Source: Desulfotomaculaceae bacterium
Lineage (GTDB): Bacteria > Bacillota > Desulfotomaculia > Desulfotomaculales > Pelotomaculaceae
NCBI GenBank assembly: GCA_028696455.1
Contig: JAQVGZ010000003.1
Coordinates: forward strand, 1 to 64,000
Reading direction: 5' to 3'
Length of the DNA: 64,000 bases
Shown here: in pieces, positions 1 to 64,000 of the stretch
How the letters are laid out: every line of letters begins with the position of its first letter
Position numbering within the stretch: the first letter of the stretch is position 1
Position numbers and translations under genes: made by a program
The notes under the pieces: model-generated
Told to the model about the DNA's origin: nothing
The model's input: the letters and a program-made list of their open reading frames with translations, nothing else
The model's database searches: none

Positions 1-1557
1 AATCACATTGACTTCATCTAGCCACTGGGGTTTTGCATTCCTGGTCAGGGGCGGTATGTGCTTAGGCATGATCATTGCCTCATTGCTGCTCATGTTAATA
101 ATCGACCGTCCGACGATATTTTCCAGTTCTCTGATGTTGCCCGGCCAGTCGTAGGTCATAAATATGTCAATTACCACCGGTGATAATTCGGGCACTTTCC
201 TCCCATATTCTTGGGCGATTTTTTCACATAGATGAGTTGCTAAAAGGGGTATATCCTTTTTGCGATCCCTGAGTGGCGGGATAAAGACCGGGACTACGTT
301 CAGCCGGTAGTACAAGTCTTCACGAAAAGTACCCTCATTTATTCTTTGCTCCAAATTTGCATTAGTGGCGGCGATTACCCGCACATTTACTGGTATTGGA
401 TTAGTGCCACCGACCCTTACTATTTCTTTTTCCTGCAGTACTCTGAGGAGTTTCGCTTGTAAAGCGAGGTCCATATCACCAATTTCGTCAAGAAAGATAG
501 TGCCGCCGTCCGCTTCCTCGAAGTAACCCTTTTTACCGCCCCTGACTGCCCCTGTGAAAGCTCCCTCTTCATATCCGAAGAGTTCACTCTCCAGTAAGGA
601 TGGGACGATGGCCATGCAGTTGACCCGGACAAAAGGCCATTTGCATCTGCTGCTAACGTTATGGATCGCATGGGCAAACAGCTCTTTCCCCGTGCCGCTC
701 TCTCCTCTTAACAGCACCGTGGCTGGGGTGTCAGAGGCGTGCCTGGCCTGGGCAATGGCAGCCTTGACCGTTTCGCTGTTGCCAATAATGTCATCAAAGG
801 TATATTTGGCCTGTAAGTGTCTAATCAGTTTCCTGGCGTTAGCCAGTTCTTCGGATAGTTGCATGATTTCAGAAATATCCTGGATAACCCCAACGCTTCC
901 CCGCAGTTTTCCTTCTATCATTACAGGGGCGACATTAACCACGACTTCCTTTTTCATCGGCCCCATCTTTAACCTGACCCCGCGCACCTGCTGTCTGGTC
1001 TGGAGTACTTTTAAGTGCATGCTTTCACCTTCAGTTACTGCTACCGATGCTGGTTTACCAATAACGTCAGCCTCGGTGAGGCCGGTAATTTTGGTGTAGG
1101 CAGGATTAATCAAAATGCCGTTACCCTTTTCATTGACTACGGTAATGGCATCATTTGTGGCATAAAGGATCGCTTCCAGCCAGGATCTTTTTTCTTTTAG
1201 CTCTGCAACTTGCTGATTAAGTTTTTTAATTTTGGTTACGTTGCGAAGGATAGCTACGGCGCCGGCAACCTTGTTATCCGCTATGATCGGAAAATAATTG
1301 CAGACTGCAGTGGTATCTCCAAGCTGCATCAGTTGACGGAGTTCTGATAACCCTGTCTTTAAGACTTTCGGCAAGCAAGAATTGGGAATAATCTCTGCTA
1401 CTGGTTTACCCAGGGTGTCGGTAGCCTTAAGGCTGGTAATTCTTTCAGCGGCAGGGTTAAATATAGTGATCACACCAGCTTTATTTACAGCAATCATGGC
1501 TTCAAAAGAAGAATTTAAAAATACTTCAAGAAGGGCGTAATCAGTTTTTCCCGGCAA
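1..1557 (-). CDS. Sigma-54-dependent transcriptional activator (PAS-PAS-AAA+), C-terminus beyond window
   Basis: Bacterial enhancer-binding protein that would remodel sigma-54 RNA polymerase. Read on the minus strand from a TTG at 1557, six bases after a GAGGTG ribosome site. The first ~250 residues look like two PAS sensor modules. The AAA+ domain follows, with Walker A GESGTGKE, the sigma-54 contact loop GAFTGA (about 543-560), FLDEIGD and the [14 protein letters not shown] segment near the edge. The C-terminal DNA-binding helix-turn-helix lies outside the window. It follows the hydrogenase genes on the same strand after a 122-base gap, so it may be co-expressed with them or control them (inference). 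Ligand unknown. Confidence 0.93.
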
Positions 1558-1679
1558 GACATTCACCTCGCAACTTAATATTCAATAGATCTGTGAATAA
1601 TCCTGCATGGAAATATTAAATGCAATGTAATTATCTTCATTATAATTGCACCTTAACACTTTATCACGATATACCTTCA

Positions 1680-2042
1680 CTAATTAATAACCTTCCCGGC
1701 CCCAATGTTTCCTTTACCGTCGAGCACATGGGTGGCACAGGAAATACACGGATCAAATGAACGAACCGTCCGGCCAAGGATGGTAAAGAGCATATCCGGC
1801 CTGGGTATTTCCGTACCCACCAGGGCGCTCTCCACAGGCCCGCGGCCGCCGTTTTTATCCTTAGGCGAAAAATTCCAAACTGTAGGGGTAATAATGTTAT
1901 AATTGGTTACCCTTTCCCCCTCAATGTGCGCCGTATGGAGCAAGGTGCCCCGCATAGCGTCAACTGCCGCAGTTACTTCATTTTTCACTGGTGTTTCCTT
2001 TTGACTGATGGGCGGGGGGCCGGGTTCAAGTTTTTTCAGCCA
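1680..2042 (-). CDS. NiFe hydrogenase large subunit, C-terminal part (after in-frame TAG)
   Basis: C-terminal part of a hydrogenase large subunit, in the same frame as the upstream part and separated from it only by a TAG codon at 2043-2045. It has the L2 nickel ligand motif DPCISCATH followed by a 15-residue tail, as expected for the peptide removed by a maturation endopeptidase. Immediately after the TAG the frame reads WLKKLEPG, which matches the normal family sequence, so nothing is missing. A GTG at 1988 preceded by AAAGGA could allow separate initiation of a 102-residue fragment. Whether the product is made by suppression, reinitiation or not at all cannot be seen. Confidence 0.85.
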   Translation of the reverse strand, partial: WLKKLEPGPPPISQKETPVKNEVTAAVDAMRGTLLHTAHIEGERVTNYNIITPTVWNFSPKDKNGGRGPVESALVGTEIPRPDMLFTILGRTVRSFDPCISCATHVLDGKGNIGAGKVIN

Positions 2043-3080
2043 CTACTGAACCAGTTCAGTAATCAACAGGGTTTCAAGCGTACGGGCGTAAATTCTGTCC
2101 ATCGTAGAAACGCCGCCACTGTAAAACCCATTTATAATCATCCGAGCCAACGGCCCCACTTGATAATGACGGCCTTCATACTGAACCGATTTGACCCAGG
2201 TATAAGCGCCCGTTTTATGAGGATCGGGCTTTATTTCCAGTTTATTGCTTTCGTCGAACCAGGAGCGGTTAACGTCCTCTTTGATCAGGTCAAGCCGGGG
2301 CAAAGAGAACCGGCCGTCCGCCAGTACTCCGCTTTTCCATAAAAACGTTTCGTTTTTCACACCGAAACGAAAGAGCCCGAAGGATAAAAGATGTTCGGGT
2401 GTTATCCCTATTCTAAAGTAATCGCTATAGACCCTGGCAATAAGCTCGGTGTCAGGAACCATATGACTTTCCACAAATTTTTTGATATCTTTAATCAAAG
2501 CGAGGGCCCGGTTAATTTTATCAGCTGTGAGTGCTACCGCAACTCCACCATGGACGAAGCTGTGCTGGTGAGGCGCCTTGCCTCCAAACATGGCCAGGAT
2601 TTCATGACTTTTTTGGGCGGCTTTAACAGCTTCGAAGTAATGATTCACTAGACGCAGGTTATCTTTGGGGTCAAGACGGGCGTCAATTAGGTTTTGCCCG
2701 TGAAAAGGGGGATGGTTGGGCATGATTACAAAGTCGGGAAGGCTGAACAAATAGAAATGTCTGATATGGTTTTGCAAAAAATCTGCTGCATACATGATAT
2801 TTCTTAAGTACTGGGCATTTTCCTGTAAATCGTTGTTGTACAGTTCATCGAGCAGGTAACTGGCCACTGCCCCGTGGGCCAGTGAACAAATACCGCAGAT
2901 CCGCTGGGTCATATAAACCGCGTCATTGACTTGCCGATCGCGCATAATCCACTCGAACCCCCTGAACATTGTGCCGCCGGCGTTTGCTTCAATTACCCGG
3001 CCCTGCTCAACAATGACGTCTACGGATAAAAGACCGCTCAAGCGGGTGACGGGGCTGAACATGATTCGCTGTAAGCTCAT
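2043..3080 (-). CDS. NiFe hydrogenase large subunit, N-terminal part (ends at in-frame TAG)
   Basis: N-terminal 345 residues of a NiFe hydrogenase catalytic subunit. The L1 motif RICGICSLAH (about residues 60-69) supplies two nickel ligands. The start ATG overlaps the stop of the small-subunit gene by four bases, typical of translational coupling. The frame ends ...ELVQ-TAG and reopens in the same frame with the missing C-terminus at 1680-2042. Alone this product lacks the second CxxC pair and could not form a NiFe site. CAG, GAG or AAG would each give TAG by a single substitution. Confidence 0.88.
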   Translation of the reverse strand: MSLQRIMFSPVTRLSGLLSVDVIVEQGRVIEANAGGTMFRGFEWIMRDRQVNDAVYMTQRICGICSLAHGAVASYLLDELYNNDLQENAQYLRNIMYAADFLQNHIRHFYLFSLPDFVIMPNHPPFHGQNLIDARLDPKDNLRLVNHYFEAVKAAQKSHEILAMFGGKAPHQHSFVHGGVAVALTADKINRALALIKDIKKFVESHMVPDTELIARVYSDYFRIGITPEHLLSFGLFRFGVKNETFLWKSGVLADGRFSLPRLDLIKEDVNRSWFDESNKLEIKPDPHKTGAYTWVKSVQYEGRHYQVGPLARMIINGFYSGGVSTMDRIYARTLETLLITELVQ

Positions 3081-4045
3081 TCTTTACATCCTTCCGTAGG
3101 CTTGATTTTTTCCCTGCCACTTCCTCCGGTTTTTTCTTTTTCAGGCATAGGAGTGAAAAACGGCATGGAACCGTCTGGAAAATCTTCGTTGGTACAGCCT
3201 ATGCAGGGGGTATTCGCCTTAACCGGCCAGCTGACATAATTGATCCACTGCCTATAGGGGCAGTCTGCTCTTGTCCGGGGTCCCATACACCCGAGAGAAA
3301 ACATGCACTCGATATCCCCCAGCTTTTGGGCGAAATCATTATTATCAAAATAAGAACGCCGCTGGCAATGCCGGTGTACAGTAAAGCCATAAAACAGTGT
3401 GGGACGCCCCAGATTGTCAAGCTCCGGCCGACCGTACATCAGTAAATGGGCCAGGGTCCCCACGAACCAGTCGGGGTTGACGGGGCAACCGCTGACATTA
3501 ATCACTTCCCGGTCCAGCACTTCCCGCACCCCAACACTGCCGGTGATATTAGGCCGGGCCGCGGATGGGCCGCCAAAGCTAGCGCAGGTGCCGGCGGCAA
3601 CGACATATTCAGCCCTTTGACCCAGCCAGCTTACTGCTTCGAGGGCGGTAATAAGCCGGTTTTCGGTACGGGCGATAATGTTATACAGACCGTTTTCTCG
3701 TTTAGGGATGGCTCCCTCTACAACCAGGGTGAATTTTCCTTTGTAAGTTTCAGCAACCTGATCAAGAATGCCGAGCGCTTCCCTGCCCTGGGCGGCCATG
3801 AAAGTATTGCTGTAGAGAAGATCGATCATATCAGTAAAGACTCTGCCCAGGTAGGGATAAGTGGTGTTCATAAACGAAATGTTGTTGTCGCCGCTGTCAT
3901 TAGTTTCTATCCAGACCACGGGCAGCTTTTCTTGGTTATGTTTAGCCAGGTGGCTTTCAACGATGGGTAATATAGCCCTGGTTAGCTCATGATTTTTTAA
4001 AAAGGCAAATTCGCCGCATAACCCTGTGAATTCTTCTTTTTGCAT
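3077..4045 (-). CDS. NiFe hydrogenase small subunit lacking two proximal-cluster cysteines
   Basis: Electron-transfer subunit of a NiFe hydrogenase, 322 residues, without a twin-arginine signal, so probably cytoplasmic. Ligands are visible for the distal cluster (VHRHC, then CMFSLGC) and the medial cluster (DCPYRQW, then CIGC). For the proximal cluster only the later two cysteines remain (GTCASFGG, SGCPVNPDW). The usual N-terminal CTGC, six residues after the conserved Trp, is replaced by SGDN (residues 51-54). The gene overlaps the large subunit by four bases. The change suggests a divergent cluster, a non-enzymatic (sensor-like) role or decay. No maturation protease gene is adjacent. Confidence 0.88.
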   Translation of the reverse strand: MQKEEFTGLCGEFAFLKNHELTRAILPIVESHLAKHNQEKLPVVWIETNDSGDNNISFMNTTYPYLGRVFTDMIDLLYSNTFMAAQGREALGILDQVAETYKGKFTLVVEGAIPKRENGLYNIIARTENRLITALEAVSWLGQRAEYVVAAGTCASFGGPSAARPNITGSVGVREVLDREVINVSGCPVNPDWFVGTLAHLLMYGRPELDNLGRPTLFYGFTVHRHCQRRSYFDNNDFAQKLGDIECMFSLGCMGPRTRADCPYRQWINYVSWPVKANTPCIGCTNEDFPDGSMPFFTPMPEKEKTGGSGREKIKPTEGCKE

Positions 4046-4351
4046 AACAACCTTCCTATTCCTTTAGTCTACTTTTATACTTTTTTATTAATTTATATTG
4101 CCCCGCAAAAAAAAGATGCCCTGGACCATTACTGTAATTCCTGGGAATCTATTTGGACAGGCAGGGGGAAAGTATCAAATATTATAGGGGGTTCTACCGC
4201 ATTTCTCGTTTTTTTATGTAATTACATTACGGATTAAGGGATAATAAAGAAGGTACTGTTCACGTTATATAGAAAAATACATATTGATATAATAAGACCT
4301 TGATGAAACGGGGAAGTAAGCATGGTATAAATTGAAGTGAGGGTGATTCAG

Positions 4352-5323
4352 GTGAAGACGGTTTATGTTTTTGGAGCTGGTGCGTCTGCTGCGGAAGGTG
4401 CGCCGGTACTGCGTGATTTTATAAAGATTGCTTATCAGTTTTTTAAAGAAGAGAATTATAGTGCAGAGCTGGATATCGTTTGGGAGTTTCTCGAAAACTT
4501 CTACGATACTAAAATTGTCCTCAGTTGTGTGGATGACCTGAAAATATTCCCCCGGCTGGAGGAGATCTTCAACATAGTTGACTGGTCTTTATTGCAAAAC
4601 CAGGCATTTTCCATCCGGTTTCCCCGTCCGCGACTATACGAGCTAAAAACGGCGTTAGTCAAACTGATCAGCATGACCCTCGACAAGTCCCTGCCTTCTT
4701 ATAACGGCCTGCATCAGTCTTTTGTATCCGGGGTGGTCCGGGGGGGCGAGGAGGTTCCTACCTTTATATCCCTTAACTACGATATCGTTCTCGACAATGC
4801 TATTCGTGCTACCGGCTATGCCCCGGAATATGGATTCTACGCTAACCACCGGGATCACCTGGATTGTGGGCGGGGCATCCCCTTGTATAAGCTGCATGGC
4901 TCTTTGAACTGGTCTTACTGTCCCCTGTGCGGCGAAATATCCGAACACAATGAAAAGGTGGCGCACCTTTTATTTAAGGATAAACTCACCATAACCTGCC
5001 TGAACTGCGGCAGTGATCACTCGCAGGCGATTATTATTGCCCCTACTTTATATAAATCCTATGATTTTAACAGACTGCAAAATATTTGGGATTGCGCAGC
5101 CACCTCAATTAGCCTGTGTGATCGGTTGGTCTTCATCGGTTACTCCCTGGCTCCAGCGGATACTTCAATTATTGCCACAATAAAAAGGGCGATGAACACA
5201 GTAGAAAAAGAACGCGAGATAGTGGTAATCAACCCCAGCGAAAAGGCATGTATCCGGTATCAGCAGATCTTTGGAGCAAGATGCCGGATTTTACGCCAGC
5301 AATTTACCGGTGAGGTGATCTAA
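4352..5323 (+). CDS. SIR2-like domain protein with zinc ribbon
   Basis: About 323 residues resembling SIR2_2-type NAD-binding proteins. It opens with VYVFGAGASAAEGAP (nucleotide-binding glycine motif), has SLNYDIVLDNA and YKLHGSLNW near the middle, and a treble-clef zinc ribbon (CPLC ... CLNC). Near the C-terminus FIGYSLAPAD resembles the last Rossmann strand. The GTG at 4352 is preferred because GAGGGTG lies just upstream; an in-frame GTG at 4337 would add five residues. Related domains occur as NADases in phage defence and as uncharacterised stand-alone proteins. It is monocistronic, ending in a terminator, and lies next to ku. Substrate unknown. Confidence 0.8.
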   Translation: MKTVYVFGAGASAAEGAPVLRDFIKIAYQFFKEENYSAELDIVWEFLENFYDTKIVLSCVDDLKIFPRLEEIFNIVDWSLLQNQAFSIRFPRPRLYELKTALVKLISMTLDKSLPSYNGLHQSFVSGVVRGGEEVPTFISLNYDIVLDNAIRATGYAPEYGFYANHRDHLDCGRGIPLYKLHGSLNWSYCPLCGEISEHNEKVAHLLFKDKLTITCLNCGSDHSQAIIIAPTLYKSYDFNRLQNIWDCAATSISLCDRLVFIGYSLAPADTSIIATIKRAMNTVEKEREIVVINPSEKACIRYQQIFGARCRILRQQFTGEVI

Positions 5324-5389
5324 GTTCAGGTATTTTAACTTTTAAGCTGCATCTTTTATCAGGAATAAACCACTGGCGGGTTTTGGTGT

Positions 5390-5434
5390 ACCCATTGTTG
5401 TAGTGTGAAGCACTCAGCAATGGGTTATTTTTAT
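5390..5434 (+). terminator. Rho-independent terminator after the SIR2-like gene
   Basis: An inverted repeat with arms ACCCATTG and CAATGGGT, extended inward with one bulge, is followed by TATTTTTAT. Confidence 0.7.
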
Positions 5435-5493
5435 AACCGCATCATTAATACAGACCGGGGGATAATATTAAAAAATAAGCGTGGTGAGATGAT

Positions 5494-6336
5494 TTGCGCC
5501 CGATTTGGAAAGGAGCCTTGAGCTTCGGCCTGGTTTATGTGCCAGTGAAGCTTTACGCCGCCACCAAGCAAAAAGACATTAGATTTAATTACCTGCACTC
5601 AAAATGTATAAGCCCGATCCGGTACACACGTTTTTGCCCTTACTGCCAAGCTGAAGTGGCAATTGAGGATATTGTTAAGGGTTACGAATACGAAAAGGGT
5701 AAGTACGTGATCCTTAAAGAAGAGGATTTTGAGCAATTATCCTTTAAAGAGGGCGGCAGGAACATTGATATCCTGGATTTTGTCAACCTTGCCGAAATTG
5801 ACCCGGTTTATTATGAGAAAGCTTATTACCTGGCGCCCGCCGATGGTGGTGCCAAAGTATACGAACTTTTTAAGCGGGCCATTGCTGAGACCGGAAAAGT
5901 GGCGGTGGCCAGGATCATGATGCGCAGCCGTGATGCTCTGGCGGCGATCAGGGTTAGTGGCAGCATATTGGTGATGAGCACCATGCATTATCCGGACGAA
6001 ATCAGGCCGGCTGGCGCCCTCCCGGAGTTGAATTACACGGTAAACTTGCATGACAATGAAATAAAGATGGCGGTTAACCTGATTAACAGCCTGTCCGCGG
6101 ACTTCCGGCCGGATAAATATACCGATACTTACAGGCAGTCGCTGATGGATTTAATTCAGGCCAAAATCGCCGGTGAGGCTGTGGAAGCGCCGGCTAAACC
6201 GGAAACGGGCAAAGTTGTTGACCTGATGGAAGCGCTCCAGGCCAGCATCGAAATGGCCAGAGCGGAACGGGAGAAACAGGGGAAAGCGCAAAAAGAGACC
6301 AGGCCGGCCAGGGCAGGGAAGAGAAAGACATCCTAG
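5494..6336 (+). CDS. ku: Ku protein (non-homologous end joining)
   Basis: Bacterial Ku, 280 residues, a homodimer that threads onto DNA double-strand ends and recruits the LigD ligase. The N-terminus RPIWKGALSFGLVYVPVKLY is the family hallmark. The core beta-barrel and bridge follow, and the tail after about residue 225 is basic (KQGKAQKETRPARAGKRK), as in other Ku proteins that use a lysine-rich tail on DNA. The start is TTG after GGTGAG. The reading frame is intact, whereas the neighbouring ligase that would normally partner it is degenerate. Any end joining would need another ligase encoded elsewhere. Confidence 0.95.
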   Translation: MRPIWKGALSFGLVYVPVKLYAATKQKDIRFNYLHSKCISPIRYTRFCPYCQAEVAIEDIVKGYEYEKGKYVILKEEDFEQLSFKEGGRNIDILDFVNLAEIDPVYYEKAYYLAPADGGAKVYELFKRAIAETGKVAVARIMMRSRDALAAIRVSGSILVMSTMHYPDEIRPAGALPELNYTVNLHDNEIKMAVNLINSLSADFRPDKYTDTYRQSLMDLIQAKIAGEAVEAPAKPETGKVVDLMEALQASIEMARAEREKQGKAQKETRPARAGKRKTS

Positions 6337-6525
6337 GAGGTCCCATTTATGCAGCTTGCTATTCCGTAAAGCCCGTTGCAGTCGAAAGAAACCGGTCGGT
6401 TGCATACATGCGCCCTGGGCGGTCACAATAACTGGCTGGCTAAACGATATGACAAATTTTTTGCATACTTATCCGCGGATAGGTGAACTAAACTATGGAT
6501 CTATTTAACTTGCCGGTTACTGCGC

Positions 6526-7119
6526 CCGATGCTATCCGTGAGCGCTGAGCCTTTTGACAGTGTGGAATATTTATACGAAATCAAGTGGAACGGCTAGCGC
6601 AGTCTGGCTTATTTGGACGGGGAGACCATGCCCGTTTTCGCGGAACCTAACTGAGCTGAACAGCAACTTCCCGGAACTGGGCAGTCTGCACCAGAGGGTG
6701 AAGAGAAAGCCGGCTATTGTCGACGTTGAGATTGTAGTACTGGAAAATCGCAGACCGTCATTTACCAGCCTGCAGTCCCGTGGTCGGCATCATGATTGCC
6801 CGGCATGCCGGGACAGGATATCGGCTCCCTCGTCCTGGGAAGGGAAAGGGACGACCGGCTGGTTTACCAGGGTAAAGTAGGCACTGGCCTGAGCAACCGG
6901 GAAATGGAGGCGCTGTTTGCGGAACTGGAAAAAATCGATGTACAAGAAGCTACTCTGGAGGTTCCCAAAGCGGAAAGGGGCCGCACGCGGTGGGTGCGGC
7001 CTCAATTGGTATGTACAGTTAAATATCTTACCGTTACTGCCGGTGGCTCCCTCTGCCATCCTGTTTACCGGGGGTTGCTCCGGGATAAGTCGCCAGGTGA
7101 ATGCCCGGCAGTGTCATAG
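6526..7119 (+). pseudogene. ligD: Remnant of LigD-type ATP-dependent DNA ligase
   Basis: Three collinear fragments of one ATP-dependent DNA ligase in two frames. From 6526 the frame reads PMLSVSAEPFDSVEYLYEIK, then WNG and a stop at 6595: this is the adenylation motif KxDG with Asp changed to Asn and the next Tyr codon replaced by TAG. About 6640-6780, in another frame, reads SRNLTELNSNFPELGSLHQ through AIVDVEIV to SFTSLQSR. About 6823-7119 reads GSLVLG, LVYQGKVGTG and finally KYL, HPVYRGLLRDKSP, the OB-fold end. Stops, frameshifts and a deletion of the middle of the catalytic domain make it non-functional. It lies directly downstream of ku. The 6337-6525 stretch may be eroded upstream sequence. 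Confidence 0.85.
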
Positions 7120-7195
7120 TTAATCCCCAGGTGGCACCTTCTTTTCAAGAGTTAAATATAATGGCACTAGAACCTAACATTGGGGGTATTCTAAT

Positions 7196-8512
7196 ATGAT
7201 CCCGTATTCCTACAAAAACTTAATTGTGGGGAGCGATACCAGAATTCCACTTGTAAACGGCAATTATGCTGTTGCGATAAACTTGGATAATGCTGCAACC
7301 ACACCACCATTTGTCCAGGTTTTGCAAGAAGTCGTTAATTTTGCCCCGATGTATTCCTCAATCCATCGCGGTTCGGGATATAAATCCCGGCTTTCGACTG
7401 ATTTATACGAAGCGTCAAGGGTGACAGTAGCCAACTTCGTTAAAGCCGACCCCGTGCATGACACGGTTATTTTTGTAAAAAACACCACCGAGGCCATTAA
7501 TAAGCTTTCTTACAGGCTTTGTGAGGGTAAGGAAAAAAGTGTTGTTCTATCAACAGAGATGGAACACCACTCCAATGATTTGCCCTGGCGAAACAAGTTT
7601 CGCGTTGATTATGTGGAAATTGATCATGATGGCAGGTTGTCGCTGAAAAGCCTGGTTGATAAATTGGAGCAATACCGGGGCGATGTCTTATTAGTTGCGG
7701 TAACCGGGGCTTCGAATGTGACCGGATATCTTAATCCCATTTATGAAATAGCCGAAATTACCCATAGATACCAGGCAAAATTACTGGTTGACGGCGCCCA
7801 AATGGTTCCTCATGTTCCGATAGACATGAAGCCCCACGGTTCTCCCCAACATATTGATTACCTGACCTTTTCCGGTCATAAGATGTATGCGCCCTTTGGA
7901 ACAGGGGTATTAATTGGCCCAATAGACACCTTTAAAAAAGGAGTTCCAGAGTATGTCGGGGGCGGTACCGTGCGCTCTGTAACAAGGAATGAGGTTTCTT
8001 GGGGAGACCCGCCGAGCAAAGAAGAGGCAGGAACACCAAATCTAATGGGCGTAATGGCTCTGCAGGCTGCAGCGAAAATGTTGAGCATGATTGGCCTGGA
8101 AAATATCAGCAGGCACGAATTTGATTTATGGCAGTACACAGTGGACAGATTAAGAGGCATACCCGGTATAGTGCTGCATTGTGATTTAGATCCCGGCAAG
8201 CCACGCATTGGAATAATTCCCTTCAGCGTGCAGGGGATGCACCATGCCCTGGTGGCGGATATCCTGTCCGGTGAGGCCGGTATTGCAGTGCGCAGTGGCT
8301 GTTTTTGTGCTCAACCCTACGTGCGGAAATTGATCAAGTTAGTCAAGACACAAACTTGTAAGAAAGATAAACAATCTCAAAACCGCCCGGGGGTGATCAG
8401 GATTAGTTACGGCCTATATAATGACTTTCGCGAAATTGATGTACTGATTCAAGTCCTGAGTCGGATTATGGAAAAAAAAGATTATTACACAAAGAAATAT
8501 GGTAAATCTTAA
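7196..8512 (+). CDS. Class V aminotransferase family protein (cysteine desulfurase-like)
   Basis: PLP-dependent fold-type I enzyme, 438 residues. Visible are LDNAATTPP near residue 30, the EMEHHSNDLPWR histidine motif, VDGAQMVPH (PLP-ring Asp), TFSGHKMYAPFGTG with the Schiff-base lysine, and a C-terminal SGCFCAQPY loop that could hold the active cysteine. These fit the SufS/CsdA-like branch. No iscU/sufU scaffold gene or selenium gene is adjacent, so the substrate is uncertain. The ATG follows a GGGGG ribosome site. Transcribed alone after the ligase remnant. Confidence 0.85.
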   Translation: MIPYSYKNLIVGSDTRIPLVNGNYAVAINLDNAATTPPFVQVLQEVVNFAPMYSSIHRGSGYKSRLSTDLYEASRVTVANFVKADPVHDTVIFVKNTTEAINKLSYRLCEGKEKSVVLSTEMEHHSNDLPWRNKFRVDYVEIDHDGRLSLKSLVDKLEQYRGDVLLVAVTGASNVTGYLNPIYEIAEITHRYQAKLLVDGAQMVPHVPIDMKPHGSPQHIDYLTFSGHKMYAPFGTGVLIGPIDTFKKGVPEYVGGGTVRSVTRNEVSWGDPPSKEEAGTPNLMGVMALQAAAKMLSMIGLENISRHEFDLWQYTVDRLRGIPGIVLHCDLDPGKPRIGIIPFSVQGMHHALVADILSGEAGIAVRSGCFCAQPYVRKLIKLVKTQTCKKDKQSQNRPGVIRISYGLYNDFREIDVLIQVLSRIMEKKDYYTKKYGKS

Positions 8513-8754
8513 TAGAACGATTGGCTCCGGAGTATTTTACAATTTTGATTAAATAAAAGGGTATAGATAGGATAGGGAAAATGATATTGTATTTTACGAT
8601 GTGAAGGTATTTGAGGAAGGAGTTATAATTTGTTTGCAGAAATATTACTTGGATAAAATATCAAGATATAAGAAAACTTTCATTATTTGCCCTGTCATGG
8701 GCTAATCCGAAAGACAGGGCGCGATTATCCATACCTATGGTGAAAAGGTAATAT

Positions 8755-9114
8755 TTACTGCTGTTCATAGAACATAAGCAGTGCTTTACCGCAAGCGTCT
8801 TCAGGGGTTTCTGAGCATATTTCATGCACTTCATCCTTATAACACCATTTATCAGAAGCTTTATCATAACTTAGTACAAAATCCTTTTTTACTTTTCTTT
8901 TAAGTTCTTGGAGCAGTCTCCCTAGACGGGGTAGCCAGACCAGATCACCCATTTCTCTGAGTGACAGGACTATTTTTCTTTCTTTTTCATGACGGGGGAT
9001 AATTGGCTCAATTATTTGTTCTCCCGCTTTTCCAAAAACGAGGGTCAGGTCACCGACTTGAGGTTCCCAAATCAAATGTTTTGCCAGCTTTTTTGCCATA
9101 ACTACACTAATCAA
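8755..9114 (-). CDS. Conserved hypothetical protein, 119 aa
   Basis: Unrecognised small protein read on the minus strand from TTG 9114, with a perfect AGGAGG eight bases upstream, which supports real translation. It is soluble and charged, without membrane segments, and has Lys/Arg-rich central helices (RKIVLSLREMG, LLQELKRKVKKD) and three cysteines near the C-terminus. The ATG at codon 6 is an alternative start. A perfect 8-bp inverted repeat (GCCCTGTC/GACAGGGC, 8690-8721) lies just past its stop but has no clear U-tract. Function unknown. Confidence 0.6.
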   Translation of the reverse strand: MISVVMAKKLAKHLIWEPQVGDLTLVFGKAGEQIIEPIIPRHEKERKIVLSLREMGDLVWLPRLGRLLQELKRKVKKDFVLSYDKASDKWCYKDEVHEICSETPEDACGKALLMFYEQQ

Positions 9115-9306
9115 TTTTATAACCTCCTAGCTTGCCGGTTAATTAACTACTAATTCAAAATTAATTATGAGCCTTTCTTTAAAGCTTAGATAAATTATAT
9201 CATACTATAATATATATTTGGACAACTTGTGGCTTTTAAATATTGTAAGCTTATGTTGCAATAAGCTATCCATTCCGAATATGAATAACAGATTGGGCGT
9301 GCTATA

Positions 9307-9975
9307 ATGGAACTGATGGGAATCTTTACTACTGCTTTTATTATCGGCTTTTCCGGGGCGATGATGCCCGGTCCGCTGCTGACAGTCGCTATTGGAGAAA
9401 GTATCCGCCGGGGTTTTTCCGCCGGGCCGCTCTTGATCTTGGGCCACGGGATGCTGGAAATAGTTCTGATTTTTGCGCTCACGCTCGGGTTAGCAGGCTT
9501 TTTGACCAGGGCAGAGGTATCGGTCACCATCGCCATCGTGGGCGGTATCTTTCTTGCTTATTTAGGCTATACAATGGCAAGAGATGCCCGCAGCGGGAAA
9601 TTGTCTTTGAGTATGCTGTCTTTGTCAAAAGATGATGATAAGGATATTAATCCTCCCCCAAAATATAAGGGGTTGAAACACCCGGTCGTGTCCGGGATCT
9701 TGATCAGTATTTCCAATCCTTACTGGACGATCTGGTGGGCAACAATTGGACTAGGCTATATTACTATGTCTCTGCAACATGGTCTTATGGGTCTTTCCCT
9801 TTTTTTTACCGGGCATATTTTGGCGGACCTGGTTTGGTACAGCTTGGTATCCGCAACAGTGGCAGGCGGTAAAAAATTTATAAGCGAGGGGTTATATAAG
9901 GGGATCTTGACTTGTTGCGGGATTTTTTTAACTGGTCTGGGAGGTTACTTTCTTTATTATGGTATTTTTACATAA
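9307..9975 (+). CDS. LysE/RhtB family amino-acid exporter
   Basis: Membrane protein of 222 residues with about six hydrophobic segments. The N-terminal FSGAMMPGPLLTVAIGESIRRG is the conserved GxxPGP motif of the LysE translocators, and SNPYWTIWWATIG matches the second conserved stretch (NPK/NPY) around residue 138. The family exports amino acids or related metabolites by proton exchange. The substrate cannot be told from sequence. It stands alone, 66 bases before the AmmeMemoRadiSam pair. Confidence 0.9.
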   Translation: MELMGIFTTAFIIGFSGAMMPGPLLTVAIGESIRRGFSAGPLLILGHGMLEIVLIFALTLGLAGFLTRAEVSVTIAIVGGIFLAYLGYTMARDARSGKLSLSMLSLSKDDDKDINPPPKYKGLKHPVVSGILISISNPYWTIWWATIGLGYITMSLQHGLMGLSLFFTGHILADLVWYSLVSATVAGGKKFISEGLYKGILTCCGIFLTGLGGYFLYYGIFT

Positions 9976-10041
9976 ATCAAACCTGCCCAGGTAAAAATAA
10001 TAATCTCTGGTAATAGTATTAACAGAGGGGAGTAGAGAATT

Positions 10042-11442
10042 ATGTTCGTGGTATACTGTGGAGTTTGTCCACACCCACCTATTGCTGTGCCCGAAGTGGG
10101 TCAGGCTGAGGCAAACAAAGTAATTGACACCCAAAAGGCCTATCTGGAAATGGGTAGAAGGATAAAAGAGAGCAGCGCCGAAACTGTGGTGATTATTTCA
10201 CCTCATGCCCCTGTCTTTCGTGATGTGGTCGGCATCAATGGCCTGTCTGTACTTAAAGGTGACCTCGGTAACTTCCAGGCCGGACAAGTAGCCTTTGAGC
10301 TGAATAATGATCAGTTGCTGGTAGCTGAAATTCAGCATCAGGCGCAAACCTTGGGCCTGGACGTAATTAAGCTGGGGAAAGCAATGGAGAGACAATATGA
10401 TCTCAATCTCCGGCTGGACCACGGTGTCACTGTGCCGCTGTATTTTTTTCAACTGGCCGGGGTAGAATTGCCCTTGGTGCACGTGTCTATGTCCGTAGCG
10501 CCGCCTGAAAAACTCTACCTTTTTGGCCTGGCTGTCCGCAAGGCGGCGGAGTCTCTGCAACGCAAGGTGGCTGTTTTGGCCAGCGGTGACCTTTCCCACG
10601 GATTAATCAGGAGCGCCCCGAGCGGCTACCGGCCTCGCGGCAAGGAATTTGATGCATCCATAATTAAGCTACTGGCTGGCCCGGACATCGCCGGGGTGTT
10701 GAATATGGATCAGAACATGGTGCAGCAGGCTGGCGAGTGCGGCTACCGCTCCATCGTGATGATGCTGGGAGCGCTTGATGGGTATGAGGTTAAAACAGAT
10801 ATTTTGTCTTATGAGGGACCTTTTGGGGTGGGCTACCTCGTGGCCTCCCTGGAGCCGGGTAGTGAAAACAAAGAGTGTTCCCTTTATGAGAAGATGCAAT
10901 ACTCTACTCGGGAAAGAATAGCCCGGCGCCGGATGGGAGAAAGTTTTTTGGTAAGGGTTGCCCGTGATACTTTGGAAAAGCATGTTAAGGGTGAGACCCG
11001 GCCTGATATTTCTGACATTCCGGAAGAATTCAGGGCTCGGGCCGGTGTTTTTGTATCGATCAAGAAACAAGGTAATCTGCGTGGGTGCATTGGCACAATT
11101 GAGCCAGTCAGGTCAAACATCGTGGAAGAAGTTGTTGCCAATGCGATCAGCGCGGGTATACAAGATCCACGCTTTCAGCCGGTCCGTGCAGAAGAGTTGG
11201 CTGACCTGGAATATTCCGTAGATGTGCTCCAACCGCCCGAGCCGGTTAGACACATGGATGAGCTGGATCCGAAAGAATACGGGGTAATTGTCCGGTCCGG
11301 CTACCGGAGCGGTCTGTTGCTTCCCAATCTGGAGGGTATTGATACTGTGGAGGAACAGGTGTCAATAGCACGGCAAAAAGCCGGAATCGGTCCGGATGAG
11401 CGCGTACAGTTAGAACGATTTAAGGTTGATCGGTATGAATAA
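10042..11442 (+). CDS. AmmeMemoRadiSam protein: class III dioxygenase-like (Memo) domain fused to AMMECR1
   Basis: Two-domain protein of 466 residues. The first ~270 residues resemble LigB/Memo class III extradiol dioxygenases (CGVCPHPPIAVPEVG, IISPHAPVF, ASGDLSHG), which bind metal through histidines. The last ~175 residues are an AMMECR1 domain (FVSIKKQGNLRGCIGTIEP, QDPRFQPVRAEEL, LLLPNLEGIDTVEEQ). The next gene, 16 bases on, is the radical SAM partner, so the two genes hold all three components. The system occurs across archaea and bacteria; its chemistry was unassigned to my knowledge. Confidence 0.9.
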   Translation: MFVVYCGVCPHPPIAVPEVGQAEANKVIDTQKAYLEMGRRIKESSAETVVIISPHAPVFRDVVGINGLSVLKGDLGNFQAGQVAFELNNDQLLVAEIQHQAQTLGLDVIKLGKAMERQYDLNLRLDHGVTVPLYFFQLAGVELPLVHVSMSVAPPEKLYLFGLAVRKAAESLQRKVAVLASGDLSHGLIRSAPSGYRPRGKEFDASIIKLLAGPDIAGVLNMDQNMVQQAGECGYRSIVMMLGALDGYEVKTDILSYEGPFGVGYLVASLEPGSENKECSLYEKMQYSTRERIARRRMGESFLVRVARDTLEKHVKGETRPDISDIPEEFRARAGVFVSIKKQGNLRGCIGTIEPVRSNIVEEVVANAISAGIQDPRFQPVRAEELADLEYSVDVLQPPEPVRHMDELDPKEYGVIVRSGYRSGLLLPNLEGIDTVEEQVSIARQKAGIGPDERVQLERFKVDRYE

Positions 11443-11458
11443 GTGAGGGGCGCTGACA

Positions 11459-12511
11459 ATGCACGAGGCATTATATTATGAAAAAAAAGAACGAAAATTG
11501 ACTGCCTGTCGCCTATGCCCGAAGCTTTGTACGATCCGGGAGGGCAAATCCGGCTTTTGCCGAGTGAGGCATAACCTGGAGGGAACGCTATTTGCCACCA
11601 ATTATGGCCAGGTCACTGCCTTTGGCCTGGACCCGATTGAGAAAAAGCCGCTGTATCATTTCTGTCCCGGCTCGGCCATTCTTTCAGTAGGTACAGTTGG
11701 CTGCAATTTACGCTGTGGCTTCTGTCAGAACTGGAGCATTGCCCACGGTAATCCCAAGACTACTGATCTGACCCCTGTTAAGCTGGTTGAATTGGCGCGA
11801 CTACAAATTGAGCGCGGTTACGATAATATTGGCATTGCTTACACCTACTCGGAACCTCTGATATGGTATGAGTTTGTATTGGATACAGCCCGGATGGCCC
11901 AGGCCGCGGGACTGAAAAATGTCCTGGTCACCAACGGCTATGTCAATGAAACTCCGCTGCGCGAACTTCTGCCCTATATTGATGCCATGAATATAGATGT
12001 CAAAGGCTTTACCGATGAATACTACCATGATAGCTGCAAAGGGCGGTTGGAACCGGTAGTCAGGACTGTAGAAATAGCTAGTCAGGAATGTCACGTTGAG
12101 TTGACCAACCTCTTAGTGACCGGCCTAAATGATTCACCGGAGGAAATCGGGCAACTAGTGGACTGGATTGCCTCTCTGGACGCGACTATACCACTGCATT
12201 TTTCCCGTTATTTTCCGAACTTTGAAGTCGAGCATCTGCCTACACCTCTAAAGACCCTGCGGCAGGCGCTAGAAATTGCTCGAAAAAAACTTGACTTCGT
12301 ATACATTGGTAATGCGCCGGAAGTAGGCAGTCAGGACACCTATTGCCCGCAGTGTGGTGAAATGTTGATCAACCGAACCGGCTACAATTCCCGTGTGATT
12401 GGCTTAAGTGGCAGTAATTGCCGTGGTTGCGGCAGGGCAATCAAGATTACAGGAAACACATGTTTAATAAACCTTCCGCAAGATGAATCTCTTCTATATG
12501 ATCCGCGTTAG
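11459..12511 (+). CDS. AmmeMemoRadiSam system radical SAM enzyme (PflA-like)
   Basis: Radical SAM protein of 350 residues. The cluster-binding [11 protein letters not shown] is at about residues 79-89, preceded by N-terminal cysteines ([16 protein letters not shown]). The C-terminus has a rubredoxin-like zinc or iron knuckle (CPQCGEM ... CRGCGRA). It resembles pyruvate-formate-lyase activases but belongs to the family that co-occurs with AMMECR1/Memo. Co-transcribed with the preceding fusion gene. Its end overlaps the convergent DUF188 gene by four bases. Confidence 0.92.
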
Positions 12512-12951
12512 AGATTCTCTAAAAGCTTATACAGGCTATGTTTAAAGTTACTATCGTCCCTGGCAGTTCTTTTTGCTGGACCTTTAGTTCTGCCCCCACT
12601 CCTCCGGTGCTTAGCCTTTATCTCCCTTTCTTCCAGAAGAAAGTCAATAGAAGCAGGGTTGAAGATGCGCCCTGCAGGGGACAGCGCCATGGCGCCCTTG
12701 CCCAGGACTATTGCAGCCAGGCCCCAATCCTGCGTTACCACAATATCGCCTTTACTGGCCTGGTTTGCCACCTCTATGTCCGCTTCCTGCGAGGTGTCCC
12801 CTACCACTATATGGCGCTCTGATTCGATACGATGGTTGAAGTTGGCTACAGTCACTAATGGCACTGTAAATTGTCCGGATACCTGCCGGCAGATTTCCAG
12901 CACACTTTTGGGCACCGCGTCGGCATCAATAATAATTTTCACTAACACCAT
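12508..12951 (-). CDS. UPF0178/DUF188 family protein (YaiI/YqxD-like)
   Basis: 147-residue member of the YaiI/YqxD family. It opens with [11 protein letters not shown], has [12 protein letters not shown] and [20 protein letters not shown], and ends in a basic segment ([19 protein letters not shown]) followed by [12 protein letters not shown]. The acidic pattern (DADA, TQDWGLA) resembles PIN-type nuclease folds, but activity is not established. It is encoded opposite to the radical SAM gene, with overlapping 3' ends. Confidence 0.9.
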
Positions 12952-13131
12952 TCCCAGTCCTATATGGAAAGATCCAAAAGTTCACTGCCGGAGTTGTTTT
13001 TTATCAAGCTTGAACCTGGTTTTCCTAACCTTAATAATAATATAAATCCTACTTGATATCATTTAAAATATTAAAATATAATTAATATAAAATTAACATA
13101 GCTGTTTGAAAAGAAAGGCAGGTCGAGAGTA

Positions 13132-14109
13132 TTGCCGGCTAACCTTACCCCTCAGTACTATAAGGCCGAAGAAATATTCAAAAAATCGGCCAGTGCTGAG
13201 GAGAAAATCGCGGCTTTGGAAGAAATGCTGGCGGTTATTCCTAAACACAAGGGTACGGAAAAAATACAGGCGGATCTGAAAAAGCGGTTATCAAAACTCA
13301 GGGAAGATAGCCAAAAGAAAACGAAAGCCAGCCGCAAAGATCCTTTTGCGGTAAAGAAGCAAGGGGCAGGCCAGGTAGTATTACTGGGCTTTCCCAATAC
13401 GGGCAAGTCGTCTTTACTTAGCGTTATGACCAAGGCCAGGCCCAAAATATCGGGGTACCCTTTTACAACAACCCTGCCTTTAGCTGGGATGATGGTTTAT
13501 CAAGATGTTATGATCCAGCTTGTGGACACGCCACCAATAACAGAGGAATTTGTCCCGGAGGGGTTAACCGGGGCGTTAAGAAATGCAGATGCCATATTAA
13601 TCCTGGTGGACGCTAGCTCAGATAGCTGCCTGGAGCAATTACAAACCTGCTATAATTATCTTGAGAGCAAGAATATTATTAATAAAGCTGCAACAGACTG
13701 CGAGCACGGGAAACAAGCGGATCAGTGCCTGATGCTGGCAACGAAAGCGGATGATGCCAACAGCAGTGAAAATATTAATATTTTGAGAGAGTTGGCTCCG
13801 CAAGGACTGGAAATTATCCCTGTGTCGGCTGAAAACGGGTTTGGCCTGGAACCGATGCGCGAGAAAATTTATGAAATAATTAAGGTAATCCGGGTTTACA
13901 CTAAAGTGCCTGGTAAAGCGCCAGATATGAAGAAGCCCTTTATTTTAAGGCGTGGAAGTACGGTGCTGGACTTAGCTTCAACTATTCACAGGGATCTACC
14001 GCGTTTAATGAAAAATGTTAGAATATGGGGCTCAGCCCGCTATGAAGGTCAGTCAGTCAACCGTGATTATATTTTAAATGACCGCGACATTGTTGAAATA
14101 AACCAGTAA
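13132..14109 (+). CDS. TGS-domain GTPase (Obg/DRG-like)
   Basis: TRAFAC-class GTPase of 325 residues. A charged N-terminal helix region (~80 residues) precedes the G domain: G1 GFPNTGKSS, G2 region around GYPFTTTLPLAG, G3 VDTPP, and G4 as TKAD in place of NKxD. The last ~75 residues form a TGS domain (VLDLASTIHRDLPRLMKNVRIWGSARYEGQ...), as in DRG proteins and the ribosome-linked YchF group. The start is TTG at 13132. Likely a ribosome-associated GTPase (inference). Confidence 0.87.
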   Translation: MPANLTPQYYKAEEIFKKSASAEEKIAALEEMLAVIPKHKGTEKIQADLKKRLSKLREDSQKKTKASRKDPFAVKKQGAGQVVLLGFPNTGKSSLLSVMTKARPKISGYPFTTTLPLAGMMVYQDVMIQLVDTPPITEEFVPEGLTGALRNADAILILVDASSDSCLEQLQTCYNYLESKNIINKAATDCEHGKQADQCLMLATKADDANSSENINILRELAPQGLEIIPVSAENGFGLEPMREKIYEIIKVIRVYTKVPGKAPDMKKPFILRRGSTVLDLASTIHRDLPRLMKNVRIWGSARYEGQSVNRDYILNDRDIVEINQ

Positions 14110-14147
14110 TTTAAAAATAATTATAAAATTTATTGAAAGATTGATAG

Positions 14148-14177
14148 ACGCTGCGACACCTGGTCCAGCGTTTTTTT
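14148..14177 (+). terminator. Rho-independent terminator after the TGS GTPase
   Basis: Six-base arms ACGCTG/CAGCGT around a 12-base loop, followed by seven T. Confidence 0.75.
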
Positions 14178-14480
14178 AGTATGTTTTCAAATAGTTCAGC
14201 GGGTGACATTACATGATCATAGGATTTATTTATAAAGTTAATTTATATAATGACAGTTTACGTCACATATAATTCATCGGGAGGATTATTGAAAGTATAA
14301 GGTCGGCAAATGCTGGATAGCCTATGACAACAGGGAGGTTAACCAATACTATAACGATACTTTAATTCTTTGTATTATTATCGGTCGTAATAAAAAAAGG
14401 ATTTTAGCTTTATTAGCAGAACTTACATATGATGTACTTTTATAACAGCATCAATAATGTGTCACGCAAAGGGGATGACC
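14178..14480 (+). other. Gene-free stretch upstream of the glycosyltransferase
   Basis: About 300 AT-rich bases without a supportable ORF. It contains TATAAT-like hexamers and an AGGGAGG not followed by a usable frame. It probably holds the promoter and leader of the next gene; I could not assign a riboswitch class. Confidence 0.4.
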
Positions 14481-15716
14481 ATGGAGGTAATAACTTATAC
14501 AGTCCAAGTGGTTCTTACAGCAGCTACCTTTTACTTTTTTATAATTTCCCTTTTTGGTTTCTACCGAAAAGAGGAAGATTATAACCTACCACCAGGTTCC
14601 ATGTTTGCGATTGTAGTGGCGGCTCATAATGAAGAGAAGGTAATCGGTGAATTAGTAAAAAACCTTCACGAGCTTAATTACCCCAGGGAGCTTTATGATA
14701 TCTTTGTAGTAGCAGATAACTGTGTTGACAATACGGCTAAAATTGCTGGCAGCCAAGGCGCCCGGGTTATTGAGAGATTCAATGATGAGAAAAAGGGCAA
14801 GGGGTATGCGCTTGAGTACGCCTTTGATAAGATTTTCAATTCCAGCGTAGATTATGATGCGGTTGTTGTATTTGACGCAGACAACCTCGTTTCACCGGAC
14901 TTTCTGCAGATCATGAATGCGCGCCTGCTGAAGGGTGAGAAAATTATTCAGGGTTATCTCGATACTAAAAACCCCCATGATACCTGGATCACTAAGTCCA
15001 TTTATATTTGCTACATCATTACCAACCGCTTTTGGCAGTTGGCCAAGTATAATTTGGGCTTAACCTGTGCCCTGGGAGGCACAGGAATGTGCCTGTCGGT
15101 CGATGTTCTCAAAAGATACGGTTGGGGCATGACTTCCCTGACTGAGGATTTAGAATTTCAGACAAAGGCACTGATGAATAACCTGAGGGTAACCTGGGCT
15201 CACGATGCTAAGGTCTTCGATGAAAAGCCGCTTACCTTGATGCAGTCTTGTATCCAGCGTAAGCGGTGGATGCAGGGCCACTTTAATGTAGCTGGCCGTT
15301 ACTTGGTTAAGCTGGTGCATGAAGGTATTACTAATAAAAACTTTGTGATGCTTGACGGCGCCCTGTATTTAGTTCAGCCATTTTTTTGGATGTTCACCGG
15401 GGTGGGCATGCTCTTCAATGTTATAACCAGGCCTGAGTTGCTCTTGGAGAACCCTCAATGGGCTGTAGTAGGTTTCGTTATCCAATTCGTTTACTTCGGG
15501 CTGGGCCTGACGTTGGAAAGGGTAAAACCGCAAATATACTGGTGGCTAATTTTCTACCCGATTTTTGCCATGACCTGGATTCCTGTATCTTATGTGGGTT
15601 TCGCCATGCGTAATAATAAGGTATGGAACCATACCCTGCACATCCGGGATATCAATCGTGAAAACCTACAGAACCTTTATCTGCCGGCAAAGGCTGACGA
15701 TAAAAGGACCGGTTAA
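14481..15716 (+). CDS. Membrane-anchored family 2 glycosyltransferase
   Basis: About 411 residues. An N-terminal membrane helix is followed by a GT-A catalytic domain: VVAAHNEEKVIGELV, FVVADNCVDNTA, the metal-binding FDADN, GGTGMCLSVDVLKRYGWG, then TEDLEF and QRKRWMQGH (the QxxRW motif of processive-type enzymes). Two or three membrane helices close the protein. The ATG at 14481 is preferred because AAAGGGG lies six bases upstream; in-frame ATGs at 14475 and 14457 are possible. The family makes extracellular or envelope polysaccharides from nucleotide sugars; the product is unknown. A strong terminator follows. Confidence 0.88.
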   Translation: MEVITYTVQVVLTAATFYFFIISLFGFYRKEEDYNLPPGSMFAIVVAAHNEEKVIGELVKNLHELNYPRELYDIFVVADNCVDNTAKIAGSQGARVIERFNDEKKGKGYALEYAFDKIFNSSVDYDAVVVFDADNLVSPDFLQIMNARLLKGEKIIQGYLDTKNPHDTWITKSIYICYIITNRFWQLAKYNLGLTCALGGTGMCLSVDVLKRYGWGMTSLTEDLEFQTKALMNNLRVTWAHDAKVFDEKPLTLMQSCIQRKRWMQGHFNVAGRYLVKLVHEGITNKNFVMLDGALYLVQPFFWMFTGVGMLFNVITRPELLLENPQWAVVGFVIQFVYFGLGLTLERVKPQIYWWLIFYPIFAMTWIPVSYVGFAMRNNKVWNHTLHIRDINRENLQNLYLPAKADDKRTG

Positions 15717-15819
15717 CCAAGTTAAATAAGAACATGAATTATAATAAACAGGCTATTTGATTAATGTAGTTGTCGCAGGCTTTTAAAAAACAAATATGTC
15801 AGTTAAAACTTAGTATAGT

Positions 15820-15850
15820 GGTTGAGTGTCATGCTCAACCCTTTTTTTTT
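15820..15850 (+). terminator. Rho-independent terminator after the glycosyltransferase
   Basis: Arms GGTTGAG/CTCAACC with a 7-base loop and a run of about ten T. Confidence 0.88.
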
Positions 15851-15989
15851 CCGCCACTTTGGATAATTACTGCAGGTACTTTAAGTAATGTTTATGTAAT
15901 TAAATGGTTTCAAGATGGAAATGAGCAAGGAGGATGTGTTTAAGAACACCCAATGTAGTCCGCTTGCTTAAGGAAGCGGTTAGGAGTGA

Positions 15990-16068
15990 GTCACATTTGA
16001 CCTGGCAGGGAATCTTGATAGGGTTTCATTAACAAGTGTACGCTCTGATAACTATAGTCATAGTTGAC
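15990..16068 (+). promoter_or_regulatory. Paired upstream activator sites (GTCA-N4-TGAC) of the acs1 promoter
   Basis: Two perfect dyads of the form GTCA-N4-TGAC at 15990-16001 and 16057-16068, centred about 140 and 73 bases before the sigma-54 -12 element. The same element recurs at two other promoters in this window at matching distances. These are the expected positions for an enhancer-binding protein; I infer the activator encoded at 26950 binds them. Confidence 0.65.
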
Positions 16069-16122
16069 ACTAGATTATTTTAATGATCCAGAAGATTTAA
16101 ACATTTAAGCTTATCGCAACTT

Positions 16123-16138
16123 TGGCACAGTTTTTGCT
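16123..16138 (+). promoter_or_regulatory. Sigma-54 promoter upstream of acyl-CoA synthetase 1
   Basis: TGGCAC-AGTTT-TTGCT matches the -24/-12 consensus, with GG (16124) and GC (16136) exactly 12 bases apart. A conserved box (GATCCAGAAGATTTAAAC) starts 51 bases before the GC. It should drive the synthetase at 16405 and perhaps iorAB. Confidence 0.85.
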
Positions 16139-16214
16139 TAATTTAGTGAGTATAGGTGAGAACAAGGCAAGAATCTTTAGGTTTATAGCCGGTAGTTGGA
16201 ATAATATTTGAACT

Positions 16215-16228
16215 CAAGGAGGAATGTG
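16215..16228 (+). other. Conserved leader element CAAGGAGGAATGTG
   Basis: A ribosome-site-like 14-mer 79 bases after the sigma-54 -12 GC. Close copies (CAAGGGGGAATGTG) occur in the leaders at 23440 and 28617. From the GTG a 35-codon frame runs to a stop, but spacing to the Shine-Dalgarno is only three bases, so translation is doubtful. Confidence 0.45.
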
Positions 16229-16404
16229 CATTTTAAAAAGAATGAGCCACAGTCATTAAGATCGGCAAAGCTACCAGTAAACAGAAGTATAGTTGAAGAA
16301 GTATCTTACTTAAATCAGAGATTATTAATAAGATGACTTTTTTGAAAATTAGATAAACAAAAATTATACAAGTTTTTGTTTATCGATCCGGGAGGGGAAA
16401 TAAA

Positions 16405-17991
16405 TTGACGGTTAGTAAATGGATGCATGCCGGGGTAATGCTGAAAATGAATGCACGTAATTACCCTGACAAACTGGGATGTCAGGACAAGGCAAAACAA
16501 CTAACCTTCCGAGAGTGGAATGAGCGTTCTTGCCGTCTGGCCGATGCATTGAAGAATATGGGCGTTGGCTATGGTGAGCGGGTTGGCGTTATTTGTTACA
16601 ACCGGGTGGAATGGATGGAGATTTATGCTGCCTGCGGTAAGGGCGGCCAGGTTGTAGTACCGATCATGTTCCGCCTGTCACCTGGGGAATATGAGTACAT
16701 CATTAACCATGCGGAGTGTAAGGCGTTTATTGTCGAGGAAACTTTCGTGGAAGGGGTGAACAGTGTCCGCCACAATCTGACGACCATCCCAGAAGAGAAT
16801 TATATATACCTTGGGGATGGACAGGCGCCTGAAGGGTACGTCCATTATGAGGATGTAATGACGCGGGGTAACCCGGCCGAGCCGGATATAATGGTAGATG
16901 CCGCTGATCCCTGGGTGATCATGTACACCTCTGGAACCACCGGTAAACCAAAGGGGGTCGTAAGGACCCACGAAAGCTGCGTTGGCATGTATATGGTCAA
17001 CAATATTACCACAGGAGTTCTGCCAACCGACAAACCTATGCTGGTTATGCCCATGTGCCACGTCAACTCTATTTTTTATTCTTTCTGTTATACTCTGGTT
17101 ACCGCTCCTGTGATGGTTTACAATATGGTCAGCTTCGATCCGGAAGACCTTTTAAAGACCATTGCAGATTATAAGATTACCTTTACTTCCCTGGTGCCCA
17201 CTCACTACATCATGATCTTGTCTCTTCCCGATGAAGTTAAGCAAAAGTATGATACCAGCAGTGTTCGGCAGCTCCTCATTTCCTCAGCGCCTGCCAGGGC
17301 GGATTTGAAGCAGGCTATCATGGGTTATTTTAAGTCTGCTGAATTGTGGGAAGGCTATGGTTCTACAGAAGCTTCCCTGGTCACCTGCCTCCGGCCCGAG
17401 GATCAATTTAGAAAGCTGGGTTCCGTTGGAAAGGAAATTTTCGGTACGGACCAGATCAAGCTGCTGGATGAAGATGGCAACGAAGTAAAGGACGGAGAGG
17501 TTGGTGAGCTCTACAGCCGGTCGCCCGGCATGTTCACGGAGTACTGGAAAGACCCCGAAAAGACTAAAGAGGTGTTTCGTGGGGAGTGGTGCACAGCAGG
17601 CGATATGGCTAGGCGGGACGAAGAAGGCTATTACTACCTGGTCGACCGGAAAGCGAACATGATCATTTCCGGCGGTGAAAACATCTATCCGACAGAAGTG
17701 GAAAATGTCCTGGGTGCCCATCAGGCAGTCAAAGATGTGGCGGTTATAGGTGTCCCCGATCAGAAGTGGGGCGAGCTCGTAATGGGTATTGTCATACTGC
17801 ATGAAGGTTATCAGGCAGGAGATGAACTTGCTCAAGAGCTTATCGCTTTCACTAAAGACAAGATTGCCGGTTACAAACGACCAAAGAAGATCAGTTTCAT
17901 TACCGACGAAGAAATGCCCCGGACCGGTACCGGCAAAATCCTGCACAGGGTCTTGCGGGAAAGGTACGGCAAATGGAGCGACTCCATGTAA
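16405..17991 (+). CDS. Acyl-CoA synthetase (AMP-forming), copy 1
   Basis: ANL-superfamily ligase of 528 residues, which activates a carboxylic acid with ATP and CoA via an acyl-AMP. The P-loop MYTSGTTGKPKGVVRTH is at about residue 175; GYGSTEAS, GEWCTAGDMARRDEEGYYYLVDRK and ISGGENIYPTEVE follow; the C-terminal PRTGTGKILHRVL holds the catalytic lysine. The TTG start follows GGGAGGGG. It sits behind a sigma-54 promoter and upstream of iorAB, suggesting a role in aryl or branched acid metabolism. The exact acid is not predictable. About 44% of the 16 kb locus neighbours share this regulation pattern only indirectly, so operon extent is inferred. Confidence 0.9.
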   Translation: MTVSKWMHAGVMLKMNARNYPDKLGCQDKAKQLTFREWNERSCRLADALKNMGVGYGERVGVICYNRVEWMEIYAACGKGGQVVVPIMFRLSPGEYEYIINHAECKAFIVEETFVEGVNSVRHNLTTIPEENYIYLGDGQAPEGYVHYEDVMTRGNPAEPDIMVDAADPWVIMYTSGTTGKPKGVVRTHESCVGMYMVNNITTGVLPTDKPMLVMPMCHVNSIFYSFCYTLVTAPVMVYNMVSFDPEDLLKTIADYKITFTSLVPTHYIMILSLPDEVKQKYDTSSVRQLLISSAPARADLKQAIMGYFKSAELWEGYGSTEASLVTCLRPEDQFRKLGSVGKEIFGTDQIKLLDEDGNEVKDGEVGELYSRSPGMFTEYWKDPEKTKEVFRGEWCTAGDMARRDEEGYYYLVDRKANMIISGGENIYPTEVENVLGAHQAVKDVAVIGVPDQKWGELVMGIVILHEGYQAGDELAQELIAFTKDKIAGYKRPKKISFITDEEMPRTGTGKILHRVLRERYGKWSDSM

Positions 17992-18126
17992 GTTTTTGAG
18001 AGCCAGATCAAGCTCAAGAGTAAGCTAAATTAAGAATATCAAGTTGACGATTTTGTGCTGTTCAAAACTTACTAAAAAGCTTTTGGGTTGCATTCAAGCG
18101 CAGCATCATCAAATAGATAATCGCCT

Positions 18127-18153
18127 TACCGACATAGTTTTTAAAAGTCGGTA
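18127..18153 (+). repeat. Hairpin TACCGAC/GTCGGTA between acs1 and iorA
   Basis: Seven-base perfect arms around a 13-base AT-rich loop, with no U-tract after it. Function unknown; possibly a processing or pausing structure. Confidence 0.35.
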
Positions 18154-18206
18154 TGCCAAGTTTAAAGTAATTTTCCGATGAAAAGTTCCGGAACAAGTTT
18201 AGTATC

Positions 18207-18254
18207 TTTTGCCAATTAGCTAATTAGCCAATTAATTTAAATTGGCTGGCAAAA
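18207..18254 (+). repeat. Nested inverted repeat just upstream of iorA
   Basis: Outer arms TTTTGCCA/TGGCAAAA enclose inner arms CCAATT/AATTGG. It ends about 15 bases before the ribosome site of iorA, so it could be an operator or a structured leader. Confidence 0.4.
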
Positions 18255-18277
18255 ATAAAATAGTAAGGCGGTGTAGT

Positions 18278-20041
18278 ATGAAAAAGATTATGTCTGGCAA
18301 CGAGGCTTTTGCCTATGGCGCCTATTTGGCAGGAATCAAGTTTGGTTCAGCCTATCCGGGAACTCCCAGCACGGAGATAATGGAAAACTACAGTAAGTAT
18401 CCCGGCGTTTACGCCGAATGGGCCGCCAACGAAAAGGTTGCCGCTGATGTGGCTGCTGGTGTTGCCTACGCCGGTGGGCGTGCTATGTGTGCCATGAAGC
18501 ATGTTGGCATGAATGTTGCGGCCGAGGTCCTGTTTTATAGCTCTATGACTGGCACGCAGGGAGCACTGGTCTTCTTTAACGCTGACGACCCCGGTATGCA
18601 CAGCTCCCAGAACGAACAGGACAACCGTAACTACGCCAAGTTTGCCAGGGTAGCTTGCCTTGAGCCTTCGGACTCTGAAGAGGCCAAAAATTTTGTGAAA
18701 GCTGCCGTGGAAATTAGTGAAACCTTTGACACTCCTGTGATCATCAGAACCACAACCAGGCTGTCCCACTCCATGGGCATCGTCGAGATGGAGGAAGAGC
18801 CGGTCGCCGAAGCCCCGGCCGAGCCTGCCAAATATGTGAGAAACCCTGCCAAATATTTGATGGTGCCGGCTTTTTCCCGTGGGCGGCACCCAGTTATCGA
18901 AGAGCGGATAATTAAGTTGACCGAGTTTGCTGAAACAACTCCACTGAACCGAATCGAGCCGGGCGATGACGAGATCGGGATCATTGTTTCCGGTGTGGTC
19001 TACCAGTATGCCAGGGAAGTGTTTCCCAACGCCACCTTCTTAAAACTAGGAATGGTAAACCCGCTTCCCGTCAAAATGATTAAGGAGTTTGCGGGACGAG
19101 TGAAACAGGTAGTAGTAATTGAGGAACTAGACCCCATCATTGAGGATCATGTTCGTTTATTGGGCATTCCGGTACGGGGCAAAGACGTTTTCTCCAACAT
19201 CGGGGAGTTTAGCCCCTCACGTATCCGCCGTTCAGCGCATGAAGCCGGGTTGCTTCCTGGCTCTGCAAAACCGGTTGTGGCTGTGCCTCAATTACCTGGC
19301 CGGCCGCCAATGCTCTGCCCCGGCTGCGGCCACCGTGGATTGTTCTATGCCTTGCAGCGGCTGAACGCGGCGGTTTTCGGAGATATCGGCTGCTATACCC
19401 TGGGCGGTGCGGCGCCTCTGCTTGCCATGCAGACCTGCGGTTGCATGGGGGCTAGCGTTGGGGTCATACAAGGAATTGACCGGGTGGGAGTGAAGGACCG
19501 GACAGTAGCCGTGATCGGCGACTCTACCTTCTTCCATAGCGGTGTTGCTCCCTTGATTAGCCTCTATTATAACAACAGTCCCAGTACAACGATCATTGTA
19601 GACAACAGGGTAACGGCCATGACCGGTCACCAGGAAAACCCAGGCACTGGCAAGACCTTGCAGGGTGCTGAGGCACCAATTGTCAAAATAGACGAGCTGG
19701 TCCGCGGCATCGGTATCAAGAAGGTCGATATAGTAAACCCGTATGATTTCAAGAACGTAATGGATACCATTAAAGATCATGTACAGTCCCAAGAGCCATC
19801 GGTAATCATTGCTCAGTATCCCTGCGTTCTGAAAATGCGGGAGCGGAAGCCGGCCCCGGTAGTGGATGTGGAGAAATGCAATGAGTGCGGCAATTGTATC
19901 CGCATCGGCTGTTCTCCAATAACCAAGGTTGATGGCGGCATAAGCATCAACACCGAGCTGTGTAACGGCTGCGGATTCTGTGCCACCATTTGCAGCTCAG
20001 GCGCTATCAGCCTGCAGAACAAGGAAGGGGGGATCAGTTAA
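18278..20041 (+). CDS. iorA: Indolepyruvate:ferredoxin oxidoreductase, alpha subunit
   Basis: 587-residue subunit of the enzyme that oxidatively decarboxylates aryl pyruvates to aryl-acetyl-CoA, CO2 and reduced ferredoxin. The N-terminal pyrimidine-binding half (SGNEAFAYGAYLAG, YPGTPSTE) and the TPP domain (MLCPGCGHRGLFYAL, GDSTFFHSG) are clear. The end carries two ferredoxin motifs (CNECGNCIRIGC, CNGCGFCATIC). ATG 18278 is chosen because AAGGCGG lies just upstream; a longer frame from 18242 has no ribosome site. It overlaps iorB by one base (TAATG). Confidence 0.95.
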   Translation: MKKIMSGNEAFAYGAYLAGIKFGSAYPGTPSTEIMENYSKYPGVYAEWAANEKVAADVAAGVAYAGGRAMCAMKHVGMNVAAEVLFYSSMTGTQGALVFFNADDPGMHSSQNEQDNRNYAKFARVACLEPSDSEEAKNFVKAAVEISETFDTPVIIRTTTRLSHSMGIVEMEEEPVAEAPAEPAKYVRNPAKYLMVPAFSRGRHPVIEERIIKLTEFAETTPLNRIEPGDDEIGIIVSGVVYQYAREVFPNATFLKLGMVNPLPVKMIKEFAGRVKQVVVIEELDPIIEDHVRLLGIPVRGKDVFSNIGEFSPSRIRRSAHEAGLLPGSAKPVVAVPQLPGRPPMLCPGCGHRGLFYALQRLNAAVFGDIGCYTLGGAAPLLAMQTCGCMGASVGVIQGIDRVGVKDRTVAVIGDSTFFHSGVAPLISLYYNNSPSTTIIVDNRVTAMTGHQENPGTGKTLQGAEAPIVKIDELVRGIGIKKVDIVNPYDFKNVMDTIKDHVQSQEPSVIIAQYPCVLKMRERKPAPVVDVEKCNECGNCIRIGCSPITKVDGGISINTELCNGCGFCATICSSGAISLQNKEGGIS

Positions 20042-20625
20042 TGAAAAAGAAACTGGATTTTCTGTTTGCTGGAGTCGGTGGCCAGGGTACCATTCTGGTC
20101 AGCAACATTCTGGCTGAAGTAGGAATGCAACGCGGATACGACGTCAAGAAATCAGAGGTACACGGCATGTCACAGCGTGGTGGCGCTGTGGAAAGCCACG
20201 TCCGCTGGGGGGAGAAGGTTTATGCTCCTCTGGTTGAGGAGGGTTGCGCAGATTTCCTACTTGGCTTTGAAGCGCTGGAGGCAGCTCGCTGGCCACATTA
20301 CATGTACCCGGGAACGATTGCTATTGTCAATCGCCACCGTGTGAATCCTCCGTCCGTTAACCTGGGCCAGGAGGAATATCCGGATGAGAAGAAGATTGAG
20401 GCTATCCTGACCGAAGCTGGCGCCAAGGTGGTCTGGGTAGAGGGCGCAGCCAAAGCAAATGAGCTTGGTAACCCGACTCTAGCCGGTGTGGTTTTGCTCG
20501 GCGCATTATCGGCACGTTTGGACGAGCCGGTGGAAATCTGGGTGAAGGCAGTAGAGGATCTTGTTCCGGCAAAGTTCAAAGATTTGAACGTGAAGGCTTT
20601 TCTAGCCGGACGGGAAATGGCCTAG
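20041..20625 (+). CDS. iorB: Indolepyruvate:ferredoxin oxidoreductase, beta subunit
   Basis: 194-residue gamma-type subunit: LDFLFAGVGGQGTILVSNILAE at the N-terminus, KKSEVHGMSQRGGAVESHVRWG in the middle and NPTLAGVVLLGALS later match IorB and the related pyruvate oxidoreductase gamma chains. The ATG overlaps the iorA stop, so the two subunits are translationally coupled. Together they form the IorAB complex, which feeds low-potential electrons to ferredoxin. Confidence 0.95.
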   Translation: MKKKLDFLFAGVGGQGTILVSNILAEVGMQRGYDVKKSEVHGMSQRGGAVESHVRWGEKVYAPLVEEGCADFLLGFEALEAARWPHYMYPGTIAIVNRHRVNPPSVNLGQEEYPDEKKIEAILTEAGAKVVWVEGAAKANELGNPTLAGVVLLGALSARLDEPVEIWVKAVEDLVPAKFKDLNVKAFLAGREMA

Positions 20626-20682
20626 GAATATAATTAAATTTCTAAAAACCTCAATTTTATTTGATAGAGGGTAAACAGCTAC

Positions 20683-20758
20683 GGTACGGGGACACGCTAC
20701 TGCGAAAATAACCAACATATAAAAGTATATACCCCCAATTTAGAAGGGTTCCCGTACC
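20683..20758 (+). repeat. Inverted repeat GGTACGGGGA/TTCCCGTACC
   Basis: Ten-base arms (one G:T pair) at 20683-20692 and 20749-20758 around a 56-base AT-rich spacer. The layout resembles REP-like or miniature transposable remnants, but no target duplication was found. Confidence 0.4.
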
Positions 20759-20771
20759 TATACTATACTAT

Positions 20772-20801
20772 GAGGTTAACGCGTTGCTGTTAACCTCTTT
20801 T
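20772..20801 (+). terminator. Rho-independent terminator after iorAB
   Basis: Perfect arms GAGGTTAAC/GTTAACCTC with an 8-base loop and a TTTT tail. It separates iorAB from the dehydratase-type pair. Confidence 0.75.
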
Positions 20802-20958
20802 GTGTTCGCCCGGCATCTTGAGTCGATAGGTTGTCGTAAGAGACTCTGTCACCTAATCAGCGGGAAAATAACCCATAAATGATATGATGACCAAATTTAT
20901 CTGTATTGAACGTTAAGCTGCCGATCTTGATAACAATAGGAGAAAAGGGGATAAAAAG

Positions 20959-22191
20959 ATGGCTGAAGCTAAGTTTAAGAAAATCAAAAGTAAAGCTAAA
21001 ATGAAGGAAATCCTTGCGGATAATTTTAAGCAATTAGATGAAGCCTCGCGCACTGGCTCGAAACCTATAGCGTGGTGTACAAGTGTGGGCCCAGCTGAGC
21101 TTCTGCTAAGTATGGGGTTCCTTGTGTATTATCCCGAGAATCACGGTGCGCTTCTCGGCGCTACACGTGAATGTTTAGAGTATATCCCCAAGGCCCACGC
21201 GATCGGATACTCACCGGACATCTGTTCATACCTTACAAGTGATGTGGGGGCCTACCTTGCCGGCAAAACCCCGTTGCGCGCGGCATATAATATGGACGTG
21301 CCCAAACCAAGCGTGCTCGTGTTCAATACCAACCAGTGTCGCGACGTCGAAGAGTGGTATCTGTACTATGCGCGTGAATGGGGAGTGCCCATAGTCGGTG
21401 TGCATACTCCTCGCGGGGTGACTGATGTTGATGAACCAGTTATAGATTACATTACAAGGCAGCTCGAAAACCTTGTCGAGCCACTTGAGAAAATTTCCGG
21501 CACAAAATTCTCCTATGAGAAATTCTCCGAGGTTGTTGGGCTTAGCCGCCGCTGCACCGATCTATGGTGGAATGTGCTCTCAAGCGCAGCTAATGTGCCT
21601 TCGCCGATTACATTTTTTGATGGAACAGTTCATATGGCGCCTGCGGTTGTTTTGCGTGGCAACGCTATTGCAAATGATTATTATGAAACTCTTCTTGAAG
21701 AATTACACGATCTTATTGAACATAAGGTAGCTGCGGTTGATGGGGAGAATATCCGCCTTTATTGGGAAGGTATGCCTATATGGGGTAAGCTGCGTGACCT
21801 ATCTACGTTTTTCCTTTCGCAACAGACGAATGTAGTCGCCAGCACCTATTGCAACAGCTGGGTGTTTAAGGCCTTTGATGCAGCCGACCCCTTTAGAAGC
21901 ATGGCCCATGCATACACCGAACTGTTAGTCTGCAGGAGCGAAGAATACAAGGAGGCCTATATAGAGGATGTGTGCAAGGAATTCAAGTGCGATGGTGTTA
22001 TCTTCCATGATGCGCGCACATGTCCGAACAATTCAAACAACCGTTACGGTATGCCCGAGCGCATGATCAAAAACCACGGGATTCCTTCTGTAGTAATTAA
22101 CGGAGACTTAAATGACCTGCGCTGCTATGCGGAAGAACAGTCTCGGTTGTCTCTGGAAGCGTTCATTGAACAAATCAGACAGGGGAAATAA
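20959..22191 (+). CDS. 2-hydroxyacyl-CoA dehydratase-family protein (double-cubane cluster protein-like)
   Basis: 410-residue member of the HgdB/BcrB/BadD fold. Candidate cluster cysteines lie in AWCTSVGPAEL (about residue 36), TRECLEY, DICSYLTSD and NQCRDVEEWY, and others near the C-terminus (EFKCDGVIFHDARTCPNNSN). Classical dehydratases and benzoyl-CoA reductases need two such subunits; only one is present here, followed five bases later by an activase. That one-plus-one layout is the one known for the double-cubane cluster protein (DCCP) of Carboxydothermus and YjiM/YjiL. ATP-driven reduction of a small or CoA-bound substrate is inferred. Confidence 0.85.
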   Translation: MAEAKFKKIKSKAKMKEILADNFKQLDEASRTGSKPIAWCTSVGPAELLLSMGFLVYYPENHGALLGATRECLEYIPKAHAIGYSPDICSYLTSDVGAYLAGKTPLRAAYNMDVPKPSVLVFNTNQCRDVEEWYLYYAREWGVPIVGVHTPRGVTDVDEPVIDYITRQLENLVEPLEKISGTKFSYEKFSEVVGLSRRCTDLWWNVLSSAANVPSPITFFDGTVHMAPAVVLRGNAIANDYYETLLEELHDLIEHKVAAVDGENIRLYWEGMPIWGKLRDLSTFFLSQQTNVVASTYCNSWVFKAFDAADPFRSMAHAYTELLVCRSEEYKEAYIEDVCKEFKCDGVIFHDARTCPNNSNNRYGMPERMIKNHGIPSVVINGDLNDLRCYAEEQSRLSLEAFIEQIRQGK

Positions 22192-22196
22192 ATATC

Positions 22197-22982
22197 ATGT
22201 ATTTTGCTGGTATAGACGTTGGTAGCACATTCTCCAAGTCGGTAATTTGTGATGAGTTCGGCAAGGTGAGCGGTCGTGGGATGCTCCGGACCGGTGTAGA
22301 TTTTAAAGCGCGCGCGATAGAAGTTCTTGATGCTGCGAAGGCGGACGCGGAGTTTCCTGAAGGCGCGCCCATGAAGGTCTTTGCGACTGGATACGGCAGG
22401 AACAATATTGAATTTGCAGATGGAGTGATGACCGAAATTGCGTGTCAGGCCAGGGGGGTGTTTCATTCTATCCCAAGGGCTCAGACCATCGTTGATATTG
22501 GCGGCCAGGATACCAAAATTATTTTTGTAGACTCAAATGGAAAGCTGGGACGCTTCATAGTAAACCGCAAATGTGCAGCCGGAACAGGCGCATTTCTTGA
22601 GGAGATAGCACATAGGCTCGATAAGGAACTCTCCGAACTTGGTATGCTCGCGAGAGATGGTCAGGGATACAAGGCTTTATCAAGCTATTGCACAGTATTT
22701 GCCTCAAGCGAAGTGCTAGACCTGCTGCGCAGGGGCGTGGATATCCACGATCTCGCACGAAGCGTATTCCTATCGGTCGTGGTCCGCGTAATGGAACTCG
22801 CTACATTCGAAGGTAACGTAACACTTACCGGCGGTGTGGTAGCGAACAATCCAATATTAGCTGATCTTATAAAAGAAAAAGTAAAGGGCGAGGTCACTGT
22901 TCCTCCTTATGCACAATTTACCGCAGCCCTGGGGGCAGCGATAATTGCAAGGGAAAAATTTGGTAAAAAAACCAGGGAGTAG
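22197..22982 (+). CDS. Acyl-CoA dehydratase activase / DCCP reductase (HgdC-BcrD family)
   Basis: 261-residue ASKHA-fold ATPase that injects electrons into a dehydratase-type cluster on ATP hydrolysis. IDVGSTFSKSVI is phosphate loop 1, VDIGGQDTKIIF is loop 2, and LTGGVVANNPIL is the adenosine motif. NRKCAAGTGAFLE and SSYCTVFASSEV provide the two cysteines that bridge a [4Fe-4S] cluster across the dimer. Its gene directly follows its presumed partner, spaced five bases, with AGGGGA as ribosome site. Confidence 0.92.
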   Translation: MYFAGIDVGSTFSKSVICDEFGKVSGRGMLRTGVDFKARAIEVLDAAKADAEFPEGAPMKVFATGYGRNNIEFADGVMTEIACQARGVFHSIPRAQTIVDIGGQDTKIIFVDSNGKLGRFIVNRKCAAGTGAFLEEIAHRLDKELSELGMLARDGQGYKALSSYCTVFASSEVLDLLRRGVDIHDLARSVFLSVVVRVMELATFEGNVTLTGGVVANNPILADLIKEKVKGEVTVPPYAQFTAALGAAIIAREKFGKKTRE

Positions 22983-23217
22983 TAGTCTCAAAGTTGTTTG
23001 AGCATCTCATAGAAAATATCTCGTACAAGCTCAAAACCTAAACCAATGGCCATTTAATTTAAGTCTTCATGTGAAGCAATTGGGAAAGCATGAGTTCGCA
23101 GTTCCTTAAGAATACCTTGGCGCTTTGTAAAGTTGGGAAGAAATCGCTTATTGGCTTTAGTACAAACCTATCCAGTTTAACCACAGGATGAGGAGACTAA
23201 AACAAGTCGGAACAGTG
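22983..23217 (+). other. Gene-free stretch after the activase gene
   Basis: About 235 AT-rich bases with no supportable ORF, terminator or repeat. The regulatory region of the hydroxyacid dehydrogenase begins after it. Confidence 0.4.
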
Positions 23218-23294
23218 GTTAAATCTGACTTGTACAATGTCTTGATTTAAAGCCAATAACCTTACTTAATCTGCTTCTTGTGGTCAGATTTGAC
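23218..23294 (+). promoter_or_regulatory. Paired upstream activator sites of the hydroxyacid dehydrogenase promoter
   Basis: GTCA-GATT-TGAC (23283-23294) is perfect and GTTA-AATC-TGAC (23218-23229) has one change. Their centres lie about 72 and 137 bases before the sigma-54 -12 element, nearly the same geometry as at 15990-16138. Confidence 0.65.
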
Positions 23295-23346
23295 ACCTGA
23301 ATATTTACGATTCAGAAAATTTCAACAGGAAAGCGTGCTGTAAGTG

Positions 23347-23362
23347 TGGCACGCTTTTTGCT
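23347..23362 (+). promoter_or_regulatory. Sigma-54 promoter upstream of D-2-hydroxyacid dehydrogenase
   Basis: TGGCAC-GCTTT-TTGCT, with GG (23348) and GC (23360) 12 bases apart. The conserved box GATTCAGAAAATTTCAAC begins at 23309, 51 bases before the GC. Confidence 0.87.
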
Positions 23363-23439
23363 TATTTATATGATCAGTTTATAGTTTAAGATGTTCTAGT
23401 ATTTAAAGTATATAATATGCGGTTGAAAAAAATTAGACT

Positions 23440-23453
23440 CAAGGGGGAATGTG
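23440..23453 (+). other. Conserved leader element CAAGGGGGAATGTG
   Basis: Second copy of the 14-mer seen at 16215 and 28617, 80 bases after the -12 GC. It precedes only a minimal ATG-ACT-GTT-TAA frame. Confidence 0.45.
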
Positions 23454-23599
23454 TTGATGACTGTTTAAAAGATATAGAAACTTTCAAGTTTTGGCATTTG
23501 CAACATAAGAAAATTGTTACATTTTTAGTTATCAGAATTTCAACAATATATTGTTTTTTTAGGCAACGACACGTTTATTTAAAAGGGAGGTTTTTACTC

Positions 23600-24601
23600 G
23601 TGAGTAATTTTAACCCGCTAAATATTTTATTAGTAGTGACGCCGGAAGTTGGCACCCCGGACAAATACGAAAAACTAATTGTAGAACGTTTTCCTGAACA
23701 GGTAGCCAGTGGCGCCATTAGAATCAAAAAATTTACCGATGGCGCCGATACGGATGAAGTTTTGGATACCCACATTGTTGGCACCGGTTCGATACCCCAA
23801 AGAATACCGGAAATGAAAGACTTGCAGTGGGTTATGACTTTTAGTTCGGGTACAGACCATTGGAAAAATTGGGGTAAGTTACCTAAGCATGTTCCCCTGA
23901 CTCATTTTCCTGGCGGGTCTGGCATCCCCATATCTGAATTCGTTATTGGTCAAATGTTAAATTTAGCCAAGAAATATATCCCGTTATGGGAAAACCAGAA
24001 GCAGAAAAAATATATTCGCATATTTGGCGAAGAACTTTACGGTAAGACGTTAGGCATAATCGGTCTTGGTGGCATTGGACGTGAGATAGCTAAAAGAGCA
24101 AAGGCTTTTGATATGCGGGTAATCGGTGCTGATATCTTTAAAATAGAGCTTCCTACTGTGGATGAAGCATTTTTGTTTGATCGGGTCGACGATGTGATTA
24201 AACAGAGTGACTTTTTAGTACTCTCTTGTCCGGAGACAGAAGATACCAAGGGTATGATGAACGAGGACAGATTTAAGCTGATGAAAAAGAGCGCCTATTT
24301 TCTCAACTGTGCCCGGGGTTCACTGGTGGTAAAAGAAGCGTTTATGAAGGCGCTAAATGAGGGATGGATTGCAGGGGCGGCCCAAGACACTTGGTACGTT
24401 AAAACTCCGGTTCCTTCCTACCTACCGCCGGAAGATGAGTTATGGGATACCAAGAACCTGCTTATCTCACCACATATTTCATCTTTTAGCGAGATGTATG
24501 AAAAAAGGTTCGGCGCGGTGTTCGTGGAGAACATAGACCGCTTTTTAAAAGGTGAGCCTTTAATCCACGTAGCCCCCGGTTTTGAAGCCAATCGCGACTA
24601 A
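23600..24601 (+). CDS. NAD-dependent D-2-hydroxyacid dehydrogenase
   Basis: 333-residue member of the D-isomer-specific 2-hydroxyacid dehydrogenases. The Rossmann motif GIIGLGGIGREIAKRAKAF is at about residue 150, followed by the conserved LNCARGSLVVKEAF segment and the C-terminal LISPHISSFSE, whose His is the catalytic acid/base. GTG 23600 with GGGAGG upstream is the likely start; a longer frame from 23417 adds 61 residues that look like untranslated leader. It would interconvert a 2-hydroxy acid and a 2-oxo acid, which IorAB could then oxidise. A second acyl-CoA synthetase follows. Confidence 0.9.
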   Translation: MSNFNPLNILLVVTPEVGTPDKYEKLIVERFPEQVASGAIRIKKFTDGADTDEVLDTHIVGTGSIPQRIPEMKDLQWVMTFSSGTDHWKNWGKLPKHVPLTHFPGGSGIPISEFVIGQMLNLAKKYIPLWENQKQKKYIRIFGEELYGKTLGIIGLGGIGREIAKRAKAFDMRVIGADIFKIELPTVDEAFLFDRVDDVIKQSDFLVLSCPETEDTKGMMNEDRFKLMKKSAYFLNCARGSLVVKEAFMKALNEGWIAGAAQDTWYVKTPVPSYLPPEDELWDTKNLLISPHISSFSEMYEKRFGAVFVENIDRFLKGEPLIHVAPGFEANRD

Positions 24602-24764
24602 AAGTTGAACGCATCTTTCTGTGCAGAATGTTTCTTTTAAGATAGTACGCACTTATGGCTGGTTGTGAAAATGATACTTTATTCTTACCCTTAACTGGAT
24701 AACGCAAGATTATTAATATGTTTATGCTTTTGTTTAGTATAAAAAATACAAGGAGGAATAAAAG

Positions 24765-26351
24765 ATGAATTTTGCACGTTATGGAATTATTAATGCCAAG
24801 AAGTACCCGAACCGAGAATTTTTAATTGAGCATGTATTTCCCGGCAATGAACGGCGGGTTCGCACCTGGAAAGAATTCAGTGAAGAAGCTAATAAATTAG
24901 CCAATTACCTCCAGAAAGAATGTAATATCAAACCAGGTGATTTTGTCCTGCACTTGCAGTTTAATAGTTTGGAATGGTACACTACTTTTCATGGTATCTT
25001 GAGGACAGGAGCAACTCCGGTTCCCCTAAATTTCCGTTTCTTCAGCCAAGATATTAAATTTGCGTCTGACGCTGTTGGCGCTACAGCTATGATTACCGAA
25101 GAAAAATTTTTGCCAAGAATTCAACCTATTCAAGGTGAAATGCCCACTATTAAAAAATATATTTGTATAGGCCAAGAAGTCCCCAGTGATATGATCTCTT
25201 ATAGTAGTATTATTGAAAATGGTGACACAACAGATGTTTTGGTGGATGTGGATGACGAAGCATGTGCTGAGTTGATGTTTACCTCCGGCACTACTGGAAA
25301 GCCCAAACCTGTATACCAGGCCCACAGAAACCTGTACGAAATTGGTATTGGCTCAGCCTTAAGCTACAATCGAGGATATAATACGATCTATTTAGCGCCT
25401 TACGCCCTCTATCATAGCGGTATGTTTTTCCTTACCCAGGCATGCTACTTGGCTGGTGGCAAAATTGTGCTTACCAATAGTCTCAAGCCAAAGGATTTGT
25501 TAGATGTTATGGTACAGGATCGAGTAAATGATACCCACTGGATGGTTCCAACCATGACGGACTTTCTCAATGCTATTAAAAGCGGAGAGCTTGATCTGTC
25601 GCAGTATGATCTATCCTTCTATGGTAAAGTATGTGAAGAAAATGCAATTGGTGCACAACCGGTTCCCCCGGTTATGCTCGAGGAAATTAGAAAGCACACC
25701 CCATTTAAGACGGGCAACATCTATGGGATCACTGAAGGTGGGGGTGGTGGAGCATTTCATTGCTATGATGAAGATCTTGATGCCCACCAGGGCTCAATTG
25801 GCAAACCTACCTTCAATATGGAAGCCCGCATCGTCGATGCTAACGGCAATGACGTCCCTGTAGGGGAAGTGGGTGAATTACTTCTCAAAGGGCCCAAGAT
25901 TATGAAAGAGTATTACAACAATCCCGAGTTGACCGCTAAAACCATTGTGGACGGATGGCTCCACACCGGTGACCTGGCCCGACAGGACGAAGACGGCTTC
26001 TTCTATATTGCGGACAGGGCGAAAGACTTGATCATCAGGGGCGGCGAAAATATTTTCCCGGCAGAAATCGAGGCAGCAATTCACAGGAGTCCTAAGGTTG
26101 ATGATGTGGCGATTATTGGCGCCCCGCATCCGAAGTATGTAGAAATGGCCATGGCCATTATTCAGCTTAAGAAAGGGGAATCCATGACCCAGGAAGAAGT
26201 AATTGAAGTCTGCAAGCAAGCCGGCTTAGCCAAATATAAGTGGCCGGAGAAAGTTGTTTTTGATGAAGTGATGCGCAACACTACCAATAAGCTTGACAAA
26301 CCGGCAATGCGTGAAAAGTACCTTGGGAAAAGGGAAGTATCTGTTTTGTAA
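24765..26351 (+). CDS. Acyl-CoA synthetase (AMP-forming), copy 2
   Basis: 528-residue ANL ligase, same size as copy 1 but clearly diverged. Motifs: MFTSGTTGKPKPVYQAH, YGITEGGGGGAFH (an unusual glycine run in the A5 region), HTGDLARQDEDGFFYIADRAKD, IRGGENIFPAEIEAA and a C-terminal NKLDKPAMREKY lysine. AAGGAGG lies ahead of the ATG. It lies 163 bases after the dehydrogenase on the same strand, with no terminator between, so it probably belongs to the same sigma-54 transcript. Acid substrate not predictable. Confidence 0.92.
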   Translation: MNFARYGIINAKKYPNREFLIEHVFPGNERRVRTWKEFSEEANKLANYLQKECNIKPGDFVLHLQFNSLEWYTTFHGILRTGATPVPLNFRFFSQDIKFASDAVGATAMITEEKFLPRIQPIQGEMPTIKKYICIGQEVPSDMISYSSIIENGDTTDVLVDVDDEACAELMFTSGTTGKPKPVYQAHRNLYEIGIGSALSYNRGYNTIYLAPYALYHSGMFFLTQACYLAGGKIVLTNSLKPKDLLDVMVQDRVNDTHWMVPTMTDFLNAIKSGELDLSQYDLSFYGKVCEENAIGAQPVPPVMLEEIRKHTPFKTGNIYGITEGGGGGAFHCYDEDLDAHQGSIGKPTFNMEARIVDANGNDVPVGEVGELLLKGPKIMKEYYNNPELTAKTIVDGWLHTGDLARQDEDGFFYIADRAKDLIIRGGENIFPAEIEAAIHRSPKVDDVAIIGAPHPKYVEMAMAIIQLKKGESMTQEEVIEVCKQAGLAKYKWPEKVVFDEVMRNTTNKLDKPAMREKYLGKREVSVL

Positions 26352-26382
26352 ATAGGGCTTTGAAAAATTTCAAGGTGTGAAT

Positions 26383-26422
26383 AAAAGGTGTGCTGGGTTG
26401 CAATATGTCAGCACACCCTTTT
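26383..26422 (+). terminator. Terminator after acyl-CoA synthetase 2
   Basis: Arms AAAAGGTGTGCTG and CAGCACACCCTTTT with one bulge; the 3' arm ends in TTTTAAATTT. Confidence 0.7.
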
Positions 26423-26949
26423 AAATTTAGAATGGCCGCGGTATTTTTTCAAAACAAAATCTTTTAAATGCAATCTGTATTAATATGTCACGAAGTAACC
26501 CTGGCGTAATCTTAATTGCTATTAGGGGTAAGATCCATTATATGTTATTAGATAGACGCGAAATTTCGAATTATTTGTCAAATTTCTTCTTTAACAGATT
26601 GATCGGCTATGATATAATTTATTAAAATCAAATACATATCGTACCCTAAGGTTTACAAAAGTTAAACTATTAGCCAGTTCAATTTTCGCTATTTATCCGC
26701 AGGTTAGTAATGAATATTTTATATGACCTAAAAAAGTGGATCCTATTGAAAGCTTTGTGTTTTATTAGGCATCGGAGTTGCTATTATTTAATCGGATTCA
26801 GTGGCTAGAGCCAGGCAAATGTTTTTCGTTATGGGGGGTGCTTTATCAAAAAATAACTGAATTGACTGAAAAGACGAAAAGCTGGTTATATGGTGTTTGC
26901 AATTGCTTTACCTATTTGAGGCAAGCATCTTAGGTATATGGAGGGGTAA
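26423..26949 (+). other. Long gene-free leader of the sigma-54 activator gene
   Basis: About 530 AT-rich bases with no ORF I can support. A sigma-A-like promoter lies in it (26590-26618), giving a leader of about 325 bases. No GTCA-N4-TGAC dyad or sigma-54 motif was seen, so the regulator appears not to share its targets' promoter type. Confidence 0.45.
26590..26618 (+). promoter_or_regulatory. Sigma-A-like promoter for the PAS/sigma-54 activator
   Basis: TTTAAC, a 17-base spacer and TATAAT with an extended -10 TG. The -35 is weak. Confidence 0.45.
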
Positions 26950-28398
26950 ATGATGGATTGCAATCAGAATTTCGATGAAATGTTAGGTGAGCTTCACTAT
27001 TTGCGCAGTAGACTGGTTGAATTAGAGGTGCAGAATCGAGACTATTGGGGTATGTTTGAAAACTCCTATGATGCAATGTGCATAGCTGATTGTGACGGCA
27101 GGCTTCGCTCGGTAAACCCAGCGTTTGAAAGATCTATTGGAATAAAGACAATGGATGTACTCGGTCGGCCAATCCAGGATATTATTAATAAAGGTCTTAC
27201 TGATGCCAGCGCAACCTTAAGAATACTAGAGTCAGGAAATAAAGAAGAAGAAACAGTAATCATAAACACACGTATAGGTACTAGGGTTTTAAGCACCGGA
27301 ATCCCGACATATGACCATAAGGGTAAACTTCTCAGGGTATATTGCAACATGCGGGATGTAACCAATATAGAACATTTGAAACAAGATTGTATGCAATCCC
27401 AAAGACTCATCTCAAAGTACTTGTTAGAGTCTCTTGAATCCAAACGGGGAAAATCATTTAAGTTCATTGCTAACAGCAAACAAATGCAGCAATTACTAGA
27501 AACTGTTTATCAAATTGCATCAGTGGACAGTACAGTGCTTATCCTTGGTGAAACCGGGGTTGGCAAGGACATTATTGCCCATATTATTCATGATGCGAGC
27601 CCGCGAAGCCGTGGACCATTTTTAAAAATTAATTGCGGAGCCATTCCAGCGGACTTACTTGAATCTGAACTTTTTGGTTATGATGGTGGGGCCTTTACAG
27701 GGGCCAATCGGTCGGGTAAACCAGGTTTTTTTGAATTGGCCAACAAAGGAACAATCTTCCTCGATGAAATCGGAGATCTTCCTAAAAAACTCCAGGTTAA
27801 ATTATTAGCAGTGATTCAAGATCAAAGAATTACCAGGATAGGCGGTGTAAAAGAAAAACAAGTCGATGTCCGCGTTATCACAGCAACCAATCGGGACCTG
27901 GAGGAAATGGTCAGACAAGGCGAATTCAGAGAAGACCTTTTTTACAGGTTAAACGTGGTTCCGATATCAATCCCTCCCTTGCATGAGCGAAAAGAGGATA
28001 TACCCTATCTTATCTCCCATTATACGGAAATCTTTAATCAAAAGTATAACCGGAAAGTTTTGTTCAGTAACGAGGCTGTCAAGGTATTAAATAAGTATAA
28101 CTGGCCGGGTAACGTTAGGGAACTTGCTAATTTGGTTGAGAGGGTTGTTGTAACCAGCCGAGAATTATTAGTACTACCGGAGTTTTTACCTAAGAAATAT
28201 CTGCTTGCTCCAGACGATGAGCACCAGCCTGATTTTAAATCCCTGCGTGAAGCAGTAGAGGAGTACGAGCTGCAGTTTGTTAAAAAGGTTGCAGACCTCA
28301 GCAATAGTCGGAAAGAGGCCGCTGATAAACTTGGTATCAGTCTCTCAAGTCTAACAAGAAGGCTGAGAAAACTGCAACAAGTCGAGGGTAAATGTTAG
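26950..28398 (+). CDS. PAS-domain sigma-54-dependent transcriptional activator
   Basis: 482-residue enhancer-binding protein. A short N-terminal coiled coil (residues 10-30) is followed by one PAS domain (about 35-150). The AAA+ domain follows: GETGVGKD Walker A, GAFTGA, FLDEIGDLP, FREDLFYRLNVV and YNWPGNVRELANLV. A Fis-type helix-turn-helix closes the protein (SRKEAADKLGISLSSLTRRLRKL). PAS-type activators of this class typically sense a small molecule or acyl compound. It lies between the genes driven by three sigma-54 promoters, so I infer it is their regulator, binding GTCA-N4-TGAC. Confidence 0.94.
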   Translation: MMDCNQNFDEMLGELHYLRSRLVELEVQNRDYWGMFENSYDAMCIADCDGRLRSVNPAFERSIGIKTMDVLGRPIQDIINKGLTDASATLRILESGNKEEETVIINTRIGTRVLSTGIPTYDHKGKLLRVYCNMRDVTNIEHLKQDCMQSQRLISKYLLESLESKRGKSFKFIANSKQMQQLLETVYQIASVDSTVLILGETGVGKDIIAHIIHDASPRSRGPFLKINCGAIPADLLESELFGYDGGAFTGANRSGKPGFFELANKGTIFLDEIGDLPKKLQVKLLAVIQDQRITRIGGVKEKQVDVRVITATNRDLEEMVRQGEFREDLFYRLNVVPISIPPLHERKEDIPYLISHYTEIFNQKYNRKVLFSNEAVKVLNKYNWPGNVRELANLVERVVVTSRELLVLPEFLPKKYLLAPDDEHQPDFKSLREAVEEYELQFVKKVADLSNSRKEAADKLGISLSSLTRRLRKLQQVEGKC

Positions 28399-28410
28399 AA
28401 GGTTTATATG

Positions 28411-28480
28411 TGACCTGGAAAAATCGCTTGATTTAAGCCATTATCAGTCTTGTATCTTGTTCTTTATGGTCAAATCTGAC
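28411..28480 (+). promoter_or_regulatory. Upstream activator sites of the MFS promoter
   Basis: A perfect palindrome GGTCA-AATC-TGACC (core 28469-28480) is centred about 72 bases before the -12 element. A half site TGACC at 28411 sits where the distal site is expected (about -137). Confidence 0.65.
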
Positions 28481-28532
28481 CTCTGGTATCTGATGATTCA
28501 GAAGATTTAAACGGTGAAGCGTGCCTAAGGGT

Positions 28533-28548
28533 TGGCACGCTTTTTGCT
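28533..28548 (+). promoter_or_regulatory. Sigma-54 promoter upstream of the MFS carrier
   Basis: TGGCAC-GCTTT-TTGCT, identical to the 23347 promoter. The conserved box GATTCAGAAGATTTAAAC begins at 28495, again 51 bases before the GC at 28546. Confidence 0.88.
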
Positions 28549-28616
28549 TATTTTTAAATAGAAATGATGTATTGGGCAAGAAAGGTTCGATATACCTAGT
28601 GGAAAAATTATTAATA

Positions 28617-28630
28617 CAAGGGGGAATGTG
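28617..28630 (+). other. Conserved leader element CAAGGGGGAATGTG
   Basis: Third copy, identical to that at 23440 and 71 bases after the -12 GC. An 8-codon frame (MAIKEKTF) begins at 28639, and a minimal ATG-CGT-TGA frame overlaps the element. Confidence 0.45.
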
Positions 28631-28866
28631 ATGCGTTGATGGCAATCAAGGAAAAAACATTTTAAGTAGTAGGTAAAACAGATGCTACAAAGGAACACAC
28701 GGTACTGTAATTTTCAGAATAGTGCAATCATTGATTGTTTTTCGCCGAAATATTTAAAATTACTCATCGGTGGTTTTGTAATCGCGGCCTAAGTTATTGA
28801 AGGACTGTTAATTTTACTAACACTCAGCAAAGGCTGAGCAAATTTTACTGCTAGGGAGGTTTTAGT

Positions 28867-30213
28867 TTGAGCCAACTACAAAAGGACACTATGATTGAAA
28901 ACATCAATTTGAACAAGCCACGGAAGGATGCTGTTGTGAAAAGCAGCAGGACCGGTTTCCACTACAGTTATGTAATTCTGGTTGTCGGTATTTTTACCGT
29001 CTTGGGCGCCCTGGGCCTTGCCCGTTTTGGTTATACTTCCATTTTGCCCGCTATGAAAACTAGCCTTTTGCTGAACAATACCCAGGGAGGAGCGCTTGCT
29101 ACTGCGAACCTGGTCGGCTACACGGCCTTTTCCCTAATCGGAGGTTTCCTCGCTGCTAGATTCGGGCCCCGGCTTATTATCGGAGTTTCGATGTTTTTAA
29201 CCGGAGGGACCATGTTCTTAACTGGTTTAGCCGGGGGGTTTACTGCGTTGGCGACGGCACGTTTTTTAACCGGCATTAGCAGCGCGGGTGCCAATATACC
29301 AATGATGGGTCTTGCTTCTGCCTGGTTCGGGCCCAAACGACGCGGTTTAGCAACCGGCTTTCTGGTCGGTGGGTCTGGTTTGGGTTTATTTGTAACCGGA
29401 TTTCTGGTGCCAAGGGTAAGCGCAATGTCGACACAAGACGGCTGGCGTTTCTGTTGGTATATCCTGGGTGCCATAGCGATTGTGTTAGCCTTTGTGAGTT
29501 ACAGCTTTCTACGAAATAATCCCAAAGAGAAAGGACTTTTACCCTTAGGTGTTGAGCCGGCTTCAACAACACCTGATAGTCCTGCGGCCAAGCAGGTCGA
29601 TTCGCCAGTTGTGCAAGAAGTTAAAGGTGACATTTGGAAAAATGTTTATGCCTCAACACAAATGTGGCACTTGGGTTTGGTTTACCTGTTATTCGGTTTT
29701 GAATATATAATTTACGGCACTTTTTTCTCCACAGCGCTTGTAGCTGATAAGGGATTTACGTTGGCAGGAGCCGGACAACTGTGGGCGATAACAGGCATCA
29801 TTGCTATCTTCAGTGGCATTCTGTGGGGCGCCCTTTCTGACGTCCTTGGCCGTAAGTACGCCATAGCCATCGTCTTTGCTTTACAAGCTGTCTGCAACTA
29901 TTTGATATACGCTGCTACCGGCGCCGGTAACATTCTCTTAGTATCGGTAATTCTATATGGCCTTACTTGCTTCAGCATTCCAGGCTTAGTGGCAGCAGCT
30001 TGTGGTGACTATGTAGGGGCAAAATTGGCCCCGGCAGCTCTGGGAATGGCCACCCTCTTCTTTGCTGTAGGCCAGGCGACAGCACCTTCAGTAGCTGGTT
30101 ACATAGCAGATATAACCAGTTCCTTTAATCAGGCATTTCTCCTGGCTGCAGTAGTGGCAGCCGTAGGTAGCCTTGGATCGCTCACCCTGCGAAAGCCAAA
30201 GCATAATTTTTAA
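28867..30213 (+). CDS. MFS transporter
   Basis: 448-residue major facilitator carrier with about 12 hydrophobic helices in two halves and a charged central loop (about residues 220-260). The first half has GGFLAARFGPRLIIG, the family's loop 2-3 signature. The helix content and ARFGYTSILPAM opening resemble carriers of organic acids. TTG start with GGGAGG upstream. It is driven by its own sigma-54 promoter, so it likely imports the compound metabolised by the island. Substrate is inferred. Confidence 0.88.
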   Translation: MSQLQKDTMIENINLNKPRKDAVVKSSRTGFHYSYVILVVGIFTVLGALGLARFGYTSILPAMKTSLLLNNTQGGALATANLVGYTAFSLIGGFLAARFGPRLIIGVSMFLTGGTMFLTGLAGGFTALATARFLTGISSAGANIPMMGLASAWFGPKRRGLATGFLVGGSGLGLFVTGFLVPRVSAMSTQDGWRFCWYILGAIAIVLAFVSYSFLRNNPKEKGLLPLGVEPASTTPDSPAAKQVDSPVVQEVKGDIWKNVYASTQMWHLGLVYLLFGFEYIIYGTFFSTALVADKGFTLAGAGQLWAITGIIAIFSGILWGALSDVLGRKYAIAIVFALQAVCNYLIYAATGAGNILLVSVILYGLTCFSIPGLVAAACGDYVGAKLAPAALGMATLFFAVGQATAPSVAGYIADITSSFNQAFLLAAVVAAVGSLGSLTLRKPKHNF

Positions 30214-30246
30214 TAACGGAGTGTATTTAACTTGATAGCTAGTGGA

Positions 30247-30268
30247 AGTCGGTAGCTTTTTACCGACT
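30247..30268 (+). repeat. Perfect hairpin AGTCGGTA/TACCGACT after the MFS gene
   Basis: Eight-base arms with a 6-base loop, 34 bases past the MFS stop. No U-tract follows, so it may stabilise the 3' end or weakly terminate. Confidence 0.45.
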
Positions 30269-30450
30269 CTACTGGCTTCAAGCCTGGCGAGAAAGTCGTC
30301 GGGGTATCGCCGTTATTATCTCTTAAATCAATTCTTTACTATTGTTCACACTTAAAACCTAATGAATTGATCTTTCTGTTGTTTGTCCTCACAAACTTTG
30401 TTTTACATAAGGAGTTTAATTAAGGATATCAGCACTTAGCGGACGTAAGG

Positions 30451-30481
30451 AGCCATCCTTTTTACTAGGAGTGGCTTTTTT
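30451..30481 (+). terminator. Rho-independent terminator between MFS gene and arg operon
   Basis: AGCCATCC/GGAGTGGCT arms (one bulge) followed by six T. It isolates the arginine genes from the sigma-54 island. Confidence 0.7.
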
Positions 30482-30605
30482 AGGGTTGTTGTGGGCGAAA
30501 ATCATGGCGGCTCAATTATGGAAGGCAAAACCATGCCGGTCCCTGGCTTTGGACTGATTTTTTTATTCACTATAATCTTGACGCGGACAATTACTCATTC
30601 TTATT

Positions 30606-30634
30606 TTATTGAAGGTTAATTGTTGTATTATAAT
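30606..30634 (+). promoter_or_regulatory. Sigma-A promoter of the arginine operon
   Basis: TTATTG, a 17-base spacer and TATAAT, about 70 bases before argC. AT-rich, partly palindromic sequence follows (30640-30700), where an ArgR site would be expected, but I cannot confirm an ARG box by eye. Confidence 0.6.
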
Positions 30635-30706
30635 GTAGATATACTTATAATCATAATATCTGCTGTCATAAACAATGATAGCAATATATGCTGCGGGGGT
30701 GAGTAT

Positions 30707-31750
30707 ATGTCTATTAAGGTTGGGATTGTAGGTGCCACAGGCTATACTGGCGCTGAGCTGGTAAGGATTTTGTCCCGGCACCCGGAGGTTGAGCTGGTAT
30801 CGCTGATAACCCAAAACTATGCAGATATACCATTTTGGGAGGTTTATCCTCACCTTTATAAATATAATCAGATGATTTGTGAGAAATTAGAGCTAACTGC
30901 TTTACTGGACGCTTCAGACGTAATTTTCGTTGCGCTGCCGCATGGGCATGCCATGCCTATTGCCCTTGATGCGCTGCGCCAGGGAAAAAAGCTGATTGAT
31001 CTGGGTGCAGATTTTCGCCTGAATGACTACAGTGTCTATGAGCAGTGGTATAAGGTGGAACACACTACCAGGGAGTTGCTTAGTAAGGCGGTTTATGGTT
31101 TGCCTGAACTAAACCGTAAAGAGATCAAAGGAGCCAGGCTGGTAGCCAATCCCGGGTGTTATCCAACCAGCGTCCTGCTAGCCCTTGCGCCTCTTTTGAA
31201 CAGGAAGTTGATTGATCCCGGCAGCATCATCATCGACTCAAAGTCAGGAGTTTCTGGAGCAGGGCGGGGTTTATCCTTAGGTACTCATTTTTGTGAAGTA
31301 AATGAAAATTTTAAGGCTTATAATGTAGGTGTGCACCGTCACACACCGGAAATAGAGCAAGAATTAAGTAAATTGGCCGGAGAAACAGTGACAGTTTCCT
31401 TTACACCTCATCTGTTGCCGCTTACCAGGGGCATTCTTAGCACTATATACGCAAAGCTTAGTAAACCGGTGGAACAGGGTGAGGTATTGGAATATTACCA
31501 GGAATATTACCTGGAAGAGAAGTTTGTACGGGTGTTGCCCGGGGGGCTGTTACCTCAGACAAAATGGACGGCTGGTACGAATCACTGTGATCTTGGTGTT
31601 GCCTTAGACTCGCGCACCGGCCGGGTGATAGTAGTTTCAGCCATTGATAATATGGTGAAAGGCGCGTCCGGGCAGGCAGTCCAGAACATGAATCTAATTT
31701 GCGGTTTGCCTGAAGATACTGCCTTAAACGGGCCGGGGCTTTATCCCTAA
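30707..31750 (+). CDS. argC: N-acetyl-gamma-glutamyl-phosphate reductase
   Basis: 347 residues; third step of arginine synthesis, NADPH reduction of N-acetylglutamyl-phosphate. IKVGIVGATGYTGAELVRIL is the nucleotide-binding start, NPGCYPTS carries the catalytic cysteine, and GVHRHTPEIEQEL holds the conserved histidine. ATG 30707 with GGGGGTGAG upstream is preferred over a 29-codon longer frame. First gene of the arg cluster. Confidence 0.96.
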   Translation: MSIKVGIVGATGYTGAELVRILSRHPEVELVSLITQNYADIPFWEVYPHLYKYNQMICEKLELTALLDASDVIFVALPHGHAMPIALDALRQGKKLIDLGADFRLNDYSVYEQWYKVEHTTRELLSKAVYGLPELNRKEIKGARLVANPGCYPTSVLLALAPLLNRKLIDPGSIIIDSKSGVSGAGRGLSLGTHFCEVNENFKAYNVGVHRHTPEIEQELSKLAGETVTVSFTPHLLPLTRGILSTIYAKLSKPVEQGEVLEYYQEYYLEEKFVRVLPGGLLPQTKWTAGTNHCDLGVALDSRTGRVIVVSAIDNMVKGASGQAVQNMNLICGLPEDTALNGPGLYP

Positions 31751-31866
31751 AGTATCGATCTATTTATTAAGGCGCACCGGGCCTGAAATTTAATTCACCG
31801 GTTTTGGTCGTTGTTCTGTTGAGTACGATAAGAATAAACAGGTGCATACATAAGGGAGGCCTTTAC

Positions 31867-33078
31867 ATGGATAGTATTAATAATTTGTCCGGCGGGGTAA
31901 CCGCCGCTTCCGGTTTTCAGGCAGGGGTAGCCACGGCCGGGATAAAGAATATTCAAAAAAAAGATATTGCCCTGATTTATTCTACAGTGCCAGCGGTGGC
32001 CGCTGGGGTCTTTACTACCAACACAGTTAAGGCCGCACCGTTGTTAGTTACTATGCAAAGAATTTCTAAGGGCAAAGCCCAGGCAATTGTGGTAAACAGC
32101 GGCAACGCCAACGCCTGCAACGGTGATCAGGGGATCAGTGACGCCCGCGAGATGACAGCAGCTGCCGCCCGCGCTCTTGGTATTCCTGAAGAGCTCGTTC
32201 TCGTAGCCTCAACTGGAGTAATCGGGCAGAAGTTACCAATGGACAAAGTGCTGCCGGGTGTTTTGGAAGCAGCCGGTGCAATCAGCCCGGCGGGCGGCGC
32301 TATGGCGGCAGAGGCCATTATGACTACCGATACTTTTCCTAAAGAGGCTGTGTGTCAAATTGAGATTAACGGCAAAGTGGTGACCATTGGCGGAATGGCT
32401 AAGGGCGCGGGGATGATGCACCCTAATATGGCCACCATGCTGTGCTTTATTACAACTGACGCCGCCATAGATGTCGCCGATTTGGCCAGGGCACTCAAGC
32501 GTGCGGTTGAGCAAAGCTTTAATATGGTTACTGTGGACCATGACACCAGCACTAACGATATGTTGGTGGCACTGGCCAACGGACTTGCCGGAAATAAGAA
32601 AATTGTCGGTGAAAGCAAGGCCTTCCAGCTGTTTCAGGACTCTTTAACTGATGTCTGTACTAGCCTTGCTATGGATATAGCAAGGGACGGTGAGGGCGCT
32701 ACAAAGTTAATACAGGTAGAAGTACGCAATGCGCTTTCTATATTGGATGCTCGCCGGGCAGCGCGGGCAGTGGCCGGATCCAATCTGGTCAAAGCGGCAG
32801 TTTTTGGCCGTGACGCCAACTGGGGCAGGATCATATGCGCTGCCGGATATTCAGGTTCCAACTTTGATCCCAATCTTGTAGATATTTTTTTAGGTGACGA
32901 GCAGGTAGCCAGTAACGGTTGCTCCCTTAATTTTAGTGAGGAGCGGGCACTGGAATTTTTAAACAGCGACACCGTGCGAATCATTCTCGATTTTAAAATG
33001 GGAGAGGCCGGTGCAGTGGCCTGGGGGTGTGATCTGACTTACGATTACGTTAGAATAAATGCAGAATATCGGTCCTAG
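31867..33078 (+). CDS. argJ: Bifunctional ornithine acetyltransferase / N-acetylglutamate synthase
   Basis: 403-residue autoprocessing enzyme that recycles the acetyl group from acetylornithine to glutamate. The self-cleavage site lies in [21 protein letters not shown], where the Thr of the ATM motif becomes the new N-terminus and nucleophile of the beta chain. [19 protein letters not shown] at the start and GRDANWGRI are family signatures. ATG 31867 with GGGAGG upstream is the start. Its presence indicates the cyclic acetyl pathway. Confidence 0.96.
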
Positions 33079-33092
33079 GGAGTGATGTTATT

Positions 33093-33980
33093 GTGTCCAC
33101 ACCTTTAGAAAAAGCGGCTATTTTAGTGGAGGCCTTACCATATATAAAAAAATTCTATGGTAAAACAGTTGTTATCAAATATGGTGGACATGCCATGGTC
33201 AATAACGACTTAAAAGAGGCTGTAATGACCGACCTGGTGTTGATGAAATATGTCGGAATGCACCCGGTGATCGTGCATGGTGGCGGCCCGGAGATTACTG
33301 AGATGCTAAAGCGAGTGGGAATAGTATCGCGCTTCGTGAACGGTCTCAGGGTAACGGACAGGGAAACCATGGAAATTGTGGAAATGGTTCTAGCAGGAAA
33401 AATTAACAAGGAAATTGTGGCCCAGATAAATCAAATCGGCGGTCGGGCTGTTGGTTTGTCAGGCAAAGATGCAGGCTTGTTCCAAGCAGTTAAGAAGCTA
33501 CATCGGGTAATAACTCCGGAGGGGAAAGATGAAATGGTCGATATAGGATTTGTGGGTGATATTACTCAGGTCAATCCCGGAGTGATCCTGACGGTGATGA
33601 ATGAGGGATACATACCGGTAGTGTCTCCAGTGGCCGTGGGTGACCAGGGTGAGAGCTATAATGTTAATGCTGACTTCGCTGCCGGTCGACTTGCTGCTGC
33701 CCTGGGCGCAGATAAGCTAATTATCCTTACTGATGTAGAAGGGGTGATGGCTGAGCGCAACGATCCGGGTTCACTGATTTCTGTTTTGCGAGTAGAAGAT
33801 TATCCTGCCCTGGTCGAAAAGGGTATAATCAATGGTGGCATGATCCCCAAGGTAGAGTGCTGTTTGGATGCGCTGGCTGGAGGTGTAAGGACAACGCATA
33901 TATTGGACGGGCGGGTGCCACACTCTATCCTTTTAGAAGTATTTACCGACGAGGGTATTGGAACCATGGTTACATATTAG
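33093..33980 (+). CDS. argB: Acetylglutamate kinase
   Basis: 295-residue amino-acid kinase family member that phosphorylates N-acetylglutamate. [10 protein letters not shown] and [11 protein letters not shown] form the ATP and substrate loops; [27 protein letters not shown] and [14 protein letters not shown] complete the signature. An N-terminal helix ([19 protein letters not shown]), seen in arginine-inhibited hexameric enzymes, suggests feedback control. GTG start, 14 bases after argJ. Confidence 0.97.
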
Positions 33981-34016
33981 TTGAGTTTAATATATTAAGC
34001 TTGGAGTGACCTTGTT

Positions 34017-35213
34017 ATGAATACAAAGGAAATCCTGGAAATAGGCGATCAGTACCTAATGCGGAACGTGGGGCGTATTGCGTTGGCTCCAGTCAGGGGT
34101 GAAGGGGCTCTTCTTTGGGATGCTGACGGAAACGAATACCTTGACTTTGTCAGCGGCATTGCCGTAAACTCCCTTGGCCACTGCCACCCGGCAGTAGTTG
34201 ACGCTATAACCAGGCAGGCTAAAGAATTGATCCACTGCTCTAACTTGTACTACATAGAGCCTCAGGCACTCCTGGCCAAAATGCTGGTGGAACAATCCGG
34301 TCTGGGCAAAGCATTTTTTTGCAATAGTGGGGCAGAGGCAAATGAAGCTGCAATCAAGCTAGCCCGCAAGCACGCGAAGCTCAAGCACAGTCCGGAAAAA
34401 GTTGAAATCGTAACGGCGTGGCAATCCTTTCACGGCAGGACCCTGGCTACCATTACCGCCACTGGTCAGACCAAATACCAAAAGGGGTTTGAGCCTCTGC
34501 CGGGGGGGTTCAAATATGTGCCCTTCAATGACCTGGATGCTATGGAACAGGCAGTCAGTGCGACTACCTGTGCAGTAATGCTGGAGCCTGTTCAGGGCGA
34601 GGGTGGGGTCAACGTGGCTTCCCGCTATTACCTGGAAGGGGTTAAAATGTTGTGCTGGGAGAACGGTGCTCTGCTTATTTATGATGAAGTTCAGACCGGT
34701 ATCGGACGCACTGGGCGTTTCCTGGCTTATCAGCATTACGGGGTAGAGCCGGACATTCTTACTCTTGCTAAAGCACTGGGTGGTGGCTTTCCCATTGGGG
34801 CTATGTTAGCAACCAATAAAGTTGCCGAAGCTTTCCAGCCGGGTGATCACGCTTCTACCTTTGGTGGTAATCCGCTGGCCTGCGCTGCCGCATTGGCTGC
34901 CCTGGAGGAGATAATCGCAGGCGGCGTTATCGAAAACGCCGCGGCAGTTGGCGTTTATATGCAGGATAAGCTGAGGAAGCTTGCTGAAAAATATGATTAT
35001 GTTAAGGAAGTGCGGGGGCTTGGCCTCTTACTTGGCGTTGAACTGGCCATTGATGGCGGTGGCATTGTTAATCGTTGCCGGGAGAAGGGGCTATTAATTA
35101 ATTGTGTCAATGGCAATGTCTTGCGCTTCATACCGCCGCTGACTATTTCACGACAGGATGTCGATCGGGCGCTGTGGTTATTAGAAGAGGTCATGGATTC
35201 CATAAAAGAATAA
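34017..35213 (+). CDS. argD: Acetylornithine aminotransferase
   Basis: 398-residue class III PLP aminotransferase. FFCNSGAEANEAAIKLARK, VMLEPVQGEGGVNVA, LLIYDEVQTGIGRTG and LTLAKALGGGFPIGAML (Schiff-base lysine) are all present. It converts N-acetylglutamate semialdehyde to N-acetylornithine with glutamate. It lies 36 bases after argB in the same operon. Confidence 0.95.
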   Translation: MNTKEILEIGDQYLMRNVGRIALAPVRGEGALLWDADGNEYLDFVSGIAVNSLGHCHPAVVDAITRQAKELIHCSNLYYIEPQALLAKMLVEQSGLGKAFFCNSGAEANEAAIKLARKHAKLKHSPEKVEIVTAWQSFHGRTLATITATGQTKYQKGFEPLPGGFKYVPFNDLDAMEQAVSATTCAVMLEPVQGEGGVNVASRYYLEGVKMLCWENGALLIYDEVQTGIGRTGRFLAYQHYGVEPDILTLAKALGGGFPIGAMLATNKVAEAFQPGDHASTFGGNPLACAAALAALEEIIAGGVIENAAAVGVYMQDKLRKLAEKYDYVKEVRGLGLLLGVELAIDGGGIVNRCREKGLLINCVNGNVLRFIPPLTISRQDVDRALWLLEEVMDSIKE

Positions 35214-35337
35214 AGAAAATTATACCATCAGATAGTATAGTATCAATAACTTGCCAACAGGCCGTCGGTTGGGAATCTTAGCGGCCAGGACAAAGATACC
35301 GGAGCTTGAGCGGATATAGGGAAAAGGAGCAAATAAT

Positions 35338-36282
35338 ATGGAAGAAAAAGCAATCCAACTAAAAGGGCGGGATCTCTTAAGCCTGCACGGTTATGAGCCG
35401 GAAGAGGTGGCGGCTATTATTGAACTGGCCGGGGAATTAAAAGAAAAGCAGCGGCGGCAATACCCTCATCCCTATCTGAAGGGGAAGACTCTGGGGATGA
35501 TCTTTCAAAAATCTTCTACCCGGACCAGGGTATCTTTCGAGGTTGGCATGTATCAGCTCGGCGGCTATCCGATGTTTCTCAGCGCCAGTGACTTGCAGTT
35601 GGGTCGCGGCGAAAGCATTGCTGATACGGCCAGGGTACTTTCCCGTTACCTGGATGGGATCATGATTCGTACCTTTGCCCAGGCTGATGTAGAGGAACTG
35701 GCCCGATATGCTTCCATCCCGGTGATCAACGGACTCACCGATTTGCTGCATCCCTGCCAGATTCTTGCCGATTTACTGACCATTAAGGAACGTAAGGGAA
35801 CCCTGGCTGGACTTAAGCTAGCCTATGTCGGGGATGGAAATAACAATATCTGCCACTCCCTTCTGTTTGGCTGTGTCAAGGTGGGCATGGATATCAGCGT
35901 GGCTTCCCCGGATGGTTACAAGCCTTCCTCTGATATCGTCCGGCTGGCCAGGCAAGATGCCATGCGAACGGGCAACAAGGTGGAAGTATTAAGCGACCCA
36001 ATTGAAGCAGTGTCCGAGGCCGACGTGCTGGTTACTGATGTCTGGGCAAGCATGGGGCAGGAAAAAGAGCGTGCGGAGCGGCTCAGGGTATTTCCTCCCT
36101 ATCAGGTTAACAAAAAGCTGGCCACCCATGCCAGCCCGGATTTCATTTTCCTCCACTGTCTGCCGGCTCATCGGGGGGAAGAAGTAACGTCAGAGATAAT
36201 TGATGGACCTCATGCGGCAGTCTGGGATGAGGCAGAAAACCGTTTACATGCACAAAAAGCAGTACTGGCGCTTTTACTTTAG
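35338..36282 (+). CDS. argF: Ornithine carbamoyltransferase
   Basis: 314-residue enzyme forming citrulline from ornithine and carbamoyl phosphate. [19 protein letters not shown] carries the STRT carbamoyl-phosphate loop, [12 protein letters not shown] and [13 protein letters not shown] follow, and [13 protein letters not shown] is the HCLP ornithine motif. No carbamoyl-phosphate synthetase genes lie in this window. Confidence 0.96.
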
Positions 36283-36393
36283 CTTAAGCAAATTTGAACA
36301 TAGAATTTTTACTAGATAATTTTAAGCCCGAATGGGATATTCCATGATTAGGCCCTCGGGTTGACCTAATAATGCAAAGGAGATGTTATTTCT

Positions 36394-37599
36394 ATGGCCA
36401 AAGTTATTCTTGCTTACTCAGGAGGACTGGATACTTCTATTATCATTTCCTGGCTCATAGAGAACTACGGCTATGAGGTCATTTGTATGGCGGCCGATGT
36501 TGGTCAGGGCAAGGAACTGGACAACCTTAATGAAAAGGCGATTAAAACAGGAGCCAGCAAAATTTATATCGAAGACTTAAGGCGTGAATTTGTAGAGGAT
36601 TATATTTACCCCACCCTGAGAGCCGGCGCCATTTACGAGGGCAAGTACTTACTCGGCACTTCTATGGCCCGTCCGCTTATTGCCAAAAGGCTGGTTGAGA
36701 TCGCAAAACAAGAAGGCGCCGGGGCGATATGTCACGGCGCTACCGGCAAGGGCAATGACCAGATCCGCTTTGAGCTGGGCATCAAGGCATTGGCTCCTGA
36801 GATTAAAATAATAGCCCCCTGGCGTGAATGGAGTATTCGCTCCAGGGAAGAGGCGATTGAGTATGCCATTGCCAGAGGCATCGAAGTGCCGGTGGCCAAA
36901 GACCGCCCGTATAGTACAGACCGCAACCTCTGGCACATGAGTCACGAGGGTGTTGATCTGGAAGACCCCTGGAATGAGCCTAAAAATGACATTCTACTAA
37001 TGATTACCCCGCCTGAGCAGGCCCCAGATCAACCCACATATGTTGAAATCGAATTTGAACAAGGCATCCCGGTAAAGCTGAATGGTTCTTTTCTGGATCC
37101 AGTAGCCATGATTGAAAATTTGAATGAGATCGCCGGGGCAAACGGCGTGGGCATTGCCGATATGGTGGAAAACCGCCTGGTAGGAATGAAGTCCCGCGGT
37201 GTTTACGAAACTCCGGCCGGTACGGTTCTTTTTAATGCCCACCGCGAACTGGAGCTATTGACCCTGGACCGGGCCACTATGCACTTTAAGGAAATTGTGG
37301 CCGGGCGCTATGCTGAACTGGTTTATGACGGAGTATGGTTCGCCCCGATCCGGGAGGCCCTGGACGCTTTTGTAGACAGCACCCAGCGGACGGTTACCGG
37401 CACAGTCAGGATGAAGCTCTACAAGGGTAGTTGCACCCCGGCCGGCGTGAAGTCTCCATATTCGCTTTATAATGAGGAACTATCCACCTTCAGCCGTGAC
37501 GAGATTTATAACCAGCGTGACGCCGAAGGATTTATTAACCTTTTTGGCTTGCCGCTTAAGGTGCGGGCTTTAATGAAGAAAAGTGCAGGGATGGCATAG
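36394..37599 (+). CDS. argG: Argininosuccinate synthase
   Basis: 401 residues; joins citrulline and aspartate using [21 protein letters not shown] is the PP-loop, and [14 protein letters not shown] and [18 protein letters not shown] are family signatures. A strong terminator follows, so argH, 0.7 kb away, is probably transcribed separately or by read-through. Confidence 0.97.
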
Positions 37600-37631
37600 A
37601 TCCAGGTCTTTGCAATCTTACTGCTTTCGGT

Positions 37632-37669
37632 CACCAACAGTGTCTTCATAACATTGTTGGTGTTTTTTT
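37632..37669 (+). terminator. Rho-independent terminator after argG
   Basis: Eleven-base arms CACCAACAGTG/CATTGTTGGTG (one G:U), 9-base loop, then seven T. Confidence 0.9.
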
Positions 37670-37917
37670 ATGCTAAACCGGGTCATATGTACAGGGATAG
37701 GGGCGTATGACTTTAGAGAGATCTGACTGAATCTGCTACAGTGTAATCATAAAAATTTTCCCCGGATAGAGTTAGAATTTTTCCCAGTATGTCAATCATT
37801 CAGCGTTCTCCTTGGTATACAGGCATCTGCTGAGGCTTATTATAGCTTAAATTTTACTTTTCATATAGAAAGTTTTGGTTTATCATTAAACTGATTAAGA
37901 TGAGAGGTAAAATAAGG

Positions 37918-38100
37918 TTGAGTAAACTAGTAATTACATTTGTCTGTGAAAACCGCCATGACGTAGAATCTGTCACCATCGATCTAGACCGGCTGGGACA
38001 GGTCTCTAAAGAGGATATCTGGCGTTTAAGGACCAAAGGGAGCCGTTGCGCGAAGTGTGGCAGTGCGAAATTAATTTACCGGACTAGTTACAAAAAGTGA
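37918..38100 (+). CDS. Small zinc-ribbon-like protein, 60 aa
   Basis: Short basic protein of unknown function ending in CAKCGSAKLIYRTSYKK, with another cysteine in FVCENRHDV: a possible one-ribbon metal site. TTG 37918 follows AGAGGT by nine bases; ATG 37900 would add six residues but has a weaker site. It sits alone between argG and argH, with a hairpin terminator after it. It could be a nucleic-acid-binding knuckle protein (inference only). Confidence 0.55.
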   Translation: MSKLVITFVCENRHDVESVTIDLDRLGQVSKEDIWRLRTKGSRCAKCGSAKLIYRTSYKK

Positions 38101-38180
38101 TTACAATGTTTGCACTAGTTTATAAGTATATAATCATGTTTTTTGGCTGAGGGTATTTATAAAATATTAGGAAGCGGATA

Positions 38181-38228
38181 AGTGAGAGCCAGGTGAGTAA
38201 GAAAATGTCTGCGCTCTCTTATTTTTTT
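38181..38228 (+). terminator. Terminator after the zinc-ribbon gene
   Basis: GAGAGC/GCTCTC arms (flanked by AAG/CTT-type pairs) with a 23-base loop, followed by ATTTTTTT. Confidence 0.6.
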
Positions 38229-38317
38229 GCAGTATAGTTTGGCAACTAAAACTGGGCGTGTTAAAATAAAGCAGATAACATGCCTAATTGGCCAAGACGA
38301 AAAGAGGTGTCTAATGG

Positions 38318-39703
38318 ATGAGCAAACTATGGGGCGGACGTTTTCAAAGAGACACCGATCGGCTAGTGGAAGACTTCCACTCCTCCATATCCTTTGACAG
38401 GCGGCTGTATAAATACGATATTATGGGAAGCATCGCTCATGCCCGGATGCTCGGTAAGACCGGGATTATTTCCATAGATGAGGCTCAGGAAATTGTACGC
38501 GGCCTAGAAGAGGTACTGGCTGATATTGAGGCAGGTCGGGTAGAGTTTTCAGTGAGTTCTGAAGACATCCATATGAACGTGGAGCAACTTCTCACCGCTA
38601 AAATAGGAGAGGCAGGTAAAAAGCTGCACACGGCCAGGAGCAGGAACGACCAGGTAGCTCTCGACATCCGGATGTACCTGAAAGACGAAATTGACCAGGT
38701 TATTGATCTGCTTAGCCGGCTGCGGGCTTGCCTTTTAGATTTAGCGGAAGAGCACCTGGCGACCGTCATGCCCGGGTACACTCACCTCCAGCGCGCGCAG
38801 CCGGTAACCCTGGCGCACCATCTGCTAGCTTATTGCCAGATGTTCAGCCGGGACCAGGACAGGCTGGCCGACTGCCGCCGGCGGGCCGATGTGCTGCCAC
38901 TGGGAGCGGGCGCCTTGGCAGGGACAACTTTCCCTCTGGATCGGGAATATGTTGCGAAGCAGCTTGGCTTCGCAGCCATCAGCCAGAACAGCCTTGACGC
39001 AGTAAGTGACCGCGACTTTGCGGTAGAGTTTGCGGCGACGGCCTCCTTAATTATGGTGCACTTAAGCCGGTTATGCGAAGAAATCATTTTCTGGTCTTCG
39101 GCGGAGTTTGCCTTTATCGAACTGGATGACGCCTACAGCACTGGCAGCAGCATGATGCCTCAGAAAAAAAACCCCGATGTGGCTGAGCTGGTCCGGGGCA
39201 AGTCCGGCCGGGTTTTCGGAAACCTGCAGGCCCTGCTGACCATGCTTAAGGGGCTCCCCCTGGCGTATAACAAAGACCTGCAGGAAGACAAGGAGGCGCT
39301 GTTTGATACGGTGGATACCGTAAAGAAATGTCTGATTGTCTTTCGGCCGATGTTGGAAACCATGCGGGTCAGGAAAGATAATATGGAAGCAGCAGCCCGG
39401 GGCGGTTTTACCAACGCCACCGACCTGGCCGACTACCTGGTGCGTAGGGGCGCCCCTTTCCGCGTAGCCCATGAAGTGGCGGGAAAGCTTGTTGCCCACT
39501 GCCTGGAACAGAATCGGACCCTGGACCAGCTGAGCCTTGATGAATATAAGATGTTTTCACCGCTGGTAGCAGAAGATGTATATGAGGCTATTGATATCAA
39601 ACGCTGTGTTGAGGCCAGGAACGTGACCGGTGGCCCTGCGCCGGATGCTGTTTCGTCAGCAATTGTAGCTGAAAGGAGCCGTCTGGCCGCGAAGCTAGCC
39701 TGA
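38318..39703 (+). CDS. argH: Argininosuccinate lyase
   Basis: 461-residue fumarase-superfamily enzyme, the last step of arginine synthesis. LWGGRFQ at the start, [33 protein letters not shown] and the signature [16 protein letters not shown] are present. ATG with AAGAGGTG upstream. It completes the argCJBDFGH set on this strand and converges on the kinase-phosphatase gene. Confidence 0.97.
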
Positions 39704-39732
39704 TGCGCAAGTCATTTTTTCTACCATCTATG

Positions 39733-41055
39733 CTAGCAGTTCGAGAAATTAACAGTCGAAGTAGATATGTTATTCGTGGTCCCGGAAAAATCATTTCTGA
39801 ATCCAGCCCGCTCGTAATAGGCGGCCTGGGCCGGAACCTGTGTTAGGGACAATTCAGGATAACTCAACGCAGTAAGTTTGCCCCCCATGGCGCAGCCCTG
39901 ATCGATGTCGATAGTGTTGTTGACAAATATTGCTTTAGAAACGGGGGTGTGACCGTAGACAATCAGTGCGTCTCCCCTATAGTCTTTAGCCCAGTCGCGC
40001 CGCACTGGAAGACCATCTGCGGTCGTCTCCCCGGTAGTGTCCCCGAAAAAACAGAAATTCCTTACCCGCTCAGACACCTTCCCAATCATATCTTCTTTGA
40101 TCCCCCCATGAGAGACCACCAGCCTTCCTTTATCGAGAATCAGGTAGGGCGGAGCTCCATAATAAAGCTTGAGAAATTCCTCTTTAAAAAACTCCCTTTC
40201 ATCTGCAGGTAGCGCTTCGATTTCAGCAACGGTCTTTTCCAGACCGTTGGCAAGCTTGACATTTCTCCCCTCAAGGTAGCGGGACAACTTCCGGCAATGG
40301 TTGCCCGGAATGTAAAGGGCATTTCCGGAGTCCACCATTGCCTTTACCAGCCAAAAGCTGTCCAGACTGTGGGGTCCCCGGTCGGTAAGGTCGCCGGGGA
40401 AGACAGCCTTTCTGCCATTTGGGTGAGTGTAGTAGCCGGACCGCTTCCGGTAGCCGAGCTTGTCCAGAAGCATATTCAGCTCGTTGAAACAACCGTGAAT
40501 ATCACCTATAATGTCGAAGGGTCCGGGTACGGTAACCTCATGGCTGCGGATTTCAATTTTCAGTGCGGGATTATACATATCCTCTTGAGAAAGGACGCGA
40601 ACCTGATCAAAACCCTCACTGTGAGCTACTTGCAAAGTATGCCGGAGCATTTTCTGCATTCGCGCTATTCCCTGGCGGATTACCCGGCGCTCTCGTCCCG
40701 CATTACGGTCCAGGCAGACCTCCTCGGGGATATTAAAAATTAGCAGGGTGACATTAAATCCGTATTTTCGGCCGATGCGCAGTAGCTCGCTACGGGCCCG
40801 CCGGGTGAGGGCGGTGGAGTCGGCTACCGTAAAGCGACTAAGGGACAGGCGCCGCTCTATAGTGAAACGAAAAAGTTTAAACGCCTCCCTGGAAGCCGCC
40901 ATATTGGTTTCCGAGTCGCTGACCAGGAGGCGGCACCGGTCCGAAGACACCGTCATTGTTTCTCTAAAATAACGTGTGGCAAAGGTGGACTTGCCACAGC
41001 CCGGTGTGCCGCATAAAACCAGAAGGGTGGTCCCTGGTAATGAAACAACAGCCAT
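39733..41055 (-). CDS. Polynucleotide kinase-phosphatase (Pnkp-like) without ligase domain
   Basis: 440-residue two-domain protein. The kinase part has the P-loop GTPGCGKST (about residues 16-24) and DSTALTRRARSELLRIGRK with LDRNAGRERRV, as in the Pnkp/T4-type 5'-OH kinases. The phosphatase part is a binuclear metallophosphoesterase: GDIHGCFNEL, GDLTDRGP, GNHCRKL (where GNHD is commoner), SHGGI, GHTPV. Bacterial Pnkp normally adds a ~400-residue nucleotidyltransferase and pairs with Hen1; neither is seen here. It could heal RNA or DNA ends for another ligase. Confidence 0.87.
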   Translation of the reverse strand: MAVVSLPGTTLLVLCGTPGCGKSTFATRYFRETMTVSSDRCRLLVSDSETNMAASREAFKLFRFTIERRLSLSRFTVADSTALTRRARSELLRIGRKYGFNVTLLIFNIPEEVCLDRNAGRERRVIRQGIARMQKMLRHTLQVAHSEGFDQVRVLSQEDMYNPALKIEIRSHEVTVPGPFDIIGDIHGCFNELNMLLDKLGYRKRSGYYTHPNGRKAVFPGDLTDRGPHSLDSFWLVKAMVDSGNALYIPGNHCRKLSRYLEGRNVKLANGLEKTVAEIEALPADEREFFKEEFLKLYYGAPPYLILDKGRLVVSHGGIKEDMIGKVSERVRNFCFFGDTTGETTADGLPVRRDWAKDYRGDALIVYGHTPVSKAIFVNNTIDIDQGCAMGGKLTALSYPELSLTQVPAQAAYYERAGFRNDFSGTTNNISTSTVNFSNC

Positions 41056-41323
41056 TTTTAACTATCCTCCGTCTTTTGGTAGCTGCCCAAAGCTTGCCAT
41101 CCCCCTGCTCTTTTCCCTACAGTTTAGCCCGATACCGTGTAGTTTATCCTCTCTCATTTTATATAATCAGCTACTCGATGCAGTTATTCATCAGAGAAAG
41201 CGTTGCGTAGAGTATCCTGGCGCACTGCCCGGCTGACCCCGCCGCCTTAGCGAGAGCTGGGGAACAGCTGGATCCCAGCTATTATTCTATGTGCGAAAAT
41301 AAAAGATAGTAAAGCTTTCCTGA

Positions 41324-42868
41324 TTAAAAACTAAGGGCGACCTCTTCCCGGTCTAATCTGGCCCGGATGGTCCTGACTTTTTCGGTTAGATTGGTGTTAT
41401 CGCGAGCTGCACGTTCAATTTGGCGGAGGAGATCGATCTCCCTCCTGAAAATCGAAAATAAATCTCCCGGCTGCAGGGGAGATTGCTCTAAAAGATCATT
41501 AAAATCAGCGCCGTTGTACCAGGCATAGGCGAGGCTGGCCGGCAGATCAGACCAGATGCAGAACCGCTCCGGTACTCCCATCTTAAGAAGCTCATACCTG
41601 ATTTGAGAAGCCTCGCGCAGCGCCGGCAGGTCCAGCCAGACCCCCTGGGCATTCTTGCCAGGGATGAATTCAACACCTGCCAGCACGGCCGCCGCTTCGG
41701 CGGGGTCAGCGTCTTCAATTACCCCTGAAAATACCAGTTCAGTTACCAGTATTTCCTGCACGTGTAGTTCAAGGGCGAATAAGCCGCGCGGCAAGAACTC
41801 CCGGTTGCTTACATACCCTAGCATTTCTAGCAGATCCCGTACCTCCCCGTATTCAACAAAGGTGGAATTCACTTGTTCTGCCGCTGTCTCGTGGGCAAGT
41901 TTGAAAAAGTTTAGATGCTTTCGCGCACTGTGTAGCAGCTCAATTGTCTTACGGCATTTTTCCATATTACGGCACTTTTTTGGGGGCAAGGAGGCCAAAT
42001 GCTTCCGTAATGACTCTTTCTTTTGGTTTTTGCCGCGCCAGTGGCAGCGTTTGATCTGCCGGCGTGCCTTAGCCCGCTCAACCGGACATTTTAAAGTTTG
42101 TTGATCGCGGCACAGGCCTGAGGTTATTTTTGAAATCAGTATGCTGTATTTTTTAATTTTCTCTGCGAATTCTTCTTTTCTTTTGACTGTTTGGTAGGTT
42201 TTAAAATTACCGCTCAAAAACCGCTCAACCTCTGCATCAGTTTTGTATCTGAGCAAGCTCAAAACGGTATTTGGTGAGATCACCAACCTGCCAGTAACCG
42301 GCTCGACATTATTTTCGTCAAAAAAACCGGTTTGCTCCGGGAAGCGGCTATCAATGCGGATGAAGGCATGTCCGATTTGATCAAAGCCACGCCGGCCTGC
42401 CCTGCCGGCCATCTGGAAAAATTCCCTGTTCTGCAGGATCCGGAAATCATGTCCGTCCCATTTTCTGGTTGAGTCGAATACTGCGCTAGCGGCCGGGAAG
42501 TTGACTCCTGCAGCAAAAGTTTCTGTGCAGAATACAACAAGAATAAGACGGCGGGAGTACAGGTTTTCCACGAGATACTTTACCGGTGGTAATAGTCCGG
42601 CATGGTGGTAGGCAATACCCTGAAAAAGCAACCGGCGCAATTTGCGCCAAACTGGGCTGCTAAATGTCCCCGGATATTCAGACTCAGCTGTTAAGATCTG
42701 TTTTTCAACCTCTTTTTTTTCATCTAGATTAAGAAAGTCCCGTTCCTGTCCGAGTTCCTGAGCTAAAACTTCAGTGCGGCCACGGCTGAAAACAAAAAAC
42801 AGGGCCGGTAATTTATCTTGAATCATTTCAATAATTTCACTGCTTGATAATTCCTGAAGCTCCATCAA
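41324..42868 (-). CDS. Ski2-like helicase, C-terminal half (RecA2 domain and beyond)
   Basis: 514 residues starting at TTG 42868 or ATG 42865. It begins in the second motor domain: ALFFVFSRGRTEVLA, YHHAGLLP, FCTETFAAGVNFPA and QMAGRAGRRGFD (motif VI) are the SF2 motifs IV-VI. A winged-helix and helical region follow, including a cysteine-containing insertion (CPVERAKARRQIKRCHW). It lacks the Walker motifs, which are in the upstream frame ending four bases earlier. The ribosome site AAGGAG overlaps the end of that frame, so coupled translation of two subunits is possible; a single frameshift would instead give one ~960-residue helicase. Confidence 0.85.
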   Translation of the reverse strand: MMELQELSSSEIIEMIQDKLPALFFVFSRGRTEVLAQELGQERDFLNLDEKKEVEKQILTAESEYPGTFSSPVWRKLRRLLFQGIAYHHAGLLPPVKYLVENLYSRRLILVVFCTETFAAGVNFPAASAVFDSTRKWDGHDFRILQNREFFQMAGRAGRRGFDQIGHAFIRIDSRFPEQTGFFDENNVEPVTGRLVISPNTVLSLLRYKTDAEVERFLSGNFKTYQTVKRKEEFAEKIKKYSILISKITSGLCRDQQTLKCPVERAKARRQIKRCHWRGKNQKKESLRKHLASLPPKKCRNMEKCRKTIELLHSARKHLNFFKLAHETAAEQVNSTFVEYGEVRDLLEMLGYVSNREFLPRGLFALELHVQEILVTELVFSGVIEDADPAEAAAVLAGVEFIPGKNAQGVWLDLPALREASQIRYELLKMGVPERFCIWSDLPASLAYAWYNGADFNDLLEQSPLQPGDLFSIFRREIDLLRQIERAARDNTNLTEKVRTIRARLDREEVALSF

Positions 42869-42872
42869 AACG

Positions 42873-44231
42873 TCACTCCTTGAGCCATCTCTTCTTATTG
42901 CGATGGGCTTTTAACAAATCAGCTATTTCCTCAACTTCCTGCCTGGCCTCTTTTTCTTCTATAATCCGGCCGTTAGGCGCGATCCAGTGTATGTCCAGTG
43001 GGATAAATCTTTTTCTTTCTTCAATGACAACTACTTTTTCTCCTCTTACCGTGCTAATCCAGTCAGCTATTTCATTTATATTAGGTACTGTTGCAGACAG
43101 GCCCAAAAGTTTTACGTGTGGGGGGGCGAACAGGATGCTCTCTTCCCAGGTGGTGCCGCGCTCGGTGTCATCAAGATAATGGATTTCGTCAAAGACTACA
43201 TAAGCTGTTTTTAACATCTGCTCAGGTTCACCAAGACACCAGTTTCTGAATATTTCTGTGGTCATAATCAACATGGGGGCGTCCGGATTGATACTTATAT
43301 CCCCAGTAACCAGACCGACTTTTTCCTCGCCAAATAATTCTTTAAAATCCCGGTATTTCTGGTTGGATAGAGCTTTTAGAGGAGAGGTGTAGACTATCCC
43401 TTGGCCTGTCTCCATGAGATTTTTGGCTAATATTTCTGCCACCAGGGTCTTGCCGTTGCCAGTGGGGGCCGATACTAAAACTGAAAGTCCGGCGCTGAGC
43501 GCTTCCACCGCCTCAGCTTGAAAGTTGTCCAGGAATAACTGCCCCGTTTCTACAGAAGAAGGTTCTGTGCGGCGCGCTGGTCTCTCTTTTGCTGGAAAAC
43601 GCTTTAGTCCCTGGGTTTGTGGATCGCCTTGCTTGAGTTCCAACACTGGCAAATTTTTTTTCTGTTTTGTAATCTCACTATATTTATTCATAGCAACCCC
43701 AGAGCCTCGCGTGGAACCGAAAGGCAGGTTAAGCTTGCCTTCGTCAACCAGGCGCCGCAGCTGTGCGGTAGAGATCCCGAGTATTGCCGCTGCCTCCGGA
43801 GTACTGAGCAGTTCATTTTCCAGGGTTAAACTACGCAACCCGACGTTGTCTTTGCGCAAAACTTCAATGTCAGAACGCCAGAATCTTTTTTTATCATCCC
43901 CGTCTTCAAAACAGCTCTCCGGTAAGGGAGCATATTTTCTTAACTCCCTGATTATTTTGGGGAGGCTGTGACGCATTTGTCCGCGCAAAGTATGCCAGGT
44001 TGCTCCTCCCGCTGTGATATTCACACTGTTATTGCCGATAAGCCATCCCGGGCTGGTTTTTAACCGCCCGATTCGGACTTCTTCCTTTTCAATTAGCGAG
44101 CGAAGCGCCCCGGTAAGCGCCTCAATATCGCAATTGCACCGGGAATAGACAACTTCCAGGGGTAGTGGTTCACTGTTTTGCAGCAGGGTTAGTAATGCTT
44201 CTTTTGCCTGTTTAGTTTTGTTGTTTGCCAC
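42873..44231 (-). CDS. Ski2-like helicase, N-terminal half (HTH plus RecA1 domain)
   Basis: 452 residues. An N-terminal winged-helix-like region is followed by a MerR/excisionase-type HTH (STPEAAAILGISTAQLRRLVDEGKL, about residues 145-170). The first motor domain has the Q-motif region DNFQAEAVEAL, Walker A SAPTGNGKT, DEIH box VFDEIHYLDD and LGLSATVPN (motif III). The frame ends NKKRWLKE-TGA exactly between the two RecA domains. The remaining motifs are in the next ORF, one frame away. DNA-binding HTH modules in front of this helicase class are uncommon in my knowledge. Confidence 0.85.
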   Translation of the reverse strand: MANNKTKQAKEALLTLLQNSEPLPLEVVYSRCNCDIEALTGALRSLIEKEEVRIGRLKTSPGWLIGNNSVNITAGGATWHTLRGQMRHSLPKIIRELRKYAPLPESCFEDGDDKKRFWRSDIEVLRKDNVGLRSLTLENELLSTPEAAAILGISTAQLRRLVDEGKLNLPFGSTRGSGVAMNKYSEITKQKKNLPVLELKQGDPQTQGLKRFPAKERPARRTEPSSVETGQLFLDNFQAEAVEALSAGLSVLVSAPTGNGKTLVAEILAKNLMETGQGIVYTSPLKALSNQKYRDFKELFGEEKVGLVTGDISINPDAPMLIMTTEIFRNWCLGEPEQMLKTAYVVFDEIHYLDDTERGTTWEESILFAPPHVKLLGLSATVPNINEIADWISTVRGEKVVVIEERKRFIPLDIHWIAPNGRIIEEKEARQEVEEIADLLKAHRNKKRWLKE

Positions 44232-44433
44232 TATTTAAAGACTCCTTTGGCTACCGTTTAAACATCATAAGTAGTCTAGCATATTCTTAAGCACATTAAC
44301 AATTATTTTGGACAGTCAGCAAAAATATTGTTACTATTGCTTAAAACATAATAAATAGTATTATTATACTGTCAGATATTTTGTTTATACCTGCGGATTC
44401 TGAAAGTTCTATGATGTACAAGGGTGGTAGAAC

Positions 44434-45522
44434 ATGGAGAAGAGTGAACTTTTAGTTAAATTACGTAAAAAGATAGATTTAATAGACTTTGAGATTATAA
44501 AACTCGTGAACCAAAGAATGGAGCATACCTTACGCACGAGGAAGCTTAAGCAAAACATTTTAGACCAGAACAGAGAACAGGAAGTGATGGACGCTATTCG
44601 TCGTCATTCACGTGGGCTAATTAAAACTGAGTTTTCATCTAAATTGTTCAACGAAATTATCAGTGAAAGCAAAAGACTTCAGAGGGAGCATTTAAAGCTC
44701 GTAGGTTTTCAGGGTGAGCATGGCGCGTATGGTGAGGTTGCGATCAGATGTATTGATCCATCCCTGGTTCCCATACCTTGCCCGGAATTTATTGATGTTT
44801 TTGACGAGGTGCTTAACGAGCAACTGGACTATGGTATTGTACCGGTGGAAAATTCCCTTGAGGGAGCGGTAACCCAGGTTAATGATTTGCTGGTTGGGGT
44901 CGATGCAAGCAAAGTTAAAATCGTGGGAGAAATTAAAGTTCCCATTCACCACTGTCTGCTTGCCCTGCCAGATGCGGACGTAAGTGAAATAAAAGTAGTA
45001 TACTCGCACCCCCAGGCGTTAGCTCAGTGCCGCTATTTTCTGCACAGCCGGCATTTGGAACCGCGACCGTACTATGATACTGCCGGGGCGGCGATGATGT
45101 TATCAAACGAAAGGCCGCGGACGGCTGCGGCGATTGCCAGCAAACTTTGCGCTGAGTTATATAATTTGCAGGTGTTATTTGAAAACATCGAGGACAATCA
45201 AACTAATTCAACAAGATTTCTGCTGCTCTCCAGGGAAGAAGGCAAAGTGGGTGGTAATAAATGTTCAATAGTTTTTTCCACTGAGCATAAGGCTGGTTCT
45301 TTATTCGCGGTTTTAAAAATATTTTCGGATGCTGGACTCAACCTGACAAGAATTGAGTCCCGGCCGATCCGGAACGACCCGGGTAAATATGCTTTTCTTC
45401 TCGACTTTGAGGGTTCAAGCCAGGATCAAAAAGTGAGCGATACTTTAGAGAAGCTCAAAAAAGAAGCTAGTATGTTTAAATTCCTTGGCTGCTACCGGGA
45501 AGTGCGATTACCAAACGCGTAG
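44434..45522 (+). CDS. pheA: Bifunctional chorismate mutase / prephenate dehydratase (P-protein)
   Basis: 362 residues. Residues 1-85 form an AroQ-type chorismate mutase (LVKLRKKIDLIDFEIIKLVNQR). Prephenate dehydratase follows (GFQGEHGAYGEVA, VPVENSLEGAV, and the catalytic NSTRFLLL). The last ~85 residues form an ACT domain with ESRPIRNDPGKYAF, the phenylalanine-sensing motif, so feedback inhibition by Phe is expected. It makes phenylpyruvate, a possible substrate of IorAB. RBS-like AAGGGTGG precedes the ATG. Confidence 0.95.
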   Translation: MEKSELLVKLRKKIDLIDFEIIKLVNQRMEHTLRTRKLKQNILDQNREQEVMDAIRRHSRGLIKTEFSSKLFNEIISESKRLQREHLKLVGFQGEHGAYGEVAIRCIDPSLVPIPCPEFIDVFDEVLNEQLDYGIVPVENSLEGAVTQVNDLLVGVDASKVKIVGEIKVPIHHCLLALPDADVSEIKVVYSHPQALAQCRYFLHSRHLEPRPYYDTAGAAMMLSNERPRTAAAIASKLCAELYNLQVLFENIEDNQTNSTRFLLLSREEGKVGGNKCSIVFSTEHKAGSLFAVLKIFSDAGLNLTRIESRPIRNDPGKYAFLLDFEGSSQDQKVSDTLEKLKKEASMFKFLGCYREVRLPNA

Positions 45523-45559
45523 ATTTTTTTAATCATTACCTAGACAGGGGGAAACTGAA

Positions 45560-45835
45560 ATGTCCCAATTTAAGATTAGAGAAGAGTATCTTAAACTAAT
45601 CGAGATCGTAGCGGAACAGAATAGTGTCAGCCATGATGAAGTTGTCGAAACCGCTTTGGCCATGTTTTTTAATACGTACTTTTTACGCAAGGAGATGTAC
45701 CCGGAACTTGAAATAGCCAAAAGGTATTTTGAACCGCAAGAAATGGATCCTGAAGAGGTCAAGAAAAAGCTGCAAGATGATAAATCAATGGTTGATGCAG
45801 CAATAGCGGAAGCAGAGCGTCTGGGGCTGATTTAA
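45560..45835 (+). CDS. Small conserved hypothetical protein, 91 aa
   Basis: Acidic helical protein, unassigned. CAGGGGG precedes the ATG. The N-terminal IREEYLKLIEIVAEQNSVSHDEVVETAL could be a ribbon-helix-helix-like or short helical domain; residues 70-90 are a charged helix. It lies between pheA and adk. No function can be given. Confidence 0.6.
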   Translation: MSQFKIREEYLKLIEIVAEQNSVSHDEVVETALAMFFNTYFLRKEMYPELEIAKRYFEPQEMDPEEVKKKLQDDKSMVDAAIAEAERLGLI

Positions 45836-45850
45836 ACACTCATAGAGCTT

Positions 45851-45878
45851 TTCACACTGGCATGGCGCATGTTATAAT
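45851..45878 (+). promoter_or_regulatory. Sigma-A promoter of adk
   Basis: TTCACA, 16-base spacer, TATAAT (45873-45878), about 50 bases before adk. Confidence 0.6.
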
Positions 45879-45929
45879 AGGCATGTTGGACAGGTTTGAC
45901 AATTAAGAATAAATTGGGGAGGGCTAGTT

Positions 45930-46571
45930 GTGAATCTATTAATCATGGGGCCGCCAGGGGCAGGCAAGGGAACTCAAGCAGAAGGACTGGTTAAAAATCT
46001 GCAGATTACTCACGTTTCCACTGGTGATATGTTCCGCGCTGCGATTAAAGCTGGTACAGATATGGGTAAAAAAGCCAAGGAATATATGGACCGGGGCGAA
46101 TTAGTGCCGGATAATGTAGTGGTAGGGATGGTGAAGGACCGCATTTCACAGCCTGACTGCGCTAAGGGTTTCCTACTGGATGGTTTTCCCCGCACTGTTG
46201 CTCAGGCCGAGGCGCTTGATGAGACATTCAAGGAGTTAGGTATTAAGGCAGACGGCGTAATTAATATTGCCGTTCCCCGGGAAAGATTAATGGACCGCCT
46301 GACCGGGCGCCGTATTTGCCGTACCTGTGGCGCCAGTTATCACATAATATTCAACAAGCCTGCGGAAGAGGGCAAGTGTAACTGTGGCGGCGAGCTTTAC
46401 CAGCGCAGCGACGATAATGAGGTTGCAGTCGGCAACCGGCTTGATATATACGAAGCGCAAACCCAGCCATTAATTGACTACTATGCCAAGCAAGGCCTAC
46501 TGAAAAACATCAACGGTGATCAGGATATCGACAAAGTCCTGACAGAAGTGCTGGCCAGTGTTGGAAAATAG
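45930..46571 (+). CDS. adk: Adenylate kinase
   Basis: 213-residue phosphotransferase balancing ATP, ADP and [14 protein letters not shown] is the P-loop, [12 protein letters not shown] the AMP site, and the LID domain carries zinc ligands CRTCGASYH ... CNCGG. It has its own promoter and terminator and lies away from the ribosomal-protein operon where adk is usual, so a second copy elsewhere is possible. GTG start after GGGGAGG. Confidence 0.95.
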
Positions 46572-46581
46572 CTTTTACAAG

Positions 46582-46611
46582 ACCTCCCGGCTCTAATTCC
46601 GGGAGGTTTTT
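46582..46611 (+). terminator. Rho-independent terminator after adk
   Basis: Arms ACCTCCCGG/CCGGGAGGT, 8-base loop, then TTTTT. Confidence 0.9.
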
Positions 46612-46664
46612 ATATACCTTAATTTACCAGGAAAGTTATTGCGGATTGGGCATATAATTTTTGC

Positions 46665-46897
46665 AGATGACAAAGAAGGAGGGGTGTTAAGGGAAGCTTA
46701 AGTTTTAGGTAGTAACCCGCGATACGGGTCCATGGTCACGTCGGTAAATGGTTCATTGATGCAAAACCTAAGGTTGTTCAAGCGTTTTAACTGAACCTGG
46801 TAAAACCTGTTTTGTAAACAACCATTGCTTAGTAAAAATCCGGGGACTTGAATTTGGTTAAGAGTCTGGAGGCGGCGAGTAAGGCCGCCTCTTTTTA
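46665..46897 (+). ncRNA. Candidate structured non-coding RNA with its own terminator
   Basis: About 230 bases with no plausible ORF, opened by a -10-like TATAAT (46653-46658) and closed by a strong terminator (arms GAGGCGGC/GCCGCCTC, 46869-46891, then T5). Inside are many complementary arms: TTAGGT with ACCTAA, CCCG with CGGG, CCAT with ATGG, and GGTTGTT with AACAACC. It does not match my memory of 6S, SRP, tmRNA, RNase P, T-box or common riboswitch cores. It precedes the DUF5665-like gene, so a leader function is also possible. Confidence 0.5.
46869..46897 (+). terminator. Rho-independent terminator of the candidate RNA
   Basis: Eight-base GC-rich perfect stem with a 7-base loop and T-rich tail. 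Confidence 0.88.
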
Positions 46898-46963
46898 TAT
46901 TTTTAGGTTGGCGGGGAACAATATTTTCATAAAAAGATGCGTGTTAACAAAGGAGGACAATCT

Positions 46964-47256
46964 GTGGAAAACATCGACAACCAGATGCTCAGCGTCCTAA
47001 AAAAAAAATAGACGAGCTATCAGTAAACATTGAAAAAATGAAACTGGCCGAGTATGTTAAGCTGTTGGATCACCCCTGGCGCCTGCTCTACATTAATTTT
47101 ATTGGAGGGCTGGCCAGGGGGTTCGGGGTAGCAATCGGTTTTACTATTCTGGGTGCAGTGCTTATATATTTTTTACGGATTTTGGTTATGCTTAATTTAC
47201 CTTTGATTGGAGATTTTATCGCTGAAATTGTCAGAATGGTGCAGTTGAAGGTATGA
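46964..47256 (+). CDS. DUF5665-like membrane protein, frame broken at an A10 tract
   Basis: A perfect AAGGAGG precedes GTG 46964, which encodes MENIDNQMLSVLKKK and then stops at TAG 47009, right after ten A (46999-47008). One additional A (or two fewer) joins it to IDELSVNIEKMKLAEYVKLLDHPWRLLY and the rest of the protein, giving ~97 residues with a short coiled coil and a membrane helix (GVAIGFTILGAVLIYFLRILVML). The segment 47038-47256 alone is an open frame of 72 residues. Either transcriptional slippage at the A tract restores the frame or the tract is miscounted. Downstream is the DksA-like gene. Confidence 0.75.
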
Positions 47257-47280
47257 ACATAATAGGCAGGAGGTAATGGA

Positions 47281-47976
47281 GTGCCGGAAAAAAGAACCTC
47301 GCAGTTAAAAAACAAGCTACTGCAATTAAAAAAACAGCTGAACAGCCAGATTGATTTCATTAACGGACAGGGGCTTGAAGATTCACTGAGTGAATCTATC
47401 AGCGAACTGTCGACCTATGACAATCACCCGGCAGATATTGGTTCCGAAATTTTTGAGCGGAGCAAAGACCTTGCTTTGCGGGAAGGCGTGAGGATAACCC
47501 TGGCAGCGGTTAATGAAGCCCTGGCTAAAATCGATGCTGGCACTTATGGTATTTGCGATCTCTGCGGCCAGGATATCGAGCCAGATAGGCTGGAAGCGAT
47601 TCCCTACACCACCGTGTGTCTGGAGTGTAAAGAGGAAGGAGAGGAACTTCCCGATCAGAATGTGCGTCCTGTGGAAGAGGAAGTACTGGGTAAACCCTTC
47701 GCCAGAACCTTTTCCGATGATCCTGAGGCAATAGGGTACGATGGCGAAGACGCATGGCGAGAGGTAGCCCACTATAGTGAAACGACAGATGAGTGGTCTC
47801 GAGGGGGGACTTATTATGGGTACTCAATAACCAATCCCGATCAAGACCGGAATGAGGCAGAAGATGTTGATAATATTCCCTATCAGGTTGGAGCAGATGG
47901 AGTATTTTACAAGGACTTTAGTGGGATTGACGACGATAGCGCCCCCACTGAAAAAACTGATCCGCTTAATGAATAA
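47281..47976 (+). CDS. DksA/TraR-type zinc-finger protein (YteA-like)
   Basis: 231 residues. An N-terminal coiled coil (LKNKLLQLKKQLNSQ) leads to a zinc finger: CDLCGQDIEPDRLEAIPYTTVCLECK (about residues 98-122), the four-cysteine DksA/TraR signature. The acidic C-terminal ~100 residues are typical of the YteA group in Firmicutes. GTG start after GGAGG. Probably co-transcribed with the preceding membrane protein gene. RNA-polymerase modulation is inferred from family. Confidence 0.87.
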   Translation: MPEKRTSQLKNKLLQLKKQLNSQIDFINGQGLEDSLSESISELSTYDNHPADIGSEIFERSKDLALREGVRITLAAVNEALAKIDAGTYGICDLCGQDIEPDRLEAIPYTTVCLECKEEGEELPDQNVRPVEEEVLGKPFARTFSDDPEAIGYDGEDAWREVAHYSETTDEWSRGGTYYGYSITNPDQDRNEAEDVDNIPYQVGADGVFYKDFSGIDDDSAPTEKTDPLNE

Positions 47977-48108
47977 CACAGAAATTAGTCACTCAAGGTC
48001 CTGCTAAAAAATGATTTATTCTAAACAGGATTTTCGAAATATTGATGACCTGCATCATTACTCCATCATTAAAACATACTATTTGACAAATCTTTTCTAA
48101 GTGTTTTT

Positions 48109-48117
48109 TGCTATAAT
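48109..48117 (+). promoter_or_regulatory. Extended -10 promoter before the MBL hydrolase
   Basis: TGC-TATAAT, an extended -10. The TTGACA at 48083 is 23 bases away, too far for a standard -35. Confidence 0.4.
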
Positions 48118-48191
48118 ATATATAGAATGCAATGAAAGAAAAAAACATACAATCTAAGTAATGCATGTTTATATACATGCTGGGAATAATT

Positions 48192-49148
48192 ATGCTGGAT
48201 ATACATAAAATACCTGTTCCTACACCTTACCCCGTAGGGCCGGTAAACTCATACCTGATTAAAAACAGTCCTTATACCCTGGTTGATCCAGGCCCGGATA
48301 CAACAGAAGCACGAGATGCGCTGATGAGCGGATTAGCTTCTCTGGGTATTAGTTTGTCGGATATTTCAAGAATTGTACTAACCCATGGTCACTCCGATCA
48401 CTGCGGGCTTGCCAGTTGGCTGAGTGAGATTGCCGGGGCCAAGATTTATGTTCACCTGTATGAATACCGAAAACTTTCCATGAAATATGATTTTTATCAA
48501 GAACGGCTTTCATTCTTCCAGGAGGCAGGTTTACCTACAGAGGTTTTGAAGGAAATATTAGAAGATGTTGATCCTCTCAAAAAACCGGTATTACCAACTA
48601 ACGGCATAAGTCTGCTGCGGGGTGGAGAGGTCTTAGAATTTGGTGGCGGGTCACTGCTGGTACTCCATCGGCCCGGTCATTCCGACGGCCATATATGTCT
48701 CTATGATCATCAGAGTAAGATATTGTTAACCGGAGATTTCCTGCTTAAACTCATTTCGCCAAACCCAAATATGGAGCCGGATCCCAGGGATTTTAGCAAA
48801 AGGCAGCCCGTACTTCACCAGTATCTGGATGGGTTGGCAGCTATCGAGAATATTGGTGTGCGTCTGATCCTGCCGGGCCACGGGGATAATATTTATCACA
48901 GTCAGTCCGTGGTGGCAAAGGCCAAAAAGCATCATATGGAAAGGCTGGCGATGATAACTTCCTTGCTTGATGGTAATACCTTTAATGTTTACCAGTTAAC
49001 ACGTTCTCTATACCCACGTATCAAAGGGTTTGAAGTCTACTTAGGCATTTCAGAAATTTTTGCACATGTGGATTACCTTCTAGCCGAGGGTAAATTAACC
49101 AAAAAAGAGTCTAACGGAATAGTTTTTTACAGCAAATCCTGTTTATAG
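48192..49148 (+). CDS. MBL-fold metallo-hydrolase
   Basis: About 318 residues with the metallo-beta-lactamase signature LTHGHSDHCGLASWL (about residues 65-79), the second His in HRPGHSDGH, Asp in LTGDFLL and the last His in LPGHGDN. A C-terminal helical winged domain (residues 240-318) resembles the LACTB2/YcbL-like group. The start is uncertain: ATG 48192 fits the family, and ATGs at 48165 and 48177 are in frame, none with a strong ribosome site. Substrate unknown (thioester or glyoxalase-type possible). Confidence 0.85.
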   Translation: MLDIHKIPVPTPYPVGPVNSYLIKNSPYTLVDPGPDTTEARDALMSGLASLGISLSDISRIVLTHGHSDHCGLASWLSEIAGAKIYVHLYEYRKLSMKYDFYQERLSFFQEAGLPTEVLKEILEDVDPLKKPVLPTNGISLLRGGEVLEFGGGSLLVLHRPGHSDGHICLYDHQSKILLTGDFLLKLISPNPNMEPDPRDFSKRQPVLHQYLDGLAAIENIGVRLILPGHGDNIYHSQSVVAKAKKHHMERLAMITSLLDGNTFNVYQLTRSLYPRIKGFEVYLGISEIFAHVDYLLAEGKLTKKESNGIVFYSKSCL

Positions 49149-49192
49149 GAGCGGCAAGGCCGTTGGGCACATAATTAAAAGGAGTTTTCATA

Positions 49193-50569
49193 TTGAAGTT
49201 AAGGCTTTCCACTGCCATTGCAGCCGGAAAAGCAGCTTACTGGCTTAGCCGGTTTCGTGGTTATCAAGGCTCCTCCTTACCTGGTAAAGTTGCTCGCAGG
49301 CTTTACTCCGGTACTTTACGTGACCTGGCGAAACAGGTACGTAAAGGGATCATAGTAATTAGCGGTACCAACGGTAAGACTACAACCAGCAACATGGTTA
49401 CTGAAGTTCTAATGGATGCTGGCTATAGGGTTATTGCAAACAGGGAAGGAGCTAATATGATTGCTGGTGTTACAGCCAGCTTTCTCTTGAATGCGGCCTT
49501 AAGGGGGAGTATTAATTGTGACTATGCTATCCTTGAGGTAGATGAAGCGTCAATGCCATTAGTCATGGCTGAAGTCACCCCCGTAGTCATAGTCCTGACC
49601 AATTTTTTTCGTGATCAACTTGATCGTTATTGGGAACTGGACAAGATTATCGCGGTCATTCGTGATGCGATCAAGAAATCTAAGGAATCCTCACTAATCT
49701 TAAACGCCGATGACCCCCTGGTGGCACAGTTTCGTATATCAACAGGGCTTCGGTCATTATTTTTCGGACTGAGCAGGCAGGAGCTCTCCACCAGTGCCAG
49801 CTCTCAAACCAGGGAGTCAAAGTTTTGCCCTGTTTGTGGAACATTACTTACCTATGATTATTTCCATTATGGCCAGCTGGGAAATTACCGCTGTCCCGGC
49901 TGCAGTTTTAAAAGGCCCAGACCCCAGTTAGAATCAGTTGAGCTGACTTATGTTCCCGGTGGGACCAATTGCCGGATTACTTATGGACAGCAAGCTTTTG
50001 ATTTAGCTATTCCCACTCAAGGTGTCTACAACGTTTACAACGCCCTGGCGGCTTTTTTAACAGGCCTGCATTTAGGTATCAATCCCCAGAGCATCCTATC
50101 AAGCCTTGGCCGGCATCAGTCAGTTGCCGGACGCATGGAATTATTCAACTACCAGGGAAAGCCGGTTTATCTATGTCTGGTTAAAAATCCAACCGGTTTT
50201 AATCAAGGAATTACCACTTTATGTGCCGCTGCGAAGACAAAAGATGTTTTAATTGTCATTAATGATAATGAGGCTGACGGCCGTGATATTTCCTGGTTGT
50301 GGGACGTTGATTTTGAAACTCTAAGCGCCGATCACCGTCCTTACCCCTGTTTTATATGTTCCGGACAGAGGGGTGAGGAAATGGCCCTTCGCTTAAAGTA
50401 TGCTGGTATTCCTATTGATAAAATATCTGTGAACCAGGATATCAAGGCCGCTATTAATACTGCATTGGCCGGGCATGCCGACAGCGCTTTTCTTTTTTCC
50501 TCTTACACCGCCCTGTGGCAGGTCCATAAACTACTTAAGCAACTGACTGCAAAGGGGGACCCTCGGTGA
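49193..50569 (+). CDS. murT: Lipid II isoglutaminyl synthase, MurT subunit
   Basis: 458-residue Mur-ligase-like ATPase that works with GatD to amidate the alpha-carboxyl of D-Glu in lipid II. GIIVISGTNGKTTTSNMV is the ATP loop, VIVLTNFFRDQLDRYWEL is the central-domain motif, and a MurT-specific zinc ribbon (CPVCGTLL ... CPGC) lies near residue 215. TTG start. GatD overlaps its end by four bases, as in other Gram-positives. Confidence 0.94.
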   Translation: MKLRLSTAIAAGKAAYWLSRFRGYQGSSLPGKVARRLYSGTLRDLAKQVRKGIIVISGTNGKTTTSNMVTEVLMDAGYRVIANREGANMIAGVTASFLLNAALRGSINCDYAILEVDEASMPLVMAEVTPVVIVLTNFFRDQLDRYWELDKIIAVIRDAIKKSKESSLILNADDPLVAQFRISTGLRSLFFGLSRQELSTSASSQTRESKFCPVCGTLLTYDYFHYGQLGNYRCPGCSFKRPRPQLESVELTYVPGGTNCRITYGQQAFDLAIPTQGVYNVYNALAAFLTGLHLGINPQSILSSLGRHQSVAGRMELFNYQGKPVYLCLVKNPTGFNQGITTLCAAAKTKDVLIVINDNEADGRDISWLWDVDFETLSADHRPYPCFICSGQRGEEMALRLKYAGIPIDKISVNQDIKAAINTALAGHADSAFLFSSYTALWQVHKLLKQLTAKGDPR

Positions 50570-51303
50570 TTCGTATCTGCCACATGTATCCTGACCTGTT
50601 GAACCTGTACGGTGACTGCGGAAATATAACTGCTTTTGTAAAACGCTGCCAGTGGCGGAGCATTTCAGTGTCAGTACAGGAAGTAAGTCTTAATGATCGA
50701 GTTAATTTGAGAGAACAAGACTTTATCTTTTTTGGAGGCGGATCGGATCGTGAGCTAAAACTAATTGCAGCAGACTTAACGAAACGAAAAGAGGAGTTAA
50801 TAGAAGCAATTAATGATGGCCTGGTAATTCTTGCTATTTGCGGTGGGTACCAACTACTCGGACACTATTATCTGGCCAGGGATGGTGAAAAGATATATGG
50901 TTTGGGGCTTATGGATTTCTATACCCAGGCTGGAAGCAGGCGTTTAGTGGGAGACGTAGTAATTGAGATGAGCATTGACGGATTGCCGGTGAAAGTGGCC
51001 GGCTTTGAGAATCACTCTGGTTATACCTACCTTGGTAGTTGCCAGCCGCTTGGCCAGGTCCTTTCCGGAAATGGCAACAATGGCAAGGATGGCTTGGAGG
51101 GCGCCTGCTACAGGAATGTTTTTTGCTCTTACCTGCATGGTCCTCTGTTGCCTAAGAACGCAAGGTTGACTGACCACTTAATCAAACTCGCGATGAAAAA
51201 GTCCGGTGATAATAGTCAATTAAGACCTCTGGAAACTGAACTAGAGGATCAGGCCTGTCAGGTTGTTCTTGATAGGTTGGGCTTTAAGAAAATAACTCGC
51301 TGA
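50566..51303 (+). CDS. gatD: Lipid II isoglutaminyl synthase, GatD glutaminase subunit
   Basis: 245-residue class I glutamine amidotransferase-like protein (CobB/CobQ type). IFFGGGSDREL and ILAICGGYQLLGHYY hold the nucleophile cysteine; CSYLHGPLLPKN holds the histidine. The GTG start overlaps murT, so the two subunits are made together. It supplies ammonia for peptidoglycan amidation. Confidence 0.94.
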   Translation: MIRICHMYPDLLNLYGDCGNITAFVKRCQWRSISVSVQEVSLNDRVNLREQDFIFFGGGSDRELKLIAADLTKRKEELIEAINDGLVILAICGGYQLLGHYYLARDGEKIYGLGLMDFYTQAGSRRLVGDVVIEMSIDGLPVKVAGFENHSGYTYLGSCQPLGQVLSGNGNNGKDGLEGACYRNVFCSYLHGPLLPKNARLTDHLIKLAMKKSGDNSQLRPLETELEDQACQVVLDRLGFKKITR

Positions 51304-51358
51304 ACTGATGTCTGTGCTGTTTGGCGCTAAAACTTACTTAGAGAGGGGAACTAAGGAA

Positions 51359-52255
51359 ATGAAGCTTGGCTCAAGGGGAAATACCAGAGTTATCGTTTAT
51401 TTCCTGGCGCTTTTGTTAGGGTTGGCCCTGGTTGCTGGTTGTACGGAAATTGCTAATGAGCCCCCTATTGAAAATCAGTCTGTTCAACCACCGGCACAAA
51501 GTGAAACTAGTGAAACTGCGCCAACCAGTCAGGTAATTAATGTGGCGGTATATTATTGTAAAACGACTAGTGATGATGCCTACCTGGTTAGAGAAGTACA
51601 CCAGGTACCTTACACCAAGGAAGTAATCAAAGCAGCGCTCGAAGAGTTGATTAATACAAATCCAGTCACCCCAGGCGCATCACGGCTGTTGCCACCGGAT
51701 ACCAAAATCAGGGGCATCACCATCCGGGACGGCTTGGCTACTGTCGATTTTTCCCGGGAGGTGCTGCTGGCAAATGTGGGAGCGACCGGGGAAGCGTTGG
51801 GAATCCAGAGCATTGTTAATACTATAACAGAAATCCCGGATATTAAGAAAGTATCTTTCATGGTCGAAGGCAAGGTTGATGAGAAGGCCAAGGACTGGTG
51901 GGGACATGTTGGCTTATATAATCAGCCTTTCACCAGAGATATTTCACCAGTTTATGAACCGGTCATCTGGGTAACTTCACCCAAGCCTGGTCAAAAAATA
52001 ACTAAGCCACTGGAGATAAGAGGTACAGCCAGAGTTTTTGAGGCAGCGGTTACCGCCAGGGTCGTGGATGCTCAGGGGAAAGAGGTAGCCAAGGGGTTTG
52101 GCATGGCCACTGAAGGGGCTCCGGGAAGAGGTGAGTTTACTCTCTCTCTAAAGTTTCAACCTGTATCACCTGGCAGTGGAAAAGTGGAAGTATTCTGGGC
52201 AAGCCCCAAGGACGGCGCGGAACTGGACAAAGTAGCGATACCTGTATCATGGTAA
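51359..52255 (+). CDS. GerMN-domain lipoprotein
   Basis: 298 residues. Signal peptide with lipobox LVAGC (about residue 28) after a long hydrophobic stretch, then a Ser/Thr/Pro/Gln linker. A GerMN domain follows (VAVYYCKTTSDDAYLVREVHQVPY ... VDFSREVL), and a C-terminal Gmad2-type Ig-like domain (ITKPLEIRGTARVFEA, residues ~200-298). GerM-type proteins act in spore formation or germination. ATG 51359 with AAGGAA upstream is preferred over a 17-codon longer frame without lipobox logic. Confidence 0.87.
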   Translation: MKLGSRGNTRVIVYFLALLLGLALVAGCTEIANEPPIENQSVQPPAQSETSETAPTSQVINVAVYYCKTTSDDAYLVREVHQVPYTKEVIKAALEELINTNPVTPGASRLLPPDTKIRGITIRDGLATVDFSREVLLANVGATGEALGIQSIVNTITEIPDIKKVSFMVEGKVDEKAKDWWGHVGLYNQPFTRDISPVYEPVIWVTSPKPGQKITKPLEIRGTARVFEAAVTARVVDAQGKEVAKGFGMATEGAPGRGEFTLSLKFQPVSPGSGKVEVFWASPKDGAELDKVAIPVSW

Positions 52256-52290
52256 GACAGTAAAATATTAAAATGATACCTGGTTAAATT

Positions 52291-52317
52291 GCCACAAAAT
52301 ACTTGTGGCTATTTTTA
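52291..52317 (+). terminator. Rho-independent terminator after the GerMN gene
   Basis: GCCACAA/TTGTGGC, 5-base loop, followed by TATTTTTATT. Confidence 0.78.
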
Positions 52318-52496
52318 TTGTCAATTAATACTTTATTAAAAGACTAATTGTATTTACTTAATTTTCATTAATTTCATCTTTACTCTATTCATTCTTCTTT
52401 TTGTTAACGTTGCATATACTTTAACATTCGTTCAACCTTCAGCCTGACCCGTTAATTAACGTAAGTCAGAATCCTATCAAGGAAGGAGTAGTTAGT

Positions 52497-54392
52497 ATGG
52501 ATTTTATGAAGCGTTTAGAAGAGTACCGTTCCTTAGAAAAACAGCTTGCCTGGGAAGGGACATTCCATAAATACCTTGGAATAATTAAAGAAAGGCCCTA
52601 TGTAGCTCAGCTTGCCCATTCCAGGATTTATGAGATGATCAACAGCACCGGGATGGAGGAAAAGAATGGTACTAAGCATTACAATTTTTTTTCAAAAGAA
52701 ATCTTTGGGCTCGATAGAACATTGGAAAAATTGGTAGAGGAGTATTTTCACCCCGCTGCCCGCCGCCTCGACGTACGCAAGCGCATTTTACTGCTGATGG
52801 GACCGGTTAGCGGAGGTAAATCAACCCTGGTAGCCATGCTGAAAAGAGGCCTGGAAAAGTTTTCGCGTACTGAAGAGGGGGCATTATTTGGGATCAAGGG
52901 GTGCCCAATGCATGAGGAACCTTTGCATTTGATTCCCAGAGAATTAAGAGAAGAATTTCAAAGAGAGTACAATGTTTATATCGAGGGAGAACTTTGCCCG
53001 TCCTGCAGGATGATGGTGGAAAATGAATATGGCGGTAATATAGAAGAAGTGCTGGTAGAAAGGGTATTCTTATCCGAAGATAACCGGGTTGGTGTCGGGA
53101 CCTTTACCCCTTCTGATCCAAAATCGCAGGATATAGCCGACCTGACCGGCAGCCTGGATTTTTCTACAATAGCGGATTACGGCTCAGAATCGGACCCGCG
53201 TGCTTACCGTTTTGATGGTGAATTGAATATAGCTAATAGAGGGATGATGGAGTTTCAAGAGATGTTGAAATGTGACGAGAAGTTCTTATGGAATCTCCTG
53301 AGTCTTTCCCAGGAAGGAAACTTTAAGGCCGGCCGCTTTGCTTTAATTTATGCTGATGAGATGATCGTTGCCCATACTAACGAAAATGAGTATAAGTCTT
53401 TCATCAGCAATAAGAAAAATGAGGCTTTGCAGTCGCGTATTATTGTAATGAAAGTACCTTATAACCTGAAGGTAAGCGATGAAGTTAAAATTTACGAGAA
53501 ATTAATTAGTCAAAGCGACCTGCGCAATATTCACATTGCACCCCATTCACTGCGGGTGGCAAGCATCTTTTCAGTATTGTCCCGACTCAAGGAATCCAAA
53601 AAGCAGGGCATGGACCTGTTGAAAAAAATGAAGCTCTACGATGGTGAAGATGTAGAGGGATTTAAGCAAAAGGATTTAAATGAGCTCCACGCAGAAGCTG
53701 TTGACGAAGGGATGAGCGGAGTTGACCCCCGTTATGTAATAAACCGGCTTTCTTCTGCGCTGATTCGTACTTCAACCCAGTGCATCAACCCCCTTGATGT
53801 TCTGCGTGCGTTAAAGGAGGGTCTGGACCAACACCCGTCTATAACTAAAGAGGAACGGGATAGACTATTAAATTTTATCTCGATAGCCCGCAAAGAGTTC
53901 GATGAAATGGCTAAAAAAGAGGTGCAAAAGGCTTTTGTTTATTCTTATGAGGAGTCAGCGAAGGTATTATTCAACAACTACCTGGATAATGTTGAGGCAT
54001 ATTGCAACGGAGTAAAGCTTAAAGATCCAATTACCGATGAGGAACTGGAACCAGATGAAAAATTGATGCGTTCCATCGAAGAGCAGATAGGGATTTCTGA
54101 AAGTGCCAAAAAAGCCTTCAGAGAAGAAATACTAATCAGGTTATCCAGTTTCGCCCGGAAGAATAAGCAATTCAATTATAATTCTCACGAGCGCCTGCGG
54201 GAGGCTATAGAGAAAAAGCTCTTTGCCGATCTGAAAGACGTGGTCAAGATTACCACATCCACTAAAACGCCTGATGCTGAACAATTGAAACGGGTAAACG
54301 AGGTTAGCGCCAGGCTGATTGAAGATCACGGCTACTGCCCGACCTGCGCTAATGAGCTATTAAAATATGTAGGCAGCCTACTGAACCGCTAA
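52497..54392 (+). CDS. prkA: PrkA-type serine protein kinase / AAA+ protein
   Basis: 631 residues, normal length for PrkA. Residues 90-340 form the AAA+ core with LLMGPVSGGKSTLVAML (Walker A) and FALIYADEMIVAHTNENEYKSF. The C-terminal PrkA domain follows, with a basic tail containing a CPTC pair. In Bacillus it acts in sporulation and stress. The typical partners yhbH and spoVR follow on the same strand. AAGGAGTAG precedes the ATG. Confidence 0.95.
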   Translation: MDFMKRLEEYRSLEKQLAWEGTFHKYLGIIKERPYVAQLAHSRIYEMINSTGMEEKNGTKHYNFFSKEIFGLDRTLEKLVEEYFHPAARRLDVRKRILLLMGPVSGGKSTLVAMLKRGLEKFSRTEEGALFGIKGCPMHEEPLHLIPRELREEFQREYNVYIEGELCPSCRMMVENEYGGNIEEVLVERVFLSEDNRVGVGTFTPSDPKSQDIADLTGSLDFSTIADYGSESDPRAYRFDGELNIANRGMMEFQEMLKCDEKFLWNLLSLSQEGNFKAGRFALIYADEMIVAHTNENEYKSFISNKKNEALQSRIIVMKVPYNLKVSDEVKIYEKLISQSDLRNIHIAPHSLRVASIFSVLSRLKESKKQGMDLLKKMKLYDGEDVEGFKQKDLNELHAEAVDEGMSGVDPRYVINRLSSALIRTSTQCINPLDVLRALKEGLDQHPSITKEERDRLLNFISIARKEFDEMAKKEVQKAFVYSYEESAKVLFNNYLDNVEAYCNGVKLKDPITDEELEPDEKLMRSIEEQIGISESAKKAFREEILIRLSSFARKNKQFNYNSHERLREAIEKKLFADLKDVVKITTSTKTPDAEQLKRVNEVSARLIEDHGYCPTCANELLKYVGSLLNR

Positions 54393-54405
54393 CATAACCT
54401 TTCTA

Positions 54406-54513
54406 GAGCAGGCGTTATAAAGTCATGCTATAAATACTGACAGGGCGAACTTCCTGAGACCTGGAAAGCCGGGAGTCATATACTTTTCGGCTTTAATTTT
54501 ATAACGCCTGCTC
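54406..54513 (+). repeat. 16-bp perfect inverted repeat between prkA and yhbH
   Basis: Arms GAGCAGGCGTTATAAA (54406-54421) and TTTATAACGCCTGCTC (54498-54513) enclose 76 bases, which contain a second hairpin AAAGCCG/CGGCTTT. No U-tract follows the outer stem. It could be a folded intergenic RNA, an attenuator or a miniature inverted-repeat element. Confidence 0.6.
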
Positions 54514-54587
54514 AGGAGCTGATCTTAACGACTTTTACAGGCCACACATATAATGTAGTGCCAACCAACGAGAAGGGGGAAGTTACC

Positions 54588-55754
54588 GTGTCCGGAACAA
54601 ACTTTATCATCTCACGGGAAGACTGGTCACTTCACCGCAAAGGAGAGATTGACCGGGAGAGGCACCGTGAGAAAGTCCGGGAAGCAATAAAAAAAAATCT
54701 CGCTGATATTGTCAGCGAAGAAAGCATTATCATGCATGACGGCCGCAAGATAATCAAAGTGCCTATTCGCTCTTTAGATGAGTTTCACTTTCGTTTTGAC
54801 TACGGTAAACAAAAACATGGCGGGCAAGGTGATGGTAGTAGTAAAAAGGGTGATGTTGTTTATACTGAACCCCAAAAGGGTCCGGGCAAGGGCAAGGGGG
54901 CCGGAGAAGAGCCTGGTGTAGACTATTATGAGGCCGATGTGACCATTGATGAGTTAGCGGCCATGATTTTTGAAGACCTGGGACTACCTAACCTTGAGCA
55001 AAAAAAGAAACCAGAGATCGCCTCAGAGTCAGTAGAGTATAATGATGTGCGGAAAAAAGGCATAGCCAGCAATATTGACCGCAAGCGAACCATCAAAGAA
55101 GCGATTAAGCGCAATGCTCTCAAGGGTGAGCGTGGATTGCCCAAGATCACTCCTGAAGACCTGCGCTTTAAAACCTGGGACTTAACTTATAAGTTTGAGT
55201 CCAACGCTGTTGTGCTGGCGATGATGGATACTTCAGGTTCTATGGGCCCTTTTGAAAAATACATTGCCCGCAGCTTTTTCTTTTGGATGGTGCGTTTTTT
55301 ACGCACTAAATATAATAATGTTCAAATTGTATTCCTGGCCCATCATACCGAAGCGAAGGAAACAACTGAGGAAGAATTCTTCACCAAGGGAACCAGTGGT
55401 GGCACCCGCTGCTCGTCTGTTTATAAATTAGCTCTAGAAATAATTGAGAAGCGGTATAGCCCTCAAGATTATAATATTTACGCGTTTCATTTTTCCGACG
55501 GTGATAATCTGGTTTCGGATAATGATAAATGCATCAGGCTAATTAAAGAATTGCTTGAAGTATGTAATCTAGTTGGGTATGGTGAAATTGAGGGATCTTA
55601 TTACTATACCAGCACTTTGAAAACAACCTACAAGCGTATAAATAATCCTAATTTCACCTGGGTATCGATTAAAGACAAAAGCGGGGTTTATCCTGCTTTG
55701 AAGAAATTCTTCAGCCAAGCGCCTGACCAGTCGGGTTCCAGCAACTTGTCCTGA
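54588..55754 (+). CDS. yhbH: YhbH / DUF444 protein (sporulation-associated)
   Basis: 388 residues. N-terminal SGTNFIISREDWSLHRKG and DRERHREKVREAIKKNL, a glycine/lysine linker (KGPGKGKGAGEEPGVDYYEADVT), then a von Willebrand-A-like domain with VLAMMDTSGSMGPFEKYIARSFF and YAFHFSDGDN. GTG 54588 is preferred because AAGGGGGA lies eight bases upstream; GTG 54558 is also in frame. Usually co-conserved with prkA and spoVR. Confidence 0.93.
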   Translation: MSGTNFIISREDWSLHRKGEIDRERHREKVREAIKKNLADIVSEESIIMHDGRKIIKVPIRSLDEFHFRFDYGKQKHGGQGDGSSKKGDVVYTEPQKGPGKGKGAGEEPGVDYYEADVTIDELAAMIFEDLGLPNLEQKKKPEIASESVEYNDVRKKGIASNIDRKRTIKEAIKRNALKGERGLPKITPEDLRFKTWDLTYKFESNAVVLAMMDTSGSMGPFEKYIARSFFFWMVRFLRTKYNNVQIVFLAHHTEAKETTEEEFFTKGTSGGTRCSSVYKLALEIIEKRYSPQDYNIYAFHFSDGDNLVSDNDKCIRLIKELLEVCNLVGYGEIEGSYYYTSTLKTTYKRINNPNFTWVSIKDKSGVYPALKKFFSQAPDQSGSSNLS

Positions 55755-55801
55755 AAAAGTCAGGGCTAGGCTGACTCCACGATTGTATTGGAGGAGTGCA
55801 T

Positions 55802-57232
55802 ATGGATCCAAAAGAAGAATTAATGCTGTTAGAGGACTCACTGGACAGAATTACTGAAAAAGCCAAGGAGTTAGGGCTGGACTTTTATGATATGTTTTTT
55901 GAAATATGTCCTGCAGATATTTTGTATACTTTTGGCGCTTATGGCATGCCGACCCGTTTTTCCCATTGGTCTTTTGGCAAGGCCTACCATAGAATGAAAA
56001 CACAGTATGACTACAACCTTAGCCGCATTTATGAAATGGTGATCAACTCCAATCCTTGCTACGCCTTTCTTCTGGAAGGAAACAGTATCATTCAGAATAA
56101 ACTGGTTATAGCCCATGTCCTGGGTCACTGTGATTTTTTTAAAAACAACGCATATTTCAAAAATACCTCGCGTGGCATGGTTGAATCTATGGCCGCTGCG
56201 GCGGAGCGGTTTCGTGAATACGAGTTCAAATATGGCAGGCCCAAAGTTGAGTCCTTTATTGACGCTGCCATTGCCATCTCGGAGCATATCGAGCCAAGAG
56301 TGATGATAAAAAAGAAAAACGAAAAAGAAGGCCGGCGGCAGGGAAGAAAAGAGAGCTGCCGCATAGAGCGGTCCCCAAGTCCTTACGATGATCTCTGGGA
56401 CCTGGAAAAAGGCCAGGAATGTCAGGAAGACTGCAGTGAAAAGGAAAAAATATTCCCCCCCGAGCCGGAGAAAGACTTAATGTTGTTTATTGAACAAAAC
56501 AGCAGGGACCTGGACGACTGGCAACGTGATATTATCTCAGTGCTCCGGCAGGAAATGCTATTTTTCTGGCCCCAGATGGAAACAAAAATCATGAACGAAG
56601 GCTGGGCTTCCTACTGGCACCTTCGCATTATGCGCGACCTTGATCTGGATGAGTCGGAAACGCTTGAATTTGCTAAGATGCACTCCGGGATTATTCAGAC
56701 CTCAAGAACCAGGATTAATCCTTACACCCTTGGTCTGAAGATCTTTGAGGACATCGAGAAACGCTGGGATAACCCGACGCCGGAAGAAAAGGAAAAGTAC
56801 GGACGGCCTGGTGGAGAGGGAAAACAAAAGATTTTTGAGGTTCGTGCCACTGAAAATGACATATCTTTTATACGCAACTACTTAACCAGGGAATTAGTAG
56901 AGGAATTGGATTTGTACCTTTATAAAAAAGTCGGCAACGAGTGGAAAATAGTTGATAAGGAGTGGCAAACAGTCCGGGACGGAATAGTAACCAGTTTAAA
57001 GAACTGCGGTTACCCTTATATAACTGTTCAGAATGCAGATTATAACAAGCACGGTGAGCTTTATCTGAAACATCATTATGAAGGGATAGAGCTGGATGTA
57101 TATTATGTGGAAAAAACTATTCCGCATTTGTACACTCTTTGGGGACGCCCAATCCATTTGGAAACAACTCTGGATAATAAGCGTATACTTTTCTCATATG
57201 ATGGTGAAAAAAACAATAAAAAATTTTTATAA
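55802..57232 (+). CDS. spoVR: SpoVR family protein
   Basis: About 476 residues, as usual. Key motifs are HVLGHCDFFKNN (about residue 105), MNEGWASYWHLRIM (about 265) and HSGIIQTSRTRINPYTLG. Metal-type ligands are suggested by the two His-Cys/Glu motifs. It acts in spore cortex formation by family knowledge. ATG 55802, spaced six to seven bases from GGAGGAG, is preferred to the GTG two codons earlier. Third gene of the prkA-yhbH-spoVR set. Confidence 0.94.
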   Translation: MDPKEELMLLEDSLDRITEKAKELGLDFYDMFFEICPADILYTFGAYGMPTRFSHWSFGKAYHRMKTQYDYNLSRIYEMVINSNPCYAFLLEGNSIIQNKLVIAHVLGHCDFFKNNAYFKNTSRGMVESMAAAAERFREYEFKYGRPKVESFIDAAIAISEHIEPRVMIKKKNEKEGRRQGRKESCRIERSPSPYDDLWDLEKGQECQEDCSEKEKIFPPEPEKDLMLFIEQNSRDLDDWQRDIISVLRQEMLFFWPQMETKIMNEGWASYWHLRIMRDLDLDESETLEFAKMHSGIIQTSRTRINPYTLGLKIFEDIEKRWDNPTPEEKEKYGRPGGEGKQKIFEVRATENDISFIRNYLTRELVEELDLYLYKKVGNEWKIVDKEWQTVRDGIVTSLKNCGYPYITVQNADYNKHGELYLKHHYEGIELDVYYVEKTIPHLYTLWGRPIHLETTLDNKRILFSYDGEKNNKKFL

Positions 57233-57245
57233 ACACAGTTTTTGA

Positions 57246-57280
57246 GACACCTCTTTCAGAAGAGAGTGTCTTTTTCTTTT
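57246..57280 (+). terminator. Rho-independent terminator after spoVR
   Basis: GACACCTCTT/AAGAGAGTGTC arms with a small bulge, then TTTTTCTTTT. Confidence 0.85.
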
Positions 57281-57438
57281 TATAACGTAAAGTAAAATCA
57301 GATTCTTATTTCCCTACCTCAGCAGCTTTTCTAAAGGATAATGGGATAGATCAGCCTGTTTCCACTATTTGTACTATTTGTCCACCCGGGAACATAAATT
57401 AATAGTGTACATTACCTTTCTTCATCGGAGGTGGCGTT

Positions 57439-58032
57439 ATGGTAAATCTAATCTGGTTGGGGATGATTGTTTTTGGCATTATTGTAGCCGGTGTCAACGG
57501 TAATATAGAAGTGATCACTAAGGCGGCACTGGACAGCGCCAATGATGCGGTTACAATTTCCATCAGCTTGATTGCCATCATGACTTTTTGGCTCGGGATT
57601 ATGAAATTAGCAGAAGAGGCGGGACTGATTCGGGCCCTGGCGTGGCTAGTCAGGCCGGTGATGCGCTTTCTCTTTCCCAGTGTGCCGAAAGACCACCCAG
57701 CGATGGGAGCAATCGTTATGAATCTTAGCGCCAATATTCTGGGCCTGGGCAATGCGGCCACACCAATGGGCCTTATTGCCATGCGGGAACTGCAGAAGCT
57801 TAACCGCGGCCGTGAAGATACCGCCTCAGAAGCCATGTGCACCTTTCTTGCCCTTAATACTTCCTGCGTAACTCTGATCCCAACCACAATCATTGGCATT
57901 CGTCTTTTGTACGGCTCAGCCGACCCAACAGAAATTGTCGGTCCAACAATCATGGCCACCGCTATTAGTATGGCTGCAGCAGTATTATTTGACCGGCTGC
58001 TACGGTCGTTCTACGGGAGCAGAGGGGGATAG
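57439..58032 (+). CDS. spmA: Spore maturation protein A
   Basis: 197-residue membrane protein with about five hydrophobic helices. WLGIMKLAEEAGLIRALAWLVRPVMRFLFPSVPKDHPAMGAI and LGLGNAATPMGLIAMREL are characteristic of SpmA (nucleoside-transporter-like gate domain). It works with SpmB in core dehydration. ATG after GGAGG. spmB begins three bases after its stop. Confidence 0.96.
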   Translation: MVNLIWLGMIVFGIIVAGVNGNIEVITKAALDSANDAVTISISLIAIMTFWLGIMKLAEEAGLIRALAWLVRPVMRFLFPSVPKDHPAMGAIVMNLSANILGLGNAATPMGLIAMRELQKLNRGREDTASEAMCTFLALNTSCVTLIPTTIIGIRLLYGSADPTEIVGPTIMATAISMAAAVLFDRLLRSFYGSRGG

Positions 58033-58035
58033 AAA

Positions 58036-58569
58036 ATGTTTGAGTTTATTGCCGAGGCGTCACGCTGGGCCATACCTGCAGTACTTCTGTTTGTGCCGGT
58101 AATTGCCGCGCTACGCAAGGTTAAGGTATATGAGACTTTTGTAGACGGGGCCGAGGCCGGATTCGCCACAGCTGTCAAGACAATTCCCTTTTTGGTGGCG
58201 ATGCTGGTAGCCATAGGCATTTTTCGCGCTTCGGGCGCAATGGAGGTGATGGTGAACACGCTATCCCCGGTACTAAATCTAATTGGGCTGCCAACTGATG
58301 TGCTGCCACACGCTATTATGCGTCCTCTATCAGGCGGAGCTGCCCTGGGTATCGCCTCAGATATAATTAAAACTCATGGTCCGGACAGCTTTTTGGGGCG
58401 GCTGGTATCGACCATGCAGGGCAGCTGCGACACGACTTTTTATGTGCTTACCCTTTATTTTGGGTCGGTAGGAGTGAAAAAGTACCGTTATTCAGTAATG
58501 TTGGGCCTGTTAGCTGACTTAACAACCCTGTTTGCTTCAATAATAATTGTGCGCTCGGTGTTCAATTAA
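58036..58569 (+). CDS. spmB: Spore maturation protein B
   Basis: 177-residue membrane protein partner of SpmA. KVYETFVDGAEAGFATAVKTIPFLVAMLVAIGIFRASGAM and PLSGGAALGIASDII are family signatures; QGSCDTTFYVLTLYFGSVGVKKYRYSV follows. The gene lies three bases after spmA with AGAGGGGG as ribosome site inside the spmA end, so the two are co-translated. Confidence 0.96.
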   Translation: MFEFIAEASRWAIPAVLLFVPVIAALRKVKVYETFVDGAEAGFATAVKTIPFLVAMLVAIGIFRASGAMEVMVNTLSPVLNLIGLPTDVLPHAIMRPLSGGAALGIASDIIKTHGPDSFLGRLVSTMQGSCDTTFYVLTLYFGSVGVKKYRYSVMLGLLADLTTLFASIIIVRSVFN

Positions 58570-58702
58570 CTGGTAAATAATGTATTGGATTCCCAGGGTG
58601 GTTATCCTATAATAATAATTGGTCTTTTTGGTTAAATCTATATTACGTTTATTGTAATCATGCCCTGTCGGCCTTAATGAACTCATGTACAAGGGGGATC
58701 TT

Positions 58703-60121
58703 ATGAAAAAATATTGCTTATTATTTCTCACCTGTCTTTTAGCAGTTATTATTCCTCTCGGTCCCGCGCAGGCCGCTGCTGACAACCAGGCTATTTTTGT
58801 AGTGGACAATCAAAAATATAGTGTCAATGGCGCCGTGTATCTTATGGATGCAGCCCCCTATATTGCACAAGATCGGGTTTTGGTGCCCCTGCGCTATCTA
58901 GCCTATGCGCTTGGCCTGGGTGAAAAAGAAGTCATCTGGAATGAAAGCGACAAAAGTGTCGAGTTACTGTCTTTAAATAATAAAATAAGACTGGAAGTTA
59001 ACAGCCGTACTCTTTATGTTAGTGAAATAGGTTATCAGATGGATGTCGCGCCGGTCATTCGGGGAAGCCGAGTTTATCTTCCCGCCCGCTGGGTTTCCGA
59101 GGCACTGGGTTACTCCGTTGGCTGGGAGGGAAGAGCACGGGCGGTGTTAATTGGCAGGACTGGCAATCTACCCGGGATAAACAAAATACCGCTAAACTTT
59201 TTTCCGGTCAGGGTAAGACCTTGTCCAATATCGGAGTCCGATCTGATGTATGGAAATAAGCTGTCATCCACTTCGATTTTATTTACCGGTGACTATGCCA
59301 ATGTATATAATGCCGGAGTGGCAGCCGGCTATGTTGACGGATTTGTTTTAGGACCTCAACAGGTGTTCTCATTTAATCAAGTAGTTGGAAAAAGAACAGG
59401 CGCCAGGGGGTTTATCATCGGACACGACGCCTGGAACATCCCTACCACCGGCGGCGGTGTTTGCCGCACTTCCACCGTGCTTTTCCAGGTAGCGAAGAAA
59501 GCGGGGTTTGATATTATCGAAAGACACTCCCATTATCCTCCGGTAAGCTATACACCACCCGGTACTGACGCCACCGTGAGCTGGGGTTCGTTGGACTTAA
59601 AGTTTAAAAACAACTTGGATACTCCAGTGATTATTCGGGCGGGACTTGATGACAAAGGCAATAGACGCCTTCTGTGGGCAGAGCTTTGGGAGAGCAGACC
59701 CCTGACCAGGATAGATCTGGCTATATTAATGAAAGAGCCGGAAACAAGTATGTGGGATAGTATTGAACAGACAAGACTTGTTGCTGTTTTAAAAAATGAT
59801 GTTCCTTTTATTTCTATTAATCAATTAAGTGATTTGCTTCGATTGTCACCGGAAGAAATTTCTCATGAAGGCCGGGTTGGTGTTGCTTTTACGATTAATA
59901 ATCATTTAGTTGAAGTTTACGAGGGAATCAACAAAATATATGTCAATGGTATAGAACTTCAATTAGCAGAGGCGCCCTTTATACTGCCTGAAATAAATTG
60001 TGGCGTATGGCTACCGCTGCACGAAATGGCTGAACTTATTGGAGCGGAGTTACTGTGGTTTGACAGCCCGCAGCCGCAGCTCTTATTAAATTTAAGCGGC
60101 AGCAGTATGACAGGGGAGTGA
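58703..60121 (+). CDS. Secreted VanW-family protein with copper-amine-oxidase-like stalk domain
   Basis: 472 residues with a Sec signal peptide (KKYCLLFLTCLLAVIIPLGPAQA). Residues ~30-145 form a stalk-type domain (VPLRYLAYALGLGEKEVIWNESDKSVEL ... VYLPARWVSEALGYSVGW) common in Peptococcaceae secreted proteins. A VanW domain follows (NAGVAAGYVDGFVLGPQQVFSFNQVVGKRT, TTGGGVCRTSTVLFQVAKKAGF), then more stalk-like sequence. ATG 58703 with GGGGG upstream. Possible peptidoglycan or spore-surface role; not determinable. Confidence 0.88.
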   Translation: MKKYCLLFLTCLLAVIIPLGPAQAAADNQAIFVVDNQKYSVNGAVYLMDAAPYIAQDRVLVPLRYLAYALGLGEKEVIWNESDKSVELLSLNNKIRLEVNSRTLYVSEIGYQMDVAPVIRGSRVYLPARWVSEALGYSVGWEGRARAVLIGRTGNLPGINKIPLNFFPVRVRPCPISESDLMYGNKLSSTSILFTGDYANVYNAGVAAGYVDGFVLGPQQVFSFNQVVGKRTGARGFIIGHDAWNIPTTGGGVCRTSTVLFQVAKKAGFDIIERHSHYPPVSYTPPGTDATVSWGSLDLKFKNNLDTPVIIRAGLDDKGNRRLLWAELWESRPLTRIDLAILMKEPETSMWDSIEQTRLVAVLKNDVPFISINQLSDLLRLSPEEISHEGRVGVAFTINNHLVEVYEGINKIYVNGIELQLAEAPFILPEINCGVWLPLHEMAELIGAELLWFDSPQPQLLLNLSGSSMTGE

Positions 60122-60228
60122 TCTAATCATAACATTATTAAGATATTTTATCTATGCGCAGGTAAAAGGTTGAGTTGCGGCGCATATGGAATATTTGACA
60201 ACACCTTAGTTATTATATAAACTCTTCT

Positions 60229-60258
60229 AAGGACATCTGTACAGATGTCCTTGTTTTT
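60229..60258 (+). terminator. Rho-independent terminator after the VanW gene
   Basis: Perfect self-complementary arms AAGGACATCTG/CAGATGTCCTT around a 2-base TA, then GTTTTTG. Confidence 0.85.
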
Positions 60259-60308
60259 GATTAAATCAAAGATTATTGCTTTCGGATCGCGTAAGGAAGG
60301 GGAAAGTT

Positions 60309-61034
60309 ATGGAAGAGCGCCTGCAAAAAGTATTGGCCCGGGCGGGAATTGCCTCTCGCCGGCGTTGTGAAGAAATGATCAGGGCGGGTATCGTTAAAGT
60401 AAATGGAAGAGTGGTTACTGAGCTGGGCACTAAAGTAAATCCAGCCAAGGACAGGATAAAAGTCAGCGACAAAGCACTCGTCCTGACCAATAATAAGATT
60501 TACATGGCCCTATATAAGCCCCGGGGCTACGTAAGCACACTACATGATGACAGAGGCAGAAAGCAAGTAGTCGATCTGCTTAAAGATGTTCCAGGGCGTG
60601 TTTATCCGGTAGGGAGATTGGATTACAATAGTGAAGGTTTGCTCCTCCTAACAAATGACGGAGATTTGACTTATGCTTTAACCCATCCCAAGCACAGGGT
60701 GTCCAAAACTTACCTGGTCCGGGTTGAGGGAGTGCCGGCGTTAGCCAAGTTGGAACAAATGGCCAGTGGTATGCTCCTCGAAGATGGACTCACAGAGCCG
60801 GCCCAAGTTCGCCTGGTCAATGCCAGGGATGGCAAGGCCCTTTTAGAAATCACCCTATATGAAGGCCGAAATCGCCAGATTAGGCGCATGTGCGAGTATA
60901 TCGGCCACCCGGTGTTAAGATTGCAGCGCACCCGTGTAGGTAACATTACCCTGGATGGCCTCTACCCTGGTCAGTACCGCTACCTGACCAGGGCGGAATT
61001 GGAAAAGTTAAGGCGTTTAACCGAATTGGGCTAA
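60309..61034 (+). CDS. rluB: 23S rRNA pseudouridine synthase (RluB/RsuA family)
   Basis: 241 residues. An S4 RNA-binding domain opens the protein (RLQKVLARAGIASRRRCEEMIRAG), and the synthase core has GRLDYNSEGLLLLTNDG with the catalytic aspartate, KTYLVRVEG, and RNRQIRRMCEYIGHPVLRL. Belongs to the RsuA/RluB/E/F group; the position modified is inferred as large-subunit rRNA. ATG 60309 follows AAGGGG; an in-frame start 33 bases upstream is unlikely. Confidence 0.93.
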   Translation: MEERLQKVLARAGIASRRRCEEMIRAGIVKVNGRVVTELGTKVNPAKDRIKVSDKALVLTNNKIYMALYKPRGYVSTLHDDRGRKQVVDLLKDVPGRVYPVGRLDYNSEGLLLLTNDGDLTYALTHPKHRVSKTYLVRVEGVPALAKLEQMASGMLLEDGLTEPAQVRLVNARDGKALLEITLYEGRNRQIRRMCEYIGHPVLRLQRTRVGNITLDGLYPGQYRYLTRAELEKLRRLTELG

Positions 61035-61153
61035 TAAAATCCCCATGGTTTTCGTTTAAACGTGGTTATTTTGACAAAGATTAGCAGGATTTTATTTATT
61101 CGTAGTAGAATTAGTGAACCAGCGGTACCTGAAGACAGTAGGAGGAGATTTTT

Positions 61154-61621
61154 TTGTCTAGCATCCTTAACAGTGATGGCACTGGTGAAAGACAAGGTAT
61201 TTTGGTCAAGGTCCGTCTGGATATTAAGGGCACTGGCAAGCCCGGACGTTTTTTATTTGGGGGGAAAACGCTCGATAAGGTGGCTGAAGAATCCAGGGAA
61301 CAGCAGTTAACTGTTTTCCGAAACGTGCCTATGCAGGGTATTCATATAATTGATATCGATTGCAGTACGGAAATATACACTGTAAACGATGACATTACCA
61401 ACAATGAAATAGCCTATGCGCCCCTGGAGTTGACCATTAAAGCAGATAACCTTGAAAACGTGATCCGGTTTATCACTAGAGAAGACTTTAGAAAAATCGA
61501 AGTCCTTGATCCGGCGTCAATAACTTTAAACCATAATGAGATTGAAAGACTTTTTTTTAAAATATTTGAGGAGATTAAAGAATTTCGTTTGTGGTTGGAA
61601 AGAAAATATAATTTAAGGTAG
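61154..61621 (+). CDS. Conserved hypothetical protein, 155 aa
   Basis: Not recognised. A strong site AGGAGGAG precedes TTG 61154. The protein is soluble, rich in beta-strand-like stretches (ILVKVRLDIKG, LELTIKADNLENVIRFI) and ends in a charged helix (FFKIFEEIKEFRLWLERKYN). It lies upstream of the HutP-family gene with a 25-base gap, so the two may share a transcript. Confidence 0.7.
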   Translation: MSSILNSDGTGERQGILVKVRLDIKGTGKPGRFLFGGKTLDKVAEESREQQLTVFRNVPMQGIHIIDIDCSTEIYTVNDDITNNEIAYAPLELTIKADNLENVIRFITREDFRKIEVLDPASITLNHNEIERLFFKIFEEIKEFRLWLERKYNLR

Positions 61622-61646
61622 CGACCAAGACAGGAGGCGCTCTGTC

Positions 61647-62090
61647 ATGATTTTCCAAGGGAGCCGAAATATAGCACGGGTAGCCATAGAAATGGCTATG
61701 ACCGACAGCAGGGAACAAGAGAAAGAATTTAAATTAAAATTCTCCGGTGAAGGAATTAAAACAGCTGCTGTTGACAGCGGCGGGAATTTTGTGTTGTCGA
61801 TTAATAAGATGATCGAGCGGGCGGTTGTAGCTGCCAAACGTGAGGGTGTAATCAAAGAAATACATTCTGAGGAGGGAGCGATAGCCGGAGCTGCCAGGGA
61901 GGCGCTCTCCCAGCTGATTCCAAAGGCCATCGGACTTAATGTGGGGGGTAAGATAGGTATTGCCCGGAAGGATGACCATATCAGTGTAGCTGCGTTTTTT
62001 GGTGTAGGGCTTTTGCATTTGGACGAAGTGGCCATCGGACTCGGACACAGGGCAGTTCCGGGCGAAAATAATGGGAAGCGAGCCGAGTGA
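61647..62090 (+). CDS. hutP: HutP-family RNA-binding antiterminator
   Basis: 147 residues of the HutP fold. In Bacillus subtilis HutP, with histidine and magnesium, binds NAG repeats in the hut leader and lets transcription pass a terminator. The core KIGIARKDDHISVAAFFGVGLLHLDEVAIGLGHRAV near the C-terminus contains the histidines used for ligand and metal. No hut genes are near; instead a terminator-containing leader of aroF lies directly downstream. Regulation of that leader is a hypothesis. Confidence 0.88.
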   Translation: MIFQGSRNIARVAIEMAMTDSREQEKEFKLKFSGEGIKTAAVDSGGNFVLSINKMIERAVVAAKREGVIKEIHSEEGAIAGAAREALSQLIPKAIGLNVGGKIGIARKDDHISVAAFFGVGLLHLDEVAIGLGHRAVPGENNGKRAE

Positions 62091-62147
62091 GAAGAAGATA
62101 AGCTGAAATGAGATGAGCACGGCAGTATGTTATGCTAGAAAGAACTA

Positions 62148-62176
62148 ACCGGTACTAATGCGAGTGCCGGTTTTTA
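62148..62176 (+). terminator. Rho-independent terminator after the HutP-family gene
   Basis: ACCGGTAC/GTGCCGGT (one G:U) with an 8-base loop and TTTTT. Confidence 0.82.
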
Positions 62177-62390
62177 TACTTCTAAATACGGCCAGAATGT
62201 TTTAGTCCACAATTTCTTAAGGAGTGGTAGGGACTAAAAATACTGTTGCCATACAGGCTGGCGTATGCTACTATAATAAATATTTGTAGCAAAGTAAAAT
62301 GGTAGATTGGGTTTATCTTAAAGAAAAACTTACGTTAGTAACTTTAAGGACAACAATGAAGTACGGTAGAATGGTAGGAGGCGATAAGTG

Positions 62391-62411
62391 ATGTTCTTAT
62401 GGTCTGGTTAA
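62391..62411 (+). CDS. Putative leader peptide MFLWSG
   Basis: Six codons (ATG TTC TTA TGG TCT GGT TAA) nine bases after a perfect AGGAGG. It contains Phe and Trp codons, two products of the pathway that aroF starts, and its stop codon touches the terminator's 5' arm. A ribosome here would cover that arm. Small size limits certainty. Confidence 0.5.
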   Translation: MFLWSG

Positions 62412-62433
62412 GCATTCCTCCGGAATGCTTTTT
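62411..62433 (+). terminator. Rho-independent terminator in the aroF leader
   Basis: Perfect 8-base arms AGCATTCC/GGAATGCT with a 3-base loop, followed by TTTTTAT. Confidence 0.82.
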
Positions 62434-62528
62434 ATATTTTAGTACATCTTGCTATAGTGAAATAAGGCAATTATAGAAATTATATAGTATAAAGGTTTTT
62501 CTAAAAATTTTTGAGGTGGTGTAAACTA

Positions 62529-63545
62529 ATGATTATCGTCATGGATCATCAAGCAAATGATGCTCATATAGAAGCTGTAGTGGCTCGGCTGGCTAGGGCG
62601 GGTTTTCAGATCCATCTTTCTCAGGGGGTTGAGCGCACTATTATCGGCGCTATCGGGGATAAAACTCAGCTTAAAAATATTAGTTTGGAAGCTATTCCTG
62701 GTGTGGAAAAGGTTGTACCTGTTCTGCAGCCCTATAAACTGGCCAGCAGGGCTTTTCATGAAGAGGGTACCCTCATCCGGGTGGGCGGTCTTAAGATAGG
62801 TGGCGACACCATTCATGTGATCGCTGGTCCCTGTGCGGTAGAGAGCCGTAACCAACTCCTGGAGGCAGCGAAAATTGTCAAAGAGGCCGGCGCAACCATG
62901 CTCAGGGGCGGCGCCTTTAAGCCCAGGACTTCTCCTTATTCCTTTCAGGGACTGGAGGAGGAAGGCTTAAAGCTTTTAGCCGAAGCGAGGGAAGCAACAG
63001 GTCTCCTGATTGTAACAGAGGTTATGGATGTGCGCACCCTGCCGATGGTCGCCGAGTATGCCGATATCTTGCAAATTGGCGCACGCAATATGCAGAATTA
63101 CTTCCTGTTGCGTGAGGTTGCCAGGGTGGATAAGCCGGTATTATTAAAGAGGGCTCCCTCGGCGACCTTTGAAGAGTGGCTGATGGCAGCTGAATATATT
63201 ATGGCTGGTGGTAATTATAAGGTTATTCTATGTGAGCGGGGCATTCGTAGTTACGAGAACTATACAAGAAATACTCTAGATTTGTCTGCCATCCCGGTTA
63301 TAAAGCATCTTTCACATCTTCCAGTACTGGTAGATCCAAGTCATGCCACAGGCAAGTGGCGCTTTGTCCCTGCTATGGCCAAAGCAGCTATAGCCGCCGG
63401 CGCTGACGGCTTACTAATCGAAGTACACCCTAACCCTCCGGAGGCTTTGTGCGATGGACCCCAGTCACTCAATCCGGACAACTTTAGCTCATTGATGGTT
63501 GATTTGAAGCAACTTGCGCCAGCATTGGGGAGGAAACTTTCTTGA
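62529..63545 (+). CDS. aroF: 3-deoxy-7-phosphoheptulonate (DAHP) synthase
   Basis: 338 residues of the type I-beta class. An N-terminal ferredoxin-like regulatory domain (residues 1-70) precedes the barrel: [45 protein letters not shown] and DPSHATG are the PEP/metal motifs. It condenses PEP and erythrose 4-phosphate, the first step of aromatic amino-acid synthesis. ATG 62529 follows GAGGTGG. The regulatory domain suggests aromatic feedback. It overlaps tyrA by four bases. Confidence 0.95.
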
Positions 63546-64000
63546 AGGCAATATTTAACCGGGTGGCCATCATTGGTGTCGGTTTAATTGGGGGTTCCCT
63601 GGGCATGGCGCTGCGTGCGCGGGGACTGGCCAGTGAGGTGGTCGGCTCAGGTTCCCGTGTGGAGAACTTACGCCTGGGTATTGAGCTGGGAGCCATACAT
63701 CGTTTTACCAGTTCAATTGGCGAGGGAGTGGCGGGGGCCGATCTCGTAATAATAGCCACTCCGGTAAGCGTTACGGTAACAGTACTGCAGGATATCATCC
63801 CTTACCTGTCCCCTGGCGCGGTAGTCACTGATGTAGGAAGCACTAAGAGTGACATTGTCCGTGCGGCAGAAAAGCTTATGCCGCCTGAAATTACTTTTAT
63901 CGGTGGCCACCCGATGGCCGGCACAGAGAGGGCCGGGGTCCGGGAGGCCGACCGTTACTTGTTTGAAAACGCTTTTTACATCATCACCCCCCACGCTAAC
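63542..64000 (+). CDS. tyrA: Prephenate dehydrogenase, 5' part (runs off window)
   Basis: First 153 residues of an NAD-dependent Tyr[22 protein letters not shown] is the Rossmann loop, [10 protein letters not shown] and [13 protein letters not shown] follow, and [13 protein letters not shown] holds the catalytic histidine. TTG start at 63542 overlapping the aroF stop as TTGA. It gives 4-hydroxyphenylpyruvate for tyrosine. The window ends before its dimerisation domain. Confidence 0.92.

Follow-up and report, generated by a model that had tools for sequence, protein, structure and literature searches.

A two-gene [NiFe]-hydrogenase found in dozens of hosts, mostly spore-forming anaerobes, carries the sequence DSGDN in its small subunit at the place of the CxGC motif that supplies two of the four proximal-cluster cysteines, and all 45 relatives covering this region read SGDN there. 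The copy that led to it lies in a 64,000-nucleotide stretch (the window) of a 2.7-Mb draft genome whose nearest relatives are Pelotomaculum/Desulfotomaculaceae. By its Ni ligands and fold the protein is a [NiFe]-hydrogenase, and we give a probability of about 0.58 to the reading, based on sequence, that it is a working cytosolic two-subunit enzyme whose proximal cluster would be held by two cysteines and by oxygen ligands from the DSGDN loop.

A DSGDN loop where CxGC is expected

In the window's small subunit, W45 is encoded by TGG at 3911-3913 (minus strand); the residue six positions on is S51 (AGC, 3893-3895) and that nine positions on is N54 (AAC, 3884-3886), with G52 and D53 between them. 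A HMMER alignment lays the DSGDN loop on the CTGC loop of solved small subunits, so that codons and alignment both bear out the preliminary description, which had placed SGDN where CTGC is expected, six and nine residues past W45. Only two of the four proximal-cluster cysteines that mark Group 1-like enzymes are left. The domains PF14720 and PF01058 are present as in that group, as are the distal His-Cys3 ligands (H224, C227, C247, and C253) and the three medial cysteines (C262, C281, and C284), and C154 and C187 are also encoded, just as described. An AlphaFold2 model of the small subunit reached a pLDDT of 74.5 and a pTM of 0.81, although it is poor beyond residue 248; that of the read-through fusion of relative L047 reached 73.7 and 0.61.

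Relatives were gathered from a scan of genome contigs and from searches of genomes of the family (25) and of the phylum (398), and removal of duplicates left 45 non-redundant relatives that cover the loop region. SGDN occurs in 45/45, in hosts that include Pelotomaculum, Sporomusa, Desulfotruncus, and Pelosinus (cultured hosts are Sporomusa ovata, S. malonica, Pelotomaculum terephthalicicum, and Desulfotruncus arcticus), and because every relative that covers it shares SGDN, the loop is a conserved trait and not a mark of decay. D50 is kept in 44 of the 45, the remaining one having Cys, and the conserved unit, judged from this alignment, is [D/C]SGDNN. The SGDN sequences form one clade (SH-aLRT 99 in a quick tree, motif columns included). 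By the comparison that the preliminary description had asked for, the alignment supports an altered proximal site common to the whole clade.

Table 1. Features of the hydrogenase locus, in window coordinates
Feature	Position	Strand	Remarks
PAS-PAS-AAA+ sigma-54 activator	1..1566	minus	cut by window edge; neighbor, not conserved partner
[NiFe]-hydrogenase large subunit	1680..3080	minus	466 codons, one internal TAG; C62, C65, C445, C448, R377 encoded
TAG, large-subunit codon 346	2043..2045	minus	CAG in relative L032
Large-subunit S15, place of proton-gate Glu of RxEGH (RLSGL here)	3036..3038	minus	
[NiFe]-hydrogenase small subunit, SGDN type	3077..4045	minus	322 aa, without Tat RR motif; TIGR00391 hydA above cut-off, PF14720 + PF01058
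C187, fourth proximal-cluster Cys, kept	3485..3487	minus	
C154, third proximal-cluster Cys, kept	3584..3586	minus	
D50-S51-G52-D53-N54-N55 loop, replaces CxGC proximal-cluster motif	3881..3898	minus	
C10, clade-conserved Cys in N-terminal segment	4016..4018	minus	34/36 in alignment

The remaining cluster ligands are maintained throughout the clade: C154, C187, H224, C227, C247, C253, and C262 are found in 45/45 relatives, and C281 and C284 in 43/45, the exceptions being one truncated and one frameshifted copy. This pattern of conservation indicates that the electron chain is still under selection, and the proximal site is for that reason less likely to be empty. Purifying selection is also apparent at the nucleotide level, with differences at codon positions 1, 2, and 3 of about 0.15, 0.09, and 0.46 (window versus L028) and, in both genes, differences from the nearest relatives that fall mostly at third positions.

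A large subunit without the proton-gate glutamate

Of 44 clade members, 42-43 have the Ni-binding cysteines of Group 1-like enzymes, C62 and C65 (RxCGxC) and C445 and C448 (DPCxxC), and the others have gaps; in the window, the last two are encoded after the TAG. A second Group 1-like feature is missing: at the Glu position of RxEGH, the clade has Ser in 42/44 members, Ala in one, and Glu in one, where ordinary paralogues read RIEGH. In counts that ignore kinship, this Glu is absent from 60/63 CxG[N/D/E] rows with a call and present in 8/9 CxGC rows. Three CxG[N/D] rows (L133, L134, and L152) retain it, so its loss is not required by loss of the second cysteine alone. The Glu is an established proton gate in the passages of PMC11212049 and PMC3325256 that cite Dementin et al. 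2004; in one species it is dispensable, and an alternative Arg-Asp-His route is named (PMC3325256). R377 and H105 are still present in the SGDN clade, and the Asp of that route appears, from the alignment, to be Asn.

Ten large subunits of the clade end at CATH with no tail, none of them with an adjacent maturation protease, and a C-terminal tail is present wherever a protease gene adjoins; Peptococcia members retain both. The tail-less proteins are of the Sporomusa type and end exactly at DPCxxCxxH (L040-L042, L046, L048, L050, L052, L053, L055, and L062).

A probable stepwise origin of the loop

The nearest outgroup (sister) rows, L093, L094, L099, and L118, read N-A-C-S-G-D-S-I; a separate clade of Bacilli and Clostridium reads CSGN, and a wider Firmicutes assemblage reads CxG[N/D/E] (N in 34, D in 29, and E in 2). 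Since the CSGD and CxG[N/D/E] outgroups keep only the first cysteine, the second proximal Cys probably disappeared before the other, which then went in the SGDN clade, to judge from these alignments. SGD sits one residue earlier in the SGDN clade than in the sister rows, and one SGDN-clade lineage has Cys at position 50 (N-C-S-G-D-N-N); on these grounds we read the loop as a CSGD that may have shifted by one residue, with Cys replaced by Asp, noting that permutation of the loop residues yields SGD in about 5% of cases. Without such a shift, the proximal ligands would be S51 and N54.

The SGDN hydrogenase is a soluble pair, with no Tat RR motif and no cytochrome b gene in the operon, and so is without the Tat signal and membrane partner of Group 1-like enzymes. 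Among the CxG[N/D] outgroups, L159 and L160 combine a Tat-like leader with a gene for cytochrome b561, which suggests that a respiratory hydrogenase can tolerate losing the second Cys and the Glu. The N-terminal segment around C10 of the SGDN small subunit lines up with a paralogue's RRxFxKLC Tat leader but has lost the arginines. Because this N-terminus corresponds to a Tat leader without arginines, and because some CxG[N/D] outgroups have both leader and cytochrome b561, the soluble enzyme is probably derived from a membrane respiratory one.

Comparison with known hydrogenases

The best sequence and fold matches are periplasmic [NiFeSe]/[NiFe] hydrogenases (PDB 1cc1 and 4kl8), which have the same subunit fold. 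Hydrogenases of that type possess CxGC, are exported, and have the Glu gate. The H2-sensing HupUV/HoxBC (Group 2b) resemble the SGDN type in being soluble and in the tail-less large subunits of its Negativicutes members, but the SGDN type differs from them in lacking a dedicated kinase partner and in its altered proximal motif. In the Group 1h ("actinobacterial") enzymes, the proximal [4Fe-4S] cluster is bound by three Cys and one Asp (PMC5364354, PMC8498564). There, too, a carboxylate replaces a proximal Cys and the medial and distal clusters are ordinary, but the SGDN type has two Cys only, has lost the Glu gate, and occurs in anaerobic hosts; with the 1h-type small subunit HofK (5aa5) it shares a remote similarity, in a match that starts past the loop. 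Groups 1f/1g/2a have one proximal Cys replaced by Asn or Asp (PMC5364354), and the CxG[N/D/E] outgroups carry that same single replacement, although, unlike those groups, they nearly all lack the Glu gate, and the SGDN clade loses the other Cys too.

In the open-access literature we found no natural lineage described as lacking both of the N-terminal proximal cysteines, and nothing on the SGDN motif in these taxa in a literature search that omits most subscription papers. A review of S. ovata lists, in its Table 1, a 454-aa [NiFe] hydrogenase subunit with no small subunit given (PMC9253864); by its length, this is probably the SGDN-type large subunit L042 (454 aa).

The proximal cluster is commonly regarded as the point at which O2 tolerance and catalytic bias are controlled, and the Glu nearby as the gate for protons. 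A conserved lineage that has lost the usual form of both, together with the series CxGC, CxG[N/D], CSGD, DSGD in sequenced organisms, constitutes a natural experiment on which of these features [NiFe] catalysis needs.

A proposed mechanism and its alternatives

We propose that H2 would be split at an ordinary Ni-Fe site and that a proximal cluster is kept, held by C154 and C187 and by oxygen ligands of the loop, most likely D50 and D53, which would descend, shifted by one residue, from the sister lineage's C-x-G-D pair. D50 is a candidate ligand because Cys is the only alternative at its position, an exchange typical of metal ligands. Electrons would then pass through ordinary medial [3Fe-4S] and distal [4Fe-4S] clusters to a soluble acceptor (no redox partner of the SGDN hydrogenase was found), and protons, which need another route now that the gate Glu is lost, might exit by new small-subunit carboxylates or on the R377 side. 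We infer the presence of the cluster, the identity of its ligands, the proton route, and the acceptor. Most likely, on this reading of the conserved residues, the proximal cluster is oxygen ligated and shifted in potential, and the enzyme oxidizes or evolves H2; if it works, unfamiliar electron and proton paths would be expected, the CxGC pair and the Glu both being gone. A more specific version, in which the proximal cluster has two Cys and two Asp ligands and one Asp doubles as the proton gate, which would couple the exits of electrons and protons at a single small-subunit carboxylate, is speculative, and we hold it to be the lesser chance.

It is rather improbable that the site instead houses another cluster, a [2Fe-2S] or [3Fe-4S] on C154 and C187, or recruits C10 as a third cysteine. 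The conservation of C10 and a structure prediction with two ordered helices in the N-terminal segment fit such a role, but the ordinary paralogue has this cysteine in its Tat leader as well, so that C10 may be inherited, and L047 has Phe at that position.

Slightly less probable again is that the proximal cluster is absent and that H2 is bound or split without long-range electron transfer, leaving the protein a sensor or a catalyst of isotope exchange only. The loss of both N-terminal cysteines and of the proton-gate Glu, the missing Tat signal, and the Negativicutes large subunits that stop at CxxCxxH without a C-terminal tail would all agree with this. A tail-less large subunit is also a trait of H2 sensors such as HoxC/HupV. 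Moreover, a PAS-sigma54 activator adjoins the window copy, on the strength of which a sensing role had been suggested. Comparison across loci does not support that suggestion: a similar activator lies near the operon in three loci only (the window, L034, and L041), and no conserved regulator or dedicated sensor kinase stands beside the genes across about 45 loci, where HycI and hyp genes recur instead. The medial and distal ligands conserved in 45 relatives would be unexpected without electron flow, and the Peptococcia members with tail and protease likewise speak against an absent cluster. Sensing is possible, but the neighborhoods give it no support.

The TAG in the window copy

The large subunit of the window does contain a TAG, as the preliminary description had stated, but its joint reading of SGDN and TAG as decay fails for the small subunit: SGDN is invariant in the clade, and the TAG is private, with no further sign of relaxation. 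The TAG arises from a single-base C-to-T change, the codon being CAG in L032 and elsewhere one for Q, E, or some other amino acid; the codon-position pattern is alike before and after it, neither window subunit has an odd residue at columns 97% conserved in the clade, and relative-rate tests reveal no consistent acceleration of the window proteins. As both genes otherwise show no relaxed constraint, the TAG, on this evidence, either arose very recently or is an error, and it has no connection with SGDN. That SGDN and TAG are both marks of a dying gene is thus very unlikely, despite the stop itself and the existence of other broken copies. These copies of the SGDN-type pair are L051, L054, L058, and L063, of which the last, in the isolate genome of Sporomusa acidovorans strain Mol, consists only of remnants, with a missing N-terminus and frame breaks in both genes.

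Without read-through, the window copy would lose two C-terminal Ni ligands, and it may be dead while the SGDN family lives. Read-through, by pyrrolysine or by suppression, with a functional window copy is the least probable reading: the frame is open and conserved past the TAG, but a sense codon stands at this position in the other SGDN-clade members that cover it, and a search of the genome for pyrrolysyl-tRNA synthetase (PylS) gave nothing above cut-off.

Gene neighborhoods

A divergent HycI protease accompanied by hyp genes recurs in many SGDN loci, and the sister rows share this protease; the only HycI of the window's genome adjoins that genome's other hydrogenase. Other neighbors at SGDN loci are ferritin-like, Mn-catalase-like, and DUF2642 proteins. 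A CATA box lies 18-62 bp upstream of the start codon in 28/35 operons against 6.9 expected from shuffles, and in 31/42 operons against 12.9 expected under a first-order Markov model. It often reads GCATATnnT and resembles the -10 element of mother-cell sporulation sigma factors; the CATA-box operons have no -35 element, and the window operon has no CATA box. Co-occurrence with SpoIVA is uninformative, since SpoIVA is present in 84% of the sampled genomes, and we regard any connection with sporulation or with oxidative stress as a lead only.

A cytochrome-b5-like protein usually adjoins the CSGN-type genes of Bacilli and Clostridium, and such a heme protein is also encoded near the one SGDN-clade member with Cys50 (the loci are L064, L066-L070 [about 3.3-4.0 kb], L065, and L043/L165). 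Upstream of the window's hydrogenase, in divergent orientation, lies a gene for a SIR2-like protein with two CxxC pairs (4337-5323), of which no homologue is clustered beside the other loci compared. Farther on, the interval 5494-7119 contains an intact Ku gene (280 aa) and, after it, an ATP-dependent DNA ligase in fragments, whose middle and C-terminal domains lie in different frames with internal stops, so that end joining looks half lost here.
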